Shown here: positions 1 to 64,000 of the stretch, piece after piece | Layout of the letters: each line of letters opens with the position of its first letter | Numbering within the stretch: the first letter of the stretch is position 1 | From: Flavobacteriales bacterium | GTDB lineage: Bacteria; Bacteroidota; Bacteroidia; Flavobacteriales_D; Sanyastnellaceae | Length of the DNA: 64,000 nt | Reading direction: 5' to 3' | Assembly (NCBI GenBank): GCA_015665315.1 | Contig: JADFAK010000101.1 | Location: forward strand, 32,433-96,432 | Notes under the pieces: model-generated | The model's input: only the letters and a program-made list of their open reading frames with translations | What the model was told of the DNA's origin: nothing | Databases searched by the model: none | Position numbers and translations under genes: made by a program

Positions 1-2
1 CG

Positions 3-764
3 ACATACACCTTGAGCGGACATACCCAACTCCCGAATAAAATTGGAATTGGGGGAATCGCCTACCACGATAATACAGGTGGTGCCATTTCGCGTACAGG
101 TGTAGAATTAACTGGTAGCTATCACATTGACCTGAATAATCAAGACGCTATTTCCTTCGGTCTTAGTGGAGTTGTGAGTCAATACAAATTTGACAATACC
201 GATCTTGTTGTGTTTGACCCGAATGATGAAGCCCTTATCGGTGGGATGGAAAGTCACGTCAACTTTGATGCAAATTTTGGAATGCTCGTTTTTGGACCGA
301 ATTATTTCTTCGGACTTTCGATTCCTCAACTTATACAGACGCAATTGAAGCTGGAGTCAAACGGTACACCAAAGGATAACCGAAATGCGCGCCATTTCTA
401 TTTTATGGGTTCGTATAAATACTACATTACTGAAGATATAGATCTACAACCTTCGGCACTTGTGAAGTTCGTTGTAGCCTCTCCGGTTCAGTTTGACGTA
501 AATGCCAAAGTAACTTACAAAGACATGATTTTCGCAGGTCTTACATACCGACACAAGGATGCGGTTGCTTTTATGGCCGGCTTGGAATGGAATCAATTTG
601 CTTTTGGTTATGCCTACGATCTTACAGTTACCGATGCGAGAAGCTTCAGTCCTCATACGCATGAAATTACTCTAGGGTACTACATCCCACGTAAACGAGG
701 CGGTTTTACCGATCGTTCATTGCTGGGGCCAAAAATTATTTCTCGTAGACGTGTAATCAAATAA
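3..764 (+). CDS. PorP/SprF-family type IX secretion system membrane protein (5' end truncated by window)
   Basis: TYTLSGHTQLPNKIGIGGIAYHDNTGG...GYYIPRKRG pattern typical of PorP/SprF. The reading frame is open to the window edge, so the listed start at 12 (TTG) is probably internal. Confidence 0.85.
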   Translation, partial: TYTLSGHTQLPNKIGIGGIAYHDNTGGAISRTGVELTGSYHIDLNNQDAISFGLSGVVSQYKFDNTDLVVFDPNDEALIGGMESHVNFDANFGMLVFGPNYFFGLSIPQLIQTQLKLESNGTPKDNRNARHFYFMGSYKYYITEDIDLQPSALVKFVVASPVQFDVNAKVTYKDMIFAGLTYRHKDAVAFMAGLEWNQFAFGYAYDLTVTDARSFSPHTHEITLGYYIPRKRGGFTDRSLLGPKIISRRRVIK

Positions 765-872
765 TTAACTTTGGCAGTATTCTTGATAGGAAAGAACTTC
801 CTGACGAAACAGTATTCAAAGGAAAACTAACTATTCGATAAACTGCTCCCTGGAAAGTGGGATCTAATTAAA

Positions 873-1457
873 ATGAACATGAAAAAACTGTTATTCACTG
901 TACTAGGTATTGCCTTGTGCTCAATCACATTCGGACAATTCGAGAAATTGGTCGTTAAGGAAGTACCAAACAACGGCGCCGTTCCTGGGAAGACATATCG
1001 CATATATGCTAAGGTTAAAAGCACCGAAGATCATATTCACGCTGTATTTGGTCAGGAAGGCCATCCCTTAAAGGTGGAGTCAACAAAGCCTTTTTTCCAG
1101 TCGAAGTATGGTGGAGGAATGAGCAAGGAAATTAACAGGTCTACAGTAGCAGAGAATGCTGAACTGAAATTTGATAGTTGGGTGACGATTGGTCTTGAGG
1201 ACAACTACAACAATGCTCTCAATATTTTTATCATGACTTTAGAGGCGTTTGAAGCTGGTAAGACCTTGGAAACTTCCGATGGCGCATGGTTCGTAACACC
1301 AGATCACCGTCAGGCATTTGCCGAAGATGATAAGCTAATTTTATTGATGCAACTCACTACCGAAGGTACTGTTGAGGGCGTCATTAACTTGCAAGGTCGA
1401 ATGGCCTCAGGTGAAGTGTTCAAAGAGTATGATCTTACCTTTAAATGTGGTAAGTAA
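873..1457 (+). CDS. secreted hypothetical protein
   Basis: 194-aa ORF with N-terminal signal peptide (MKKLLFTVLGIALCSITFGQ), followed by a terminator hairpin. Confidence 0.7.
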   Translation: MNMKKLLFTVLGIALCSITFGQFEKLVVKEVPNNGAVPGKTYRIYAKVKSTEDHIHAVFGQEGHPLKVESTKPFFQSKYGGGMSKEINRSTVAENAELKFDSWVTIGLEDNYNNALNIFIMTLEAFEAGKTLETSDGAWFVTPDHRQAFAEDDKLILLMQLTTEGTVEGVINLQGRMASGEVFKEYDLTFKCGK

Positions 1458-1480
1458 GACGATATCATAGATAGAATTGA

Positions 1481-1506
1481 GGTCGGCATTTATGCCGACC
1501 TTTTTT
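1481..1506. terminator. Rho-independent terminator, 3' of the 873-1457 ORF, facing msrB
   Basis: GGTCGGCA-TTTA-TGCCGACC followed by TTTTTT. Confidence 0.85.
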
Positions 1507-1509
1507 ATG

Positions 1510-2004
1510 CTAGCGTTTTTCGAATTCGAGTGACGCCGAGTTAATGCAATATCTCAGTCCCGTAGGATTCGGGCCATCGGTGAATACATGTCCAAGATGA
1601 CCTTCGCAACGGTTACATACTACTTCGACTCGTCGCATGCCATAAGCATTGTCAACTCTTTCCCCTACATGCGTGGAATCCGCAGGCGTATAAAAACTCG
1701 GCCATCCAGTACCCGATTCAAACTTAGTTGCTGAGTCAAACAATTCTAGACCGCAACCTGCGCAATGATACATTCCAGTTTCATGGTTGTCCCACAATTC
1801 GCCCGTAAATGCCCTCTCCGTGCCTTTCTCTCTTAAAATATGGTATTCCTCCGCAGTGAGAATTGCTTTCCATTCTTCAGCCGTTTTTGTCACGAGCTCG
1901 CCTTTGTACGTAGCCTGAATCTGTTCCGCTTGGGTTTGGCCATCTGAACAACTGGACAGACTTAAAATACCGAGGGTCAAAGAAAAGAGTAGGAGGTGTT
2001 TCAT
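1510..2004 (-). CDS. msrB: peptide-methionine (R)-S-oxide reductase, lipoprotein form
   Basis: MsrB motifs [47 protein letters not shown]; lipobox LSSCSD. Confidence 0.95.
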
Positions 2005-2014
2005 TGTAGTGATA

Positions 2015-4840
2015 TTATGCTTGTTCGATTGACTGCTTATTGAACTTAGAAATTAGGTGTTTTCCTGTGTAAGAAGCGTCAATTTTTGTTAAGTCTAAAG
2101 GTGTACCCGCAAATACAAGATTACCGCCTGCATCTCCACCTTCGGGTCCAAGGTCAATTACCCAATCCGCGGTTTTGATCATGTCAGGGTCGTGTTCGAT
2201 AACAATAATCGTATGACCCTGGCCAAGTAGCGCATTGAAGGATGCCAATAACTTCTTTACGTCGTCGAAGTGCAGTCCTGTTGTGGGCTCGTCGAAGATG
2301 AATAAGGTATGCGGACTGCGATCGCCTTTGGCCAGATAGGACGCCAGCTTAATGCGTTGTGCTTCTCCTCCAGAAAGAGTGCTGCTTGGCTGACCTAGCT
2401 TCACATAGCCCAGTCCGACATCTTGCAGAGGTTGCAATTTGGCCACGACCTTTTTACTCTTTGCGTCGTCATTGGTGAAAAATTCGATAGCATCATCGAC
2501 CGTCATATTCAACACATCTGCCACTGAATTGGAGTTGTATTCAATCTCCAGAATTTCATCCTTGAATCGTTTTCCATGGCATACATCACAAGTGAGCTTG
2601 ATGTCGGCCATAAACTGCATTTCAATTGTCACTTGGCCTTCTCCTTCGCACTCATCACATCTTCCGCCTGCCACGTTGAACGAAAAGTGAGAAGGTTTGT
2701 AGCCCCTACTTTTTGCCAATGGTTGCGCACATAGCAGCGCCCGAATTTCGTCGTAAGCCTTTACATAAGTCACTGGATTCGATCTGCTTGATTTTCCGAT
2801 GGGGTTTTGATCGATGAACTCCACTTCCTCGACAATATGCGTGTCTCCCGAAAGATCATCGTGATCTCCTACCGTTTCAGAGTAGTGCTGTAATTTTCTA
2901 CGCATTGCAGGGTACAAAATCGATCCTACCAATGTTGATTTTCCCGATCCACTGACACCAGTTACGGCGGTTAATACGTGCAAGGGAAATTCTACGGTAA
3001 GATTTTTAAGGTTGTTTTCCCGCGCGCCAGTAATGATCAAGCGATCTTTCCACTTTCTTGTTTTCGTCGGAATCGGAATTTCTAGGGCGCCGGTCAAATA
3101 AGCGGCTGTAAGACTGTCAGGATACTGAGGGAGTTCGTCAAAAGTTCCTGAAAACACCAGCTGACCGCCATGTGTTCCTGCTCGGGGTCCCATGTCAACG
3201 ATCAAATCCGCTGCACGCATCATCTCTTCATCGTGTTCAACGACAATCACAGTATTGCCTAAATCTCGCAGCGATTCTAGAATCGCTATGAGCCTTTTTG
3301 TGTCGCGTGGATGCAGACCAATGGAAGGCTCATCCAAAATATACATAGATCCTACCAAGCTACTTCCCAGGCTAGTGGCGAGGTTAATACGCTGTGATTC
3401 ACCTCCAGAAAGCGTGTTCGACATTCGATTTAATGTCAAGTAACCCAATCCAACTTCAACCAAATACCCAAGTCTGTTCTTAATCTCGATCATGAGATGC
3501 TTGGAAATAGCCTTTTGCACATCGCTTAACTCCCAAGAATTCACCTTGTCAACGGCCTTATGTATCGGCATCATCAATAGAGATGGGAGGGTAGTGTCAC
3601 AGATTTTTATGTAGTGCGCTTCTTTTCGAATACGTGATCCAAGACATTCAGGGCACTTCGTCTTGCCGCGGTATCGACTGAGCATAATGCGATACTGAAT
3701 CTTATAGGCACTTTCCTCGACAAACTTGAAGAAAGCATTCAATCCTTTGAAGTGTTCATTTCCCGTCCACAACAATGCGACTTGCTCCTCGGTTAATTCG
3801 AACACAGGACGATGAATGGGGAAGTCGAACTTGGAAGAGACCATGATCAAGTCCTTTTTCCATTCCGACATCTTTTCTCCTTTCCAGCATACGATTGCGT
3901 CGTCATAGACCGACAGACTCTTGTCTGGAATAACTAAATCAGGGTCGATACCTATTATACTTCCGAAACCCTCACATCGCTTGCAGGCGCCCACTGGGGT
4001 GTTGAAACTGAAATAATCCGGAAATGGTTCGTCGAAGGACATTCCATCGAGTTCGAAGAGGTTCGAAAATTCCTGCACTTTATCAGGCTTCCCAGGGATA
4101 ATCACTTTGCATATTCCATTCCCCTCAAAGAAGGCCGTTTCAACCGAATCCATCAACCTAGAGGCTAGCTCATCTTCCGAACTCGCGCTTAGTCTGTCAA
4201 TAACTAAATCAAAAGCCACAACCTTGTCAGGGATACTTTCCAATTCGTCTAGATCATAACTTATCCCATCCATCAAAACTCGATTGAATCCTTGCTGAGT
4301 CAATATTTGCATGTGTTGCTTAGCAGTCCTATCCGTCTTCTCGGGAACAGGAGAACACACCATAAAACGTGTTCCTTCTTCTAAGCCTTGCACGAATTCC
4401 AGCACATCCTCTGGTGTATGGCGCTTTACTTCCTTGCCTGAAATAGGGGAATATGTTCGGCCCATGCGGGCAAATAGTAGCTTCAGGTAATCATAAATCT
4501 CAGTACTTGTGCCCACTGTAGAACGTGAGCTCCGCGTAACCACCTTCTGCTCAATGGCTACCGCCGGACTGATTCCCTTGATGTAATCTACCTCAGGTTT
4601 GTCCAGTCGGCCCATGAACTGTCGGGCATAGGAGGACAAGCTCTCCACATACCTTCGCTGACCTTCAGCGTAGAGGGTGTCGAATGCCAATGAAGATTTT
4701 CCAGAACCAGAAAGCCCTGTGATGACGACTAATTTTTTTCGTGGGATTACCACGTCAACGTTCTTAAGATTGTGAACCCGCGCGCCTTTAATAATAATAT
4801 TCAAGCGAGGGTCTAGCTTCTCGAGGTCCTGTATAACCAT
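2015..4840 (-). CDS. uvrA: excinuclease ABC subunit UvrA
   Basis: 941 aa, [28 protein letters not shown], two ABC ATPase halves, zinc-finger CxxC motifs. Confidence 0.98.
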
Positions 4841-4890
4841 GAAAGATACTGGGAGTTTAGACTTTTTAACACCATCAAAAGTAGCTATTA

Positions 4891-4923
4891 TTTGGAAGGC
4901 TCAAATCAAAAGACTTATATTTG
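4891..4923 (+). promoter_or_regulatory. Bacteroidota-type promoter (TTTG-N21-TATATTTG) upstream of the ECF sigma gene
   Basis: TTTG at 4891-4894 and TATATTTG at 4916-4923, matching the TTTG / TAnnTTTG consensus; about 158 nt before the ATG. Confidence 0.55.
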
Positions 4924-5080
4924 TGGGAGAGGCAAAGAAATATTTGTGGCAACACAATAATTTGATTTAGCTCTCGTTAATTAGAATAAGTACTCACATA
5001 AACGACGACAGTATAGCATACACTTTACTCTTAAGTATTTAGATTTTTTGGTATTAACCACTTAAAAGAGGGAGGGTATT

Positions 5081-5668
5081 ATGCGATTTTCAAACTGCTC
5101 TGATCAGGAACTGATCCGTTTATATCTCGAAGGAAGCGATTCAGCATTCGAGACATTATTAACAAGACATAAAGACAAGGTATTTACCAAGGTCTATTTG
5201 ATGGTTCGCGATGAAGCTTTGGCCGAGGATATTTTCCAGGACTGTTTTATCAAAGTCATTCAAACGTTGAAATCAGGTAAATACAACGAGGAAGGTAAAT
5301 TTCTTCCTTGGGTCATGAGAATTGCTCACAATTTGGCAATTGACTCTTTCCGACGAAACAAAAAGATGCCAGCTGTTAGAAGCGACGATAGAAACGACGT
5401 GTTTGCGACTATTGGACATCCTGACATGCACGCAGAGGACGAGATTATTCACAATCAAGTAACTAGCGATGTGAAAAAACTGGTGAAATTATTGCCTCAA
5501 GAACAAAAAGAGGTAATCATCATGCGTCTATACTACAAGATGAGTTTTAAAGAGATTGCAGAGAGCTGTGATATCAGTATTAACACGGCATTGGGAAGGA
5601 TGAGATACGCATTGATCAACTTGCGCAAGATCATCGACGAAAAGCAAATTCAATTGAACTTGTCATAG
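5081..5668 (+). CDS. RNA polymerase sigma-70 factor, ECF subfamily
   Basis: Sigma70 region 2 (DEALAEDIFQDCFIKVIQ...FLPWVMRIAHNLAIDSFRRNKK) and region 4 (LPQEQKEVIIMRLYYKMSFKEIAE). Confidence 0.95.
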   Translation: MRFSNCSDQELIRLYLEGSDSAFETLLTRHKDKVFTKVYLMVRDEALAEDIFQDCFIKVIQTLKSGKYNEEGKFLPWVMRIAHNLAIDSFRRNKKMPAVRSDDRNDVFATIGHPDMHAEDEIIHNQVTSDVKKLVKLLPQEQKEVIIMRLYYKMSFKEIAESCDISINTALGRMRYALINLRKIIDEKQIQLNLS

Positions 5669-5739
5669 AAATTTAAAGGGGATACAATAAGGTTGCTTTG
5701 ACAACGTTCTGTACAGGAACCAACATCAAAAATGAGCCT

Positions 5740-5952
5740 ATGATTGATTTTACCCTTGATGATTTATCTGAATTTACACGCCATGAAAGGCAATTGTTTA
5801 ATGACATATTTAAACAGGATCAAATGATTCAATCTAAAGATCGGTTGTTCGAGCCGAAGGAGGATTCTGTAAATCGAATACTGGCCTATTCAAAAGCACT
5901 CAGTGTTAGAAAAAGTCAAAAAATGGACAACTTTCAAATTGTCCTCAACTAG
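5740..5952 (+). CDS. small hypothetical protein co-located with the ECF sigma factor
   Basis: 70 aa from ATG 5740 (MIDFTLDDLSEFTRHERQLF...), between the sigma gene and a terminator. The listed start at 5698 is an upstream TTG. Confidence 0.65.
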   Translation: MIDFTLDDLSEFTRHERQLFNDIFKQDQMIQSKDRLFEPKEDSVNRILAYSKALSVRKSQKMDNFQIVLN

Positions 5953-5956
5953 AATT

Positions 5957-5987
5957 AAAGTCCCGAGCATTTCGGGACTTTTTTTTG
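5957..5987. terminator. Rho-independent terminator between convergent genes
   Basis: AAGTCCCGA-GCATT-TCGGGACTT followed by a T-run. Confidence 0.9.
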
Positions 5988-5988
5988 C

Positions 5989-7341
5989 TTAGATATTTTC
6001 AATGGAAGCATCTTCCAAAACGACGATGTCACGAGGCGCGCATTTTTCAATGTGTGAACGAAGAACCGACTCAATGGCCGAAGAATGGGCGATGGGAGTT
6101 AAGTAATCTTCCAAAGTCTCTGAATTTGATATTCCTACGTCGACCGGAACATATCCGATGCCTTTTAGTTGTCCGTCATACACCCACACAAAGGAATTTT
6201 CATCCATCGTTCGTCCAATCCCCTTGATTAAAAATGATCCGTAAACGTTGTTTTGTTTGCGTATCGCGCTTGAAATCAGTTCATTGTGTTTTTCAACGGT
6301 TTCCCCAGGTTGATCTGTGACGGGCAGACCACAATATTTATAGTGGATTTGATTTTCATCGGCAAATTCGAATAACCATTGTCGCGCTCGCTGACCAGAA
6401 GTAAATGATCGGATTGGTTGAGCCGAGTTGGTGACTTTTTTAACGCACAATCGGATGGCTCCGGCCTGATCCTCATAAGTGTACACGCCAAATTTACCTA
6501 TTGGTTGTTTCTGAGCTCTATTGTACTTGGGCCAGTATTTCTTAATCTCCATGTCTTCCAAGATCAACGCGATCAATTCAGTTCCTGTGAGTTGAAACGA
6601 AATGTTATGGATCTCCGTGAAATAGGCTTGTCGGCGCTCACTCTTCAATTTACCCGAAAAATGGCTGCGAATGCGTTTCTTAATATTTCGAGCCTTCCCA
6701 ATGTAGATGATCTTTCCCTTGCCATCTTGGAAATAATATACGCCAGCGTTTTCAGGTAAATCGTGGAATATTTGGGCATCTAGATTGTTAGGTAAGAAGG
6801 CCTCCCCACTGCCTCGCTTGCTCATATCAACCAACTCATCAATCCCAATCACTTCAATGATACGTTCAAATAATTCAACCGTGGCCAAGGTGTCTCCCTT
6901 CGCCCTGTGTCGGGCTTCATTGCCTATTCCGAAATGCCGACATATATTTCCCAAACTGTAAGAAGGGTGGCCAGGAAATGCTTTTTTTGCCAAGCGAACT
7001 GTACACAATTTGTTTCTATTCCATACGATGCCAGCTTCTTCAAAGTGTTTCTTCATGAAGGAGTAATCGAAGTTCACGTTGTGGGCTACGAAGATCGCAT
7101 CTCCAATAAATGATTCAATTTCGACTGCAACATCCTCAAAGCGTGGAGCATCGCATACCATTTCATCGGTAATACCCGTCAATTGGGTGATGTATCTTGG
7201 AATAGAACCCTCGGGCTGAATCAATGAATGCCAGGTGTCAACGATTGTTTTACCGTCGAAAAGACACACACATACCTCAGTGATACTATTGCCGGATGCG
7301 TAGCTCCCTGTGGTTTCAATATCTGTGATGGCGAATAACAT
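5989..7341 (-). CDS. DnaQ-like 3'-5' exonuclease fused to a GIY-YIG (UvrC N-terminal type) nuclease domain
   Basis: ITDIETTG, FVAHNVNFDYSFM, HRAKGDTLATVELF (Exo I-III); then GVYYFQDGKGKIIYIGKARNIKKRI (GIY-YIG). Confidence 0.92.
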   Translation of the reverse strand: MLFAITDIETTGSYASGNSITEVCVCLFDGKTIVDTWHSLIQPEGSIPRYITQLTGITDEMVCDAPRFEDVAVEIESFIGDAIFVAHNVNFDYSFMKKHFEEAGIVWNRNKLCTVRLAKKAFPGHPSYSLGNICRHFGIGNEARHRAKGDTLATVELFERIIEVIGIDELVDMSKRGSGEAFLPNNLDAQIFHDLPENAGVYYFQDGKGKIIYIGKARNIKKRIRSHFSGKLKSERRQAYFTEIHNISFQLTGTELIALILEDMEIKKYWPKYNRAQKQPIGKFGVYTYEDQAGAIRLCVKKVTNSAQPIRSFTSGQRARQWLFEFADENQIHYKYCGLPVTDQPGETVEKHNELISSAIRKQNNVYGSFLIKGIGRTMDENSFVWVYDGQLKGIGYVPVDVGISNSETLEDYLTPIAHSSAIESVLRSHIEKCAPRDIVVLEDASIENI

Positions 7342-7395
7342 GATTTCAAAAATACGAAAGACACTTCGCCTTGTATTTACGTTCTTTGTATTGTT

Positions 7396-8208
7396 TTGAT
7401 CAAATCGCTAAAATATTACTTGTTCGTCACAACGGTTGTGGCCCTAATTTCGTGCGGAGGTGCTTCCGAGAAAGACCTCAATGCAGATCCGAAAACGAGC
7501 TCGAAGACCCCAGAAAAGGAGGTGGCTGCAGATACAACACAAGTCGAAGCAGCTCCAGTTGAGTCGTGGCCTTATTTGTCAGACGACAACTGCGTGGCTT
7601 TTCTAGAAAAATATGGCGCCGACAACCCAGAAACCAAAGTGCGGATCAAAACGAATTTTGGAGATATTGAGGTCGAACTTTTTGAAGACACGCCCTTGCA
7701 TCGAGCCAATTTTATCTACCTCGTCAAGCGGGAATACTTCAATCCTACCGAGTTTGTTCGCATCATCAAAGGCTTCGTCGTACAAGGCGGAAATTCGGAG
7801 AAACTGCTCGCCGAGCAAAAGCGTTTCATCATGGGGAAATACACAATTCCACAGGAGATGATGCAGGCACATCCGCACTATCGAGGAGCCTTGGCCATGT
7901 CAAGATCTTATACCAACAATCCTGAAAAGCGATCTTCGGCCTATGATTTTTACATTGTGCATGGAACTGTCCCGTCAAAAACCGAAATTTACGAAGCCAA
8001 GAAGCGTGAGGATTGGAAATATTGGGATTCGGTCATTGATCGATACACGAAAATTGGAGGCGCAATCCATCTCGATGGTGAGCATACCGTGTTTGGTCGG
8101 GTTACCAAAGGGATGAAGGTAGTAGATGAGATTGCATCACTGCCCACCGACGATGCCGATTGGCCCAAAGAATACGTTGAATTGAACATGGAATTGATAA
8201 TTGATTAG
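7396..8208 (+). CDS. cyclophilin-type peptidylprolyl isomerase, lipoprotein (TTG start)
   Basis: VALISCGG lipobox; RIKTNFGDIEVELFEDTPLHRANFIYLV...RIIKGFVVQGG...GEHTVFGRVTKGMKVVDEIA. Confidence 0.93.
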   Translation: MIKSLKYYLFVTTVVALISCGGASEKDLNADPKTSSKTPEKEVAADTTQVEAAPVESWPYLSDDNCVAFLEKYGADNPETKVRIKTNFGDIEVELFEDTPLHRANFIYLVKREYFNPTEFVRIIKGFVVQGGNSEKLLAEQKRFIMGKYTIPQEMMQAHPHYRGALAMSRSYTNNPEKRSSAYDFYIVHGTVPSKTEIYEAKKREDWKYWDSVIDRYTKIGGAIHLDGEHTVFGRVTKGMKVVDEIASLPTDDADWPKEYVELNMELIID

Positions 8209-9198
8209 ATGATGAAGAGTATCAAGTTTACCTGGATAGTAGCACTGCTGGTTTTAATTGTTGGTGAGGCACAAGGCCAAATGCTTAAGAACAAAACCAT
8301 TCCAATGACATCTTTTCTTCAGGATGATGATGAAGATGGCTGGGACGAAGAAGATGAATCAGGGTTTTCAATTACGTTGAACCTAGGGGCTTATTTTGCC
8401 AACAAGAAATCAGCTCAGGTGTACAATGGGTCCGGAATTGTAGTTGACGGAAATGAATTTCAATTTGTCTTCGAAGATGATGGAAGCGGCATTCGTTATT
8501 TTGCAATTGACGAGCGACTTAATATTAACTTGTTTCCCGCACAAACTCAGTCTGTCCTTGACGCTGTTGGAGCAACCGGCTTGTCGATACCTTACGACTC
8601 TAGTCCTGCCAATATGGGCTATCAGCCTTCGTTTGTAATCGGACTTAATTTGAAGTACAACTTTAACAACACAGCTGCTGTAGTACTTGATCTGAATACT
8701 ACCCGGCTAAAAGCAGTGGATGTGTTTACTATTCAATTCATAGGAACAGGTCAGCAGCAAAACGCACAAAACGATGTCCGCCCATATACAATTACTGGCG
8801 AGGAACAACGTATTTTTCTTTCATTGGGATACCGTCAAGGATGGGAGCTCAAAGGCAAGAATAAAATCTACTGTGATTTTTTCGGGAATATGTTAATGTC
8901 ACAATTACGGAGCAATTACATAACTGTTCCGAGCGGACAATCAGGAACAGGATCTACTGGGTTTACCGACTTGCAATTGATTACATATTCCAGGGCCAAT
9001 AACGCTGTGGCCCCCGGTCAATACAATCCCAAGGCAGGAATTGGATTCGGGTTTGGCATTGGGCCTGGTGTGGAGTTTGTCCTCAAAGAAAAGATCAGAA
9101 TGGACCTCGGATTGATTATTTCGAGGGATAAAGTGAAGATTGAACAGTACGGCGACAATATGATCAACTATCAGGTAGTGGCCCGATTTGGTATCTAA
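8209..9198 (+). CDS. outer-membrane beta-barrel-type hypothetical protein
   Basis: Signal peptide, alternating beta-strand pattern, C-terminal aromatic-rich strand; starts immediately after the PPIase stop. Confidence 0.6.
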   Translation: MMKSIKFTWIVALLVLIVGEAQGQMLKNKTIPMTSFLQDDDEDGWDEEDESGFSITLNLGAYFANKKSAQVYNGSGIVVDGNEFQFVFEDDGSGIRYFAIDERLNINLFPAQTQSVLDAVGATGLSIPYDSSPANMGYQPSFVIGLNLKYNFNNTAAVVLDLNTTRLKAVDVFTIQFIGTGQQQNAQNDVRPYTITGEEQRIFLSLGYRQGWELKGKNKIYCDFFGNMLMSQLRSNYITVPSGQSGTGSTGFTDLQLITYSRANNAVAPGQYNPKAGIGFGFGIGPGVEFVLKEKIRMDLGLIISRDKVKIEQYGDNMINYQVVARFGI

Positions 9199-9204
9199 AA
9201 AAAC

Positions 9205-9226
9205 TGTCCACCCCATTGGATGGACA
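9205..9226. terminator. possible terminator hairpin
   Basis: TGTCCA...TGGACA inverted repeat just after the stop at 9198, flanked by an A-run/T-rich sequence. Confidence 0.5.
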
Positions 9227-9401
9227 ATTTTGAAACCTTAACCAAATTACTATTACTAATGTGAATGCCATGAATGGCACACTTAACCGTATCTAAGATA
9301 CAATAGCTTTTTTCTTTTTTCTGGGCCTTTCTAAGGAACGGAGCTATTTTGCGAGTAAGCGGAGGAAATGAAACAAGCAATGATTAAATCAACCTACCAG
9401 C

Positions 9402-9911
9402 ATGGAGCAACTAGATAAATTTCAAGGGTATTTTCAGCACTATATCGGACTCTCCAAACACATGGAACTGCAAGAAGCTTTGCGCGATTCGGCTAGGGAA
9501 CTTGAGTCACTGGTTGTTGATTTATCCGATGAAAAGCTTAATTCAGCTTATGCACAAGGCAAATGGTCCATCAAGGAGTTGCTATTGCACTTGGCCGATT
9601 GCGAGCGGGTTTTTCAGTACCGCGCTTTAAGTATGTCTCGGGGAGATAACCGTGACCTAATGGGATTTGACCACGATGCTTGGGTGCCTATGTCTGATGC
9701 AAATCGACGCACAAAACAACATTTGCTCGAAGAGCTAAAAAACCTCCGATTAAGTAGCATAGACCTGTTTTCCTCGATGACCGACGAACAACTCGACCGC
9801 GATGGAAGTGCCAACGGTAATGTTATGTCGGCCCGAGCGATTGGCTTTATCGTTTCCGGCCATACGATTCATCACACGAATATCCTCAAAGAGAGGTACC
9901 TCAATAGCTAA
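9402..9911 (+). CDS. DinB family protein
   Basis: YAQGKWSIKELLLHLADCERVFQYRAL and C-terminal GHTIHHTNILKERYL metal-ligand histidines. Confidence 0.9.
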   Translation: MEQLDKFQGYFQHYIGLSKHMELQEALRDSARELESLVVDLSDEKLNSAYAQGKWSIKELLLHLADCERVFQYRALSMSRGDNRDLMGFDHDAWVPMSDANRRTKQHLLEELKNLRLSSIDLFSSMTDEQLDRDGSANGNVMSARAIGFIVSGHTIHHTNILKERYLNS

Positions 9912-11079
9912 GTCGCAATCTCAAGAAGATGCTGTTTCCTAGATTTTGGTGGCGATTCTCGATGGCTCCGAAATAGAGCTGACCGGTTAAGTCGACGTCC
10001 CAACTGTTGTTGATGGAGTATGCCAAGGATGGCATGTAGAAGGTAATGTCGCGTTCGAAAAGATGAAACATTGCCACGGATGCCGAAAGGGCAGGAGTAA
10101 TAGCCCCACTCGCTTGGATGAAGGAGGTGAATTGAGCGGGCATGAGGTTTTTGGCCGACAATGGTTCTCTTCCAAACACTGTGGATCCGAGAGGAAGGGA
10201 ATTGGTATTTGCTTGGTTGCTGTTGTACAACCCAGCGATGTTGACGTAGATTCCGTGGTTGAAGACATAGTCGAAAGTAATCGATGCGCTAACTATGCCA
10301 CTTGTGTCAGCGACCATGCTTTTGGGATGAAAGTAAGTCGCCTCACCTTTGAATCCAGCGTTTTTAACGTTTCCAGCCCAACCTATTCCTGCTGCGTAAT
10401 CTGTGAAATAATTGGCTGCAAGTACTTGGAAGTCGTAGTTGAATTTATTGAACTTCAGCATGAGGCCAGCTACACTGGTGTTCAGACTGGTGTCGGGTTT
10501 TACAGCCACTTGAATTGATGTGGAGTTCTTGTAGTACTGGATCCGCAGTGCGTCGGAGCCTGGACGTTCCTGGTAGTCAAAATCTACCAAATTGTAAGCA
10601 TTGAACAAATCGTTGGGATTCCAGGCGAGGTTCACACCCCAATTGACTCTTTGTCGGCCTAAACTAAGGTCCCAATTCCCTTTCGAATAACGGATATAGG
10701 CACGATCAATGGTGCTATGTAGGACAAATGCCTTCTCATCGATCCAGACTTTTGACAAATTGGCCAGTCCGGGATCTTTCTTGAGTTGCGTAGAAAGAAA
10801 TGGATTCATTTTCACAGACTCTCCGTAAAAGACTCTGTTTCGGGCTTCTACAAAGGCCGTGATAGAGCTAGAGGCGTGGTACTTGAAATTCAGTCGATTG
10901 TGAATGAGGTTGTCGGTGATAAGGTTGTCGCCGTTGGTGAAGGAGGTCGAGGCAAGGTACTTTACATAGCCATTCAATTCGAAATGTTCCTTCATCCAAC
11001 TAGTTGTTTCCGAGGAATCCTGCTGAGCATTTGCGCTTAATGCGCCCCAAAAAAAGATGAAGAAAACCCACTTACGCAT
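9901..11079 (-). CDS. outer-membrane porin-like beta-barrel protein of the ABC/LolA-like operon
   Basis: Start at MRKWVFFIFFWG (11079) with signal peptide; LSLGRQRVNWGVNLAWNPNDLFNAYN porin-like motif; C-terminal LRLRLSY. Confidence 0.65.
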   Translation of the reverse strand: MRKWVFFIFFWGALSANAQQDSSETTSWMKEHFELNGYVKYLASTSFTNGDNLITDNLIHNRLNFKYHASSSITAFVEARNRVFYGESVKMNPFLSTQLKKDPGLANLSKVWIDEKAFVLHSTIDRAYIRYSKGNWDLSLGRQRVNWGVNLAWNPNDLFNAYNLVDFDYQERPGSDALRIQYYKNSTSIQVAVKPDTSLNTSVAGLMLKFNKFNYDFQVLAANYFTDYAAGIGWAGNVKNAGFKGEATYFHPKSMVADTSGIVSASITFDYVFNHGIYVNIAGLYNSNQANTNSLPLGSTVFGREPLSAKNLMPAQFTSFIQASGAITPALSASVAMFHLFERDITFYMPSLAYSINNSWDVDLTGQLYFGAIENRHQNLGNSIFLRLRLSY

Positions 11080-11761
11080 GGTGAACATCTGAAGTGATTC
11101 TACCGTCATCAATAGTCACGACACGTCGCGCACGGTCAATTACACGTTGATCATGAGTGGAAAAAATAAAGGTTGTTCCCTCTTCTTTGTTGAGTCGCGC
11201 CATGATGTCGAGCAAATCTGAGGTGGATTTCGAATCGAGATTGGCAGTCGGTTCATCGGCCAGTACGAATTTGGGCTTGGAGGCCAGTGCCCGCGCCACG
11301 GCTACACGCTGTTGTTGACCACCACTTAATTCACCCGGACGTTTATTCTTTTGTTCTTTGAGACCTACTTCGTCGAGCAATTCGTTCACGCGGTTTTCGC
11401 GCTCGTCATTGGATCTTTTTTGGAGGAGCATGATGAAACCTACATTTTCTTTGGCTGTGAGGACAGGGATCAGGTTGTAGGCCTGGAAAACGAAGCCGAT
11501 ATTATTGAGCCGGAAGCCGATCAATTCATTCTCCGACATGCCAGAAATCGTTGTTCCGTCGATTAAGACTTCTCCTTGAGTCGCAACATCAAGTCCGCCG
11601 ATAATGTTTAACAGCGTTGTTTTTCCCGAACCTGAGGGACCCACTACGGCGGTGAATTCTCCTTTTTCGACTACAAGGTCGATGCCGTTGAGCGCACGCA
11701 CTTCAATGGCCGAGCCTTCGTTGTAGATTTTCTGAATTCCTTTAACTTTTATAACAGACAT
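11072..11761 (-). CDS. ABC transporter ATP-binding protein (LolD/MacB type)
   Basis: Walker A GPSGSGKTT, signature LSGGQQQRVAVARAL, Walker B FVLADEPTANLD. Confidence 0.95.
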   Translation of the reverse strand: MSVIKVKGIQKIYNEGSAIEVRALNGIDLVVEKGEFTAVVGPSGSGKTTLLNIIGGLDVATQGEVLIDGTTISGMSENELIGFRLNNIGFVFQAYNLIPVLTAKENVGFIMLLQKRSNDERENRVNELLDEVGLKEQKNKRPGELSGGQQQRVAVARALASKPKFVLADEPTANLDSKSTSDLLDIMARLNKEEGTTFIFSTHDQRVIDRARRVVTIDDGRITSDVHHA

Positions 11762-11768
11762 ATGCTTT

Positions 11769-12983
11769 CTATAAAGCCCGAATAGATTCGGAAGGGTTAA
11801 GTTTTAGTGCTTTTCGTGCGGGGTAAATTGCCGCCAAAAGTGCGGTACAAATCACCATCACGGCAATATCGATGTATGCCGAAGCTTCAATCTTCGTATA
11901 GAGCATTGAGCTCATTCCAAACGATTTCATTCCTTCCGCTACTACGGCCAAGTCAATCCCATGCACGCCAAAGTATTGCACGGTCAAATGGCCAATGAGA
12001 ATTCCCAGCGGTCCGCCTACAAGTGCGAGAAAAAGGGTTTCTACCACGATCATCAAGAATACCTTGGGTTTGGTCATACCCACGGCCATGAGCATGCCCA
12101 GTTCACGTCTTCTTTCGAGGACAGCCATGAGCATCGTATTGATAATTCCGAAAAGTAAAGCGAGCATGATAATCCCCATATAGAGATACATGGCCACATC
12201 CATCATTTCGTCGGTATAACCCAGTTCAGGTGAGATTTGCCCCCAATATTCTACTTTTTGTTCGGGGAGTTTTTGTTGCAGTGTAGCGGCCAGACCAATC
12301 GCTGCTGCCTTCGTGTATGTATTTAGTGCAATTTCGTGGTATTCGGCATGTCCTGTTTCCTCGGCAAGTACTTCGCTGGGGACGTATACGGTGAGTTCGT
12401 CATGCTGCAGGTTTACCGATTGAAAAATACCGCAAACCTTGAATTTCATGGCGTGAATGTCACCGGCCTTGTCCTGAAATTGCAAGATCAACTTGTCGCC
12501 AATTTCGTAATTGTACTTTTCGGCTACTTTCTTGCCTATGCAGGCAGGTTTTCCTTTGAAATCTTCGAAGTAATTGCCCGCGACAATGCTTGAGTGGATT
12601 TTGGTGACAAGCTTTTCTTGTTCGGGGTCAATGCCGACGATTTGTACGTTCTTATTGCCTTTGGCGGAGGCTAGAATTCCCTCGGTGTAGATGGTCCGCT
12701 TGGAAAAATGTAAGATGCTGTCGTTGGCCGACAGCTCAGTGAGTACGTTTTCGACATTGTCTATCGAATAGCGCACCTTTCTATCGACGATAAATTCGGG
12801 ATTGTGGATTTGGATATGGGAAATAAAGTAGCCCAGTGCATCTTCAGTGCGTGCTTCTGTCATACCTATGGACATGGACGACATAAAGATGCCAGCCCAA
12901 ATTCCGGTCATGATAGCGAAGATCACGACACCACTGCGCAGTTTGTTGCGCCACACGTTTCTCCATGCGATTTTTAGTATCAT
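11769..12983 (-). CDS. ABC transporter permease, FtsX/LolC-E type
   Basis: N-terminal AWRNVWRNKLRSGVVI; C-terminal TMs LLFGIINTMLMAVLERRRELGMLMAVGMT. Confidence 0.92.
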   Translation of the reverse strand: MILKIAWRNVWRNKLRSGVVIFAIMTGIWAGIFMSSMSIGMTEARTEDALGYFISHIQIHNPEFIVDRKVRYSIDNVENVLTELSANDSILHFSKRTIYTEGILASAKGNKNVQIVGIDPEQEKLVTKIHSSIVAGNYFEDFKGKPACIGKKVAEKYNYEIGDKLILQFQDKAGDIHAMKFKVCGIFQSVNLQHDELTVYVPSEVLAEETGHAEYHEIALNTYTKAAAIGLAATLQQKLPEQKVEYWGQISPELGYTDEMMDVAMYLYMGIIMLALLFGIINTMLMAVLERRRELGMLMAVGMTKPKVFLMIVVETLFLALVGGPLGILIGHLTVQYFGVHGIDLAVVAEGMKSFGMSSMLYTKIEASAYIDIAVMVICTALLAAIYPARKALKLNPSESIRAL

Positions 12984-14200
12984 TTTCTCATGGCTTTTAT
13001 CGGGTTCAACTTACTAATCACTATGGCTGGATAGATATTGACTAAGGCGATAATCACCGCGATGACCAATGCGTTTTCGTAGAGGATTGACAGACTAATA
13101 GAGCCAGCAATCACAGGGTCAAACCCCAGGTCTCTCATCGCGTCGGCCGCGTCTCCTGTGATTTGTATTGGGTTTAGGTGGTAGTAGAACATAATAGGGA
13201 AAGAGAGGAGTGAGCCTACTGCTACGCCTATGGCACTCAGAAAAACAGTCTCCAGGAACAAGATTATACTGAGCTTAAATCGTTTCATACCTATGCTCAC
13301 CATCACTCCAAACTCGTACATCCGTTCGGTCGTCATCATAAGTACTGTGCCGAATATGCCGAAGCCAATGATTAAATAGAGCACCATCAGGAAGATTACG
13401 TTTCCACCAGCGTCGGCTTGATACGCTTGAAGCAATTCCGGCATCATTTGCTTCCAATTCATCGTAGTCAAATCTTGTCCGCTCAAAGCCTTGTCAATAA
13501 GAAGCTGTGTCTTTTCGAGCTTGTCAATGTCATCCAAGGAAACGTGCAACGAAGTAGCGATATTTGGAGCATCGAAGTGACTTTGAGCGAGTTTGAGTGG
13601 CATAATAACCAAGCTTCCGCTCATTTGATTTGATCCATACTTGATAATTCCGCGAATCGGGAAGTTTGCATTTGCGCTTGCGCCGTGATAGCCCTGTCCG
13701 AGCATGCTCAAGGTATCTCCAACGCCAATTTCAAAGTATTGGGCCATGCCGCGCCCAATGATAATACCGTCGTCATCGTCGGCCAATAAACTCCCTTCAT
13801 CCAGTTTCAATGGAAGTTCGAGTAAATCCTGTTCGGTACTGGGGTTGATACAATGAATGAAGGCAAATTTTGAAAGGATGCCATGTGCCGCCAAGGCCCC
13901 TGATTGGATGCGGGGAGACACCAGTTTCACATTGTCAATTTGGCTGATTGTTTCGACTTGCTGTGCATTACATTCGATTCCATTGTCCAGGGTCTGTTCC
14001 TCCCAAAATGCGGGGGATTGGACTTGGATATAGCCCGACAAGCTCATGGTAGCGCCGAGGGATTTTTCCCACAACCCACGTTGCAGAGATTGCATCAGGT
14101 TTGAAAAGAGAATGGCAAAGAATATTGACCCGATCGTGATCAGACTCCTCCTTTTACTCCTCCAAATATTGCGCCAAGCGAGTTTGAAAAACATATGCAC
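12980..14200 (-). CDS. ABC transporter permease, FtsX/LolC-E type
   Basis: FKLAWRNIWRSKRRSLITIGSI; GFGIFGTVLMMTTERMYEFGVMVSIGMK; 4-nt overlap with the downstream permease gene. Confidence 0.92.
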   Translation of the reverse strand: MHMFFKLAWRNIWRSKRRSLITIGSIFFAILFSNLMQSLQRGLWEKSLGATMSLSGYIQVQSPAFWEEQTLDNGIECNAQQVETISQIDNVKLVSPRIQSGALAAHGILSKFAFIHCINPSTEQDLLELPLKLDEGSLLADDDDGIIIGRGMAQYFEIGVGDTLSMLGQGYHGASANANFPIRGIIKYGSNQMSGSLVIMPLKLAQSHFDAPNIATSLHVSLDDIDKLEKTQLLIDKALSGQDLTTMNWKQMMPELLQAYQADAGGNVIFLMVLYLIIGFGIFGTVLMMTTERMYEFGVMVSIGMKRFKLSIILFLETVFLSAIGVAVGSLLSFPIMFYYHLNPIQITGDAADAMRDLGFDPVIAGSISLSILYENALVIAVIIALVNIYPAIVISKLNPIKAMRK

Positions 14201-14959
14201 TTATTTAAGGCGTTTCATGTTTTGTACAGAAAAGAAACTCTCATCAATACCTGTATTGAACTCCAAAGAAATGTACTGAATGATCGTCTTTTGTCCCTTT
14301 TTATCCATGGGAGTGACCTCGAGGCGGGTCGGCAATTTCCGACCACCCATTTCACGAACATCCGAGGCCGTGAGTACATTGACCAAGTCTTCATCTTCGT
14401 CATAGTACTCCACGCGCAGCTGGAAAAAATCGGTCTTGTCGACGGCCACGATTATTTTACCCCAAACTACCGCAGCTTCCTCTTTCGGGATAAGTTGAAT
14501 CTGGTAGCATAGTCGGCCATCAATGGTGATTTCTCCTATGATTGTATGCACGTAGTCTGTAACAATCGAACTCTGTTTGACCAGGTCGTCATTGGTAAGA
14601 TCGGTACCCATCCAGCTTTGCATCATCATGCTGGGCGGCATTTTAATCGTGCGATCGATTGAGGGCACCCAATTCCAAACTTCCTTTTTCTTCATGAGGT
14701 AGGCAGCTCCTTTGTCTTTGGGTGGATCGGTGATCAACATCATGCTCAGGTCATCTCCTAGCGACCACGATTTTACCGTCATGTCTCGGGACCATTTTGG
14801 ACGTTCTGTAGTAATTTTCATCACAGAGGTTGTGGAATTCGTACCCTTCATAATCGCATCGGCCTTTTCGATGATCTGCTTGGCTGTGAGTTCCTGGCTT
14901 AACATGCTCAATGGCAGAAAGAGGAAGGTGCTGAATAGTAATCTAATCAATGTCTTCAT
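14201..14959 (-). CDS. outer membrane lipoprotein-sorting protein (LolA-like)
   Basis: QELTAKQIIEKADAIMKGTNSTTSVMKITTERPKWSRDMTVKSWSLGDDLSMMLITDPPKDKGAAYL, typical of the LolA-like family found beside FtsX permeases. Confidence 0.85.
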   Translation of the reverse strand: MKTLIRLLFSTFLFLPLSMLSQELTAKQIIEKADAIMKGTNSTTSVMKITTERPKWSRDMTVKSWSLGDDLSMMLITDPPKDKGAAYLMKKKEVWNWVPSIDRTIKMPPSMMMQSWMGTDLTNDDLVKQSSIVTDYVHTIIGEITIDGRLCYQIQLIPKEEAAVVWGKIIVAVDKTDFFQLRVEYYDEDEDLVNVLTASDVREMGGRKLPTRLEVTPMDKKGQKTIIQYISLEFNTGIDESFFSVQNMKRLK

Positions 14960-15534
14960 GGTGATGAGAATTGTTTCTTTAACATGTGTTTTGAGTGCTC
15001 AAAAGGGAAGCTAGGGTCCAATAATAAGTGCATTTGAACACCGTCAAGTGCTGCTGAGAAATAGCGCATGGTATGCTGTGGTTCAGGAAATCCCTTGCGC
15101 TTGAAATAGTCTTCCAACAAGACCATATAGGGAGCCACACGTTCGAGCATTGTGGCAAGCATAATCGTCATAACATCGGGCTGCATCGCCAACGAGAAGA
15201 AAAGCTTGGAGTGAAGCGGGTCTTCTTGGATTATATCGAAGGATACATCGATAAATAATTCGAATTGCTCGTCGGTATAATGTCCGTCGGCTGGAATCTC
15301 GAATTTCCGAATGAATTTGGTCCCAACTTCCTTGAGCAAAGAGTGGAGTACATCTTCTTTGCTTGTAAAGTAATTGTAGAGCAGGCCTTTGGAGACGCCC
15401 GCTTCCTTGGCTAGTTTACTTACCGAAGACGCATGGTATGAGTCGGTCGCGAACACAACAAGAGCGGCATCGAGAATCTTTTGCCGACTTTGTTTTCGGA
15501 TGTCGTCGAATTGTTTTTTAGTTCGCGGACTCAT
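14956..15534 (-). CDS. TetR/AcrR family transcriptional regulator
   Basis: N-terminal HTH: KILDAALVVFATDSYHASSVSKLAKEAGVSKGLLYNYFTSKEDVLHSLL. Confidence 0.95.
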   Translation of the reverse strand: MSPRTKKQFDDIRKQSRQKILDAALVVFATDSYHASSVSKLAKEAGVSKGLLYNYFTSKEDVLHSLLKEVGTKFIRKFEIPADGHYTDEQFELFIDVSFDIIQEDPLHSKLFFSLAMQPDVMTIMLATMLERVAPYMVLLEDYFKRKGFPEPQHTMRYFSAALDGVQMHLLLDPSFPFEHSKHMLKKQFSSP

Positions 15535-15554
15535 CTTATGACTGAACGTTTGGT

Positions 15555-15562
15555 CAAAGATA
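15555..15562 (-). promoter_or_regulatory. TATCTTTG -7-type box upstream of the TetR gene
   Basis: CAAAGATA on + strand = TATCTTTG on -, 20 nt before the ATG. Confidence 0.45.
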
Positions 15563-15615
15563 AAATAAAATGATGATTTGAAGAAGATAAAGACCGTTTT
15601 TTTGTGGAAAGAAGC

Positions 15616-15634
15616 TCAGCGACAAGCGCAAATG
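15616..15634 (+). repeat. dispersed 19-mer TCAGCGACAAGCGCAAATG, copy 1
   Basis: Exact copy also at 27129-27147; near copy at 38406-38424. Confidence 0.8.
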
Positions 15635-15637
15635 GGT

Positions 15638-16336
15638 CTATTCGACTTTTTTACTGAGCGCCTGAAATCGGTTGGCTGTAATGGTATCGCCGAGAAGGCG
15701 AGTCATTTGGGAAATTTGAGCTGCGACTTGAACATTACTAGAGTCGAGCTGGTGTGCGCTCATCAGCACGCCCACGGCAAATCGCTGGTAGCCGTTGGCT
15801 TTTTTGTATTGCCCTTGGTTGGCAAGCGTATCTCCAAGTTGAAACGCTAGGGCAGAGATTTCAGAGAGATCGGCCGTGGCCATTTCCAGGATTTCATGTT
15901 TGTTGCCTTTGGCGACCGCCGCTTCGATCGAAGAAATACCTTTTGGCAGATTGCCACTTTGCACCAAACAAATTCCGCGTTCGTAGTAGTAGGGGATGAG
16001 ATTTGAGTCCAGGGCCAATGCCCGATCATACCATTGCGCACATTCCTTGAAATCTCGCAACAGAAAGTGGGCATGTGCTTTAGCGCCAGCTGCCTGAAAG
16101 TATGTAGGATCGATTGATAGAGCCTCGTCGAAGAAATTGAGCGCCTGACGATTCAGTTTGTTTGCAGCTTTATTTTCACCCGCTGCATAGAGTGTTTCTG
16201 ATTTTAGGCTCAATTCTACTCCGCGCTTAAAAGGTTCAAGACCCTCAGAAAGCTGCGGCTCTTGCTGAGGAGACTCACAAGCTAAAAGAAACATCATTAG
16301 ACAGCATCCGAAAAATGAAGAGTAGATGAAATTCAT
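15638..16336 (-). CDS. tetratricopeptide-repeat lipoprotein
   Basis: Lipobox MFLLACES; TPR-like ALNFFDEALSIDPTYFQAAGAKAHAHFLLRDFKECAQWYDRALALDSN. Confidence 0.85.
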   Translation of the reverse strand: MNFIYSSFFGCCLMMFLLACESPQQEPQLSEGLEPFKRGVELSLKSETLYAAGENKAANKLNRQALNFFDEALSIDPTYFQAAGAKAHAHFLLRDFKECAQWYDRALALDSNLIPYYYERGICLVQSGNLPKGISSIEAAVAKGNKHEILEMATADLSEISALAFQLGDTLANQGQYKKANGYQRFAVGVLMSAHQLDSSNVQVAAQISQMTRLLGDTITANRFQALSKKVE

Positions 16337-16486
16337 GGCGGCAAGTTAGTTATTTGTTGATTGTACTGGGCTACATTCCTAGGTAAAACGGGCAAGATGA
16401 GCGTGCTAGTATCCTAGCGAATTTCCATGTCAAGACCTTATGTGCTTGATGAATAACGGTTATCTTTGCACCTTCAAAGATTGAAT

Positions 16487-18157
16487 ATGAGCGAGACAAC
16501 TGAAAGGTCGATGCATTTTATCGAGCAGATTATAGACGAAGATTTAAAGTCGGGTAAACACCAAACGATCGTAACCAGGTTCCCACCTGAGCCGAACGGG
16601 TATTTGCACATTGGACATGCCAAAAGTATTTGTCTGAATTTTGGGCTTGCCAAGCAGTTTGGTGGTAAAACGAATCTTCGCTTCGATGACACCAATCCAG
16701 TAAAAGAGGATGTCTCGTATGTGAATTCAATTCTTGCCGATGTAAAATGGCTTGGTTTCGAGTGGGATTCGGAGCCTCTTTACACCTCCGACTACTTTGA
16801 AACACTCTACGGATTTGCGGTCAAATTGATAAAAAAAGGCTTGGCCTACGTCGATGACCAGTCGGCCGAAGTGATTGCCACCCAGAAGGGCACTCCCACG
16901 GAGCCAGGTGTGAACAGTCCGTATAGAGATCGAAGTATTGAAGAGAATCTTGAACTTTTCTCTCAAATGCGAGAAGGAAAATTTGCCGAAGGCTCAAGAA
17001 TCTTACGCGCCAAGATTGACATGGGGCATTCGAACATGCACATGCGTGATCCATTTTTGTATCGAATCAAATTTGCTACCCACCACCGAACGGGTGACGC
17101 TTGGTGTATATATCCCATGTATGATTTCGCCCATGGTCAGTCAGACTCCCTCGAAGAAATCACGCATTCGTTGTGTACCTTGGAGTTTGAGGTTCACCGA
17201 CCATTGTACAACTGGTTGATAGAGCATTTGGAGATCTATCCATCAAGACAGATTGAATTTGCGCGACTGAACTTGAATTACACGATCATGAGCAAGAGAA
17301 AATTGCTCAAGTTGGTAGAAGACAATGTGGTGGATGGTTGGGATGACCCGAGAATGCCGACAATTTCTGGATTGCGTCGCAGAGGATATACTCCTGAGTC
17401 GATTGTGAATTTTTGCGACCGCGTTGGAATTGCCAAGCGCAATAACGTGATTGATGTTTCCCTTCTGGAATTCAGCGTTCGAGAGCATTTGAACAAGATA
17501 GCACCGCGCGTCATGGGAGTGCTGCATCCTGTGAAGTTGGTCATCAACAATTATCCGGAGGGCAAAACGGAGATGTTACCTACCATCAATAATCCGGAAG
17601 ACGAAAGCATGGGAAGCCGTGAAATTCCTTTTGGACGTGAGATTTGGATCGAAGAAAGTGATTTTATGAAGGAGTCGCCAGGGAAGAAATACTTCCGTTT
17701 GGCACCAGGAACAACCGTTCGCTTGAAATCGGCTTACATAGTAACTTGCACAGGTTTCGAGGAAAATGAAAAAGGCGAAGTCACGACAGTTTTCTGCGAT
17801 TACTTTGAGAATTCTAAGAGTGGATCTGACGTGAGTGGAATTAAGTCGAAGGGAGTCATTCACTGGGTGGAATGCGAGAATGCCGTCGACGGCGAAGTGC
17901 GTCTATACGATCGACTTTTCAACGACGAGGCTCCAGATGGACAAAAGGACAAGGATTTCATGGAGTTCCTAAATCCTGACTCCCTTCAGGTTCTCACGCA
18001 TTGCAAGTTGGAGCCGAGCTTGGCCAATGCCACAGTAGGACAAGGTTTTCAATTCCAGCGATTGGGATATTTTTCGGTCGATTCGAAACTTTCGACACCG
18101 GGAAAACCTGTATTCAATCGAACGGTTACATTGAAAGACGGCTGGAAGAAAGGCTAG
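16487..18157 (+). CDS. glnS: glutamine--tRNA ligase
   Basis: FPPEPNGYLHIGHAKSICLNFG, TIMSKRKLLKLV, class I aaRS; ATG at 16487, TATCTTTG box at 16461-16468. Confidence 0.97.
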   Translation: MSETTERSMHFIEQIIDEDLKSGKHQTIVTRFPPEPNGYLHIGHAKSICLNFGLAKQFGGKTNLRFDDTNPVKEDVSYVNSILADVKWLGFEWDSEPLYTSDYFETLYGFAVKLIKKGLAYVDDQSAEVIATQKGTPTEPGVNSPYRDRSIEENLELFSQMREGKFAEGSRILRAKIDMGHSNMHMRDPFLYRIKFATHHRTGDAWCIYPMYDFAHGQSDSLEEITHSLCTLEFEVHRPLYNWLIEHLEIYPSRQIEFARLNLNYTIMSKRKLLKLVEDNVVDGWDDPRMPTISGLRRRGYTPESIVNFCDRVGIAKRNNVIDVSLLEFSVREHLNKIAPRVMGVLHPVKLVINNYPEGKTEMLPTINNPEDESMGSREIPFGREIWIEESDFMKESPGKKYFRLAPGTTVRLKSAYIVTCTGFEENEKGEVTTVFCDYFENSKSGSDVSGIKSKGVIHWVECENAVDGEVRLYDRLFNDEAPDGQKDKDFMEFLNPDSLQVLTHCKLEPSLANATVGQGFQFQRLGYFSVDSKLSTPGKPVFNRTVTLKDGWKKG

Positions 18158-20598
18158 AGCTCGAGCTGAACTGTAAGATAGAACGCCCGTCCGTCCGATG
18201 GAATGATTCCCGGTCCTGGGTAACCTGCCGCTCTTCTTGTGAAATAAGGAGTGTTTAACGCATTGTTTATACTAAGCGCGAATTGAAATTTCGACACATC
18301 ATACTTTAGGGTGAAGTCAACGATACTGTACGCAGGGATGATTCCGTCGACTCCATTTGGTGTTAGAGTGGCATTTGTAGCGTCTGAGAACTGTTCGCCC
18401 GTATACGAATACTGCGCACTGGCTCCGAATTTATTCAATTTCAATTGCAGTCCGGTTTTAATCGTGAATTCAGGAATTAACTCGACGCGGTTGTCGTAAA
18501 AAGCACTGACTTCTGAATCGGTGTAACGTCCGTAAATCCATGAGCCATTCACAAAAAAGGTGAGGCGGTTGACGTCTTTGATTGATTTGAAAAAGTGGAG
18601 TAGCTCGGTTTCGGCAAAGGCCTCAATTCCTATCGTCCTAGCTTTGGAGATATTGGTACGCAATCGGACTGTTCTTTCGATTAATACTGGATCGGGTACC
18701 GTAGTAAAATACGAGCCAATCCGATCATTGTATTGCAGGAGAAAGGCACTTACGTCAAACTTAATCAACTCTCTCCATTGGCCCCTAAATCCTAGGTCGG
18801 CCGTGTATCCTCGTTCATCCTTGATGTCGGGATCGATGACCGTTCCCAAATTTTTTATTTGGATGTCGGTGAAGTTAATGGCACGGTAGTTTTGATTCCA
18901 ATTGGCGTAAATTTCAATATCCTCACTTTGCTTGTAGGTGAGACCAATACCCGCCAATACGAAATCCCGTTCGCGTGATGATTGTGCGGCGAGTAGCGTG
19001 TCTTCAATTATTTGTCCCGCGCCATCTCGAATGGTTTGTCTGTACTGTCCATCGGCCTTGGTTTGAATCCACTCATAGCGCACCCCAGGAGTAGCAGAGA
19101 GTTTTTTGGTGATTGGAATGATCTCCTGCGTGTATACCGCGACATTCTGATTCGGAAATCTATATTGTGAACCGTCTATTTCCTCATCGGCAATGAATCG
19201 AAATGTAGGCTGATTGGTATCGTCGGCCAGGCCTTGTCGCGCTACGCTAGTGCCGTGGAAATATCTCACACCTCCGGCAAATACAACAAGTTTTTCCTTC
19301 CAGAAGCGCTTGTGTAGGAATCGAGTTTCATTACCCCAATTGCGAAATTTTCCGTCGATCAAATCACGTTCTTGAAGGGGATCGGTTCGATTGGCCTGTC
19401 CGAGATATCCCAAAGCGCTTCTTTGAGCCAACAAGCCGAAAGTCTTACTGGAAAGAGAGGTGAATTGCGAAAAATCATAGTTGAGGTTGACAGAGGCGAG
19501 TTTCCAATCAACGAAGAACCAATTTCGATCCCTGAATGACTGTCGAGGGTTGTCCTTGAAATGGACATCGATTAATCCACCCGCTTGTTTGGCGAGGTAG
19601 CGCATCATAGTCACGTCTGCTTCTACACTTACTTTTCCACCGTTAGACCAACCCGTTCGCAAGTAACCAGTGTGAACTGAGTAGTCACTATTTGGTCGCC
19701 ATCCCGAACCGGTCTTGTTTTGATAGAAGCCGTAATAGGTCCAATTGCTGTTGCTGCCAGAAAGGCTCAGAAATGTATTCGAAGAACTTAAAGGGGAGGT
19801 AATGGAGTCCTGCAGGCCATACGAGCCAACAGTTTGCCGTAATGTGATTTTCAGTCGGCGCTTCGAATCCCCCTTTTTCATTTCAAAATTGAGCAATCCC
19901 CCGAATTGAGGTCCGTACTGCAGGGCAGCCGCCCCACGCACCAAAATGATTTTCTCGACGGCCTCAAGTGGTGGCGTGTAGTAGCTCTCCGGATAGCCAA
20001 GAGGATCGGCTGAAATGTCGTAGAGGTTTTGTCGCACGTTAAAATGGGACGTGCGGTTGGGGCTCAATCCGCGGGCACCTATACCGAGCTGAATCCCGGC
20101 TCCATCGGCCTCCCATATATTAAGTCCGGCAACCTTGTTGTAGACTTGTCGGGTGTTGTTGGTGCTCACGTTGGCCAGACTTTGATCTGGACGAATCAAT
20201 TCATTTTTCATCCCTCTGTATACCGCAGTTCCTTCAACAGCTTGGAGTTGTGTGAGCTGTTTAAGCTCAGTAACTGCCAAGATTTCAACTTCCGAAAGAT
20301 TGAGCTCCAGGGGATCAAGGTATACAACAAGCTTGCTTGCGTTTGCTGTGTTGACTTGTTCGACGCGTGGATTGTATCCCTTTTTGAAAATTGAGATGGA
20401 GTGAACACCATCTTCGACTTCTAAATGACATTTGCCGAAGGCGTCACAATAAAAGACTTTGGGAAGATCATCGAGCTGTATTTCCGACTTCTCGATGGGT
20501 AAAGAATCTCTATTCAAGACTTGAATTTCCACGACTAGCTGCGAACACAACATTGTTGCGAAAGACAGTCCCAAGCAAGTGAGCCAAAATCTAATCAT
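18154..20598 (-). CDS. TonB-dependent receptor (FecA-like)
   Basis: Plug domain (NKVAGLNIWEADGAGIQLGIGARGLSPNRTSHFNVRQN...LVRGAAALQYGPQFGGLLNFEMKKG) and C-terminal barrel; start at MIRFWLTCLG 20598, overlapping the upstream stop by 8 nt. Confidence 0.93.
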   Translation of the reverse strand: MIRFWLTCLGLSFATMLCSQLVVEIQVLNRDSLPIEKSEIQLDDLPKVFYCDAFGKCHLEVEDGVHSISIFKKGYNPRVEQVNTANASKLVVYLDPLELNLSEVEILAVTELKQLTQLQAVEGTAVYRGMKNELIRPDQSLANVSTNNTRQVYNKVAGLNIWEADGAGIQLGIGARGLSPNRTSHFNVRQNLYDISADPLGYPESYYTPPLEAVEKIILVRGAAALQYGPQFGGLLNFEMKKGDSKRRLKITLRQTVGSYGLQDSITSPLSSSNTFLSLSGSNSNWTYYGFYQNKTGSGWRPNSDYSVHTGYLRTGWSNGGKVSVEADVTMMRYLAKQAGGLIDVHFKDNPRQSFRDRNWFFVDWKLASVNLNYDFSQFTSLSSKTFGLLAQRSALGYLGQANRTDPLQERDLIDGKFRNWGNETRFLHKRFWKEKLVVFAGGVRYFHGTSVARQGLADDTNQPTFRFIADEEIDGSQYRFPNQNVAVYTQEIIPITKKLSATPGVRYEWIQTKADGQYRQTIRDGAGQIIEDTLLAAQSSRERDFVLAGIGLTYKQSEDIEIYANWNQNYRAINFTDIQIKNLGTVIDPDIKDERGYTADLGFRGQWRELIKFDVSAFLLQYNDRIGSYFTTVPDPVLIERTVRLRTNISKARTIGIEAFAETELLHFFKSIKDVNRLTFFVNGSWIYGRYTDSEVSAFYDNRVELIPEFTIKTGLQLKLNKFGASAQYSYTGEQFSDATNATLTPNGVDGIIPAYSIVDFTLKYDVSKFQFALSINNALNTPYFTRRAAGYPGPGIIPSDGRAFYLTVQLEL

Positions 20599-21973
20599 CG
20601 GCCTCGCTGTTAAGCATGGTGAAATTGCGTGCTTGCTGCTCATTTTCGAAAGGAAGAATCCAATCTTTGTGCTCCCACGAGTCTTGGATTGCGCCAAGGT
20701 CAACCTTTGGATCTACAAACAAGCGCGAGCCCGAGCCATTGAGCGTGACCCATACGTTGGCCCTGATTTCAGAGTTGACCACACCTTGTTCTTCGTAATG
20801 ATTTCGTAGATAGGCCGCATACTGAAGCAAAAGATCAGGCTGCGTACTCATCATTTTTTCTTGATTGGGCGTGAGGTGGCAACCGTTTCGTACTTCGAGA
20901 TGGCCAGTCAGGGCTGGATCATGCACATAAAATGTAGCTTTCCCGGCTTTTTCCATGAGCATGACTCTCCATGAAAATCTATAGCCTTCTTCGGCCCAAA
21001 AGAGCTTGTCAGGATACAGTAGATAACGAAACGGAAAGACAAATTGAAAAGCGAAAAATGCCGTGAGGAATAGCAAAGAAGCACTGTTTCTTGCTTGGGT
21101 AATTTCGGTTCTTGGTTGAAACCCCATGGTGGAGCTTGCCCAATCAACAAGAGCTCTATGCCACCGAACTGGAAAAAAGACCAATGTCGAAGCCATCATC
21201 ACTAGAGGGAAAATTCCAATTGGAAACAAGATCCCGGTAAATATGTGAAATCCCGCAACGGCTAGGTATGCGGGCAGAACGGTTCGTTTCTTCCAAAGTA
21301 AGAATGGAATGGATAGATCGAAAATAGCACCACCCCAACTCATAATAAAGGCCGTAGACTTATAAGTCAGGAGTGTTCCGATTATTGGTAAATCTGCATG
21401 TTGGGGGAGCCATGTAATGAGAGGCTGAGCGTGAAGCAGCCAGTCTGGATTGATTTTAGCGACTCCGGCAAAGAAATAGACCAGGCCTATCATAAGCTTA
21501 ACTCCGTCCAGCTGCCATCTCGAAATTTCTGTCCAGCCTTTTACAAATCCGAATCGCACATCAAGTGAAAAACTCCTGTTCGCAGGCAATACAACCAACA
21601 CCAAAGCCATACACGAAATGAAGTAGTAGTGATTAAGGTAATTGGCCCTATCAAGCAATTCGATATATGTGAAGGCAAGGAAAAATAGACATATAGCCCA
21701 TCGGTAAAAAAGTCCGACCGATATCAAAATTGCTGAAACTCCTGCCAAGGCAAACAAGAAGTACACACCCCAGTCCGCAGGATAAGGAATCCATTCAAAT
21801 CCGAAATACGCAAAATGAAAATCGGGTTGAATATAGAGTTCGTCAATCCAACCGTAGGCGACAAATCGCAATACGCCAAACAGCATCATTAGCCCAAAGA
21901 TCGCCCTGAAAATTGCCAGAGGCGCGATATCCGTGGTCTTGTTGAGATATGTTCGGCCTATTGTACTAGTCAC
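20591..21973 (-). CDS. vitamin-K-dependent gamma-carboxylase (GGCX)/HTTM-domain integral membrane protein
   Basis: LLDRANYLNHYYF...ANRSFSLD, YFFAGVAKINPDW, IGIFPLVMMASTLVFFP, YRFSWRVMLMEK, VWVTLNGSGSRLFVDPKVDL all align by eye with remembered human GGCX segments. Confidence 0.9.
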   Translation of the reverse strand: MTSTIGRTYLNKTTDIAPLAIFRAIFGLMMLFGVLRFVAYGWIDELYIQPDFHFAYFGFEWIPYPADWGVYFLFALAGVSAILISVGLFYRWAICLFFLAFTYIELLDRANYLNHYYFISCMALVLVVLPANRSFSLDVRFGFVKGWTEISRWQLDGVKLMIGLVYFFAGVAKINPDWLLHAQPLITWLPQHADLPIIGTLLTYKSTAFIMSWGGAIFDLSIPFLLWKKRTVLPAYLAVAGFHIFTGILFPIGIFPLVMMASTLVFFPVRWHRALVDWASSTMGFQPRTEITQARNSASLLFLTAFFAFQFVFPFRYLLYPDKLFWAEEGYRFSWRVMLMEKAGKATFYVHDPALTGHLEVRNGCHLTPNQEKMMSTQPDLLLQYAAYLRNHYEEQGVVNSEIRANVWVTLNGSGSRLFVDPKVDLGAIQDSWEHKDWILPFENEQQARNFTMLNSEADD

Positions 21974-23117
21974 CGTCGTTGTCTTGGTAGGTGATGAGAA
22001 TTCCTAGGGCCGACATCATGTCGACTTTCCACAATACGTTGAGCTGCTGCATGTTGGCGTACAAGTCAAAAGCTTCAACTTGCTGAATATCTACGTATTC
22101 TGACATGGGAGTTGTAATCGCAGCAATACCGGATTTGACAGACAAAATACGGTCGACAATTTCGGTGCTCAATTGTTCCCCATTGTACTGGGCATCAAGA
22201 GAGGCAAGGTAGGAGTCTAGTCCTTTGTAGTCATCTCCATCGTAACCTTGGCCGAGGAAGAGATTTTCAAAAGCAACAACGCTCTCCATCAGGTAATCTT
22301 GTGAATTGGATTGGCCAAAATAGGCTTCGACACGGTCGGGTAGAGGAGTCTGACTAAATGTAAGTGCTCCCACTGGTATTCCGACTTTTTGAGTCCGCGT
22401 ATGTGTTTCGTAGCTCTTGTTAAAAGCATTCAAAAATAGGCCTAAGGAACTTCCTAAATCAGTTCCTGTATTGCTCGTGAAATCATCTTGAAAACTCAAT
22501 CCTGACTGTGTCCACATGTCATAGACTTCGTGCGCTTGACTTGCGAGAGTACTCGTAAGTAAGGTCAGGAATTCTTGTCGGTCTGGAGATTCGTCCGTGG
22601 TAGTGAATTCATTCAGCAACTCTTGATCGGTGAACGACAGTGGCCCATGCAGTAAATAGTCGATTGCTGGCAGACCACGAGCAGCAAAGTTGGACACCGA
22701 TTCGATTTCGAAATCAGATGTACTGATCTTTGATTGAATCAATGCTGTATCTGTTGGATAAACGTTGGTTGTAGCTTGGAGTGCCAAATCTTCCGCAGGT
22801 CCAAAATCGAACATCGCTATATTTTGCCAAGCCAGACTTACAGCATGAAGCCTAGACCTACATTCGGATAACTTGTCCAAGTCGGGAGCAACAACGAAGG
22901 ACTGGCAGCATTGATTTAAACTATCCGTGTATTGCTTATAGTCCAGATAAGCCGGTAGAATAGAGTGCTCCACCAATCCCGTCAAATATGCTTGTCTGTC
23001 AAAAACATTGCAATCAACAGCATCGGTTTTTTTCTTGCAACCAACCGCTAGGCCAATGGCAAGAATGAAGGCGAATAGAAATAGTGATTTATGCCGCTTG
23101 GGACAAAGAGTAATCAT
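21966..23117 (-). CDS. imelysin-like lipoprotein (peptidase M75/iron-regulated protein A family)
   Basis: Start MITLCPKRHKSLFLFAFILAIGLAVGCKKK (lipobox); AWQNIAMFDFGPAEDLAL, GLPAIDYLLHGP; overlap of 8 nt with the GGCX-like gene. Confidence 0.85.
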   Translation of the reverse strand: MITLCPKRHKSLFLFAFILAIGLAVGCKKKTDAVDCNVFDRQAYLTGLVEHSILPAYLDYKQYTDSLNQCCQSFVVAPDLDKLSECRSRLHAVSLAWQNIAMFDFGPAEDLALQATTNVYPTDTALIQSKISTSDFEIESVSNFAARGLPAIDYLLHGPLSFTDQELLNEFTTTDESPDRQEFLTLLTSTLASQAHEVYDMWTQSGLSFQDDFTSNTGTDLGSSLGLFLNAFNKSYETHTRTQKVGIPVGALTFSQTPLPDRVEAYFGQSNSQDYLMESVVAFENLFLGQGYDGDDYKGLDSYLASLDAQYNGEQLSTEIVDRILSVKSGIAAITTPMSEYVDIQQVEAFDLYANMQQLNVLWKVDMMSALGILITYQDNDGD

Positions 23118-23127
23118 ATGTCTAGAA

Positions 23128-24348
23128 TTAAAGGGAGTCGGCGACTGAACCAAGTCCAAATTGGGCGGCCAGTTCATCTTTGACCAGATTGAGATCGGCC
23201 GACGTAACGGCATAGAAGTCCGTTCCAATCGTATTAAGCCATTCGTCAATCACACTTACAGTTAGGCCATCCAATTGTCCAAAACGCAGAGCGTCGATAA
23301 AGGCCCAAGCTTCACTTAGCTGGTGGTTTCTCAGCGCATGGTCTGAAAGATTATCCAATGTCCCATTCAGATAATGAATAGCAGTGGCCGCAGAAACGAG
23401 CGAGAAATCTTGTTGAATGCGCTCAATTTGAGAATCTCTAGTGATGTAGTCTTTGGCAGCAATAGCTGCTCGACCGGTTCGAAAGGCTAGAGATAGGTTG
23501 TCGGCCAACTCTAAAAGATCGTTTCTACCAAGGGCATATTTTCCCCAAAAATGATCTGTCCCATCGGTCGGGAAATTGATTCCATCGGTCAAATATCCAT
23601 AGGCTTCATCCCAATGATGCTCCATGGCTGTGTAATACTTGCCATTTTCAGGATCAGTGGCAGCATCATTGTCAACGTTGATTTCGTTGTCAGATAAATA
23701 CCACATTGTGCACTGATTATAGAACACGGCACCCATCAAGCCTTTCTCAACCATTTCCGCCAGGTCCCATCCTTGGGCATTCATTAGGTATGCTTTGTCT
23801 GGGTTGGTAGTACTTTGAACCACCCCTGCGACTCCTGGTCCGCCAGAGAACTCTTGATCAATTGTTGTTTCGCTTATAGCATCGAGTTGATCGAATAAAT
23901 CTTCGAAATAGGCCTGCCATGTCGGATCTGCACTCCCGCCGGAAGCTGCTGTTTTTCCTTTTAAATTCTTGGTGCTTTCATTCAGACCGAGTCCTTCTGC
24001 GTCTGCCCATATGAAACCTTCGTTGGCATACATGTTCCTGAGCGTTTGCGCGTCAACTGATACTCCTGGGGTATTTGCACTTTCGATGTAATCGATTAGT
24101 TCAATCAACATGTGCTGACGTTGTGTTTGCCCTGAAAATGACACTGTGCTATTGCCGGCTTCATCTTCGAAAGAGTACGTGGTAGGGATAGTTAAACCGT
24201 TTTCCGGGTAGGTACAACTTCCATCATCCTTCTTGGCCTTTTCATCGAAATTCAACGCGTTTGAATCTGTGCATCCTTCACGATTGCATGAAGTGGCGAG
24301 AATTATTGTTGCGAAAAGTAAAAATGCAGTGTGAGAAAAGAATTTCAT
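23128..24348 (-). CDS. DUF4856 domain-containing lipoprotein
   Basis: CTDSNALNFDEKAKKDDGSCTYPENGLTIPTTYSFED...SFSGQTQRQHMLIELIDYIES; lipobox ATSCNREG. Confidence 0.85.
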   Translation of the reverse strand: MKFFSHTAFLLFATIILATSCNREGCTDSNALNFDEKAKKDDGSCTYPENGLTIPTTYSFEDEAGNSTVSFSGQTQRQHMLIELIDYIESANTPGVSVDAQTLRNMYANEGFIWADAEGLGLNESTKNLKGKTAASGGSADPTWQAYFEDLFDQLDAISETTIDQEFSGGPGVAGVVQSTTNPDKAYLMNAQGWDLAEMVEKGLMGAVFYNQCTMWYLSDNEINVDNDAATDPENGKYYTAMEHHWDEAYGYLTDGINFPTDGTDHFWGKYALGRNDLLELADNLSLAFRTGRAAIAAKDYITRDSQIERIQQDFSLVSAATAIHYLNGTLDNLSDHALRNHQLSEAWAFIDALRFGQLDGLTVSVIDEWLNTIGTDFYAVTSADLNLVKDELAAQFGLGSVADSL

Positions 24349-24372
24349 GATTTAATGCTTTGTTTGAGCCGA

Positions 24373-24380
24373 CAAAGCTA
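24373..24380 (-). promoter_or_regulatory. TAGCTTTG -7-type box upstream of the DUF4856/imelysin/GGCX/TonB operon
   Basis: CAAAGCTA on + = TAGCTTTG on -; ATTG about 20 nt upstream. Confidence 0.5.
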
Positions 24381-24417
24381 TACTAGTGGTTGTCTGAGGA
24401 CAATACCTTATTAGCGG

Positions 24418-24438
24418 TATTTAGATTGAATCTAAATA
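24418..24438. promoter_or_regulatory. perfect 21-bp palindrome TATTTAGATTGAATCTAAATA (candidate operator)
   Basis: 10-1-10 inverted repeat centred at 24428, upstream of the putative operon promoter. Confidence 0.7.
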
Positions 24439-24454
24439 AAAGCCAAGGGTGATT

Positions 24455-25990
24455 TTAGGAGCGTTTGAACACGAGAAGGGCACCAATGGCAATAAGTAGG
24501 AGGAAGAATCCTAGTACCCATAATCTGTATTGCTCGAATACGAATTTGATCAGAATCCAGATGTTAGATTTCTTTTCAGGAATAAGTATTGAGTCTGTGT
24601 TAAATTCCTCACTTAAATGAAGAGCAGCGAAATGCGGACGGTTCAGAGCGAATTCGCGCATATCTCGAACAGACTCTTGCCAAGTGATATAGTCTGTAGG
24701 ATACCCCCATCTCAGCACTTGGTTTTCAATTTCTGGCGACACGAGTAGGGAGATCGAATCGATTTTATGCGTCACAGCTTCTGTGTTGAGGCAGACCTCT
24801 TGTAATTCTCTGTAACGCTGAATGTAATCATGCCTGAATTGAGCATTTGCGCGTAGCGCTGACCATAACCTTGAAACTATTTTGCCTTTCTTTTCAATGT
24901 GCGCGTACATATTTTGATCTTCAACCTGAAAAGTGGCGTCTAAATCGATGAGAGCCAATTTGAGTGGCCCATCACCAATTCGATAAAACTGCACATTGTT
25001 GTTGCCAGCCCAATCCAAATTTCTAAAAAATGTTTCGAAAATCATGTAGTCTATGAAATTCTCCAAGTCCAAGTATTGAGCGATTGAATCCAGGAAATTA
25101 GCACTGTTTGGTTGTTGTTTGGCAATAAAACCCTGCAAGGCGATGAGTGTTGAGTCCTGAAACTTATCATCCATAACTATACTTTTCGGACTCACCTGAT
25201 GAAAATCGGAGTAGAAATTCTCGGATGGGCGAGGCCGCAAATGCATTAAGCCCCAATAGACACCATTGATGTAACAAGCGACGGGTTGAAATTCGATAGG
25301 GGCAAGTGAAGAGCAGTCGACCAAGGAATGCACCACCATGTCGGCTATAACATTTCCCGTGTGGCTGCTAAACGGGGAACGCATCAATAAATAGGGAAGC
25401 GGCTGGTCGTGACCGAAAAAGGGATAATCCAATCCACTCGGGTTCATATCCAATCGCTCACAAAGTCGAAGGGATTTCTGTGGTGAAGATCGTGCCAAGA
25501 GGCCATGTGTTCGCAGACCACAATTTGATTGAAATACGAGTCGGCCCTTTTCATAGTAAGAAATTGAAACAGGTCTTTCCCATTTTGACCCGCGTTGTTG
25601 GTAATTACCAGAATAAACGGAGTGTTTTTGGTTCCAAGTGGCCCCGGGGATTAGGATTCCGTCTTGCTGGTCAAAAAGATTAGTTTCATCTGTGAACAAT
25701 GACAGGACGGGAATACTAGGAGCTTCGGCCTTTTCGAGAACCAGATAATGGCGTGTCGAATGTGAATCGGAAAAGAGTTTACCCGAACGCACCATAGTAG
25801 GAGCGTGCCAGACAAATCTCACAGGGTCCAAACCTTGAACCGAATCGGTTGGGGTGGTGGGGATGTAGGCAATTTCTGTATTGACTATCTGCTCAGCCCA
25901 AGTTGCATCCTTTGGTGGCTCATAGAGTGATTGTCCAAAACCGCACTGAAAGCAGAGAACAAGAGAAAAGATGGTTAGAGAACGTTTCAA
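24455..25990 (-). CDS. CotH kinase family protein with C-terminal transmembrane helix
   Basis: PVLSLFTDETNLFDQQDGILIPG, GNYQQRGSKWERPVSISYYE, GLRTHGLLARSSPQKSLRL, NVQFYRIGDGPLKLALIDLDATF; C-terminal WVLGFFLLLIAIGALLVF. Confidence 0.85.
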   Translation of the reverse strand: MKRSLTIFSLVLCFQCGFGQSLYEPPKDATWAEQIVNTEIAYIPTTPTDSVQGLDPVRFVWHAPTMVRSGKLFSDSHSTRHYLVLEKAEAPSIPVLSLFTDETNLFDQQDGILIPGATWNQKHSVYSGNYQQRGSKWERPVSISYYEKGRLVFQSNCGLRTHGLLARSSPQKSLRLCERLDMNPSGLDYPFFGHDQPLPYLLMRSPFSSHTGNVIADMVVHSLVDCSSLAPIEFQPVACYINGVYWGLMHLRPRPSENFYSDFHQVSPKSIVMDDKFQDSTLIALQGFIAKQQPNSANFLDSIAQYLDLENFIDYMIFETFFRNLDWAGNNNVQFYRIGDGPLKLALIDLDATFQVEDQNMYAHIEKKGKIVSRLWSALRANAQFRHDYIQRYRELQEVCLNTEAVTHKIDSISLLVSPEIENQVLRWGYPTDYITWQESVRDMREFALNRPHFAALHLSEEFNTDSILIPEKKSNIWILIKFVFEQYRLWVLGFFLLLIAIGALLVFKRS

Positions 25991-27075
25991 TTAGCGTCCA
26001 ATTCTTCGAGAATAGCTTGCATATTCTCAGTGAAAACTGTTTGAAGCTCTCCGCCCTCGTCGTAGATTAGATACACGTCGAGATTTAAATCGGGATTCGC
26101 ATAGAGGAAGTTGATTGTTTCCTCAACTCCCATTACCATGAATGCCGTCGCAAATGCATCGGCCGTTCCACAATCATTGGCCATCACCGTAGCGCTTAAA
26201 AGAGAATGTGAAACGGGATATCCCGAGCGCGGATCAATTGTGTGTGAATAGCGAATGCCGTTCTCCTCGTAGAATTTTCGGTAGCTTCCCGATGTGGCGA
26301 TTGCCCTGTCTTCAACTTGAACAACGGCCTGAAACTCCCTGTCGCCATCTGTTGGCTTATCGATTGCAATTCGCCAAATTTCGTCCTTCGCATTGCGACC
26401 GCGACAAAGAACTTCACCACCAATTTCTACCATAAAGTTATCGATCCCCCGATCGCGTAGAAAGTCACCCACGATATCAACCGAATAGCCCTGGGCAATA
26501 GCATTGAAGTCGAGTCTCACTTTTGGATTGCCTTTGTAGATCTGAGTTTGCTTGTAAAAATAACCGTCAAATTCCTCGATCATATCGATCGATGTGTCCT
26601 CAAAACCCACGCATTGCAGCAAGGAATCAACTTTTTCTTGAGACATGGCTTGTCTGTTGGTCAGCCCAAATCCCCAAGCTTCAACAAGTGGATAAACGGT
26701 TGGGTCAAAAGCTCCATTGGTTGTTCGCCATAGATCGCGGCTGAAATCAAATAGTACGCTGAAATACTTCGTAGAATCGACAAAAACGAAAATGCTATCT
26801 CGTCGGTTTACACCATTAATCTTATTGATAACGGAATGGGGCACCCAAAGCGAAATGTCCTGATCAAATTCGTTCAGGATACTATCAACTTGGAATTTGT
26901 AGTCGGTGCTATCATCAACATAAGAAATAGAGTAGGTAGTTCCTTGCGCCTCACCCGAAATCGTCTTCAAGCGCGATGATTGTTCGGTAGTAGTCTTCGA
27001 GGGTGTCTTATCGCTGTCACAAGCATAGAGCAGGAAAAGAACGAGTACAAGAAGAAAAAAGCGCGAGTTATTCAT
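25987..27075 (-). CDS. apbE: FAD:protein FMN transferase, lipoprotein
   Basis: GEAQGTTYSISY, DFNAIAQGYSVDIV, MVEIGGEVLCRG, YSHTIDPRSGYPV, ADAFATAFMVMG. Confidence 0.96.
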   Translation of the reverse strand: MNNSRFFLLVLVLFLLYACDSDKTPSKTTTEQSSRLKTISGEAQGTTYSISYVDDSTDYKFQVDSILNEFDQDISLWVPHSVINKINGVNRRDSIFVFVDSTKYFSVLFDFSRDLWRTTNGAFDPTVYPLVEAWGFGLTNRQAMSQEKVDSLLQCVGFEDTSIDMIEEFDGYFYKQTQIYKGNPKVRLDFNAIAQGYSVDIVGDFLRDRGIDNFMVEIGGEVLCRGRNAKDEIWRIAIDKPTDGDREFQAVVQVEDRAIATSGSYRKFYEENGIRYSHTIDPRSGYPVSHSLLSATVMANDCGTADAFATAFMVMGVEETINFLYANPDLNLDVYLIYDEGGELQTVFTENMQAILEELDAN

Positions 27076-27128
27076 ATCCCTTCAATTGAGGTTGCTAAGA
27101 TAAAAGGAAATCGTTTTGATTAATAAGA

Positions 27129-27147
27129 TCAGCGACAAGCGCAAATG
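27129..27147 (+). repeat. dispersed 19-mer TCAGCGACAAGCGCAAATG, copy 2
   Basis: Identical to 15616-15634; intergenic between nqrF and apbE. Confidence 0.8.
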
Positions 27148-27150
27148 AAA

Positions 27151-27173
27151 AGGCCTTCTTTGTGGGAAGGCCT
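27151..27173 (-). terminator. hairpin after nqrF
   Basis: AGGCCTTC...GAAGGCCT stem; TTTT follows on the minus strand. Confidence 0.7.
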
Positions 27174-27192
27174 CTCGCAATGTATTAGTGGT

Positions 27193-28488
27193 CTAGCCAC
27201 CAAAGTCGTCAAAACTTACGTTTTCAGGAGGAACTCCCCAGTCGTCGCACATTTTGAGAACTGCTTGGTTCATCATTGGCGGTCCGCAGAAATAGTATTC
27301 TATATCTTCCGGAGCCTCGTGCTTCGCAAGTTGGTTATCAATAACTGCTTGGTGAACAAATCCTAGGAATCCATCTCCTTCTGGATCGTCCATATCTTTC
27401 TTAATTGTCCAATTGTCTTCAGGAGCTGGCTCTGAAAGAACTACGTAAAATTTAAAGTTCGGAAACTCCTTTTCAATAGCTTTGAAGTCATCAAGGTAGA
27501 ATAACTCACGCTTCGAACGGCCACCGTACCAGTAAGTCACCTTACGTCCGGTCTTCACCGTGTGAAAGAGGTGAAATAGGTGAGATCTCATTGGAGCCAT
27601 ACCAGCACCACCGCCGATATAGATCATTTCTGAGCCCGTATCTTTGATAAAGAATTCTCCGTACGGTCCTGAGATAGTTACTTTGTCTCCTACTTTACAT
27701 CCAAAAACGAAAGAAGAACAGATACCAGGATTTACTTGCATCCAAGCATTTCGCGCTCTGTCCCAAGGTGGAGTAGCAACACGGATGTTGAGCATTACGA
27801 TGTTTCCTTCGGCTGGGTGATTGGCCATTGAATAAGCACGTACAATAGGCTCATCGTTAACCATTTTCAAATCCCATAGTCCAAACTTATCCCATTCTGC
27901 TCGGAATGTTTCTGGATCTTTGTGATGATCAGGGTGAGCAGTGATGTCAATATCTTTAAAGTCGACCGTAATGGTAGGCACGTCAACTTGGATATATCCC
28001 CCAGCTTCAAATTCAAGTTCTTCACCTTCCGGCAGTTGAACAACGAACTCCTTGATGAAGGATGCTACATTGTAATTTGACTTAACGGTGCAATCCCATT
28101 TCTTGATTCCGAATACTTCTTCAGGAATGGCAATGTTCATGTCTTCCTTTACCTTCACTTGACAGCCCAATCTCCAGTTGGCGGCGATCTCTTTTCTCGA
28201 GAAATGAGGTTCCTCTGTTGGAAGAATGCTACCACCACCTTCGTGGACTTGACATGTGCATTGAACACATGTTCCACCGCCACCACAGGCTGAAGGCAAA
28301 AAGATTCCTTGATTACCCAATGTAGTCAATAGGGTAGAGCCACCGTCTACTTCGATGGTCTTGTCGTTGTTGATCGTGATTTTGATTTTCCCCGAAGGTG
28401 ATAATTTGGCTTTGGCAAATAACAATAGACTTACCAATACCAACGTAACGACGAGAAAAAATACGATGCTGAGAATTATAGTATCCAT
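27193..28488 (-). CDS. nqrF: Na+-translocating NADH:quinone reductase subunit F
   Basis: 2Fe-2S motif [20 protein letters not shown] binding [28 protein letters not shown]. Confidence 0.98.
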
Positions 28489-28512
28489 AACTGTTCGGTC
28501 CCTATTATAAAA

Positions 28513-29127
28513 TTAAAAGTCAATTCCCATGAAGCTCATGAATGCTATCCCCATGAGTCCGGTAATTATGAATGTAATGCCTAGTCCGCGCAAAGGAGCC
28601 GGAACATGCGAATAACGAATCTTTTCACGGATTGCGGCAATAGCTACAATTGCCAGCCACCAGCCGATTCCACTACCGACGGCAAAAGTTGTTGCTTCAC
28701 CGATACCGTCGTATTGTCTTTGCTGCATAAAAAGTGCGCCACCCAAGATTGAGCAGTTCACAGCAATCAGCGGCAAGAAGATACCCAGAGCACCGTAAAG
28801 TGCTGGAGCGAATCGCTCAACAATCATTTCAACCAATTGGACAATGGAGGCAATGACCGCGATGAACATGATAAAGCTCAAAAAGCTCAAGTCCATCGAA
28901 GCATAATCCTCACTAATCCAAGTAAGAGCTCCTTCCTTCAAAACATAGTTTTCAAGCAAATAGTTCAAAGGAATGGTGATGAGCAAAACGAAGATTACCG
29001 CAAGTCCAAGACCATTTGCCGTCTTTACCGTTTTCGATACTGCCAAGTATGAACACATACCCAGGAAGTAAGCGAAAATCATGTTTTCGATAAAGATTCC
29101 TTTTAGAAGTATATTGATGTATTCCAT
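28513..29127 (-). CDS. nqrE: Na+-translocating NADH:quinone reductase subunit E
   Basis: [37 protein letters not shown]. Confidence 0.97.
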
Positions 29128-29158
29128 TTCTAAATATTTTAATCAGTCAACAAATAGA

Positions 29159-29851
29159 CTAGTGCTCCTCAATTAGCGCTTTGTTTCTAGAACGCTGAAT
29201 CCAAATAATCACTCCCACAACAATAAGAGCCATTGGAGGCAATATCATGAGGTTGTTGTTCATGTAACCCATTTCATAGAAAGCCTCTGGAAACAATTGG
29301 AATTTTCCAATACCCAAACCTTCAAGGTTGATCGTTCCAGAACCGAAGATCTCACGAACGATAGCAACCGCAAGGAGGATCCATGCATAACCGATTCCAT
29401 TACCGATGGCATCCATCATTGATGGACCAGGCTTATTTGCCAAAGCAAATGCCTCTAGTCGTCCCATGATAATGCAATTGGTGATGATCAAGCCGACAAA
29501 TACTGAAAGCTTTTCAGAAATGTCAGGTGCATAGGCTTTGAGAACCTCATTCACGATGATTACCAAAGAGGCAACAATGACCAATTGAACGATAATTCGA
29601 ATTCGGTCTGGAATAACTTTTCTCAGCAAGGAAACGATGACATTCGCACCAATAAGTACAAAAAGTACCGATAGAGACATCATGATCGCCTGTTGGATCT
29701 GAACTGTAATTGCTAGCGCCGAACAAATACCAAGTACCTGAATAGTAATCGGGTTGTTGTCGCTCAATGGGTCAGTCACAAGTCGCTTGTTCTTTTTAGA
29801 AAAGAGCGATTCTTTTTTGACTGCCTGAAGTTCTTGTGTTTCTGTACTCAT
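29159..29851 (-). CDS. nqrD: Na+-translocating NADH:quinone reductase subunit D
   Basis: LSDNNPITIQVLGICSALAITVQIQQA; IITNCIIMGRLEAFALANKPGPSMMDAIGNGIGY. Confidence 0.97.
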   Translation of the reverse strand: MSTETQELQAVKKESLFSKKNKRLVTDPLSDNNPITIQVLGICSALAITVQIQQAIMMSLSVLFVLIGANVIVSLLRKVIPDRIRIIVQLVIVASLVIIVNEVLKAYAPDISEKLSVFVGLIITNCIIMGRLEAFALANKPGPSMMDAIGNGIGYAWILLAVAIVREIFGSGTINLEGLGIGKFQLFPEAFYEMGYMNNNLMILPPMALIVVGVIIWIQRSRNKALIEEH

Positions 29852-29860
29852 ATCTCCAGG

Positions 29861-30667
29861 TTATAATGTGTTAAAGTAACGTTCATAGATCTTCAAGGTA
29901 CGATTCATCATTTCTCCTACACCTTTAGAAGTAATGGTTCCACCTGTGATACCATCCACTTGATAGTCCTTGATATTTGGAGTTCCTCCTTTGACAACTT
30001 CGAAAACATCGGCACTGCCGTAATTCAAAGTCTTTCCAGTAAATCTAACTTGGAAGAAATCCTCTTTGATCTCAGCACCTAGACCAGGAGTTTCTCCTTC
30101 GTGATCGAATTTGGCGCCATAGATTGTTTTAAAATCATTTTCTAGAGCTACATATCCCCAAATTGGTCCCCAAAGTCCAGTTCCCGATACAGGAATTACG
30201 TAAAGCTCTTTCCCTTCTCGCTCACATTTGAAGAGTGGAAAAGAAACGTCGAGACTCTTCATGGCCTTTTCAAGACCCGCAGGATCCTTCTTGAATTTCT
30301 TGGCCAATTTCTTGATCTTCGACTTGTACTCCTTCTTTACGTCGATGTTAAAAGGATCCGTCTTATCACCACTTGTGATGGCATCAGTTCTTGTGTTAAT
30401 TACCTCTCCTTTGCTATTGAGGCTAATGCGCTCAACGACAAACTCATCAAACAAAACACCTGAATTGGAGCGATTTACTTGACCCGGTTCCGAACCAGAT
30501 TCGAAGCCTATTGCGCCCATGATATCCATTTTCTTCTTATCCACCTCGTGGGCAACCTGCAATGGTTTTAAACTAAGGAAGAGCGAAGCGAGAATAGTTC
30601 CCACAACTACCACCATGATTGTGGCGAAGGTAAAAGTGAAAACGTTGCTATTCTTATCTATTGCCAT
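29861..30667 (-). CDS. nqrC: Na+-translocating NADH:quinone reductase subunit C
   Basis: GLWGPIWGYVALENDFKTIYGAKFDHEGETPGLGAEI; flavinylation motif DGITGGTITSKGV. Confidence 0.97.
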   Translation of the reverse strand: MAIDKNSNVFTFTFATIMVVVVGTILASLFLSLKPLQVAHEVDKKKMDIMGAIGFESGSEPGQVNRSNSGVLFDEFVVERISLNSKGEVINTRTDAITSGDKTDPFNIDVKKEYKSKIKKLAKKFKKDPAGLEKAMKSLDVSFPLFKCEREGKELYVIPVSGTGLWGPIWGYVALENDFKTIYGAKFDHEGETPGLGAEIKEDFFQVRFTGKTLNYGSADVFEVVKGGTPNIKDYQVDGITGGTITSKGVGEMMNRTLKIYERYFNTL

Positions 30668-30677
30668 ATCTAGCGAA

Positions 30678-31907
30678 TTAGGCTGCTACTGCAGCTCGTT
30701 TTAGACGTTTCTTAATATTGGACTGAATCACGTAGTGATCAATCATTGGAGCCATCACATTCATAAATAGAATCGCCATCATCACACCTTCAGGGTAGGC
30801 AGGATTGAAAACACGAATCATTATGGAGAACAATCCTCCAAAGAATCCATAAATGAGCTTACCTGTATTCGTCTGCGCAGCAGTAACAGGATCAGTTGCC
30901 ATAAAGACCATACCGAAAAAGAATCCACCCATCATCAATTGATGCAGCGGTTCTACGCCCATAAAGTCATTGGCAGCAAACGTGTGGAAAATGAATGCCA
31001 TAGCGAATCCACCAGCGAAGAAACTTAAAATCACTCTCCAGCTAGCTATGCCAACAAGGAGCAGAATGGCTGCTCCGATAAGACAAGCCAATGCCGAAGT
31101 TTCTCCGATACTTCCCGGCTCCAATCCTATAAATTGATTCCAAAAGCTGTAGACACTGCCATCGGTAAACATGGAACGTATAGGTTCCGTGGCAGGGCTG
31201 TTGGCATCAATGCCAATCGTATTGGCAAGTTCGCCCATCGCGGTAGCCCCAGTAGCCCCGTCAATAAAGGTATCTCCCTCATTGCCCATGAGCCAAACGT
31301 TTCCAGAGATCTTAGTAGGGTAGGCAAAGAATAAAAATGCACGGGCGGTAAGAGCCACGTTCAAAATATTCATTCCTGTTCCTCCAAAAACCTCTTTACC
31401 AATAACTACTGCAAAAGCGGTTGCAAGGCCAACCATCCACAATGATATGTCGGCAGGCATGATCAAAGGAATAAGCATTCCTGAAACCAAGAACCCCTCG
31501 TTGATCGAGTGCTTTCTGATTCCAGCGAAGATGAACTCGATTCCCAATCCTACGCCGTATGAAACAGCTAACAGTGGAAGAATTCGAGAAGCTCCCCAGC
31601 CCATTTTGGACCAAAACATGTCCATCAATGGTGTGGCGCTGGTGATTTCACCTATACCTAATAAATACTGGTGTCCTATATTCCATGTGCCGAATAGCAA
31701 ACAAGGGATCATGGCAATAATTACCATCATCATTGTTCGTTTCATATCGATACCATCACGGATATGGGTACCGCTCTTAGTCGTATGACCAGGAACAAAT
31801 GCAAAAGTGTCGAGTGAATCAAAGACTACCCAAAACCTTTTTAACTTTCCGCCTTCTTCGAAGTGCGGCTTGAGTTTGTTATCGATGAGCTTTTTTAGCG
31901 CTTTCAA
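30678..31907 (-). CDS. nqrB: Na+-translocating NADH:quinone reductase subunit B
   Basis: RDGIDMKRTMMMVIIAMIPC; flavinylation motif DGATGATAMGEL; MFMATDPVTAAQTNTGKLIYG. Confidence 0.97.
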   Translation of the reverse strand: MKALKKLIDNKLKPHFEEGGKLKRFWVVFDSLDTFAFVPGHTTKSGTHIRDGIDMKRTMMMVIIAMIPCLLFGTWNIGHQYLLGIGEITSATPLMDMFWSKMGWGASRILPLLAVSYGVGLGIEFIFAGIRKHSINEGFLVSGMLIPLIMPADISLWMVGLATAFAVVIGKEVFGGTGMNILNVALTARAFLFFAYPTKISGNVWLMGNEGDTFIDGATGATAMGELANTIGIDANSPATEPIRSMFTDGSVYSFWNQFIGLEPGSIGETSALACLIGAAILLLVGIASWRVILSFFAGGFAMAFIFHTFAANDFMGVEPLHQLMMGGFFFGMVFMATDPVTAAQTNTGKLIYGFFGGLFSIMIRVFNPAYPEGVMMAILFMNVMAPMIDHYVIQSNIKKRLKRAAVAA

Positions 31908-31925
31908 TTGTCGTGGGATTTTGGG

Positions 31926-33284
31926 TTATGCACACTCTTCTTTAATGATGTCCAGTCCTTGGCGAACAAGGTCCTGAACCGCTATTTTCGAAGTACAGCC
32001 GTATTCGCATAGAGCGAAATCTTCTGGCGCTACTTCATAGATACCTAGGTTCTCCATCGCATCAATGTCATTGACAATAATGGCTTTGAGCAGGTGAACT
32101 GGGTAAATGTCAAATGGAAATACTTTCTCGTACTGCCCCGTCATTACGAATGCTCGCTCTTCACCATTTGTATTGGTGTTAAGGTCCCATTTTTTCGACT
32201 TAGGTAAAATCCAAGTCGGGAATGTACGAGATAGAGAGAATTTGTCGAAGCCTAGTCCAAGCCAACCGTTGGTTAAGACAAACTGCGCCTCATTTCCTTC
32301 GGGAATAGCGGTGATCTGTGAATCATCCCATCCCAAAAATCCGTCGGGTTCAACTTTAGTTCCTGACAATACATTACCGCTGATAACACGGTCATTGTCT
32401 CCTAGTAATTGATCCTTTAGAATTGGGGCAATGTTGGCGCCCATAGGAACAGTGTAATATTGAGGTTCCTTAATATGCGATCCTCCTACAGCTATCGTCT
32501 TCTTCAAATCAACCTTTCCAGTTGAAAAGAGGCGACCGATATTTGCTACATCTTGTGGATTAACATACCACACAAGTTCGCCTTTGTTGATCGGATCAAC
32601 ATGGTGAATTTGAACTCCCACGTTTCCTGCTGGGTGCGGTCCGCTAAAAGAATAGGTGTTCACACCTCCCATTCCTGAGAATGCAGTAGTGCCAGTTCGT
32701 ACACCCAAGTTGACCGGCTTGCCGTCGGCCAACTTCTTCAACACTTCAAGACCCATGGCGAAGTCATCCATCACGTCTTTCATGGCAAAATCCAAGTCCG
32801 GAGCCAGAGGATTGCTGTCAAAACAACTCACATGGATCGATTTTGGCGATTCATTGGGGTTGGCGACTGTGCTGAAAGGTCGCTGCTTGATAAATGGCCA
32901 AATGCCAGCATCTAGCAGAACGGTCAAAACTTGATCCCTGGATGCTGTTTGTGGATTGACAGTAGTGAATGACTCCGATTCATTCTTTCCGTCGGACTTA
33001 ATCCGGACTTCAAGAATTCGGCGTTTTTCACCTCGAACCACATCAATTACCTCCCCGCTGACAGGCGAAGCATACTTGATTTTGGCATCATATTTGTCAG
33101 TAAATAAAACAGTTCCAGCTTTCACCATTTCCCCTGTTTTAACCATCATTTTCGGTACAAGACCGTGAAAATCTGTTGGTTTTACAGCGAAAACGTCGAT
33201 GTTTGGGGTTTGGGCCAGCTTAAGGCTAGACTCTCCTTTGAGTCTGATATCAGCTCCCTTACGTATCCTGAACGATTGCGACAT
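31926..33284 (-). CDS. nqrA: Na+-translocating NADH:quinone reductase subunit A
   Basis: RIRKGADIRLKGE...; DFHGLVPKMMVKTGEMVKAGTVLFTDK; CEYGCTSKIAVQDLVRQGLDIIKEE. Confidence 0.97.
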   Translation of the reverse strand: MSQSFRIRKGADIRLKGESSLKLAQTPNIDVFAVKPTDFHGLVPKMMVKTGEMVKAGTVLFTDKYDAKIKYASPVSGEVIDVVRGEKRRILEVRIKSDGKNESESFTTVNPQTASRDQVLTVLLDAGIWPFIKQRPFSTVANPNESPKSIHVSCFDSNPLAPDLDFAMKDVMDDFAMGLEVLKKLADGKPVNLGVRTGTTAFSGMGGVNTYSFSGPHPAGNVGVQIHHVDPINKGELVWYVNPQDVANIGRLFSTGKVDLKKTIAVGGSHIKEPQYYTVPMGANIAPILKDQLLGDNDRVISGNVLSGTKVEPDGFLGWDDSQITAIPEGNEAQFVLTNGWLGLGFDKFSLSRTFPTWILPKSKKWDLNTNTNGEERAFVMTGQYEKVFPFDIYPVHLLKAIIVNDIDAMENLGIYEVAPEDFALCEYGCTSKIAVQDLVRQGLDIIKEECA

Positions 33285-33313
33285 TTGAAGGTTTATGCGT
33301 TAATTTCGGGGGG

Positions 33314-33345
33314 CAAAATTAAAGATTTGCAGGCGAGTAGCCTGC
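33314..33345 (-). promoter_or_regulatory. nqr operon promoter region: TAATTTTG box plus inverted repeat GCAGGC-N5-GCCTGC
   Basis: TAATTTTG on - (33314-33321), 30 nt before the nqrA ATG; GCAGGC 33329-33334 / GCCTGC 33340-33345. Confidence 0.5.
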
Positions 33346-33374
33346 GAAGGTCAACGCTTTATAGTTAATTTAGA

Positions 33375-34754
33375 ATGATTACAAATAACAAGTCGAAAGT
33401 AGGAATCATAGAAGTGGCAAGGAGTGACAAGTTTTCCTTCCTTTCACTGTTCATAGTCTTGTGGATATCTGTTGGAATTTCAACCAGTTTGTCAGCTTTT
33501 TCACATAGTTACGGTGAAGAGGCAAGCGAGGAAGATAGAATGGATGGTTTAGTAATGGCCGATATGATCTACAAGGAGTCCATTCATAGTATTCGTGTTC
33601 ATTTAGATGGTAGTCCAATATCTCCACCTTTTAAAGAGCTACAATCGGCTTCCCAGTTTATGGTGACTTTTGATGATTTGGCCGAAGGCTTCGCCGATTA
33701 TTACTATACCCTGATCCATTGCAACCCTTGGTGGGAGCCTTCGGATTTAGAAACCTCAGAATATATAAGAGGTTTCCCGGAAAACAGCATTACAGATTAC
33801 GAGCAGAGCTTTAATACCTCCACAGACTACAAACACTATTCGTTCAAATTCCCCAACGATATGTGTCAGCTTACGCTCTCAGGAAATTACCTGCTTTATG
33901 TCTTTGAAGATGGCGACCAGGAAATGCCGGTGTTCTCGTCGCGGATTGTGATTTTTGAGCCGCTTGTAGCCGTTACCGCCCGTGTGCATGAGTCGTCCAT
34001 CATCGGAGAACGTCGGTACCAACAAGAAGTCGATTTCAGTATCGATCACCAGAATTTTGCCATTCCAAATCCATACGAGGACTTAGCCGTGGCAGTACTT
34101 CAAAACAATCGTTGGGACAATGCAAAGCTGGACCTGGAGCCGCGTTTTGTAATGGATCGGCAACTTGATTTCGACTATGGAGAGCAAAATAACTTCATGG
34201 GAAACAATGAGTTTCGCGAACTCGACCTGAAAAATTTTAAATTCATCACCCTGCGCGTAGATAGCACTGTTCAACTGCGGGATGGATTCCATACGTGGGT
34301 AAAGAAAGATCCCATGCGCACCTTTACGCAGTATCGAACCGTGCGAGATATCAATGGGAAGTTTTTGCCCTTCAATGACAATGGATTTGATTCTGACTTA
34401 GAGGCAGATTACTCATACTGCCATTTCACTTTGCCCTTTGAGATTCCCCTGAGCGATGTTGATTTCTATGTCTTCGGAGCAATTTCTCAATGGAATTGCA
34501 GTGAAAAGTTCAAATTGCGCTATGATTATGAGTTACATGCTTACACCGCCACAATTTTATTGAAACAAGGTTATTACAACTACGCCTATGCCGCAGTAAA
34601 GAAAGGGCAGGAGGCCTATGACCTAACTGTAGCCGAAGGCAATCACGCCGAAACTGAAAACGAATACCAAATTTTCGTTTACAACTATGATATAGCCAAG
34701 GATTACTACCGAGTTATCGGAGCTTTCTTCACGAATAGCTTCAACAATCAGTAA
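33375..34754 (+). CDS. DUF5103 family protein (type IX secretion system plug protein)
   Basis: SIRVHLDGSPISPPFKELQSASQFMVTFDDLAEGFADYYYTLIHCNPWWEPSDLETSEYIRGF...SNYSFKFPND-type pattern. Confidence 0.88.
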   Translation: MITNNKSKVGIIEVARSDKFSFLSLFIVLWISVGISTSLSAFSHSYGEEASEEDRMDGLVMADMIYKESIHSIRVHLDGSPISPPFKELQSASQFMVTFDDLAEGFADYYYTLIHCNPWWEPSDLETSEYIRGFPENSITDYEQSFNTSTDYKHYSFKFPNDMCQLTLSGNYLLYVFEDGDQEMPVFSSRIVIFEPLVAVTARVHESSIIGERRYQQEVDFSIDHQNFAIPNPYEDLAVAVLQNNRWDNAKLDLEPRFVMDRQLDFDYGEQNNFMGNNEFRELDLKNFKFITLRVDSTVQLRDGFHTWVKKDPMRTFTQYRTVRDINGKFLPFNDNGFDSDLEADYSYCHFTLPFEIPLSDVDFYVFGAISQWNCSEKFKLRYDYELHAYTATILLKQGYYNYAYAAVKKGQEAYDLTVAEGNHAETENEYQIFVYNYDIAKDYYRVIGAFFTNSFNNQ

Positions 34755-35770
34755 AGGAATGAGCGAATGCTCTGCATGAGCGGGTCGAAGGTGTACCGCT
34801 GAACTAGCACAGTTTCATCCTTGAAATGACCATACATTCTATCACCATCCCACTTCATGATTTTTCCTTCGTAATCATGCTGTTCTGTCGTAGGTAGCTT
34901 CCAGTACAAGTCGATTTTTTTCGATGATCCAGAATTATCCGTCACCTGGATCGTAAATGCAGGGTCCACATGAGCCAGGGAGTCAATCCCGCTTGGTGAA
35001 AGGTGACTGTTGTAGGTTTCCAAGTGTACTTTCTTGAACGCCAACATGTAGTTTTTAACGGCAAGTGTATCGAAGCGCGGAAACTTCTCGGGCGAATCGA
35101 AAGGGTGAAGGTCAATGTTGTTTCCTCCTTTGTATTTAATGGTAAACGACTCCAGCGGGTTTTCATGGTTCTCCACATCAATACGAGAAATCTCCAAGTT
35201 TTCATAGTTGAATATGCCCGTGAATCTCCAGTCTGCCTCATCGGTGAAGAAACGCTGACGTAAACATCCAGTGAATCCGTCCATATGCGTAATCATGGGT
35301 TCCGAGGACCGCGTGCCATCCCCATGCTCCAATACCATGTATGTCCCGTAGTGATCTTGGGTGCATGTGCCCACTAAGTATGATTTCAAAAGCTCCTGAT
35401 TGGCGTAAATATCCACGCGATATCCACTTCCGGCGATCATTCGAACCACATTCTCTTGGCCCGTTTTTGGAACGTGTCCTTTTACTCCAATACGTTTGAA
35501 GGTTTTAAGTAAGAGGTCTGTGGCGTCCTTTCTAGCCTTGTACTTTCCATTCAGGTCCCAAATGTACTCGCCCTGCTTCCGCTTCAAGTCGATAGTCCTT
35601 CCGTCCACGTCTACAATCGTTATTCTATCAACCTTCGACGTGTCTTCAATACTATAGTCATTGAGGACTACTCCCGTAGATTTAGTGCCATCTCCTTGCA
35701 GAAAAAACACAACACCGGCTACAATCGTCACGGCTACAAGAATGAATAATAATGAAAGGTTCTTTTTCAT
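34748..35770 (-). CDS. DUF4340 domain-containing protein
   Basis: Single N-terminal TM; DYSIEDTSKVDRITIVDVDGRTIDLKRKQGEYIWDLNGKYKARKDATDLLLKTFKRI; follows gldG. Confidence 0.8.
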   Translation of the reverse strand: MKKNLSLLFILVAVTIVAGVVFFLQGDGTKSTGVVLNDYSIEDTSKVDRITIVDVDGRTIDLKRKQGEYIWDLNGKYKARKDATDLLLKTFKRIGVKGHVPKTGQENVVRMIAGSGYRVDIYANQELLKSYLVGTCTQDHYGTYMVLEHGDGTRSSEPMITHMDGFTGCLRQRFFTDEADWRFTGIFNYENLEISRIDVENHENPLESFTIKYKGGNNIDLHPFDSPEKFPRFDTLAVKNYMLAFKKVHLETYNSHLSPSGIDSLAHVDPAFTIQVTDNSGSSKKIDLYWKLPTTEQHDYEGKIMKWDGDRMYGHFKDETVLVQRYTFDPLMQSIRSFLY

Positions 35771-35778
35771 GGTGAAGC

Positions 35779-37512
35779 TTAAACAGAAGTGTATTTTCTT
35801 TTGCGGATGGTAAACTGAATGAGACCAAATACAATCAGCACAAATAGAGGCAAGGCAACATTGATAATTTGCCAGCGACTACGTTCTTGTAAGATCTTTT
35901 CCTCGCTCAACTTTCTCAGTACAATGCTTCTACTTCTCATTGAAATCAAAGCTTTGTCGTCCATCAAATAGTTGACGGCATTCAATAAGAATTCGCGATT
36001 GTCGTAAACAACGTTTCCTAAATATCGATCATAGCCCAGTGGCACTGGAATCGGGCCTTCCCCGCCGTCAATGATGCCATTCCGTGCAATGTCTCCATCG
36101 GCGATAACAATCATCTTAGTAGGCACACTTACATCGCGGAAGGCAATGGTCGGATCGTTCTTAATCGCGTCGGGAAGACGAAATTGGAAATTGGAGGTGA
36201 AACTACCTTCCAGCAACATGGCCAAAGGTAAATTGGGGTTGGGATTGGCTTGGAAGTAATCTATACCCAACTGAACAACTCCTGAATTCACCCGAATAGG
36301 CGCTTTCAGCTGTTTACTCAATTCACTTGAAGACAGCAGAACACTTTTCGTAATCGCAGGATTGTCACCCACGGCTTCCAAACTACTCGTAAACTGCATG
36401 ACAATTGGGTCAAGGTTCGCCGCGATAGGATGCGCATCGTCTGGCGCCAATACAACCGGTGAAAAATACCAGTTGAACATCTCCATATTGCGCTGATTAC
36501 CCATAGGGCCCGCATCAAACGCAATAGGCGCACATTGGTAGTCAATCACCATATCACGATTCAGGCGCACACCATAATCAAACAACATGTCATACAAACC
36601 CATTTCATTGGTTACGCCCATTGTGCCTTGGCGCACTCGCAGACTGTCCAAATCAGTCAGAATAGGATCTATCAGCCAAAGTACCTTGCCGCCATTCATG
36701 ATGTATTGGTCAATGATGACTTTGTCCTTGTCCGAAAACATGCTGTCTGGCTTGGCTATGATAATCAAATCGTACAAGTTTGATCTGTGCTTAACACGTT
36801 CCAGCTTTTCCGATAATGAACCAATTTGCTCGTCTATGCGCACACGGCTTACTTCATACGACTCGGCCAAATAATTTCCTATATCCAACGTCTCAAGTTC
36901 GCTCAATTCTCCATGTCCTTCAATGAAAGCAATACTCTTGCGCTTTGGATTCATGAGTTGGCGCATCTTGCTTCCCAACTCGAATTCTAAGTTGTTAATC
37001 GAGCCGTTAACCATCGCATCCGTAGGCTCTGGTGAGTTGCTTTTAAAGAGTTGAACCGGTAGCTCTTTACCATTGTATGAGATAATCGCCCCTGGCCAGA
37101 TGGTCTTGAATTTCTTCACACCATTTTCCTCGTAAGCCAATCGCGTGAACTCAAGTCCTTGCTCGTACAAAGCAGTCTCAATCTCGCCCTGTGTCTTTCG
37201 ATCTTCTATCGCATACGGGTCAATAAATTCGTACTCGACCATTCCTCCACTGAGATCATGGAATTCATCCAATCGCTCCTTGATAGCCTTTTCCAATCGC
37301 TTAAATTTCGCAGGAAAATCTCCATGAAGGTAGCATCTCACAAGGATCTGATTATCAATTGAATCGAGTAGTTCCGTTGTAGCTTCTGTTAAGGTGTGCC
37401 GCTTTTCTTCGGTTAGGTCGAATTTTGTGAATACGAGCTGACATATAAAGAAACCAACCACCAAGATGAGGAGGCTAATGGAAAATTGCAATATGTCGTT
37501 CCGTTTAGTCAT
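35779..37512 (-). CDS. gldG: gliding motility-associated ABC transporter substrate-binding protein GldG
   Basis: FDLTEEKRHTLTEATTELLDSIDNQILVRCYLHGDFPAKFKRLEKAIKERLDEF; downstream of gldF. Confidence 0.93.
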   Translation of the reverse strand: MTKRNDILQFSISLLILVVGFFICQLVFTKFDLTEEKRHTLTEATTELLDSIDNQILVRCYLHGDFPAKFKRLEKAIKERLDEFHDLSGGMVEYEFIDPYAIEDRKTQGEIETALYEQGLEFTRLAYEENGVKKFKTIWPGAIISYNGKELPVQLFKSNSPEPTDAMVNGSINNLEFELGSKMRQLMNPKRKSIAFIEGHGELSELETLDIGNYLAESYEVSRVRIDEQIGSLSEKLERVKHRSNLYDLIIIAKPDSMFSDKDKVIIDQYIMNGGKVLWLIDPILTDLDSLRVRQGTMGVTNEMGLYDMLFDYGVRLNRDMVIDYQCAPIAFDAGPMGNQRNMEMFNWYFSPVVLAPDDAHPIAANLDPIVMQFTSSLEAVGDNPAITKSVLLSSSELSKQLKAPIRVNSGVVQLGIDYFQANPNPNLPLAMLLEGSFTSNFQFRLPDAIKNDPTIAFRDVSVPTKMIVIADGDIARNGIIDGGEGPIPVPLGYDRYLGNVVYDNREFLLNAVNYLMDDKALISMRSRSIVLRKLSEEKILQERSRWQIINVALPLFVLIVFGLIQFTIRKRKYTSV

Positions 37513-37521
37513 TTTCCAATT

Positions 37522-38313
37522 TTACCACTTGCGGCCCTGAAGTACGAGTCTGGTTAGTAACAAGAAAAATCCTATGAGAAACAGGAAGTAGGCCACATCT
37601 CGCGTGTCTATCAAACCCTTGCTCATTCCATCGTAATGATCGGCAATACCTAGGCTTATGATTACAGAATCTAGCGGGCCGAATAAATCAAAGGAACCCA
37701 AAGATGCAAAGCCTGTATACATGAAGAAGCAGATTAAAGCTCCTAGTAAAAACGAAATGATCTGGTTTCCAGTGATGCTTGATGCAAAGATTCCAATCGA
37801 AACAAAGGCTCCTCCTAGAAATAATAGTCCAAGGTAAGACCCCCAAGTTCCGCCCGAGTCCAAGTTGCCTACTGGCTGACCAAGCAGATAAACCGAGATA
37901 TAACTTATTAAGGTCGGTAGAAGGGCGATAACGACTAACAACAGACCAGCAAAGTACTTCGCAAGCACAATATTCATGTCTGAAATCGGTCGTGTAAGCA
38001 GCAATTCCAAGGTCCCGGTCCGCTTTTCCTCCGCAAATGATCGCATCGTAATCGCCGGAATGAGAAACATAAAGATCCATGGGGTGACGAAAAACAAGGT
38101 CTCCAAAGTGGCAAATCCATAGTCCATCACGTTCATCTCACCCGGAAAAATCCACATGAAAAGCCCTATCAACAAAAGGAAAACACCTATAACGACGTAT
38201 CCAATGAGGGAATTAAGGAAGGAATTGATTTCTCTTTTAAGGAGTGCCAACATATATCTGTACTGCCTTTCGATTTGCAGCCTCAAAAATACACTGTCAA
38301 TTGATACTGACAA
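37522..38313 (-). CDS. gldF: gliding motility-associated ABC transporter permease GldF
   Basis: MLALLKREINSFLNSLIGYVVIGVFLL; PAITMRSFAEEKRTGTLELLLTRPISD. Confidence 0.93.
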   Translation of the reverse strand: MSVSIDSVFLRLQIERQYRYMLALLKREINSFLNSLIGYVVIGVFLLLIGLFMWIFPGEMNVMDYGFATLETLFFVTPWIFMFLIPAITMRSFAEEKRTGTLELLLTRPISDMNIVLAKYFAGLLLVVIALLPTLISYISVYLLGQPVGNLDSGGTWGSYLGLLFLGGAFVSIGIFASSITGNQIISFLLGALICFFMYTGFASLGSFDLFGPLDSVIISLGIADHYDGMSKGLIDTRDVAYFLFLIGFFLLLTRLVLQGRKW

Positions 38314-38405
38314 GTGTTTATCGCAAGGGATTCAACTTTGTTATTCACGTTGGAATTGAGATAATAAAACGATTTTCCTCTTAACGTTGAATTTCGGCTT
38401 TTAGT

Positions 38406-38424
38406 TCAGCGATAAACGCAAATG
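38406..38424 (+). repeat. dispersed 19-mer variant TCAGCGATAAACGCAAATG, copy 3
   Basis: 17/19 identity to copies 1 and 2, same orientation, intergenic. Confidence 0.65.
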
Positions 38425-38560
38425 CTTTAAAACCTGCTGCACTTGGTGGATAGGGGTCCTAAATCCAAGCAAACCAAGGGATATTGGTACATGCCAATGC
38501 ATTTGATTCAACAAGATTCACATTGGAAATTAACGGAGTTGTTCACTAATAAGTACCATC

Positions 38561-39493
38561 ATGAGAACCGCATTAATGATTACCTGCCTAATTCTAGGCT
38601 CTTTTTCAGCCCAAAGCCAAACCTACCAAACATCGAGCATTGAAGGTTTTACCGAATTTCACTCGTCCACCGGAAAAGTCGCCGCAAAATCCGGCCTAAT
38701 TGTTCGCATAGAACCATCGACGAAAGCCGGAATCGTGAGTAAAATTCCGTTTAATTCGAGCGTGTCCGTATACTCAAGTTCACAATTTCCATCCGAGACG
38801 ATTGAAGGCGTTGAAGCTCAGTGGGTGAAGGTATGCCACAAGGGCAAATGTGGATATGCGTTCGGCGGATTTATTGAAGATATAGTGGAATACGATTTGC
38901 TGCTTGCCGACATGTTTGCCGAAGGCCTCCCCATGGAAAACACGAACTATGTCGCCGTCTGCCAAAATGAAGAACTTGGGTGCTATTCTCAATTGGTTGA
39001 AGGACAAGAAATTCTTACCAATGGATGGATTGATGCCGATAAATTTGATTCGCAATCGGTCATCTTCGCCGTGCGCGGTGTTTCTTCTCCCGGCCGAATT
39101 CAACATGCTTGGAATGGAGAAGAAAGCGTTTTTCCCGGCGAATTAGTCGAAATAGGAGGTATGCAGGTATTCGCCCGAGGCAATACCGTCGTGTCCACTA
39201 CAGGGGTTGACCTAGAAGCATATTCCTTGCACACGTGGGAGCTAAGTGATGATTACGAAGTTACCGAATCTGTTCTCCTCGAGAATGTAGAGGATATAGC
39301 TGGCCCACGTCACGGGATTCCAGTAATTGTTTGGGCCGGCGACTTAGATGGAGATGGCCTAGATGATCTCGTGGTGCGTATTCCATCCAATTATGGAGAA
39401 ACAGCCGCACTTTTACTTACTTCCAAGGCGGAAGCCGGTTTCAGATTCCGATGTGTTGCAAAAACTGAAGTCCACTATTGTTGCATGCACTAA
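38561..39493 (+). CDS. secreted protein with N-terminal SH3-like region
   Basis: Signal peptide; AAKSGLIVRIEPSTKAGIVSKIPFNSSVSVYSS...WVKVCHKGKCGYAFGGFIED (bacterial SH3-like); DLDGDGLDDLVVR repeat-like motif. Confidence 0.65.
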   Translation: MRTALMITCLILGSFSAQSQTYQTSSIEGFTEFHSSTGKVAAKSGLIVRIEPSTKAGIVSKIPFNSSVSVYSSSQFPSETIEGVEAQWVKVCHKGKCGYAFGGFIEDIVEYDLLLADMFAEGLPMENTNYVAVCQNEELGCYSQLVEGQEILTNGWIDADKFDSQSVIFAVRGVSSPGRIQHAWNGEESVFPGELVEIGGMQVFARGNTVVSTTGVDLEAYSLHTWELSDDYEVTESVLLENVEDIAGPRHGIPVIVWAGDLDGDGLDDLVVRIPSNYGETAALLLTSKAEAGFRFRCVAKTEVHYCCMH

Positions 39494-40158
39494 GTCAAAT
39501 ACTTCGATGCTTCTCGAATGCTTAGAGGTTTCAATTCATGGTTTTCCAGGAACCATTGTACGCGATCGGGATGGGTTTTGCTGTATTGACGCAAGGCCCA
39601 CCCAATCGCTTTTCGAATAAAAAATTCATCCTTATCCAAATGCCTAGAGATGTACAAAAACAACAATTCTTCGTTGACTTTCTCCTTAAACTTCAATTGA
39701 TAAATAAGCGAAACACGATTCAACCAAAAATCAGGATGTTCATTCCAGCTATCAATCACAGCATCGGGTTTAATTGGAGCAGTGGAATACCAATGGCCAA
39801 CCAAATTCGAGCTAATGTAATCAACGGTGTCCCACCAACTTTTCGTGAGCACCATATATTCTACGATTTCATGAAAGCTAGAAGGCCATTTCTTTCGCGC
39901 ACGATACAGCGTCTCCATGCAAAATAACTGCCACTCTCGCTCATCCTGTTTCCAGCAGTAGGCAACAAAATCTGCGATGTCGTCAGGCAGACCGTATTCC
40001 CCCCAGAATTCTTTTTGGATCACATTTCTCTGCGGTGATTTTATCCCATAGAATTTAAATTGATCGCGCATATAGGCTTCCATTTGTTTGGCCGTTTCCG
40101 AATTTAGTTCGTGCTCGAAGGCCGACTTCAACGGGGCTAAATAGGCTGCAGTATTCAT
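39490..40158 (-). CDS. DNA alkylation repair protein (AlkD-like HEAT-repeat)
   Basis: QMEAYMRDQFKFYGIKSPQRNVIQKEFW; TKSWWDTVDYISSNLVG; FFIRKAIGWALRQYSKTHPDRVQWFL. Confidence 0.93.
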   Translation of the reverse strand: MNTAAYLAPLKSAFEHELNSETAKQMEAYMRDQFKFYGIKSPQRNVIQKEFWGEYGLPDDIADFVAYCWKQDEREWQLFCMETLYRARKKWPSSFHEIVEYMVLTKSWWDTVDYISSNLVGHWYSTAPIKPDAVIDSWNEHPDFWLNRVSLIYQLKFKEKVNEELLFLYISRHLDKDEFFIRKAIGWALRQYSKTHPDRVQWFLENHELKPLSIREASKYLT

Positions 40159-40211
40159 TGGATTATTTTCTTGGGGACGCGTAATATTAACTAAATTTCC
40201 GCGCTATTTCA

Positions 40212-42900
<2,689 letters not shown>

Positions 42901-44187
42901 CTAGCGCGCCAAATAATCTCCGTAGGCTTCCCGCAGGGAGTAAAACAGGAGGTCGGCCTGTAAGGTATATCCCGCTGACGTGAAATGGATCTTGTCACTC
43001 TTGGCAAGTCCCGCTTGCTCCCAGGTTCTGATCGAGTTGAGTCCGCCCATGATTTCGAATAAGTCCCAAACAGCTCCATCGTATTTCTTCGCCAAATTAA
43101 TCATGCCTTCACGCACGCCAAGCGCATTCCTGTTGGCATTGCGTCGTTTGTAATAGCTGTCGTTGTTCGTCAAGAACAGGAAGTTGGCATACGGATTAAC
43201 GTGCAGGATTTGCTGGATCAAGGAATCGTAATTCATCTCGAATTGGCTGACATTAAAACTACTTGTCGGCTGGTAGGCGTCATTGATTCCAATACCGAAA
43301 ATCACTAGGTCTGGATTGATGCTCCTCAATTGATTCTCCATTAGCGCGCAGCGCAAATAACTGGGAACACTGGCTCCATTCACCCCAATGGCATTGTAAA
43401 CCAGTCCGCTTTCCGAAAAATCGTCTAGGCGTAACCCCTGAAGTGTAAATGAGGTTTGCAAGGAGTCAGTCTTAACAATCTGTATCTGCAGGGTATCATA
43501 AGCTTGGCCTAGAAAGAACTCCACACTATTGTCGGTCGAATCGACGAGTGTTTCATAAACGAGAAAACTCGAGTCCAAGGCCAAACTAAAAGACTCGGGA
43601 ATCATGTCGTAAAACACTTTGACCTTTGTAAAAGGATAGATTACCGAGTCTGTGTCAAAACTCCACAGTTTAAATGTAGCATTGGAATCCAGCGTTGTTG
43701 CCGTGTAACCGGACGCTCCCCAATTGCAGTGATGTTTGTTGTGCGAGTTCTTACACCCTTCCCAGTCCCCAGCGTATTCTACTTTGAAATTCCCCGGTCC
43801 ATTGGTATGGGCAAGGCGGAAAGGAAACAAAAATCCGCGCGGACCTTTTATCCCTTCGGATAGACTAAAAAGATTTTCCCTCAATCGGTTGCTGAGCACT
43901 CCTGCTTGAACGTGTGAGCCACCCATGTGCAGGATATTCACCCGACCTTGACCGTTGAATATTAGCTCATCTAGCTTGTTGTAAAAACGATTAAAAGAAG
44001 TTGTGTCGCCGTAATATTGAATTTTGTTCTGACGGTAATTGATGAATGGATATTCAGGTAGATCGATACCTACGGCATGCGGCTTTGCTTCCAATGCATT
44101 GTATTGAACCGATGATGATGCCAACACAAGCAGTACTGTAGCGAGAAATGAAGTAAAAAAAACAAATTGGACTACGGGCTTCCTCAT
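42901..44187 (-). CDS. SGNH/GDSL-hydrolase-like protein, variant block I (GGSH)
   Basis: VNILHMGGSHVQAGVLSNRL; IFGIGINDAY; C-terminal SDKIHFTSAGYTLQADLL. MRKPVV start 44187. Confidence 0.75.
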   Translation of the reverse strand: MRKPVVQFVFFTSFLATVLLVLASSSVQYNALEAKPHAVGIDLPEYPFINYRQNKIQYYGDTTSFNRFYNKLDELIFNGQGRVNILHMGGSHVQAGVLSNRLRENLFSLSEGIKGPRGFLFPFRLAHTNGPGNFKVEYAGDWEGCKNSHNKHHCNWGASGYTATTLDSNATFKLWSFDTDSVIYPFTKVKVFYDMIPESFSLALDSSFLVYETLVDSTDNSVEFFLGQAYDTLQIQIVKTDSLQTSFTLQGLRLDDFSESGLVYNAIGVNGASVPSYLRCALMENQLRSINPDLVIFGIGINDAYQPTSSFNVSQFEMNYDSLIQQILHVNPYANFLFLTNNDSYYKRRNANRNALGVREGMINLAKKYDGAVWDLFEIMGGLNSIRTWEQAGLAKSDKIHFTSAGYTLQADLLFYSLREAYGDYLAR

Positions 44188-45647
44188 TTCGCTTCTTTCC
44201 ATAGCTTGTAATCCTCCTGGATAGCAATATTCAATAATTCAGCAATTCGCTTGGCACCGGCGGGTGTGAAGTGGGTGTAATCACTGCCAGCAAGCGCAGG
44301 CTCTGCGTTAACCCAACTTTGCATCGAGTTTCGTCCGCCCATAACTTCGTAAATATCCCAAAAAGCACAGCCAGTTTCGAAGCTAGCCCGCTTTAATGCG
44401 TCGCGTACTTCGGGTAAAAACGGACGGGTCACGAAATGGTCTTTTTCTTTGGTGGCCATGTCAGACGGACCAATGACCATGAAACTCGCATTGGGAACCA
44501 TTGATTTCAAGTAGGAAATTTGTGAAGCGAACCAGTTTCCATAGCGATCAGCTTCTTCGACGCTTTGAATGTAGGGAACTGTGTTACCACCGAATTGCAA
44601 GATGATTAATCCGATTTCAAGTTCGTTGTATTGCGCCTGAAGTTGGGCCTTGCTGATTTTCTTGAACAAGGTTCCAGAGCTTCCACGTAAAGGAATGTTG
44701 TCGATATGAACTCCAGTAGGACTGTCAAAGCAGATACCGTAAAATTCAGGACTCAATGCTCCCGAAACGTCAATTCTCAAATCACTCGGCGTAGAGTCAA
44801 AATTCCATTCCAAGGTCGAAAAGTTCTGATTGACTTCAATTTTTTCCGAAGACAAGGGTAGGCCATTTGCGCTTGCGCTGAGAATAAATGGCTTTTCAAT
44901 ATGGCCCAACATCAATCGTGCACGAGTCCATTGCTTGCTTTTCGAATAGGTCATGCGACCCGGCTTGTATTCCAACCACGCTTCAATCAAGGTGTCGCTA
45001 GGCCATTCAGTAGAAATAGGGGTGAAGCGATTGAAATGCGCCAGTAATCCGTAGCGATTGTGTTTAACAGTGGTATCCTTCCGACCATTGATCGTGTATC
45101 GATACCAAGATTCGGAAGCCTCTTGATCGATGGCCAATGTCGGGATCACTTCTGTAATATGCACAAAACCAGGTCCGTAACCGCCATACTTCTTTTGAAA
45201 TTCATTGCGCAAATACCCTGTAATGCGATCGCCCTCGATTTGAGAATCGCCGTAGTGTAAAATGCGCACAGACTTAGACTTATCCGACTCGACGGCGCGG
45301 AGGGCTTTGAAAAATTTATCCAAAGCTTGTTTGTTGTCAACATCATATTGAAGTCGCATCAAGGCTTGTCGGCGCACAGCTTCTTCTTTGAGCAGACTGT
45401 CCTTAATCGCCAGTGAATCGACGTCGACGGTATACACATCCAAAAACTCGCCAATATCTTTTATCGGAGCTTCGGCCAACGTATCGGCGGCTAAGAAACT
45501 ATCCCATGTTTCAAATTCAAGCGTGAAATTATCGCTCACTTTGATGCCGTCTTCAGGGAATACCCACATCGTTAGGCTGCAAAGGGTGCCTACCGCAAGT
45601 AAACTTAGAAGGGTGTGAACTGGTTTAATCATGATGTGAAAATGCAC
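44184..45647 (-). CDS. SGNH/GDSL-hydrolase-like protein, block I GDSQ
   Basis: VRILHYGDSQIEGDRITGYLRNEFQKKYGG; LQFGGNTV; DYTHFTPAGAKRIAELL. Confidence 0.8.
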   Translation of the reverse strand: MHFHIMIKPVHTLLSLLAVGTLCSLTMWVFPEDGIKVSDNFTLEFETWDSFLAADTLAEAPIKDIGEFLDVYTVDVDSLAIKDSLLKEEAVRRQALMRLQYDVDNKQALDKFFKALRAVESDKSKSVRILHYGDSQIEGDRITGYLRNEFQKKYGGYGPGFVHITEVIPTLAIDQEASESWYRYTINGRKDTTVKHNRYGLLAHFNRFTPISTEWPSDTLIEAWLEYKPGRMTYSKSKQWTRARLMLGHIEKPFILSASANGLPLSSEKIEVNQNFSTLEWNFDSTPSDLRIDVSGALSPEFYGICFDSPTGVHIDNIPLRGSSGTLFKKISKAQLQAQYNELEIGLIILQFGGNTVPYIQSVEEADRYGNWFASQISYLKSMVPNASFMVIGPSDMATKEKDHFVTRPFLPEVRDALKRASFETGCAFWDIYEVMGGRNSMQSWVNAEPALAGSDYTHFTPAGAKRIAELLNIAIQEDYKLWKEAK

Positions 45648-45748
45648 TTTATTGGGACAGCTTTTGGGCTCGTGTCCACGAACTATTAAAACTCAGTTTT
45701 TAATGAAAATAGTGCCTGATTTGTGCACGGCTGTGAAAGAAAGTGTAT

Positions 45749-46459
45749 TCAGTCCGATATCCGGTTTATGTGCAGCTTCTTTGCGATTTTCTGCGTGCTG
45801 AATTGGCCTTTGTTCTTTTCAAGGAATTCGTCTGTAGCCGTGGTGCAGCCTGACCAAATGTAGTAATCATCGATAATCGCTGTTCCGCCAACTGATAAAT
45901 TGGGCATAATGCGATCCAAGCAGGTTTTGACACTTTCGTACCAGTCGCAATCAATGTGCGCGAAAGCAATCTTATCCGAGAAGTTCATCGTGTCTTCGAA
46001 CAATCCTTGTCGCAATGAAATATTCTGCTCCTTCAAAACCAAGCCAAATTCCTCAAAGCTATTCTCCACTTTTTTCTTCAAATCATCTTCGTAGCCGTAA
46101 TACGCACCTCCGTCAATCCCCTTTGATTCGCCCGATTTGATCACTTCGTACCGATCGGTCACATCTTTTCCGTCGGCAGTTGAAGGCGGCGGAATCATAC
46201 CAAAGACGTCATAAACTTGCAGTTCTCGGCTTTGATTTTTGTTCAGACCAATAAGTATCGCGCTACCTCCCAAGGCACATCCCGCTTCCAACAGAATCCC
46301 GGGAATACCTTCTTTCTCTAGTCGTTCAACTTGATTTTTAATGGCCAAAAGCGCATCTTCCTTTAGATAAGACAGCTTTTTAGCTTTAATGGATTTTATA
46401 TCCTTGTGTTTGGCCTGAATGGCAGCTGATGACACAAAGGTTTTGATTTTATCGATCAT
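45749..46459 (-). CDS. class I SAM-dependent methyltransferase (TylF/MycF-type macrocin O-methyltransferase-like)
   Basis: ILLEAGCALGGSAILIGL; IAFAHIDCDWYESVKTCLDRIMPNLSVGGTAIIDDY. Confidence 0.8.
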   Translation of the reverse strand: MIDKIKTFVSSAAIQAKHKDIKSIKAKKLSYLKEDALLAIKNQVERLEKEGIPGILLEAGCALGGSAILIGLNKNQSRELQVYDVFGMIPPPSTADGKDVTDRYEVIKSGESKGIDGGAYYGYEDDLKKKVENSFEEFGLVLKEQNISLRQGLFEDTMNFSDKIAFAHIDCDWYESVKTCLDRIMPNLSVGGTAIIDDYYIWSGCTTATDEFLEKNKGQFSTQKIAKKLHINRISD

Positions 46460-46592
46460 GTGCGAAAGTTAGTTCTTTGCTGCAATTTGCGTCCTATTTT
46501 TAGTGCTTTTGACGAGAAAGTTCTTTACCGTTGCGAGAACGCACAATTATTAATTCTTGCCTACGTTTGGGTATTACCGAGGCCTATTCTCC

Positions 46593-47231
46593 ATGAAACC
46601 AGTCAATTATCTGTTTGTTTTTTTCTTGTTTTTAGTATGCACAAGGCAAATGCATAGCCAAGTTCCTAGGACCGACGGTTTTGGAGTAAACGCTGGTGCG
46701 ATATACGGTCATGTTAGAATGCAGCTGGCTTCCCTAAATCAGGGAACTCAAATTCGTGTAAGATCTCATGGCGGTTTTACGTTTGGCGCTATCTATCACA
46801 AGCAATTGAGTCAGCGTGTGCGCGTGCGACCTGGAATTCAGTTCGTTGCGTTAAAAAGTGTTCTCATCTACGAACATAGCGATGGCGATTTGGTTTCGCG
46901 CGAACTGTTTCCTGCTTATTTAGAGATCCCTTTGCATTTTCTCTTTACCAACAAAGAATTTGGAAACAACATCACGGCCTTGTTTGGGGTCAAACTTTCC
47001 AAGAGTATTTTATGGCATGCCGATGACGAGTTGATATTACGAGATTCCTTCACGAGTGCCGATTTCGGTCTGGGCAAAGAATTCACCCTCGGAAAAACAC
47101 GGCTGAGTCCGGAACTTATCTTGTCCCTTGGAGTCGAGAATATTTTCAGGTACTCGACCATTGCTGCTTTTAACGACAATATTGAAAGTTTGTATCTCAA
47201 CCAACTCACGCTCAAAGTTCACTGGTATTGA
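46593..47231 (+). CDS. outer-membrane beta-barrel protein, possibly PorT-like
   Basis: Start MKPVNYLFVFFLFLVC (46593); beta-barrel pattern, VRPGIQFVALK...FPAYLEIPLHFLF; TACGTTTG promoter-like box at 46562-46569. Confidence 0.6.
   Translation: MKPVNYLFVFFLFLVCTRQMHSQVPRTDGFGVNAGAIYGHVRMQLASLNQGTQIRVRSHGGFTFGAIYHKQLSQRVRVRPGIQFVALKSVLIYEHSDGDLVSRELFPAYLEIPLHFLFTNKEFGNNITALFGVKLSKSILWHADDELILRDSFTSADFGLGKEFTLGKTRLSPELILSLGVENIFRYSTIAAFNDNIESLYLNQLTLKVHWY
46639..46652 (+). repeat. 14-mer GCACAAGGCAAATG copy
   Basis: Exact match to 9552-9565, 51429-51442 and 59670-59683, all on + strand. Confidence 0.7.
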
Positions 47232-47303
47232 TAGTTGTCCCGTTGAAAACTCAGGTTTTTCGGAATTGAACAAGACACAATACCAATCCATCACTTCCTA
47301 TAT

Positions 47304-47963
47304 TTGGGCATGCGATTTTTTCTATTGGCCCTTTCTGTTTTTCTGCTTTCTCCTACACTTCTTGCCCAGGAAGATTCTACTTCGACCAGTAAACTTTCAT
47401 GGGGAGTGAGCGCTGGCTTGTTCATGGCGCATACAAGTATCACTAAGTTCGACGGATTTAGTAATACAGTGACCGACAACTATGAGGTTGACTATAAAAT
47501 GGGTTATGGAGTGAGTGGCGGATTTGTTGTGGTCTACGACATGAGTCCAAAGTGGATCCTGAAACCCTATTTGCGCGCGTCGCTAAGTAGTGCAGAAGTC
47601 CAACATAAATTTAGTACCGAGCCTGTACACAATCATCAAATATATCCTCTCGTCGCGGAGTTTGGCTTGCTTGTCGAACGTGAATTGGGGCAAGGTGATT
47701 ACCGACCTAGCGTGCTGTTTGGAGGAAATGTGAGCTACAATGTTCAATTGTATGACGCCCCCGAGCTGGAATTGAAACCGGTAGATTTTATGGGGCAAAT
47801 TGGCTTTGGAGTGAAGAGCAAAAAGACTCACGCTACCTGGGCTGTGGACCTCATGCTGTCCATTGGTTTACGGCAATTGGCACTTTCGGAAGGGAGTATT
47901 TACAACCAGGCCACGGGCAAGGTAAGTCGCAACAACTTGGGCTTGTATTTCTACTTTTATTAG
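47304..47963 (+). CDS. outer-membrane beta-barrel-type hypothetical protein
   Basis: Signal peptide FFLLALSVFLLSPTLLAQ; WGVSAGLFMAHTSITKFDGF..., C-terminal NLGLYFYFY. Confidence 0.65.
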   Translation: MGMRFFLLALSVFLLSPTLLAQEDSTSTSKLSWGVSAGLFMAHTSITKFDGFSNTVTDNYEVDYKMGYGVSGGFVVVYDMSPKWILKPYLRASLSSAEVQHKFSTEPVHNHQIYPLVAEFGLLVERELGQGDYRPSVLFGGNVSYNVQLYDAPELELKPVDFMGQIGFGVKSKKTHATWAVDLMLSIGLRQLALSEGSIYNQATGKVSRNNLGLYFYFY

Positions 47964-48073
47964 CATTTGCCTTTATGGCTCATTCTTTTCAAAATCAAAT
48001 CACCCTTCCATGTTCATAATTCCACACGGCTTACACCGTTAATTGGGTAATCGTCTTTAATTTCGACATTGTT

Positions 48074-48769
48074 ATGGAAGATCGTACCCCCATCATTCGT
48101 TTGGAAAAAGCCCGCATCGCACGTGCCGAGAATATTGTGCTTGATGCCGTTGATTTTTATGTCTATCCAGGTGAGTTTGTTTACCTTATTGGAAAGACGG
48201 GATCAGGAAAAAGCAGCTTGCTCAAGGCGATCTATGCCGATGTCGAGTTGGAGTCGGGTGAAGGTGAAGTGTGCGGTTTTGACTTGGTTTCGCTTAAACG
48301 CCGACAAGTTCCTAAATTGAGACGTAAGCTGGGCATTGTGTTTCAAGACTTCGAATTACTTACCGATCGGTCGGTCATAGACAACTTGAGATTTGTGCTC
48401 AAAGCTACGGGCTGGAAGGACAAGAAGGAGATCGAGATTCGCATGGAACAAGTTCTTGTGAGTGTGGGCATGGAGACCAAAGGATATAAACGTCCGCACG
48501 AATTATCAGGAGGAGAGCAACAACGAGTAGCCATCGCGCGCGCTTTGTTGAACGAACCAGATTTAATTCTGGCCGATGAGCCAACGGGAAATCTGGATCC
48601 CGAGACGACGGAGGAGATTTTGAATTTGCTCTACGCTATTAGCAAGCAGGGGAAAGCCGTCTTGATGGCAACCCACGATTATGCCTTCATGAAACGATAT
48701 GCGGCACGTACCATCGTCTGCGCAGGTGGAGTTCTAAATGAGCAATCTGCACCAGCCGAAACAGCGTAA
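48074..48769 (+). CDS. ftsE: ABC transporter ATP-binding protein, FtsE-like
   Basis: [90 protein letters not shown]. Confidence 0.85.
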
Positions 48770-48771
48770 TC

Positions 48772-49491
48772 GTGCCAGCGCTGTCGATTATCATACCTGT
48801 TTACAACGGAGAAGAGACTATCCAAGCTTGCATCGATTCGGTGCTCGGGCAAACTTTCACCGACTTTGAAATCATTGTTTGTGATGGGAAGAGCGCCGAC
48901 AATACAATTGAATTGCTCGCTAAATACCAAGACCGCATTTTACTGTCGTCGGAAAGTGATTGTGGAATTTACGATGCAATGAACCGAGGATTGGATCTTG
49001 CTCAGGGGGAGTGGGTGTATTTTTTGGGAGCCGATGATGAACTTGCCAGTAAGGATGTATTGCGCGAAGTCTTTTCGTCGGTGGATAAACGTGCCCATTT
49101 GATTCTAGGAAGGGCGCGTCACGAGCATTTGAGCTCAAGCAAGGTGCCCATTGAATATCGAAGTACGCTTGATAAAAAGATCTTATGGCGTAATACCGTC
49201 CACCATCAATCGGCGTTCTACCGTCGTTCACTTTTCGCCGATTTCCGTTACAGTGTGGAGTACAAGGTGTTGGCCGATTACCATTTGAATATCAAGCTAT
49301 TCTTGGATGACGTAAGAACGGTTGAGGTTGATACCTTGATTGCCATCTGTGATGCAAGAGGAATTTCTAAGCAGTTCGAGACTAGTCTGTACCGAGAAGA
49401 ACTCAAGCTAAAAGCAAGTCTGCTCACAGGAAGCCAGATGCTCGTTCAACGAGTTTGGGTGTGGCTCAAGTACCTGTGGAAGAACACCTAG
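48772..49491 (+). CDS. glycosyltransferase family 2 (GTG start)
   Basis: LSIIIPVYNGEETIQACIDSVLGQTFTDFEIIVCDGKSADNTIELLAKY; GADDELA. Confidence 0.93.
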   Translation: MPALSIIIPVYNGEETIQACIDSVLGQTFTDFEIIVCDGKSADNTIELLAKYQDRILLSSESDCGIYDAMNRGLDLAQGEWVYFLGADDELASKDVLREVFSSVDKRAHLILGRARHEHLSSSKVPIEYRSTLDKKILWRNTVHHQSAFYRRSLFADFRYSVEYKVLADYHLNIKLFLDDVRTVEVDTLIAICDARGISKQFETSLYREELKLKASLLTGSQMLVQRVWVWLKYLWKNT

Positions 49492-50600
49492 TTGCCTTCA
49501 ATCTCGGCGTAAATCTTTCTAAAGACCAATTTTTCATTCTCCCAGGTAAGCTCTTTTGCGGCGCGGACAAGGTTTTTCTGCCAGGTATCCCTTTCATTGG
49601 AAGCCAAGGCAGCATTGATAGTTTCGGCAATGTCGGTAGGCGTATATCCCCTGGTCGTCATCCCAATTTCATAGGTGTCGACGATGCGCTTGAGCTCAGG
49701 TAGAGGAGAAGTGACAACTGGAATTCCGGCATGGATATAGTCGAAGAGTTTATTTGGCAGACTAAGCTTGTAGTTCAAGTGGAGTGGCTTGTCAAGCGAT
49801 AGGCCAAGGTCGGCGATAGAGGTATATTCGCGCAGTTGGTCAAAGGGCATTTTGGGCATGAAGACTACTTTGTTTTGAAGACCTAGAGCTTGACTGCGTT
49901 CTTTTGCCAAGCCGACTTCTTGTCCGCTTCCAATCACAAGGAAAAGCACATTTTCTACCCATTGCATCGCTTCAACTGCCTCGAGGCAACCGCGATCATA
50001 ATCGATGTAAGCGCCTTGTAGAAGCACAATTCGCCGATAGTCTGGCAGATTGAGCTGGGCTCGGGTCGGACGCTTGTCCATTGCTTTGAACGGCGGGATG
50101 TTTCGCACCACTTGGACGGGCACACTATACAATTTGCGGTAGATGGCTGCTATGGATTCGTTGACGGTGACAACGTGGCGCAGCTTTGGAAAGATCCATT
50201 TTTCAATGGCCAGCCATACTGATTTTTGAAATCGCCTCCCCGTAAGTCCGGCTGATTCGGTGAAATATTCGTGGCTATCGTACACAATGTGCCAGCGTTT
50301 CAATCGTGCTACAATGAAAGCGGGAAGCAAGGTATCAAGGTCATTGACATGCACGACATCGAACTTTCTACTCAATAAGAAGAACAGCAATCGCAAATTT
50401 AAGCTGGCATAGAAAAGAGCTCCAGATGTAAAGGGAAGTCGCAGTCTGACTACCTCATAAGCCCGATCCATCGCTTCACTTGTCTTGAGCTTACGGCCAA
50501 CGAGGGTGAGCGAATGCCCTTGATGCAGAAGTTCATCACAAACTTTACGCACACGTTGATCATGAACGAGGTCGTTGCTTACAAGAACCGCGATTTTCAT
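49488..50600 (-). CDS. glycosyltransferase, GT4/GT-B type
   Basis: Start MKIAVLVSNDLVHDQRVRKVCDELLHQGHSLTLVGRK (50600); LPNKLFDYIHAGIPVVTSPLPELKRIV. Confidence 0.9.
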   Translation of the reverse strand: MKIAVLVSNDLVHDQRVRKVCDELLHQGHSLTLVGRKLKTSEAMDRAYEVVRLRLPFTSGALFYASLNLRLLFFLLSRKFDVVHVNDLDTLLPAFIVARLKRWHIVYDSHEYFTESAGLTGRRFQKSVWLAIEKWIFPKLRHVVTVNESIAAIYRKLYSVPVQVVRNIPPFKAMDKRPTRAQLNLPDYRRIVLLQGAYIDYDRGCLEAVEAMQWVENVLFLVIGSGQEVGLAKERSQALGLQNKVVFMPKMPFDQLREYTSIADLGLSLDKPLHLNYKLSLPNKLFDYIHAGIPVVTSPLPELKRIVDTYEIGMTTRGYTPTDIAETINAALASNERDTWQKNLVRAAKELTWENEKLVFRKIYAEIEGN

Positions 50601-50601
50601 C

Positions 50602-51432
50602 CTATTTCTTTTGCTGATTTTCGTTGCGAATCTCTGTAAGTACACGTTTGGTGTAAAGTGGGAACTCGCCATTCATCATCCAATTGTAATAGCCAGGATC
50701 CTTTGAAAGCACCTCTGAAACGGGCTGACCTTTGTATTTGCCAAAGTTAAAACAAACGATTTCGTCGTCGTTGTAGACGAGTCGGCCAAGCATATCCGCA
50801 TTCTTCCCACGCTGACAAAATTTGTGCAGCACGTCCATATCATTTTCAAACTTGGGAAGGACATTGCCTTTGGCGTCGATTACTTCCGCGCCGTCGTATT
50901 TGGTGAGCATTGATTTGAAAACTTCCAAGGTCGCCATTGTATCTGGCATGGCTTCGTGCGCACCAGATAGTTCCTCATTGCAATAAAATTTGTACGCGGC
51001 TTTCAACGTTCGTTGCTCCATGATATGAAAGATGGTTTGCACATCAATCATATTGCGATCTTCCATGTTGAAGTTTATTCCGGCTCGTAAGAATTCTTCG
51101 GCCAAAACAGGGATGTCGAATTTATTCGAGTTAAAGCCTCCAAGGTCGCAACCATGAAGGAATTTGAACAGACCTTTAGAAATCTGCTTGAAGGTGGGAG
51201 CATCTTTTACATCTTCGTCGTAAACACCGTGAATGAGACTCGTCTCCAAGGGAATAGGCATTTCGGGATTAATGAGATACCGATTCTCTTTCCCGGGTAA
51301 TTCTGGTTTCTTGTGAATGGACCCATCGGGCATGATTTTCACAATGGCGAGCTCAACTATTCGATCGGTTGAAACGTTAACTCCAGTTGTTTCAAGGTCA
51401 AAGAATGCAATAGGTTTTCTAAGGTTTAGCAC
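50602..51432 (-). CDS. DnaQ-like 3'-5' exonuclease
   Basis: RKPIAFFDLETTGVNVSTDRIVELAIV; GGFNSNKFDIPVLAEEF; GAHEAMPDTMATLEVF; probable GTG start at 51432 (MLNLRKPIAFF), upstream alternative 51453. Confidence 0.9.
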   Translation of the reverse strand: MLNLRKPIAFFDLETTGVNVSTDRIVELAIVKIMPDGSIHKKPELPGKENRYLINPEMPIPLETSLIHGVYDEDVKDAPTFKQISKGLFKFLHGCDLGGFNSNKFDIPVLAEEFLRAGINFNMEDRNMIDVQTIFHIMEQRTLKAAYKFYCNEELSGAHEAMPDTMATLEVFKSMLTKYDGAEVIDAKGNVLPKFENDMDVLHKFCQRGKNADMLGRLVYNDDEIVCFNFGKYKGQPVSEVLSKDPGYYNWMMNGEFPLYTKRVLTEIRNENQQKK

Positions 51433-51442
51433 AAGGCAAATG
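51429..51442 (+). repeat. 14-mer GCACAAGGCAAATG copy
   Basis: Exact match, + strand, overlaps the 5' end of the exonuclease gene. Confidence 0.7.
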
Positions 51443-51550
51443 TTTTTTTTCACTCCAACAAAATAGATTCAAAAGGAGTGCGTTATTACTGTACAAGTAG
51501 AGTAGTAGGTTCACATTAACGCAAGTTAAGGTGGCCTAAATTAAGCAGAA

Positions 51551-51586
51551 CAGAAAACCCTTTACGGGAGTGTAAAGGGTTTTCTG
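51551..51586. terminator. strong hairpin/terminator between the OmpA/PD40 gene and the exonuclease
   Basis: Perfect 15-bp stem CAGAAAACCCTTTAC-GGGAGT-GTAAAGGGTTTTCTG. Confidence 0.8.
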
Positions 51587-51613
51587 CTTTTCTAATATTT
51601 CGTAAGTCTATTA

Positions 51614-53728
51614 TTACTTCGTACTTGCCCACACCTTGATATACTGGAATGGCTCATACTTAGACTTCTTGATTGCGTCATTGGCATATTTAGGTCCTTG
51701 GACCAATTCTGTCGGACGGGTAAGGGTGTAGTCTTTCCCTTCAACATATCCTGCATCATTCAAAGCAGCTTTGATCTGATCACGTGCTGTTTTGTTTCTG
51801 TGCTCGGTAAGCTTCTGGTTGTTCTCGAAACGCGAAGAAGGTACGTTTGAAGCTGAAGACTCAACTTTCAAATTGACTTTTCCTTTGGCATCGATGATGG
51901 CTTTTACTCCATCCATGAACTCGGCAAATTTATCTTCGGCCAAGCTCCACTCACCAGCATCGTACACGAAGAAACGCTCGAAGTATGCACTAGCATCTTC
52001 GATCGTAACATTCACAGGGTTGGCTGGATCAAATCCAGTGTCAGGATGTTCCACTACAACTGGATCTGGTGTAGGTTCTTCTACAATAGGTTCTTCTGTG
52101 AGTCCTTTGCCTCTTAGGTGAACTGGAAGTAAATGAACTTCTTTGTCAATCACACTGTACGCCGATTCGCAAGGAACGTTGATGAACTCTTCTTGGATAA
52201 TATCTTGCTCTACAACATACTCGATATGGTATCCTGAGCAAGGAGGAAGAACAGCAACGTAAGCACCATCACGAGCTCGCGGACGATACTCAGTAACTTC
52301 TCCATTCTTGTTGTTGGTCACCAAGATGTAACAATCCTCTGGCAATTCCTCTCCTGGAGCAGCAATGATAAAACCCTTCAATACAGCCAAGTCTGTTTCG
52401 ATTGGTGTATCAGGCATATCGATCATATAGATGTCCTTAAGTCCATACCCTTCTTCCTTACGAGAAGAGTAGTATGCACGTTTCTGATCGGCAGAAGGAA
52501 AGAAGAAAACATCATCATCTACCGTGTTCAACGGGTAGCCAATGTTCTCTGGTTTTGACCAGTTCTCATCATCACCGAGTACAGAATAGAAGATGTCAAA
52601 TCCACCCATGCTGTTATGCCCTGTTGATCCAAAGTACAACGTTTTGCCATCAGCGGAGATAAAGACAGCATCTTCTTCATATTCTGTGTTGATGGTCGCT
52701 CCTACGTTCAGTGCTTTACTCCACTCGTCATTTGGAAGCTTTACACATCGGTAGATGTCTCGACCACCAAATCCACCTTCACGGTCTGACACAAAGTAAA
52801 GGGTCTTTCCATCTGGGGACAAGCTGGCATGTGTTTCCCATGCGTCAGAATTGATGTCTGAGCCCAGAAGCTCCGGTTGGCTCCACGTTTCTCCAATCAA
52901 AACTGATTGGTAAATCTGTCCATTTCCATCTTCATCGTAATAGATGAAAAGCGTTTGTCCATCTGGGCTAACTGAAATCGTTGCTGCGTGGGCATCCGTA
53001 TTGATATTCAATAGCTCTGGCTCTTGCCAGTTTCCTGTGGCGTCTTTGTATGACACGTAGATATCTTCTTTCCACTCTCCAGTATCAAAATCGGTAATGT
53101 CAGTATTTGTACTGTCAATACGCATTCTTCGAGAAGTATAGAACAGGGCCGTCTCGTCCAACGAGAGAACAGGGCTGTAATCATTGGCGTCGTTATTGAC
53201 TTTAGGACCTAGGTTGGTGATCACATAGTTCTTCGGGTCAGCCTTTTGCTTCTTGGCCTCATTGCACATTTCCAATTGTCTTTCCGTCGCTGCATACAAG
53301 TGATGCTTTTTCGAGATTAAAGTCAATAGTTCATTGTACGTGGCAATCGCATCGTCAAGTTCGTAGCTAATGTGATAAGCTCGACCTAAATAATAGTATG
53401 CTTCAACAGGAGCTTTAACTTCAGTAGGATCATAAGGATCGTACTTCGTAGTTACCTCTCGTGTCGCCGCTGCTTTCAAATAGGGTAGCGCTTTAAGCTT
53501 TTCGTTTGAAGTCTGCAAAAAACAATAGCCAAGCTTATAATTAACATTGGCATTTGTGTTGTTCGTACTGAACAAAGAAAGCCAAATATCAATGGATTTA
53601 TTCCAAAGCTTTTCCTCCATCAATTGATTGGCCTCCAAGAATTGTTGGTTGAAATCACCACGCAAATTGTCGGCGAATGAAGTGCTAGCATATATAAGTA
53701 TAGCTGCGCAAAGTAAAAATCTTCTCAT
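51614..53728 (-). CDS. OmpA-family protein with TPR and WD40-like (PD40) repeats
   Basis: HASLSPDGKTLYFVSDREGGFGGRDIY, AVFISADGKTLYFGSTGHNSMGGFDIF; C-terminal OmpA-like VESSASNVPSSRFENNQKLTEHRNKTARDQI. Confidence 0.9.
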   Translation of the reverse strand: MRRFLLCAAILIYASTSFADNLRGDFNQQFLEANQLMEEKLWNKSIDIWLSLFSTNNTNANVNYKLGYCFLQTSNEKLKALPYLKAAATREVTTKYDPYDPTEVKAPVEAYYYLGRAYHISYELDDAIATYNELLTLISKKHHLYAATERQLEMCNEAKKQKADPKNYVITNLGPKVNNDANDYSPVLSLDETALFYTSRRMRIDSTNTDITDFDTGEWKEDIYVSYKDATGNWQEPELLNINTDAHAATISVSPDGQTLFIYYDEDGNGQIYQSVLIGETWSQPELLGSDINSDAWETHASLSPDGKTLYFVSDREGGFGGRDIYRCVKLPNDEWSKALNVGATINTEYEEDAVFISADGKTLYFGSTGHNSMGGFDIFYSVLGDDENWSKPENIGYPLNTVDDDVFFFPSADQKRAYYSSRKEEGYGLKDIYMIDMPDTPIETDLAVLKGFIIAAPGEELPEDCYILVTNNKNGEVTEYRPRARDGAYVAVLPPCSGYHIEYVVEQDIIQEEFINVPCESAYSVIDKEVHLLPVHLRGKGLTEEPIVEEPTPDPVVVEHPDTGFDPANPVNVTIEDASAYFERFFVYDAGEWSLAEDKFAEFMDGVKAIIDAKGKVNLKVESSASNVPSSRFENNQKLTEHRNKTARDQIKAALNDAGYVEGKDYTLTRPTELVQGPKYANDAIKKSKYEPFQYIKVWASTK

Positions 53729-53793
53729 AGCAGAAGTATTGTCTGGTTACTGTCTTAAAACCCCTAAATTACTACAAATTCCTCATTGACGCA

Positions 53794-55146
53794 TTAAATC
53801 TCTCGATTCAGGTCAAAATTCTCAAGATAATCACCAACACGACGTACAAAAGTACCTCCCAACATGCCATCAACAACTCGATGATCATAGCTATGTGAAA
53901 GGAACATCATGTGGCGTATACCAATGGTGTCTCCTGCTGGAGTTTCGATAATAGCCGGCTTTTTACGAATTGCTCCCAAGGCAAGAATGGCGACTTGAGG
54001 CTGATTAATAATTGGCGTACCCATTACGTTACCAAATGTACCAACGTTGGAAACGGTATAGGTTCCACCTTGAATATCGTCTGGCTTCAATTTGTTTTGT
54101 CGAGCTCTATTGGCCAAATCATTCACTTTTTTCGCCAATCCAACAAGGTTGTACTGGTCGGCATTGTGAATGACGGGAACGATCAAATTCCCTGAAGGAA
54201 GTGCCGCAGCCATCCCTACATTTATATCTTTTTTGTAAACTATATTAGCTCCATCCAATTGCACATTGATGCCTGGGAAGTCTTTGATCGCTTTTGTAAC
54301 TGCTTCAATAAACAACGGAGTGAATGTCAATTTCTCTCCATTGGCTTCCTCAAACTTCTTCTTTACCTTCTCTCTCCATAAAACCAAGTTGGTCACGTCG
54401 GCCTCGACAAAAGAAGTAACGTGCGCCGATGTTGCTTTTGACATCACCATGTGATCGGCAATCATCTTACGCATGCGGTCCATCTCGACCACTTCATCTC
54501 CCGCTGCAATATTTACAGGAACTGATGGTTTGTGAGCTGGTGCTGCTGGGGCCGACTTAGCAACTGGGGCAGAGCTCCCATTGCTGGCAACTGCTGCCGC
54601 TGCCGTCGGAGCTGGTGTGCTCGCTACTTGCTTAGCTCCACCGTTTTCGATGAATGCTAGAATGTCTTTTTTCGTAACTCGACCTTCCTTGCCAGTTCCG
54701 CTTAGCTTTTCAAGTTGATCCATCGAGACACCCTCTTTTGCCGCAATAGTGCGCACCAAAGGAGAATAAAACCGTCCGGAAGGTCCGTTCTTCGAGATTT
54801 CTCCTGCCGCCAAAGGCGCATTAAGAGCTTCGACCACTTCCGGTGCAGGAGTCGCTACAGGGGCAGCGGCCGCAGCCACGGGAGTAGGTGCAGGAGCACT
54901 ATCACCTCCGGTAGAAAATATTGCAATGGGCTGACCCACTTGAACAACATCGCCTTCAGCAACTAGTATTTTTGTAATTACTCCTTCCTCAGGCGCAGGC
55001 ACCTCAGAATCAACCTTATCTGTGGCGATCTCTACAATAGGATCATCCATATCCACTGTTTGCCCTTCTTCGATCAACCATTTGGTAATAGTCGCCTCAG
55101 CAACGCTTTCCCCCATCTTGGGCAATAAAATATCTATTTGAGCCAT
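53794..55146 (-). CDS. 2-oxo acid dehydrogenase E2 (dihydrolipoamide acyltransferase)
   Basis: Lipoyl domain IATDKVDSEVPAPEEG; E3-binding VRTIAAKEGVSMDQLEKLSGTGKEGRVTKKDI; catalytic SHSYDHRVVDGMLGG. Confidence 0.96.
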   Translation of the reverse strand: MAQIDILLPKMGESVAEATITKWLIEEGQTVDMDDPIVEIATDKVDSEVPAPEEGVITKILVAEGDVVQVGQPIAIFSTGGDSAPAPTPVAAAAAPVATPAPEVVEALNAPLAAGEISKNGPSGRFYSPLVRTIAAKEGVSMDQLEKLSGTGKEGRVTKKDILAFIENGGAKQVASTPAPTAAAAVASNGSSAPVAKSAPAAPAHKPSVPVNIAAGDEVVEMDRMRKMIADHMVMSKATSAHVTSFVEADVTNLVLWREKVKKKFEEANGEKLTFTPLFIEAVTKAIKDFPGINVQLDGANIVYKKDINVGMAAALPSGNLIVPVIHNADQYNLVGLAKKVNDLANRARQNKLKPDDIQGGTYTVSNVGTFGNVMGTPIINQPQVAILALGAIRKKPAIIETPAGDTIGIRHMMFLSHSYDHRVVDGMLGGTFVRRVGDYLENFDLNREI

Positions 55147-55239
55147 ACTTGCCTTGATTTAAGCGCCACAAAATTACACGAAAATGGTAGTTGACCAACG
55201 ATTCTTCTAATCAGTTGTCAACTGGGTACGAAGAAAGTG

Positions 55240-57186
55240 CTATCTACCCAGTTCAGCGAAGAATCTCCAAACGAAGCCCAAGTCGTTCATGACGCGATAA
55301 TCTTTGGCATAAACTACGTTGAGTTTGTCAAAGGTCTCCTGCGTCATTTTTGAATTTGCGCCAGCTAAAACAGGGTACAGAACTCCTGGTCTCAACTTCG
55401 GAAGTTTTTGTTTGTTGGTTGAGGTGGGGTAAAAACCTACCCAGGTCTTTTTGCCGACCAATACGGAGAATAGGTTCTGGATGTATTTGCCCTTGGAGCG
55501 GACAAACCAAATATTCAAGGGTAGGGTCAGCAATAGAGACAAGGCAACCGTAATGTCAAGAAGTCTCTTTTCTCTGCGATTGTTAGGGAGAGACACTGAA
55601 TTGACGTCCAGTATGAAAAGTTCGCCACTGGTTTCAATGCTATTGCTCCCAATAATATAAAGAGATTCCGGCGGAGCAATCTTAAATTCGACGCCTCGAT
55701 TTTCGGTCTTGCTCATGGTCGCTATGATTTCCGCCGAGGAAATGTCTTTCGCACAGAAAATCACATCATGAATCCCATGAACTCGGACTATTTCATCCAA
55801 TAATTTCATCGATCCAGCAGCATCTCCCATCGGATTGTCCTTGGAGTCGATGTACATCACATTGCCTAATTCCGCTTGCGACTGGGCCAATAATTGATGC
55901 ACTCGCTTGACTTCTTCTGTCGAGCCTACTAGGGCGTAATGCTTTACACGTTTAACTCTAAATCCAGTTTTGGACGGACTGAATGCTAGCAACAACCCGC
56001 GAATAGCTAGTAGCAAGGTGAAAACCACCACTGCTCCAAATACGATCAAAGCCCTAGAAAAACGCAAGCTCTCTGGAAGGAGCGAATAACCAATTAGAAT
56101 AATGATCGATCCCAATCCAATGCCTTTGATTACGTTCAGAATTCGAATCGGCCGCTGATAACCACCGGTTAACCCTAAACTCAAAACCCAACACCCCGCG
56201 TAAATGGCAAATGCAGCGGCTACTAAAGTTTGGTCGTAAACCTTGCCCTGCCAATTCTCATAAAAGAGCTTGATGGCCCAAAGCCCCCCAAATGCGACGA
56301 GTGCGTCAAGTGTGGGTAGCCACATCTGACTTATAAACCGACTCACAATCGCAATGCCCGCCCGTAAGTAAATGGCCATATTGATGAGGGTGCTGAACAT
56401 TTTGGCATTTTTGGAGCTAAAGTGCTTCTTGGCGAAAATGACCATGGCGTTGTAAAAAACAAACACGTAGTTCAAGCTCCCCTTTTTTGTACTCTCTCCT
56501 TTATAATGAATAATACTCGTGTCGGCCAAATAGAGATTCTTGTATCCACCCTGAATTATCCGCCAACTCAAATCAATGTCCTCACCGTACATGAAAAACT
56601 CTTCGTCTAAAAGTCCCACTTTATCCAAGGCCTCCTTTCGCATGAACATAAATGCCCCCGACAGGATTTCAATTTCATGATTCCCGTCTTTATCCAAGTT
56701 TCCAAGGTAGTAGGGGTTGATTCTTTTTGATTTGGGGAATAGTCTGTACAGACCGATCATCTTAAGCAAACTCACCCACGGCGTAGGCAGTCCGCGCTTC
56801 GATTCTGGCAGGTAAATCCCTTTTCCATCGACCATCTTCACGCCCAAACCACCGCCTTTTGGGTTGGCATCCATATGGGCAATGCAGGCTTCGAAGGTAT
56901 CTTCTTGAACCACCGTGTCGGGATTGAGGAGAAGAATGTATTCCCCCTGACTCAAACGCATGGCCTGGTTGTTGGCCATCGAAAATCCAACGTTTTCTTT
57001 GTTGGCAATCAGCTTGACCCATGGGAAACGCTCTCGCGTCATAGCTACAGAGCCATCTACGGAACTGTTGTCGACCACAAAGACCTCCATGTCTATATTC
57101 CGCCCAGCCCTTTCCACCGACTGCAGGCATTGCTCGAGGAAATATTCCACGTTATAGTTGACTATGACGACAGATAATTTCATCAA
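55240..57186 (-). CDS. glycosyltransferase family 2 fused to membrane region and a sugar-transferase-like C-terminal module
   Basis: KLSVVIVNYNVEYFLEQCLQSV...LLNPDTVVQEDTF...GEDIDLSWRI; then TMs, Rossmann-like HYALVGSTEEVKRV, C-terminal KTWVGFYP...LPKLRPGVL. Confidence 0.88.
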   Translation of the reverse strand: MMKLSVVIVNYNVEYFLEQCLQSVERAGRNIDMEVFVVDNSSVDGSVAMTRERFPWVKLIANKENVGFSMANNQAMRLSQGEYILLLNPDTVVQEDTFEACIAHMDANPKGGGLGVKMVDGKGIYLPESKRGLPTPWVSLLKMIGLYRLFPKSKRINPYYLGNLDKDGNHEIEILSGAFMFMRKEALDKVGLLDEEFFMYGEDIDLSWRIIQGGYKNLYLADTSIIHYKGESTKKGSLNYVFVFYNAMVIFAKKHFSSKNAKMFSTLINMAIYLRAGIAIVSRFISQMWLPTLDALVAFGGLWAIKLFYENWQGKVYDQTLVAAAFAIYAGCWVLSLGLTGGYQRPIRILNVIKGIGLGSIIILIGYSLLPESLRFSRALIVFGAVVVFTLLLAIRGLLLAFSPSKTGFRVKRVKHYALVGSTEEVKRVHQLLAQSQAELGNVMYIDSKDNPMGDAAGSMKLLDEIVRVHGIHDVIFCAKDISSAEIIATMSKTENRGVEFKIAPPESLYIIGSNSIETSGELFILDVNSVSLPNNRREKRLLDITVALSLLLTLPLNIWFVRSKGKYIQNLFSVLVGKKTWVGFYPTSTNKQKLPKLRPGVLYPVLAGANSKMTQETFDKLNVVYAKDYRVMNDLGFVWRFFAELGR

Positions 57187-57800
57187 CGAGACAATGAGTT
57201 TTCGTAAGGCACACGATTGGTTATTGAACGGCCAAGTGTGAGTTCGTCGGCATACTGAATTTCGTCACCATGGGATATTCCTCGGGCGATAGACGACACT
57301 TGGATGTCAAACGCCGCCATTTTTCGGTATAAATAGAACGCCGTTGTTTCTCCTTCCATCGAGGTACTCAACGCCAAAATCACTTCTTTTATTTCTCCTT
57401 TCCCAAGTCGGCCTAACAGTGAGTCAATGTGCAAATCCGAAGGGCCAATTCCATCGATAGGTGAAATGATGCCCCCCAATACATGGTACAAACCAGTGAA
57501 TTGATGTGTGCCTTCAATGGCAAGTACATCTTGAATATCTTCGACAATGCATACCAAGGATCCATTCCGACCTGGTGAGGAACAGATAGAACAGGTTGTG
57601 GAATCTGATAGGTTGTGGCAAATCGTGCACTCTTTTATTTGCTCTTTGAGCTGAAGAAATGCCGAAGTAAACTTTCTCACATCTTTTTCCTCGCGACGTA
57701 ATAAGTTGAGAACTAGACGCAGCGCAGTTTTCTTTCCTATGCCGGGCAAGGACGACATCTGATCTACAGCGTCTTGGATGAGTTTTGAGCGCAGTTCCAT
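57183..57800 (-). CDS. recR: recombination mediator RecR
   Basis: Start MELRSKLIQDAVDQMSSLPGIGKKTALRLVL (57800); CTICHNLSDSTTCSIC; ALSTSMEGETTAFYLYRKM; ARGISHGDEIQYADELTL. Confidence 0.96.
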   Translation of the reverse strand: MELRSKLIQDAVDQMSSLPGIGKKTALRLVLNLLRREEKDVRKFTSAFLQLKEQIKECTICHNLSDSTTCSICSSPGRNGSLVCIVEDIQDVLAIEGTHQFTGLYHVLGGIISPIDGIGPSDLHIDSLLGRLGKGEIKEVILALSTSMEGETTAFYLYRKMAAFDIQVSSIARGISHGDEIQYADELTLGRSITNRVPYENSLSR

Positions 57801-57834
57801 TCGGCAAATATAACTACTACATAGCGAAGCACTG

Positions 57835-58152
57835 TTATTGCCGACGGTGAAGTAGTTCGAGAGCAATTGATTTAATCACTTTGGTAGCAAGATCAGTGTC
57901 ATCAGCCCTTACTTTGTATAGCTGATGCGTTTTGGAAGTCTGAAAACTCCTAGCTCATTTCGTGCATCCATTTGAAAGATGTAGTGTGAGATCTAAAGGA
58001 AATGGACCAGCTATTTCGGTAGGAACAAGCACGCATACATTTGGTAGGGCCAACTTGGAGGGGAGCATGCTCTTCGCCGACAGAGGAACTTTTGATGGCG
58101 CGAAGCTCAGTCCTGCTAAGCCAGCTCCCTTTAAAAAATCGGATCTATCCAT
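57835..58152 (-). pseudogene. remnant of an intradiol ring-cleavage dioxygenase-like gene (N-terminal segment only, in-frame TGA at 57955-57957)
   Basis: MDRSDFLKGAGLAGLSF...NVCVLVPTEIAGPFPLDLTL resembles the N-terminus of secreted intradiol dioxygenases; no catalytic domain follows. The frame stays open past the TGA to TAA 57835-57837. Confidence 0.5.
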
Positions 58153-58230
58153 CGTTCGTTGCGATGAACATGTTTAACTGCAAAGTAGCTTGTTTTAGCG
58201 GGCATTCTGCCAAAAGCAAAAGAAATATCC

Positions 58231-59706
58231 CTACAGTGCTGAGATGTGCTTCAGGAGTTGTTCAAGGACTATATCAGCATCTTTAGTAAGGTAAGCGGGG
58301 TCTAACTCCACACGATGATCTGGTTTGACGGGACTTGCATCCTTGAGCATCTCGTTCGAATTATTGAAACGTATTGTAGAAATGTAAACGACAATCCCAC
58401 TTTTAGGCAATTTGAAATCTGACGGATTTCCCCATGTTCCTCCCACCGGACCAAGACAGGGTTCGCCCCAAATTTCTCCCAATGAATGCATCTGATAAGT
58501 TCCAGCGAAATTGGCCGATGCCGATGCAGAGCCACCGTCCATCAGCAAGTAACTTTGATTCTTGTAAACCTGTTTCGACTTGACACGTTCTCCTTCGGTG
58601 TAATAGACAGTATCACTTTGCCCCAGTTCAAGATCCATCATCTGAATATAGTTCAAAAGATCCTCCGATTTCCTTGGCGCGTGATGCATCAACCATCGCT
58701 CTACACGGTTTAAATTCGCGTTATAACGTTTGACAGAAAGCTCGCTTTGGTGGGCAATGATATTGGTGGGGGAGCATATCGTATCGGTCGACAAATAAGC
58801 AAATAATTGCTCCATCCGTTCCGATTTTCCACCTGTATTACTTCTTAAATCAATGGCCAAATGCCCGGTCCCTCTCGCGTTGAGTTCTTTGAAAGCCTTC
58901 CGCAAGGCCTTGTAATAGTGTCGATCTTTCCCCGCCGAAAAGCTTGAGATCTTGAGAACGGCCACATCCATTGTGTCGTTGAACGTGATCCTTACATTTT
59001 CCTTTTTCGCCGATTTAGACTGCGTTTTTGCCCACTCTTTTGAGGTTTTCCCCGGGTACCATACGTGCTCGATAGAGTCTTGTCCATGCGGAATAAATTC
59101 AATTTTATTCGAGTCCGCAATCTCCGTGAACAGTCCGCCAAATCGTGTAAATAGGAACTCACTTATCCGCAAGCGTCCGGTCAAACTATTGCCCTCCTGA
59201 ACACTCAGTTGGTTCACTTTATTGAAAACGACGGTAGATTTTAATCCGTTGATTGACACAAGTTTCGCGCCTACGGGAATCAGATCTTCAACATCCTGAG
59301 AGATAAAGAGTTCTCCTTTGATCGCCTTTACGCCAAAACCGTAGTACAATCCTTCGGTGCCGTATTTCGCTAGCAGACTTTTATACTGCAAATAAGAGTG
59401 AGAATCCTGCAAAGTCCCCATCAGTCCCGCAATTTTCGCCGAGAAGTCGATTAGGGGCATGGGCGTATTGCACTCACGACGAGTGGTTTTATAAACACGC
59501 TCCAGTTCCGCTTTAGAGCAAAAGAAAAATGGATTTTGATGGGTATCCAGGATGACCTTATACAAAGTGTCCAAGTCTGCGATCATTTGTCCGGGAGACA
59601 ACAATGAGTCAAGAGCGGCCTCGGGTTCATGTTTTTTTTGCGCGTAGCCGTTTGAAGTTATAAGGGTTAGCACAAGGCAAATGAGGAACCTGAAGAAAGT
59701 GGGCAT
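58231..59706 (-). CDS. S41 family peptidase
   Basis: LAIDLRSNTGGKSERMEQLFAYL; SYLLMDGGSASASANFAGTYQMHSLGEIWGEPCLGPVGGTWGNPSDFKLPKSG. Confidence 0.88.
   Translation of the reverse strand: MPTFFRFLICLVLTLITSNGYAQKKHEPEAALDSLLSPGQMIADLDTLYKVILDTHQNPFFFCSKAELERVYKTTRRECNTPMPLIDFSAKIAGLMGTLQDSHSYLQYKSLLAKYGTEGLYYGFGVKAIKGELFISQDVEDLIPVGAKLVSINGLKSTVVFNKVNQLSVQEGNSLTGRLRISEFLFTRFGGLFTEIADSNKIEFIPHGQDSIEHVWYPGKTSKEWAKTQSKSAKKENVRITFNDTMDVAVLKISSFSAGKDRHYYKALRKAFKELNARGTGHLAIDLRSNTGGKSERMEQLFAYLSTDTICSPTNIIAHQSELSVKRYNANLNRVERWLMHHAPRKSEDLLNYIQMMDLELGQSDTVYYTEGERVKSKQVYKNQSYLLMDGGSASASANFAGTYQMHSLGEIWGEPCLGPVGGTWGNPSDFKLPKSGIVVYISTIRFNNSNEMLKDASPVKPDHRVELDPAYLTKDADIVLEQLLKHISAL
59670..59683 (+). repeat. 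14-mer GCACAAGGCAAATG copy
   Basis: Exact match, + strand, within the S41 peptidase signal-peptide region. Confidence 0.7.
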
Positions 59707-59714
59707 AAAAGCTT

Positions 59715-61760
59715 CTAGTTTTGATCGAGTTTTTTAACCATCGTTAGAATCGTTGCCAGTGCTACTGTTTCACCTGTTTCGTCGTACACATCGACCAAAA
59801 ACTTCACAATGCCTTTGGCAATATCATCTTCCGAGCGCTTCTCTTGTCCGATTTTTTCTTTGACCGTGAATCGAACGCCAATTGTCATGCCTGGGTAAAC
59901 GGGCTTCGTGAAGCGACATTCATCTAATCCGTAGTTTAATAATACAGGACCTTTCTTGGCATCGACAAACAGTCCAGCCGCCTTGGAGAGTACAAAGTAG
60001 CCATGCGCTACACGTTGCTCGAAAATGGTTCCTTCTAGCGATGTAGCGTCCATGTGAGCATAGAAATTATCTCCACTCACATTGGCAAAATTCACAATAT
60101 CCGCATCACTTACTGTATGCTTTGCAGTAATTACGGTGTCTCCTATGTTGAGCTCTTCAAAATGCTTTCTGAATACATGTACGTCGGTTACGTTTTGATG
60201 CGCTCCTGGCTGATAAACATTGGTGATCCTTGATATGGTTGTAGGTGAACCTTGGATCGCCGTGCGCTGGAGATAATGCATCACACCTCGCTTTCCACCC
60301 ATCTCTTCGCCGCCGCCAGCACGACCTGGGCCACCGTGAGTTAGCATTGGCATGGGCGAACCATGGCCGGTAGACTCGCGCTCGCAATCGCGGTTAAGAA
60401 TGAGTATTCGTCCGTGGTGCGTAGCGGCCTCCAAGGTGAATTCTCGAGCTAGCTCATCATCGCTAGTAACCATCGAGCATACGAGAGATCCTTTACCCAT
60501 TCTGGCAAGTTCAACCGCTTCATCTAAGTTCTTGTACGGCATAATGGTACTCACAGGACCAAAAGCTTCAACTTCATGCACAGCTGTGTTGGTAAACGGA
60601 TTGTCATTCACCATCAGAATAGGTGAAATAAAAGCTCCTTTTTCCTTATTGGCACCAGTCACGTCAAAATTATCAAGGTCTCCATAAACGATGCGCTGTT
60701 CTTGAGCTAGTTGCTCTACCTTGGATCGAACTTCATCTACTTGTGATTTCCCCGCAAGTGATCCCATACGCACACCTTCAACTTGAGGATCGCCAATAAC
60801 TGTCTTGGCGAGTTGAGAGCCCAAGGCAATCTGAACATCTTCAACCAGATGCTCGGGAACCATGATTCTGCGAATAGCTGTGCATTTTTGTCCGCACTTA
60901 ACTGTCATCTCATTGCGAACGGCCTTGATGAACATGTCAAATTCAGGTGTTCCCGGCGTTGCATCGGCTCCAAGAATGGAGCAGTTAAGTGAATCGGCCT
61001 CCATGTTAAAAGGTACGGCTTCTTCTAACAATCGAGGATGAGCTTTTAGCATTTTACCTGTGCTGGCAGAACCAGTAAAGGTCACGATATCTTGAGATTC
61101 AACATGATCTAGGATTCCATTTGCAGATCCACAAATCAATTGCAATGCTCCCGGAGGAAGAATTCCTGATTTGTCGATTTCACGAACCATAACTTCTGTC
61201 AGGTAACTCGTAATAGTAGCCGGCTTGACTACTGCTGGAACCCCAGCCAGCCAGTTTACTGCCGTCTTTTCAAGCATTCCCCAAATTGGGAAATTAAACG
61301 CATTGATATGAACAGCGACTCCCTGCTTAGGTACCATAATATGGTGTCCTATAAATGAACCTTTCTTCGACAATGGAATGTGATCTCCATCGACGTAGTA
61401 TGTTTCGTCGGGGAATTGTCGGCGCAGACTGCTATAGGCAAACAAGTTCCCGATTCCTCCTTCAATATCTATCCAACTATCAACCTTCGTGGCACCTGTC
61501 TGATAGCTAGTCTTGTAGAACAGTTCTTTTCGCTCCAATAGATATAGAGCGAGTTCTTTGATCATTCTGCCACGCTCATGAAAAGTCATTTTACGAAGAG
61601 CTTTACTTCCTTCGGTACGCCCGTAATTGAGCATCTCACCAAAGTCCAATCCCGCACTGCTAGCTGTTGCAATGACATCTCCCGAAATAGCATTGTAGAG
61701 AGGTTTTCCTTCTCCTTGTCCGTCTATCCATTGCCCTAAGGCGTAATTCTGAAGTTTCAT
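59715..61760 (-). CDS. paaZ: phenylacetate degradation bifunctional PaaZ (ALDH + MaoC-like hydratase)
   Basis: ALDH domain (INAFNFPIWGMLEKTAVNWLAGVPAVVKPA, GQKCTAIRR) and C-terminal MaoC (HTVSDADIVNFANVSGDNFYAHMD). Confidence 0.95.
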   Translation of the reverse strand: MKLQNYALGQWIDGQGEGKPLYNAISGDVIATASSAGLDFGEMLNYGRTEGSKALRKMTFHERGRMIKELALYLLERKELFYKTSYQTGATKVDSWIDIEGGIGNLFAYSSLRRQFPDETYYVDGDHIPLSKKGSFIGHHIMVPKQGVAVHINAFNFPIWGMLEKTAVNWLAGVPAVVKPATITSYLTEVMVREIDKSGILPPGALQLICGSANGILDHVESQDIVTFTGSASTGKMLKAHPRLLEEAVPFNMEADSLNCSILGADATPGTPEFDMFIKAVRNEMTVKCGQKCTAIRRIMVPEHLVEDVQIALGSQLAKTVIGDPQVEGVRMGSLAGKSQVDEVRSKVEQLAQEQRIVYGDLDNFDVTGANKEKGAFISPILMVNDNPFTNTAVHEVEAFGPVSTIMPYKNLDEAVELARMGKGSLVCSMVTSDDELAREFTLEAATHHGRILILNRDCERESTGHGSPMPMLTHGGPGRAGGGEEMGGKRGVMHYLQRTAIQGSPTTISRITNVYQPGAHQNVTDVHVFRKHFEELNIGDTVITAKHTVSDADIVNFANVSGDNFYAHMDATSLEGTIFEQRVAHGYFVLSKAAGLFVDAKKGPVLLNYGLDECRFTKPVYPGMTIGVRFTVKEKIGQEKRSEDDIAKGIVKFLVDVYDETGETVALATILTMVKKLDQN

Positions 61761-61780
61761 ATTTCTTGCGTTTAATACCG

Positions 61781-61788
61781 CAAAAATA
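61781..61788 (-). promoter_or_regulatory. TATTTTTG -7-type box upstream of paaZ
   Basis: CAAAAATA on + strand, 21 nt before the ATG. Confidence 0.4.
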
Positions 61789-61973
61789 GGAAAGTGAGTG
61801 GGACGGTCGTGCTTAATGTGATAATACCATGGCTTTGTCCATTTTCTGGTTTACCGAATACTCAAAGGATTTAACGGAATTCTAAACGAGCTCTCCCTAA
61901 CTCTCATTTGCCGAAGGCTTAACTTTTTGATTGACATAGTTTTACATCAAACAAATCCACAAAACAACTTATT

Positions 61974-64000
61974 ATGAAACGCTCTAAGTCAATTATTTTC
62001 GTCCTTTTTCTTTTTGTATCCTTTGTATTTAACGCACAAGTAATTATTGATGATTTCAATCAATGTGATACTCAAAATCAACTCTATACAGTAAACAGCA
62101 TTGTCGGGAATGGCCAGTTCTTTTCTCAGAGCATTGGACTTCCGGAATGCGTCCTTCAGTACCAAGGAAACGGTCAGCAAGCAATCACTGAAGCTAGGTA
62201 TATGCCCGTCGACCTGTTAGGGCCGCCCCACAATATGGATGATGTCCCCGTCGAAGGTTCCTTCTTCCTAGACATGCCGGGAGTAGGCAATCAAAACGCC
62301 TTTCTAAAATTGGTCGTTTTTGACCCTCAGCCTCAAGAATTGTTTGTTCTTCCTTTAAACCAGCCAATTTCAGGAGAGCAGTTTTTTCAGGTTAACTCTC
62401 CAGCTTTGTTCAATGGCGATTTTGCATTCGTCGTTGAAGATTTTGAGGGCAGCGTAGGTCAACTCTTTATTGACGATTTACAGCTTTCACCTGAGTCAGA
62501 CGGACCATGCGCTGCGGTTTCCAATGATTTTCTGAATCTCTTTACCAATCCTCCAGCTCCACCAACTCCGTGTATGTTCTACGTTGGAGTGATACTCTAT
62601 ATTGATGTTGACGGACAATTGCTGTATTGCCCGGAAGGGTCGGATATGACTTTGGAAGATGCTTTGACGGGAGATTATACTCCAGTTGAATTGGAAGTTT
62701 CGTCGCCCGATGGCAATTTGGTTTTTGTCTTTCTTTACGGAGGGGATGATTGTGATGATGGCGACCCTTGTACACGCGATTTTTGTGATGCCGACGGCAT
62801 GTGCCAGCACCTTTCAATTGTTGAAGACTATTTGGATCCACCTCTAGCGGCGCCATGTATGGAATTCTTTGGGAAAATTTTCATTGTGAATGGTATTTAT
62901 GACGCTTCCCATTCAACTTTACCCGACGATCATGAACCGATAACGGGAGAAACTTTCGAATTGGTGCAACATGACGGGCCGTGTGATCTCGTGGCGGAGT
63001 ACTACTATAGACCAAAAAAATGTCTTTCAAGTGATCCATGTGAAATTGGAACCTGCGATCCAGCGACTGGGGAATGTACTTATGCCCCGTCTAACTTAGA
63101 TTTTTCGTTCACAACCACACCTACTTCTTGTGGTGCAAACGGAGAGATTCATTGCGCAATTACAGGAGGTGTTCCTCCGTATACATCAGATTTGAAGTAT
63201 GAAGAAAACGGACAGTTTAATGTCCCTGTTCCGCATGGATTTGTGGACCCACCGGGGATGTATGCCGGACTTAAAGGTGGAAACTACCACATGACAATTA
63301 AGGACAGTCAGGGTTGCGAAGTGACCAAGTTGGTCTTTCTGGAAAACGGTGCGCTTAAGATATACGCTCATGTTGAATCGGCTACTTGCGTTTATGCAGC
63401 CGATGGAAAGATCCAAGCTGATGTGGAAAAGGGAACACCTCCCTATACCGTGACCTTACTCACGCAATTACCTTCAGGGGAATGGGGAGCACCGCTTTCG
63501 GCAGACAGTTCAATACCCTACGGGTTGGGAATGAGATATTTTTGGAACAGTTTGTATGCTGGAAATTACAAAATTGTAGCTGTGGATTCTGAAGATTGTC
63601 AAGTTGAAACTACGGTAACCGTGGGATCACTTCCAGCCGTTTCTGCTCAAGTTACTGTATTGCAACCAACTTGTCCTGGTGACAAAGGCGAGATTCAGAT
63701 CGCTGGATCGGGCGGAGCAGGTGGCCCTTATAATTACTCACTTATAGGAGGTATTCCTATGGATGATATGGGGGATGGAATTACACTTGTGGATGTTGAG
63801 CCGGGCAACTTTCAAATTGTAATTCAAGGAACAGCTGGTTGTGTAAGTCCGACCGTCAATGTTGCCATTTTCCCAGTCACCGCATGGAACGTTGGAGCTA
63901 CATCGACAGAAGAAACATGCAACGGAGACAACGATGGAACCATTACCGTGACGGCTGCAGGTGCCAATGGCGGACCTTATACCTATTCCATTAACGGTGG
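61974..64000 (+). CDS. large secreted adhesin-like protein with SprB-type repeats (3' end beyond window)
   Basis: MKRSKSIIFVLFLFVSFVFNAQVIIDDFNQCDTQ...; GDDCDDGDPCTRDFCDADGMCQH; repeats TSCGANGEIHCAITGGVPPYT / ATCVYAADGKIQADVEKGTPPYT / PTCPGDKGEIQIAGSGGAGGPYNYSL / ETCNGDNDGTITVTAAGANGGPYTYSINGG. Absent from the ORF track, presumably because no stop lies inside the window. Confidence 0.9.
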   Translation, partial: MKRSKSIIFVLFLFVSFVFNAQVIIDDFNQCDTQNQLYTVNSIVGNGQFFSQSIGLPECVLQYQGNGQQAITEARYMPVDLLGPPHNMDDVPVEGSFFLDMPGVGNQNAFLKLVVFDPQPQELFVLPLNQPISGEQFFQVNSPALFNGDFAFVVEDFEGSVGQLFIDDLQLSPESDGPCAAVSNDFLNLFTNPPAPPTPCMFYVGVILYIDVDGQLLYCPEGSDMTLEDALTGDYTPVELEVSSPDGNLVFVFLYGGDDCDDGDPCTRDFCDADGMCQHLSIVEDYLDPPLAAPCMEFFGKIFIVNGIYDASHSTLPDDHEPITGETFELVQHDGPCDLVAEYYYRPKKCLSSDPCEIGTCDPATGECTYAPSNLDFSFTTTPTSCGANGEIHCAITGGVPPYTSDLKYEENGQFNVPVPHGFVDPPGMYAGLKGGNYHMTIKDSQGCEVTKLVFLENGALKIYAHVESATCVYAADGKIQADVEKGTPPYTVTLLTQLPSGEWGAPLSADSSIPYGLGMRYFWNSLYAGNYKIVAVDSEDCQVETTVTVGSLPAVSAQVTVLQPTCPGDKGEIQIAGSGGAGGPYNYSLIGGIPMDDMGDGITLVDVEPGNFQIVIQGTAGCVSPTVNVAIFPVTAWNVGATSTEETCNGDNDGTITVTAAGANGGPYTYSING

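Follow-up and report, generated by a model that had tools for sequence, protein, structure and literature searches.

Iron-responsive control resembling that predicted for the locus studied here has been described for its closest characterized relative, Riemerella anatipestifer, which also belongs to the order Flavobacteriales (PMC11967795). The Fur box of this species reads ATTTAGAATTATTCTAAAT (ATTTAGA-N5-TCTAAAT) and is supported by EMSA and by a Fur-box mutant (PMC5609570, PMC10986502, PMC11967795); metal-dependent Fur binding and iron-dependent repression have been demonstrated there. Table 4 of one of these papers lists, under consecutive locus tags, a TonB receptor, a vitamin K-dependent gamma-carboxylase, an imelysin lipoprotein, and a hypothetical protein, a gene set that is Fur-regulated and induced under iron restriction; the fold changes of this operon in a fur mutant in the presence of iron are modest, 1.4-1.9 (PMC5609570). 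A different type of iron regulator, MliR, resembles MerR and activates iron genes in Bizionia (marine Bacteroidetes); when mliR is deleted, expression of an imelysin-like gene, of TonB receptors, and of genes for Fe2+ uptake decreases (PMC9478572). The classical Fur box of Escherichia coli, GATAATGATAATCATTATC, is an AT-rich palindromic operator upstream of iron uptake genes.

The window, i.e. the whole 64,000-nucleotide stretch of DNA analyzed here, harbors an operon of four genes on the minus strand that, judged by content and order, appears equivalent to the Riemerella gene set of Table 4. The operon and its upstream neighbor comprise:

18154..20703, minus strand: FecA-like TonB-dependent receptor (PF00593; the best NCBIfam model is FecA, with a score below the cut-off)
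20591..21973, minus strand: HTTM / vitamin K-dependent gamma-carboxylase-like membrane protein (PF05090, PF22777)
21966..23249, minus strand: imelysin (Peptidase_M75, PF09375), whose real start probably lies downstream of the listed TTG
23128..24348, minus strand: DUF4856 lipoprotein-like gene (PF16148), first gene of the operon
24455-25990, minus strand: CotH gene, co-directional with DUF4856

The CotH/DUF4856 intergenic gap (24349-24454) spans 106 nt and contains the promoter and two palindromes, denoted A and B; a further A-like site is found elsewhere in the window:

24373..24380, minus strand: -7 promoter element TAGCTTTG, read from the sequence and from the conserved spacing to GGTATTG
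24401..24403, minus strand: -33 promoter element TTG, within GGTATTG
24402..24421, no strand: palindrome B, AATACC-TTATTAGC-GGTATT (minus strand AATACCGCTAATAAGGTATT), a second conserved operator-like site
24418..24438, no strand: palindrome A, the probable Fur box TATTTAGATTGAATCTAAATA, 21 bp, 10-1-10, zero mismatches
33367..33387, no strand: degenerate putative Fur box with 3 mismatches, located 83 nt before nqrA (nqrABCDEF-apbE genes)

The original prediction had drawn attention to a perfect 21-bp palindrome upstream of DUF4856, to a box about 40 nt away from it, and to a metal-responsive regulator of the Fur or DtxR family as its possible user. The first two points stand, and the third is supported: TATTTAGATTGAATCTAAATA occupies 24418-24438 without a mismatch, TAGCTTTG lies 37 nt away at 24380-24373 on the minus strand, and of the two regulator families Fur is the one supported, by the match to the Riemerella box and by gaps in the occurrence of DtxR. 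Palindrome A is the sole perfect 10-1-10 palindrome in the window. Since simulation yields on average 0.2 such palindromes per window, its symmetry alone is weakly surprising, and the case is built on conservation.

Outside its variable 5-bp center, palindrome A is identical to the Riemerella Fur consensus (ATTTAGA-N5-TCTAAAT). Both systems have in common the TTTAGA-N5-TCTAAA dyad, the order Flavobacteriales, and the four-gene set, which in Riemerella is under Fur/iron control; they differ in that the Riemerella box table gives no box for this operon, and the accessible parts of the Riemerella papers contain no account of an overlap with AATACC-N8-GGTATT. The E. coli box resembles palindrome A in its AT-rich palindromic layout, its position upstream of iron uptake genes, and its binding by a homologous Fur, predicted for palindrome A; direct comparison gives identity at only 6 of 19 positions, the window motif being lineage-specific. 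The genome harbors a Fur homologue (PF01475, 89 bits) that aligns to solved Fur structures. It also encodes one protein of the DtxR family and another, weaker member of the FUR family. The TTTAGA-N-TCTAAA arrangement is, by eye, also like DtxR-type operators, and the DtxR-family protein of this genome adjoins a ZIP transporter; an operator of the DtxR/MntR family is nevertheless very improbable, as A-bearing genomes without a PF01325 protein exist (G008, G019, G062, G092, and G116), the DtxR-family protein obtains its highest score as MntR, its locus is devoid of the motif, and the Riemerella regulator acting on this motif is Fur (PMC5609570, PMC10986502). Every A-bearing genome encodes a FUR-family protein (in G223 a weak one only). 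Since A-bearing genomes lacking DtxR exist and all of them possess a FUR-family protein, palindrome A is filed as a Fur box, and it very probably is one, placed in front of an iron-uptake operon. Sequence, conservation, geometry, and the Fur homologue were observed directly, control by Fur comes from the Riemerella literature, and we infer from these that the Fur of this genome would bind here. Three genomes (G056, G059, and G215) show no detectable FUR-family protein, no A at up to 2 mismatches, and no exact B; as many Fur-bearing genomes also lack A and B, this co-absence is weak evidence.

For searches, the family motif of palindrome A was defined as TATTTAGA-N5-TCTAAATA. Copies before other iron or TonB genes, the check proposed in the original prediction, were indeed detected, at suf in the same genome and at nqr and TonB-receptor promoters in relatives. 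A single further exact match is present in the same genome, 58 nt before sufA-sufB; this exact A-type palindrome (L060:1501-1521; C4:61680-61700) falls within the -33/-7 interval of that promoter. Sites with 2 mismatches precede sufE and a multiheme cytochrome gene. At 3 mismatches, matches in the genome do not exceed the reversed-pattern control (26 vs 38), so only the best A sites are trustworthy, and the nqrA site as well as most weaker A sites are left with position and orthologues as their support. The degenerate box at 33367-33387 may be recognized by the regulator of palindrome A as well; nqrA in another genus (L037) is preceded by a better A site with 2 mismatches. Among 60 related genomes, the motif yields 32 forward sites at up to 2 mismatches vs 1 in the reversed-pattern control, and the adjoining genes, named from their translations, include sufA-sufB, nqrA, sdhC, feoB, and TonB receptors.

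The motif is likewise conserved upstream of DUF4856 orthologues. In a set of 30 DUF4856 orthologues chosen by protein similarity alone, nearly all carry the motif directly upstream. Among the named DUF4856 loci with usable upstream DNA, 62 of 78 carry it at up to 2 mismatches vs about 0.4% of control windows, which include coding DNA; as the loci are interrelated and the two sets overlap in part, the 78 loci are not independent observations. Palindrome A is therefore neither unique nor unconserved upstream of orthologues (62/78). Its distribution also bears on a role purely as transcription terminator of CotH. The palindrome begins 17 nt past the CotH stop, and a 9-bp stem of AU pairs can form in the minus-strand RNA (z = -2.4), but the site shows neither a U-tract nor a G+C-rich stem and was not called as a terminator. 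Its placement with respect to the DUF4856 promoter is conserved, and other promoters contain it as well, making a mere terminator extremely improbable.

On the minus strand, from CotH to the DUF4856 start, the promoter reads TATTTAGATTCAATCTAAATACCGCTAATAAGGTATTG-N20-TAGCTTTG, with TTG (24403-24401), a 20-nt spacer, and TAGCTTTG forming a -33/-7 promoter of the Bacteroidota type. The GGTATTG-N20-TANNTTTG spacing is conserved, the -7 element following 20 nt after GGTATTG in most copies. Comparison of these promoters revealed palindrome B, which was absent from the original prediction. Its far half shares 4 bp with palindrome A, and its near half covers the -33 element. Among the loci compared, 28 exact copies occur at spacer 8 and at most 2 at any other spacer. 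The 60 relatives contain 75 exact copies vs 10 in the reversed control, and B is exact in 49 of 78 DUF4856 promoters vs 0.5% of control windows. Other B sites precede feoA/feoB, sufA, TonB-receptor genes, and an imelysin gene, so that B is conserved in front of iron genes across the Flavobacteriales; in the majority of feo promoters, B occurs without A. The same genome holds a single other exact copy, at feoB (L073:1501-1520; C22:29823-29842), where it occupies the -33 position without a Fur box, and feoB of the same-genus genome G148 (L224) likewise shows B alone. Two Marivirga loci (L346 and L353, Cytophagales orthologues) lack B and carry two closely spaced A-like boxes. A literature search for the AATACC/GGTATT palindrome returned nothing relevant, so that palindrome B is apparently undescribed so far.

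Several regulators were considered as users of palindrome B. DtxR was rejected as a common binder, being absent from several B-bearing genomes, and so was Rrf2/IscR, with no PF02082 match in the B-bearing genomes G005, G007, G008, G019, G027, G039, G053, G101, G104, and G164. The LexA motifs of Bacteroidetes (GGA-N5-TCC and CTAA-N5-TTAG; PMC8565304) match neither A nor B, and no motif match was found for HaeR of Porphyromonas. A FUR-family protein occurs in all B-bearing genomes, which keeps Fur among the conceivable binders; it may bind palindrome B as well as A. A small MerR-type protein like MliR would fit the B regulon as a candidate binder: the gene classes controlled by MliR in Bizionia are those carrying palindrome B, and the genome of the window encodes a MerR-type protein of similar size (111 aa; L275:1719-2054). 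No MliR binding site was found in PMC9478572; it can be hypothesized that MliR acts through palindrome B and that the 111-aa protein is its equivalent. Small MerR proteins are encoded in nearly all B-bearing genomes (G025 contains a fragment only), and they are near-universal, so their co-presence with B does not discriminate. Neither palindrome recurs, exactly or approximately, upstream of the Fur, DtxR, Rrf2, and MerR genes that were examined; hence, autoregulation gave no clue to the regulator.

The arrangement of the two palindromes is informative about how Fur could act. In the window, palindrome A and the -33 TTG are 14 nt apart, with A on the upstream side and its center some 60 bp before the predicted start site, and the overlap of a classical Fur box with core promoter or start site is not seen here. 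This position counts against Fur as a classical repressor of this promoter, start-site occlusion not being the obvious mode. A box center near -60 would also suit an iron-dependent activator at a class I position. This is consistent with the rigid spacing of A to the -33 element (offset to B of -17, -18, or -20 in 21 promoters) and with the rise of Riemerella suf genes with iron reported in PMC5609570; however, the same source describes the equivalent Riemerella operon as induced, not lowered, by iron restriction, and in many relatives this operon has its box over the start site, which is a repressor position. Activation by Fur at this operon is accordingly improbable. Elsewhere, Fur might be an activator at some sites, given that iron-using genes (suf and nqr) are preceded by this motif as well.

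The two palindromes occur together in 52 promoters. In 25 of these, A overlaps or adjoins B, on the upstream side in 21 (the arrangement of the window) and on the downstream side in 4; in another 26, A is found 46-61 bp downstream of B, over the start site. Two DUF4856 upstream regions (L330 and L370) show the order B-A-B, in which the Fur box is flanked on each side by a B that it overlaps or abuts. The suf promoters of related genomes have B inside the -33/-7 spacer and A after the -7 box. The location of Fur boxes over either the start site or the edge of B suggests that Fur displaces whatever binds B. With Fur as repressor, iron-loaded dimers would bind A when iron is plentiful and lower transcription of the DUF4856-imelysin-HTTM-TonB receptor operon; when iron is scarce, Fur would leave A and the operon would be made. 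Repression would follow from Fur occupying the start site or obstructing the user of B, and at the window promoter Fur would keep another protein, most likely an activator, off palindrome B. This displacement step is proposed tentatively. Equally tentative is the wider picture of a two-palindrome switch, in which AATACC-N8-GGTATT could be the operator of a second Flavobacteriales iron regulator, with MliR as candidate, that is evicted by iron-loaded Fur.

Present knowledge on iron control in Bacteroidota stems from few species. The probable Fur box would link the operon of imelysin, DUF4856, and the carboxylase-like protein, whose function is unsettled, to iron across the whole order. Conservation of palindrome B is more exact than that of the Fur box. 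Common to feoAB and suf, this palindrome represents a ready DNA probe for finding a putative iron regulator; used in this way, it would make what MliR binds directly testable.
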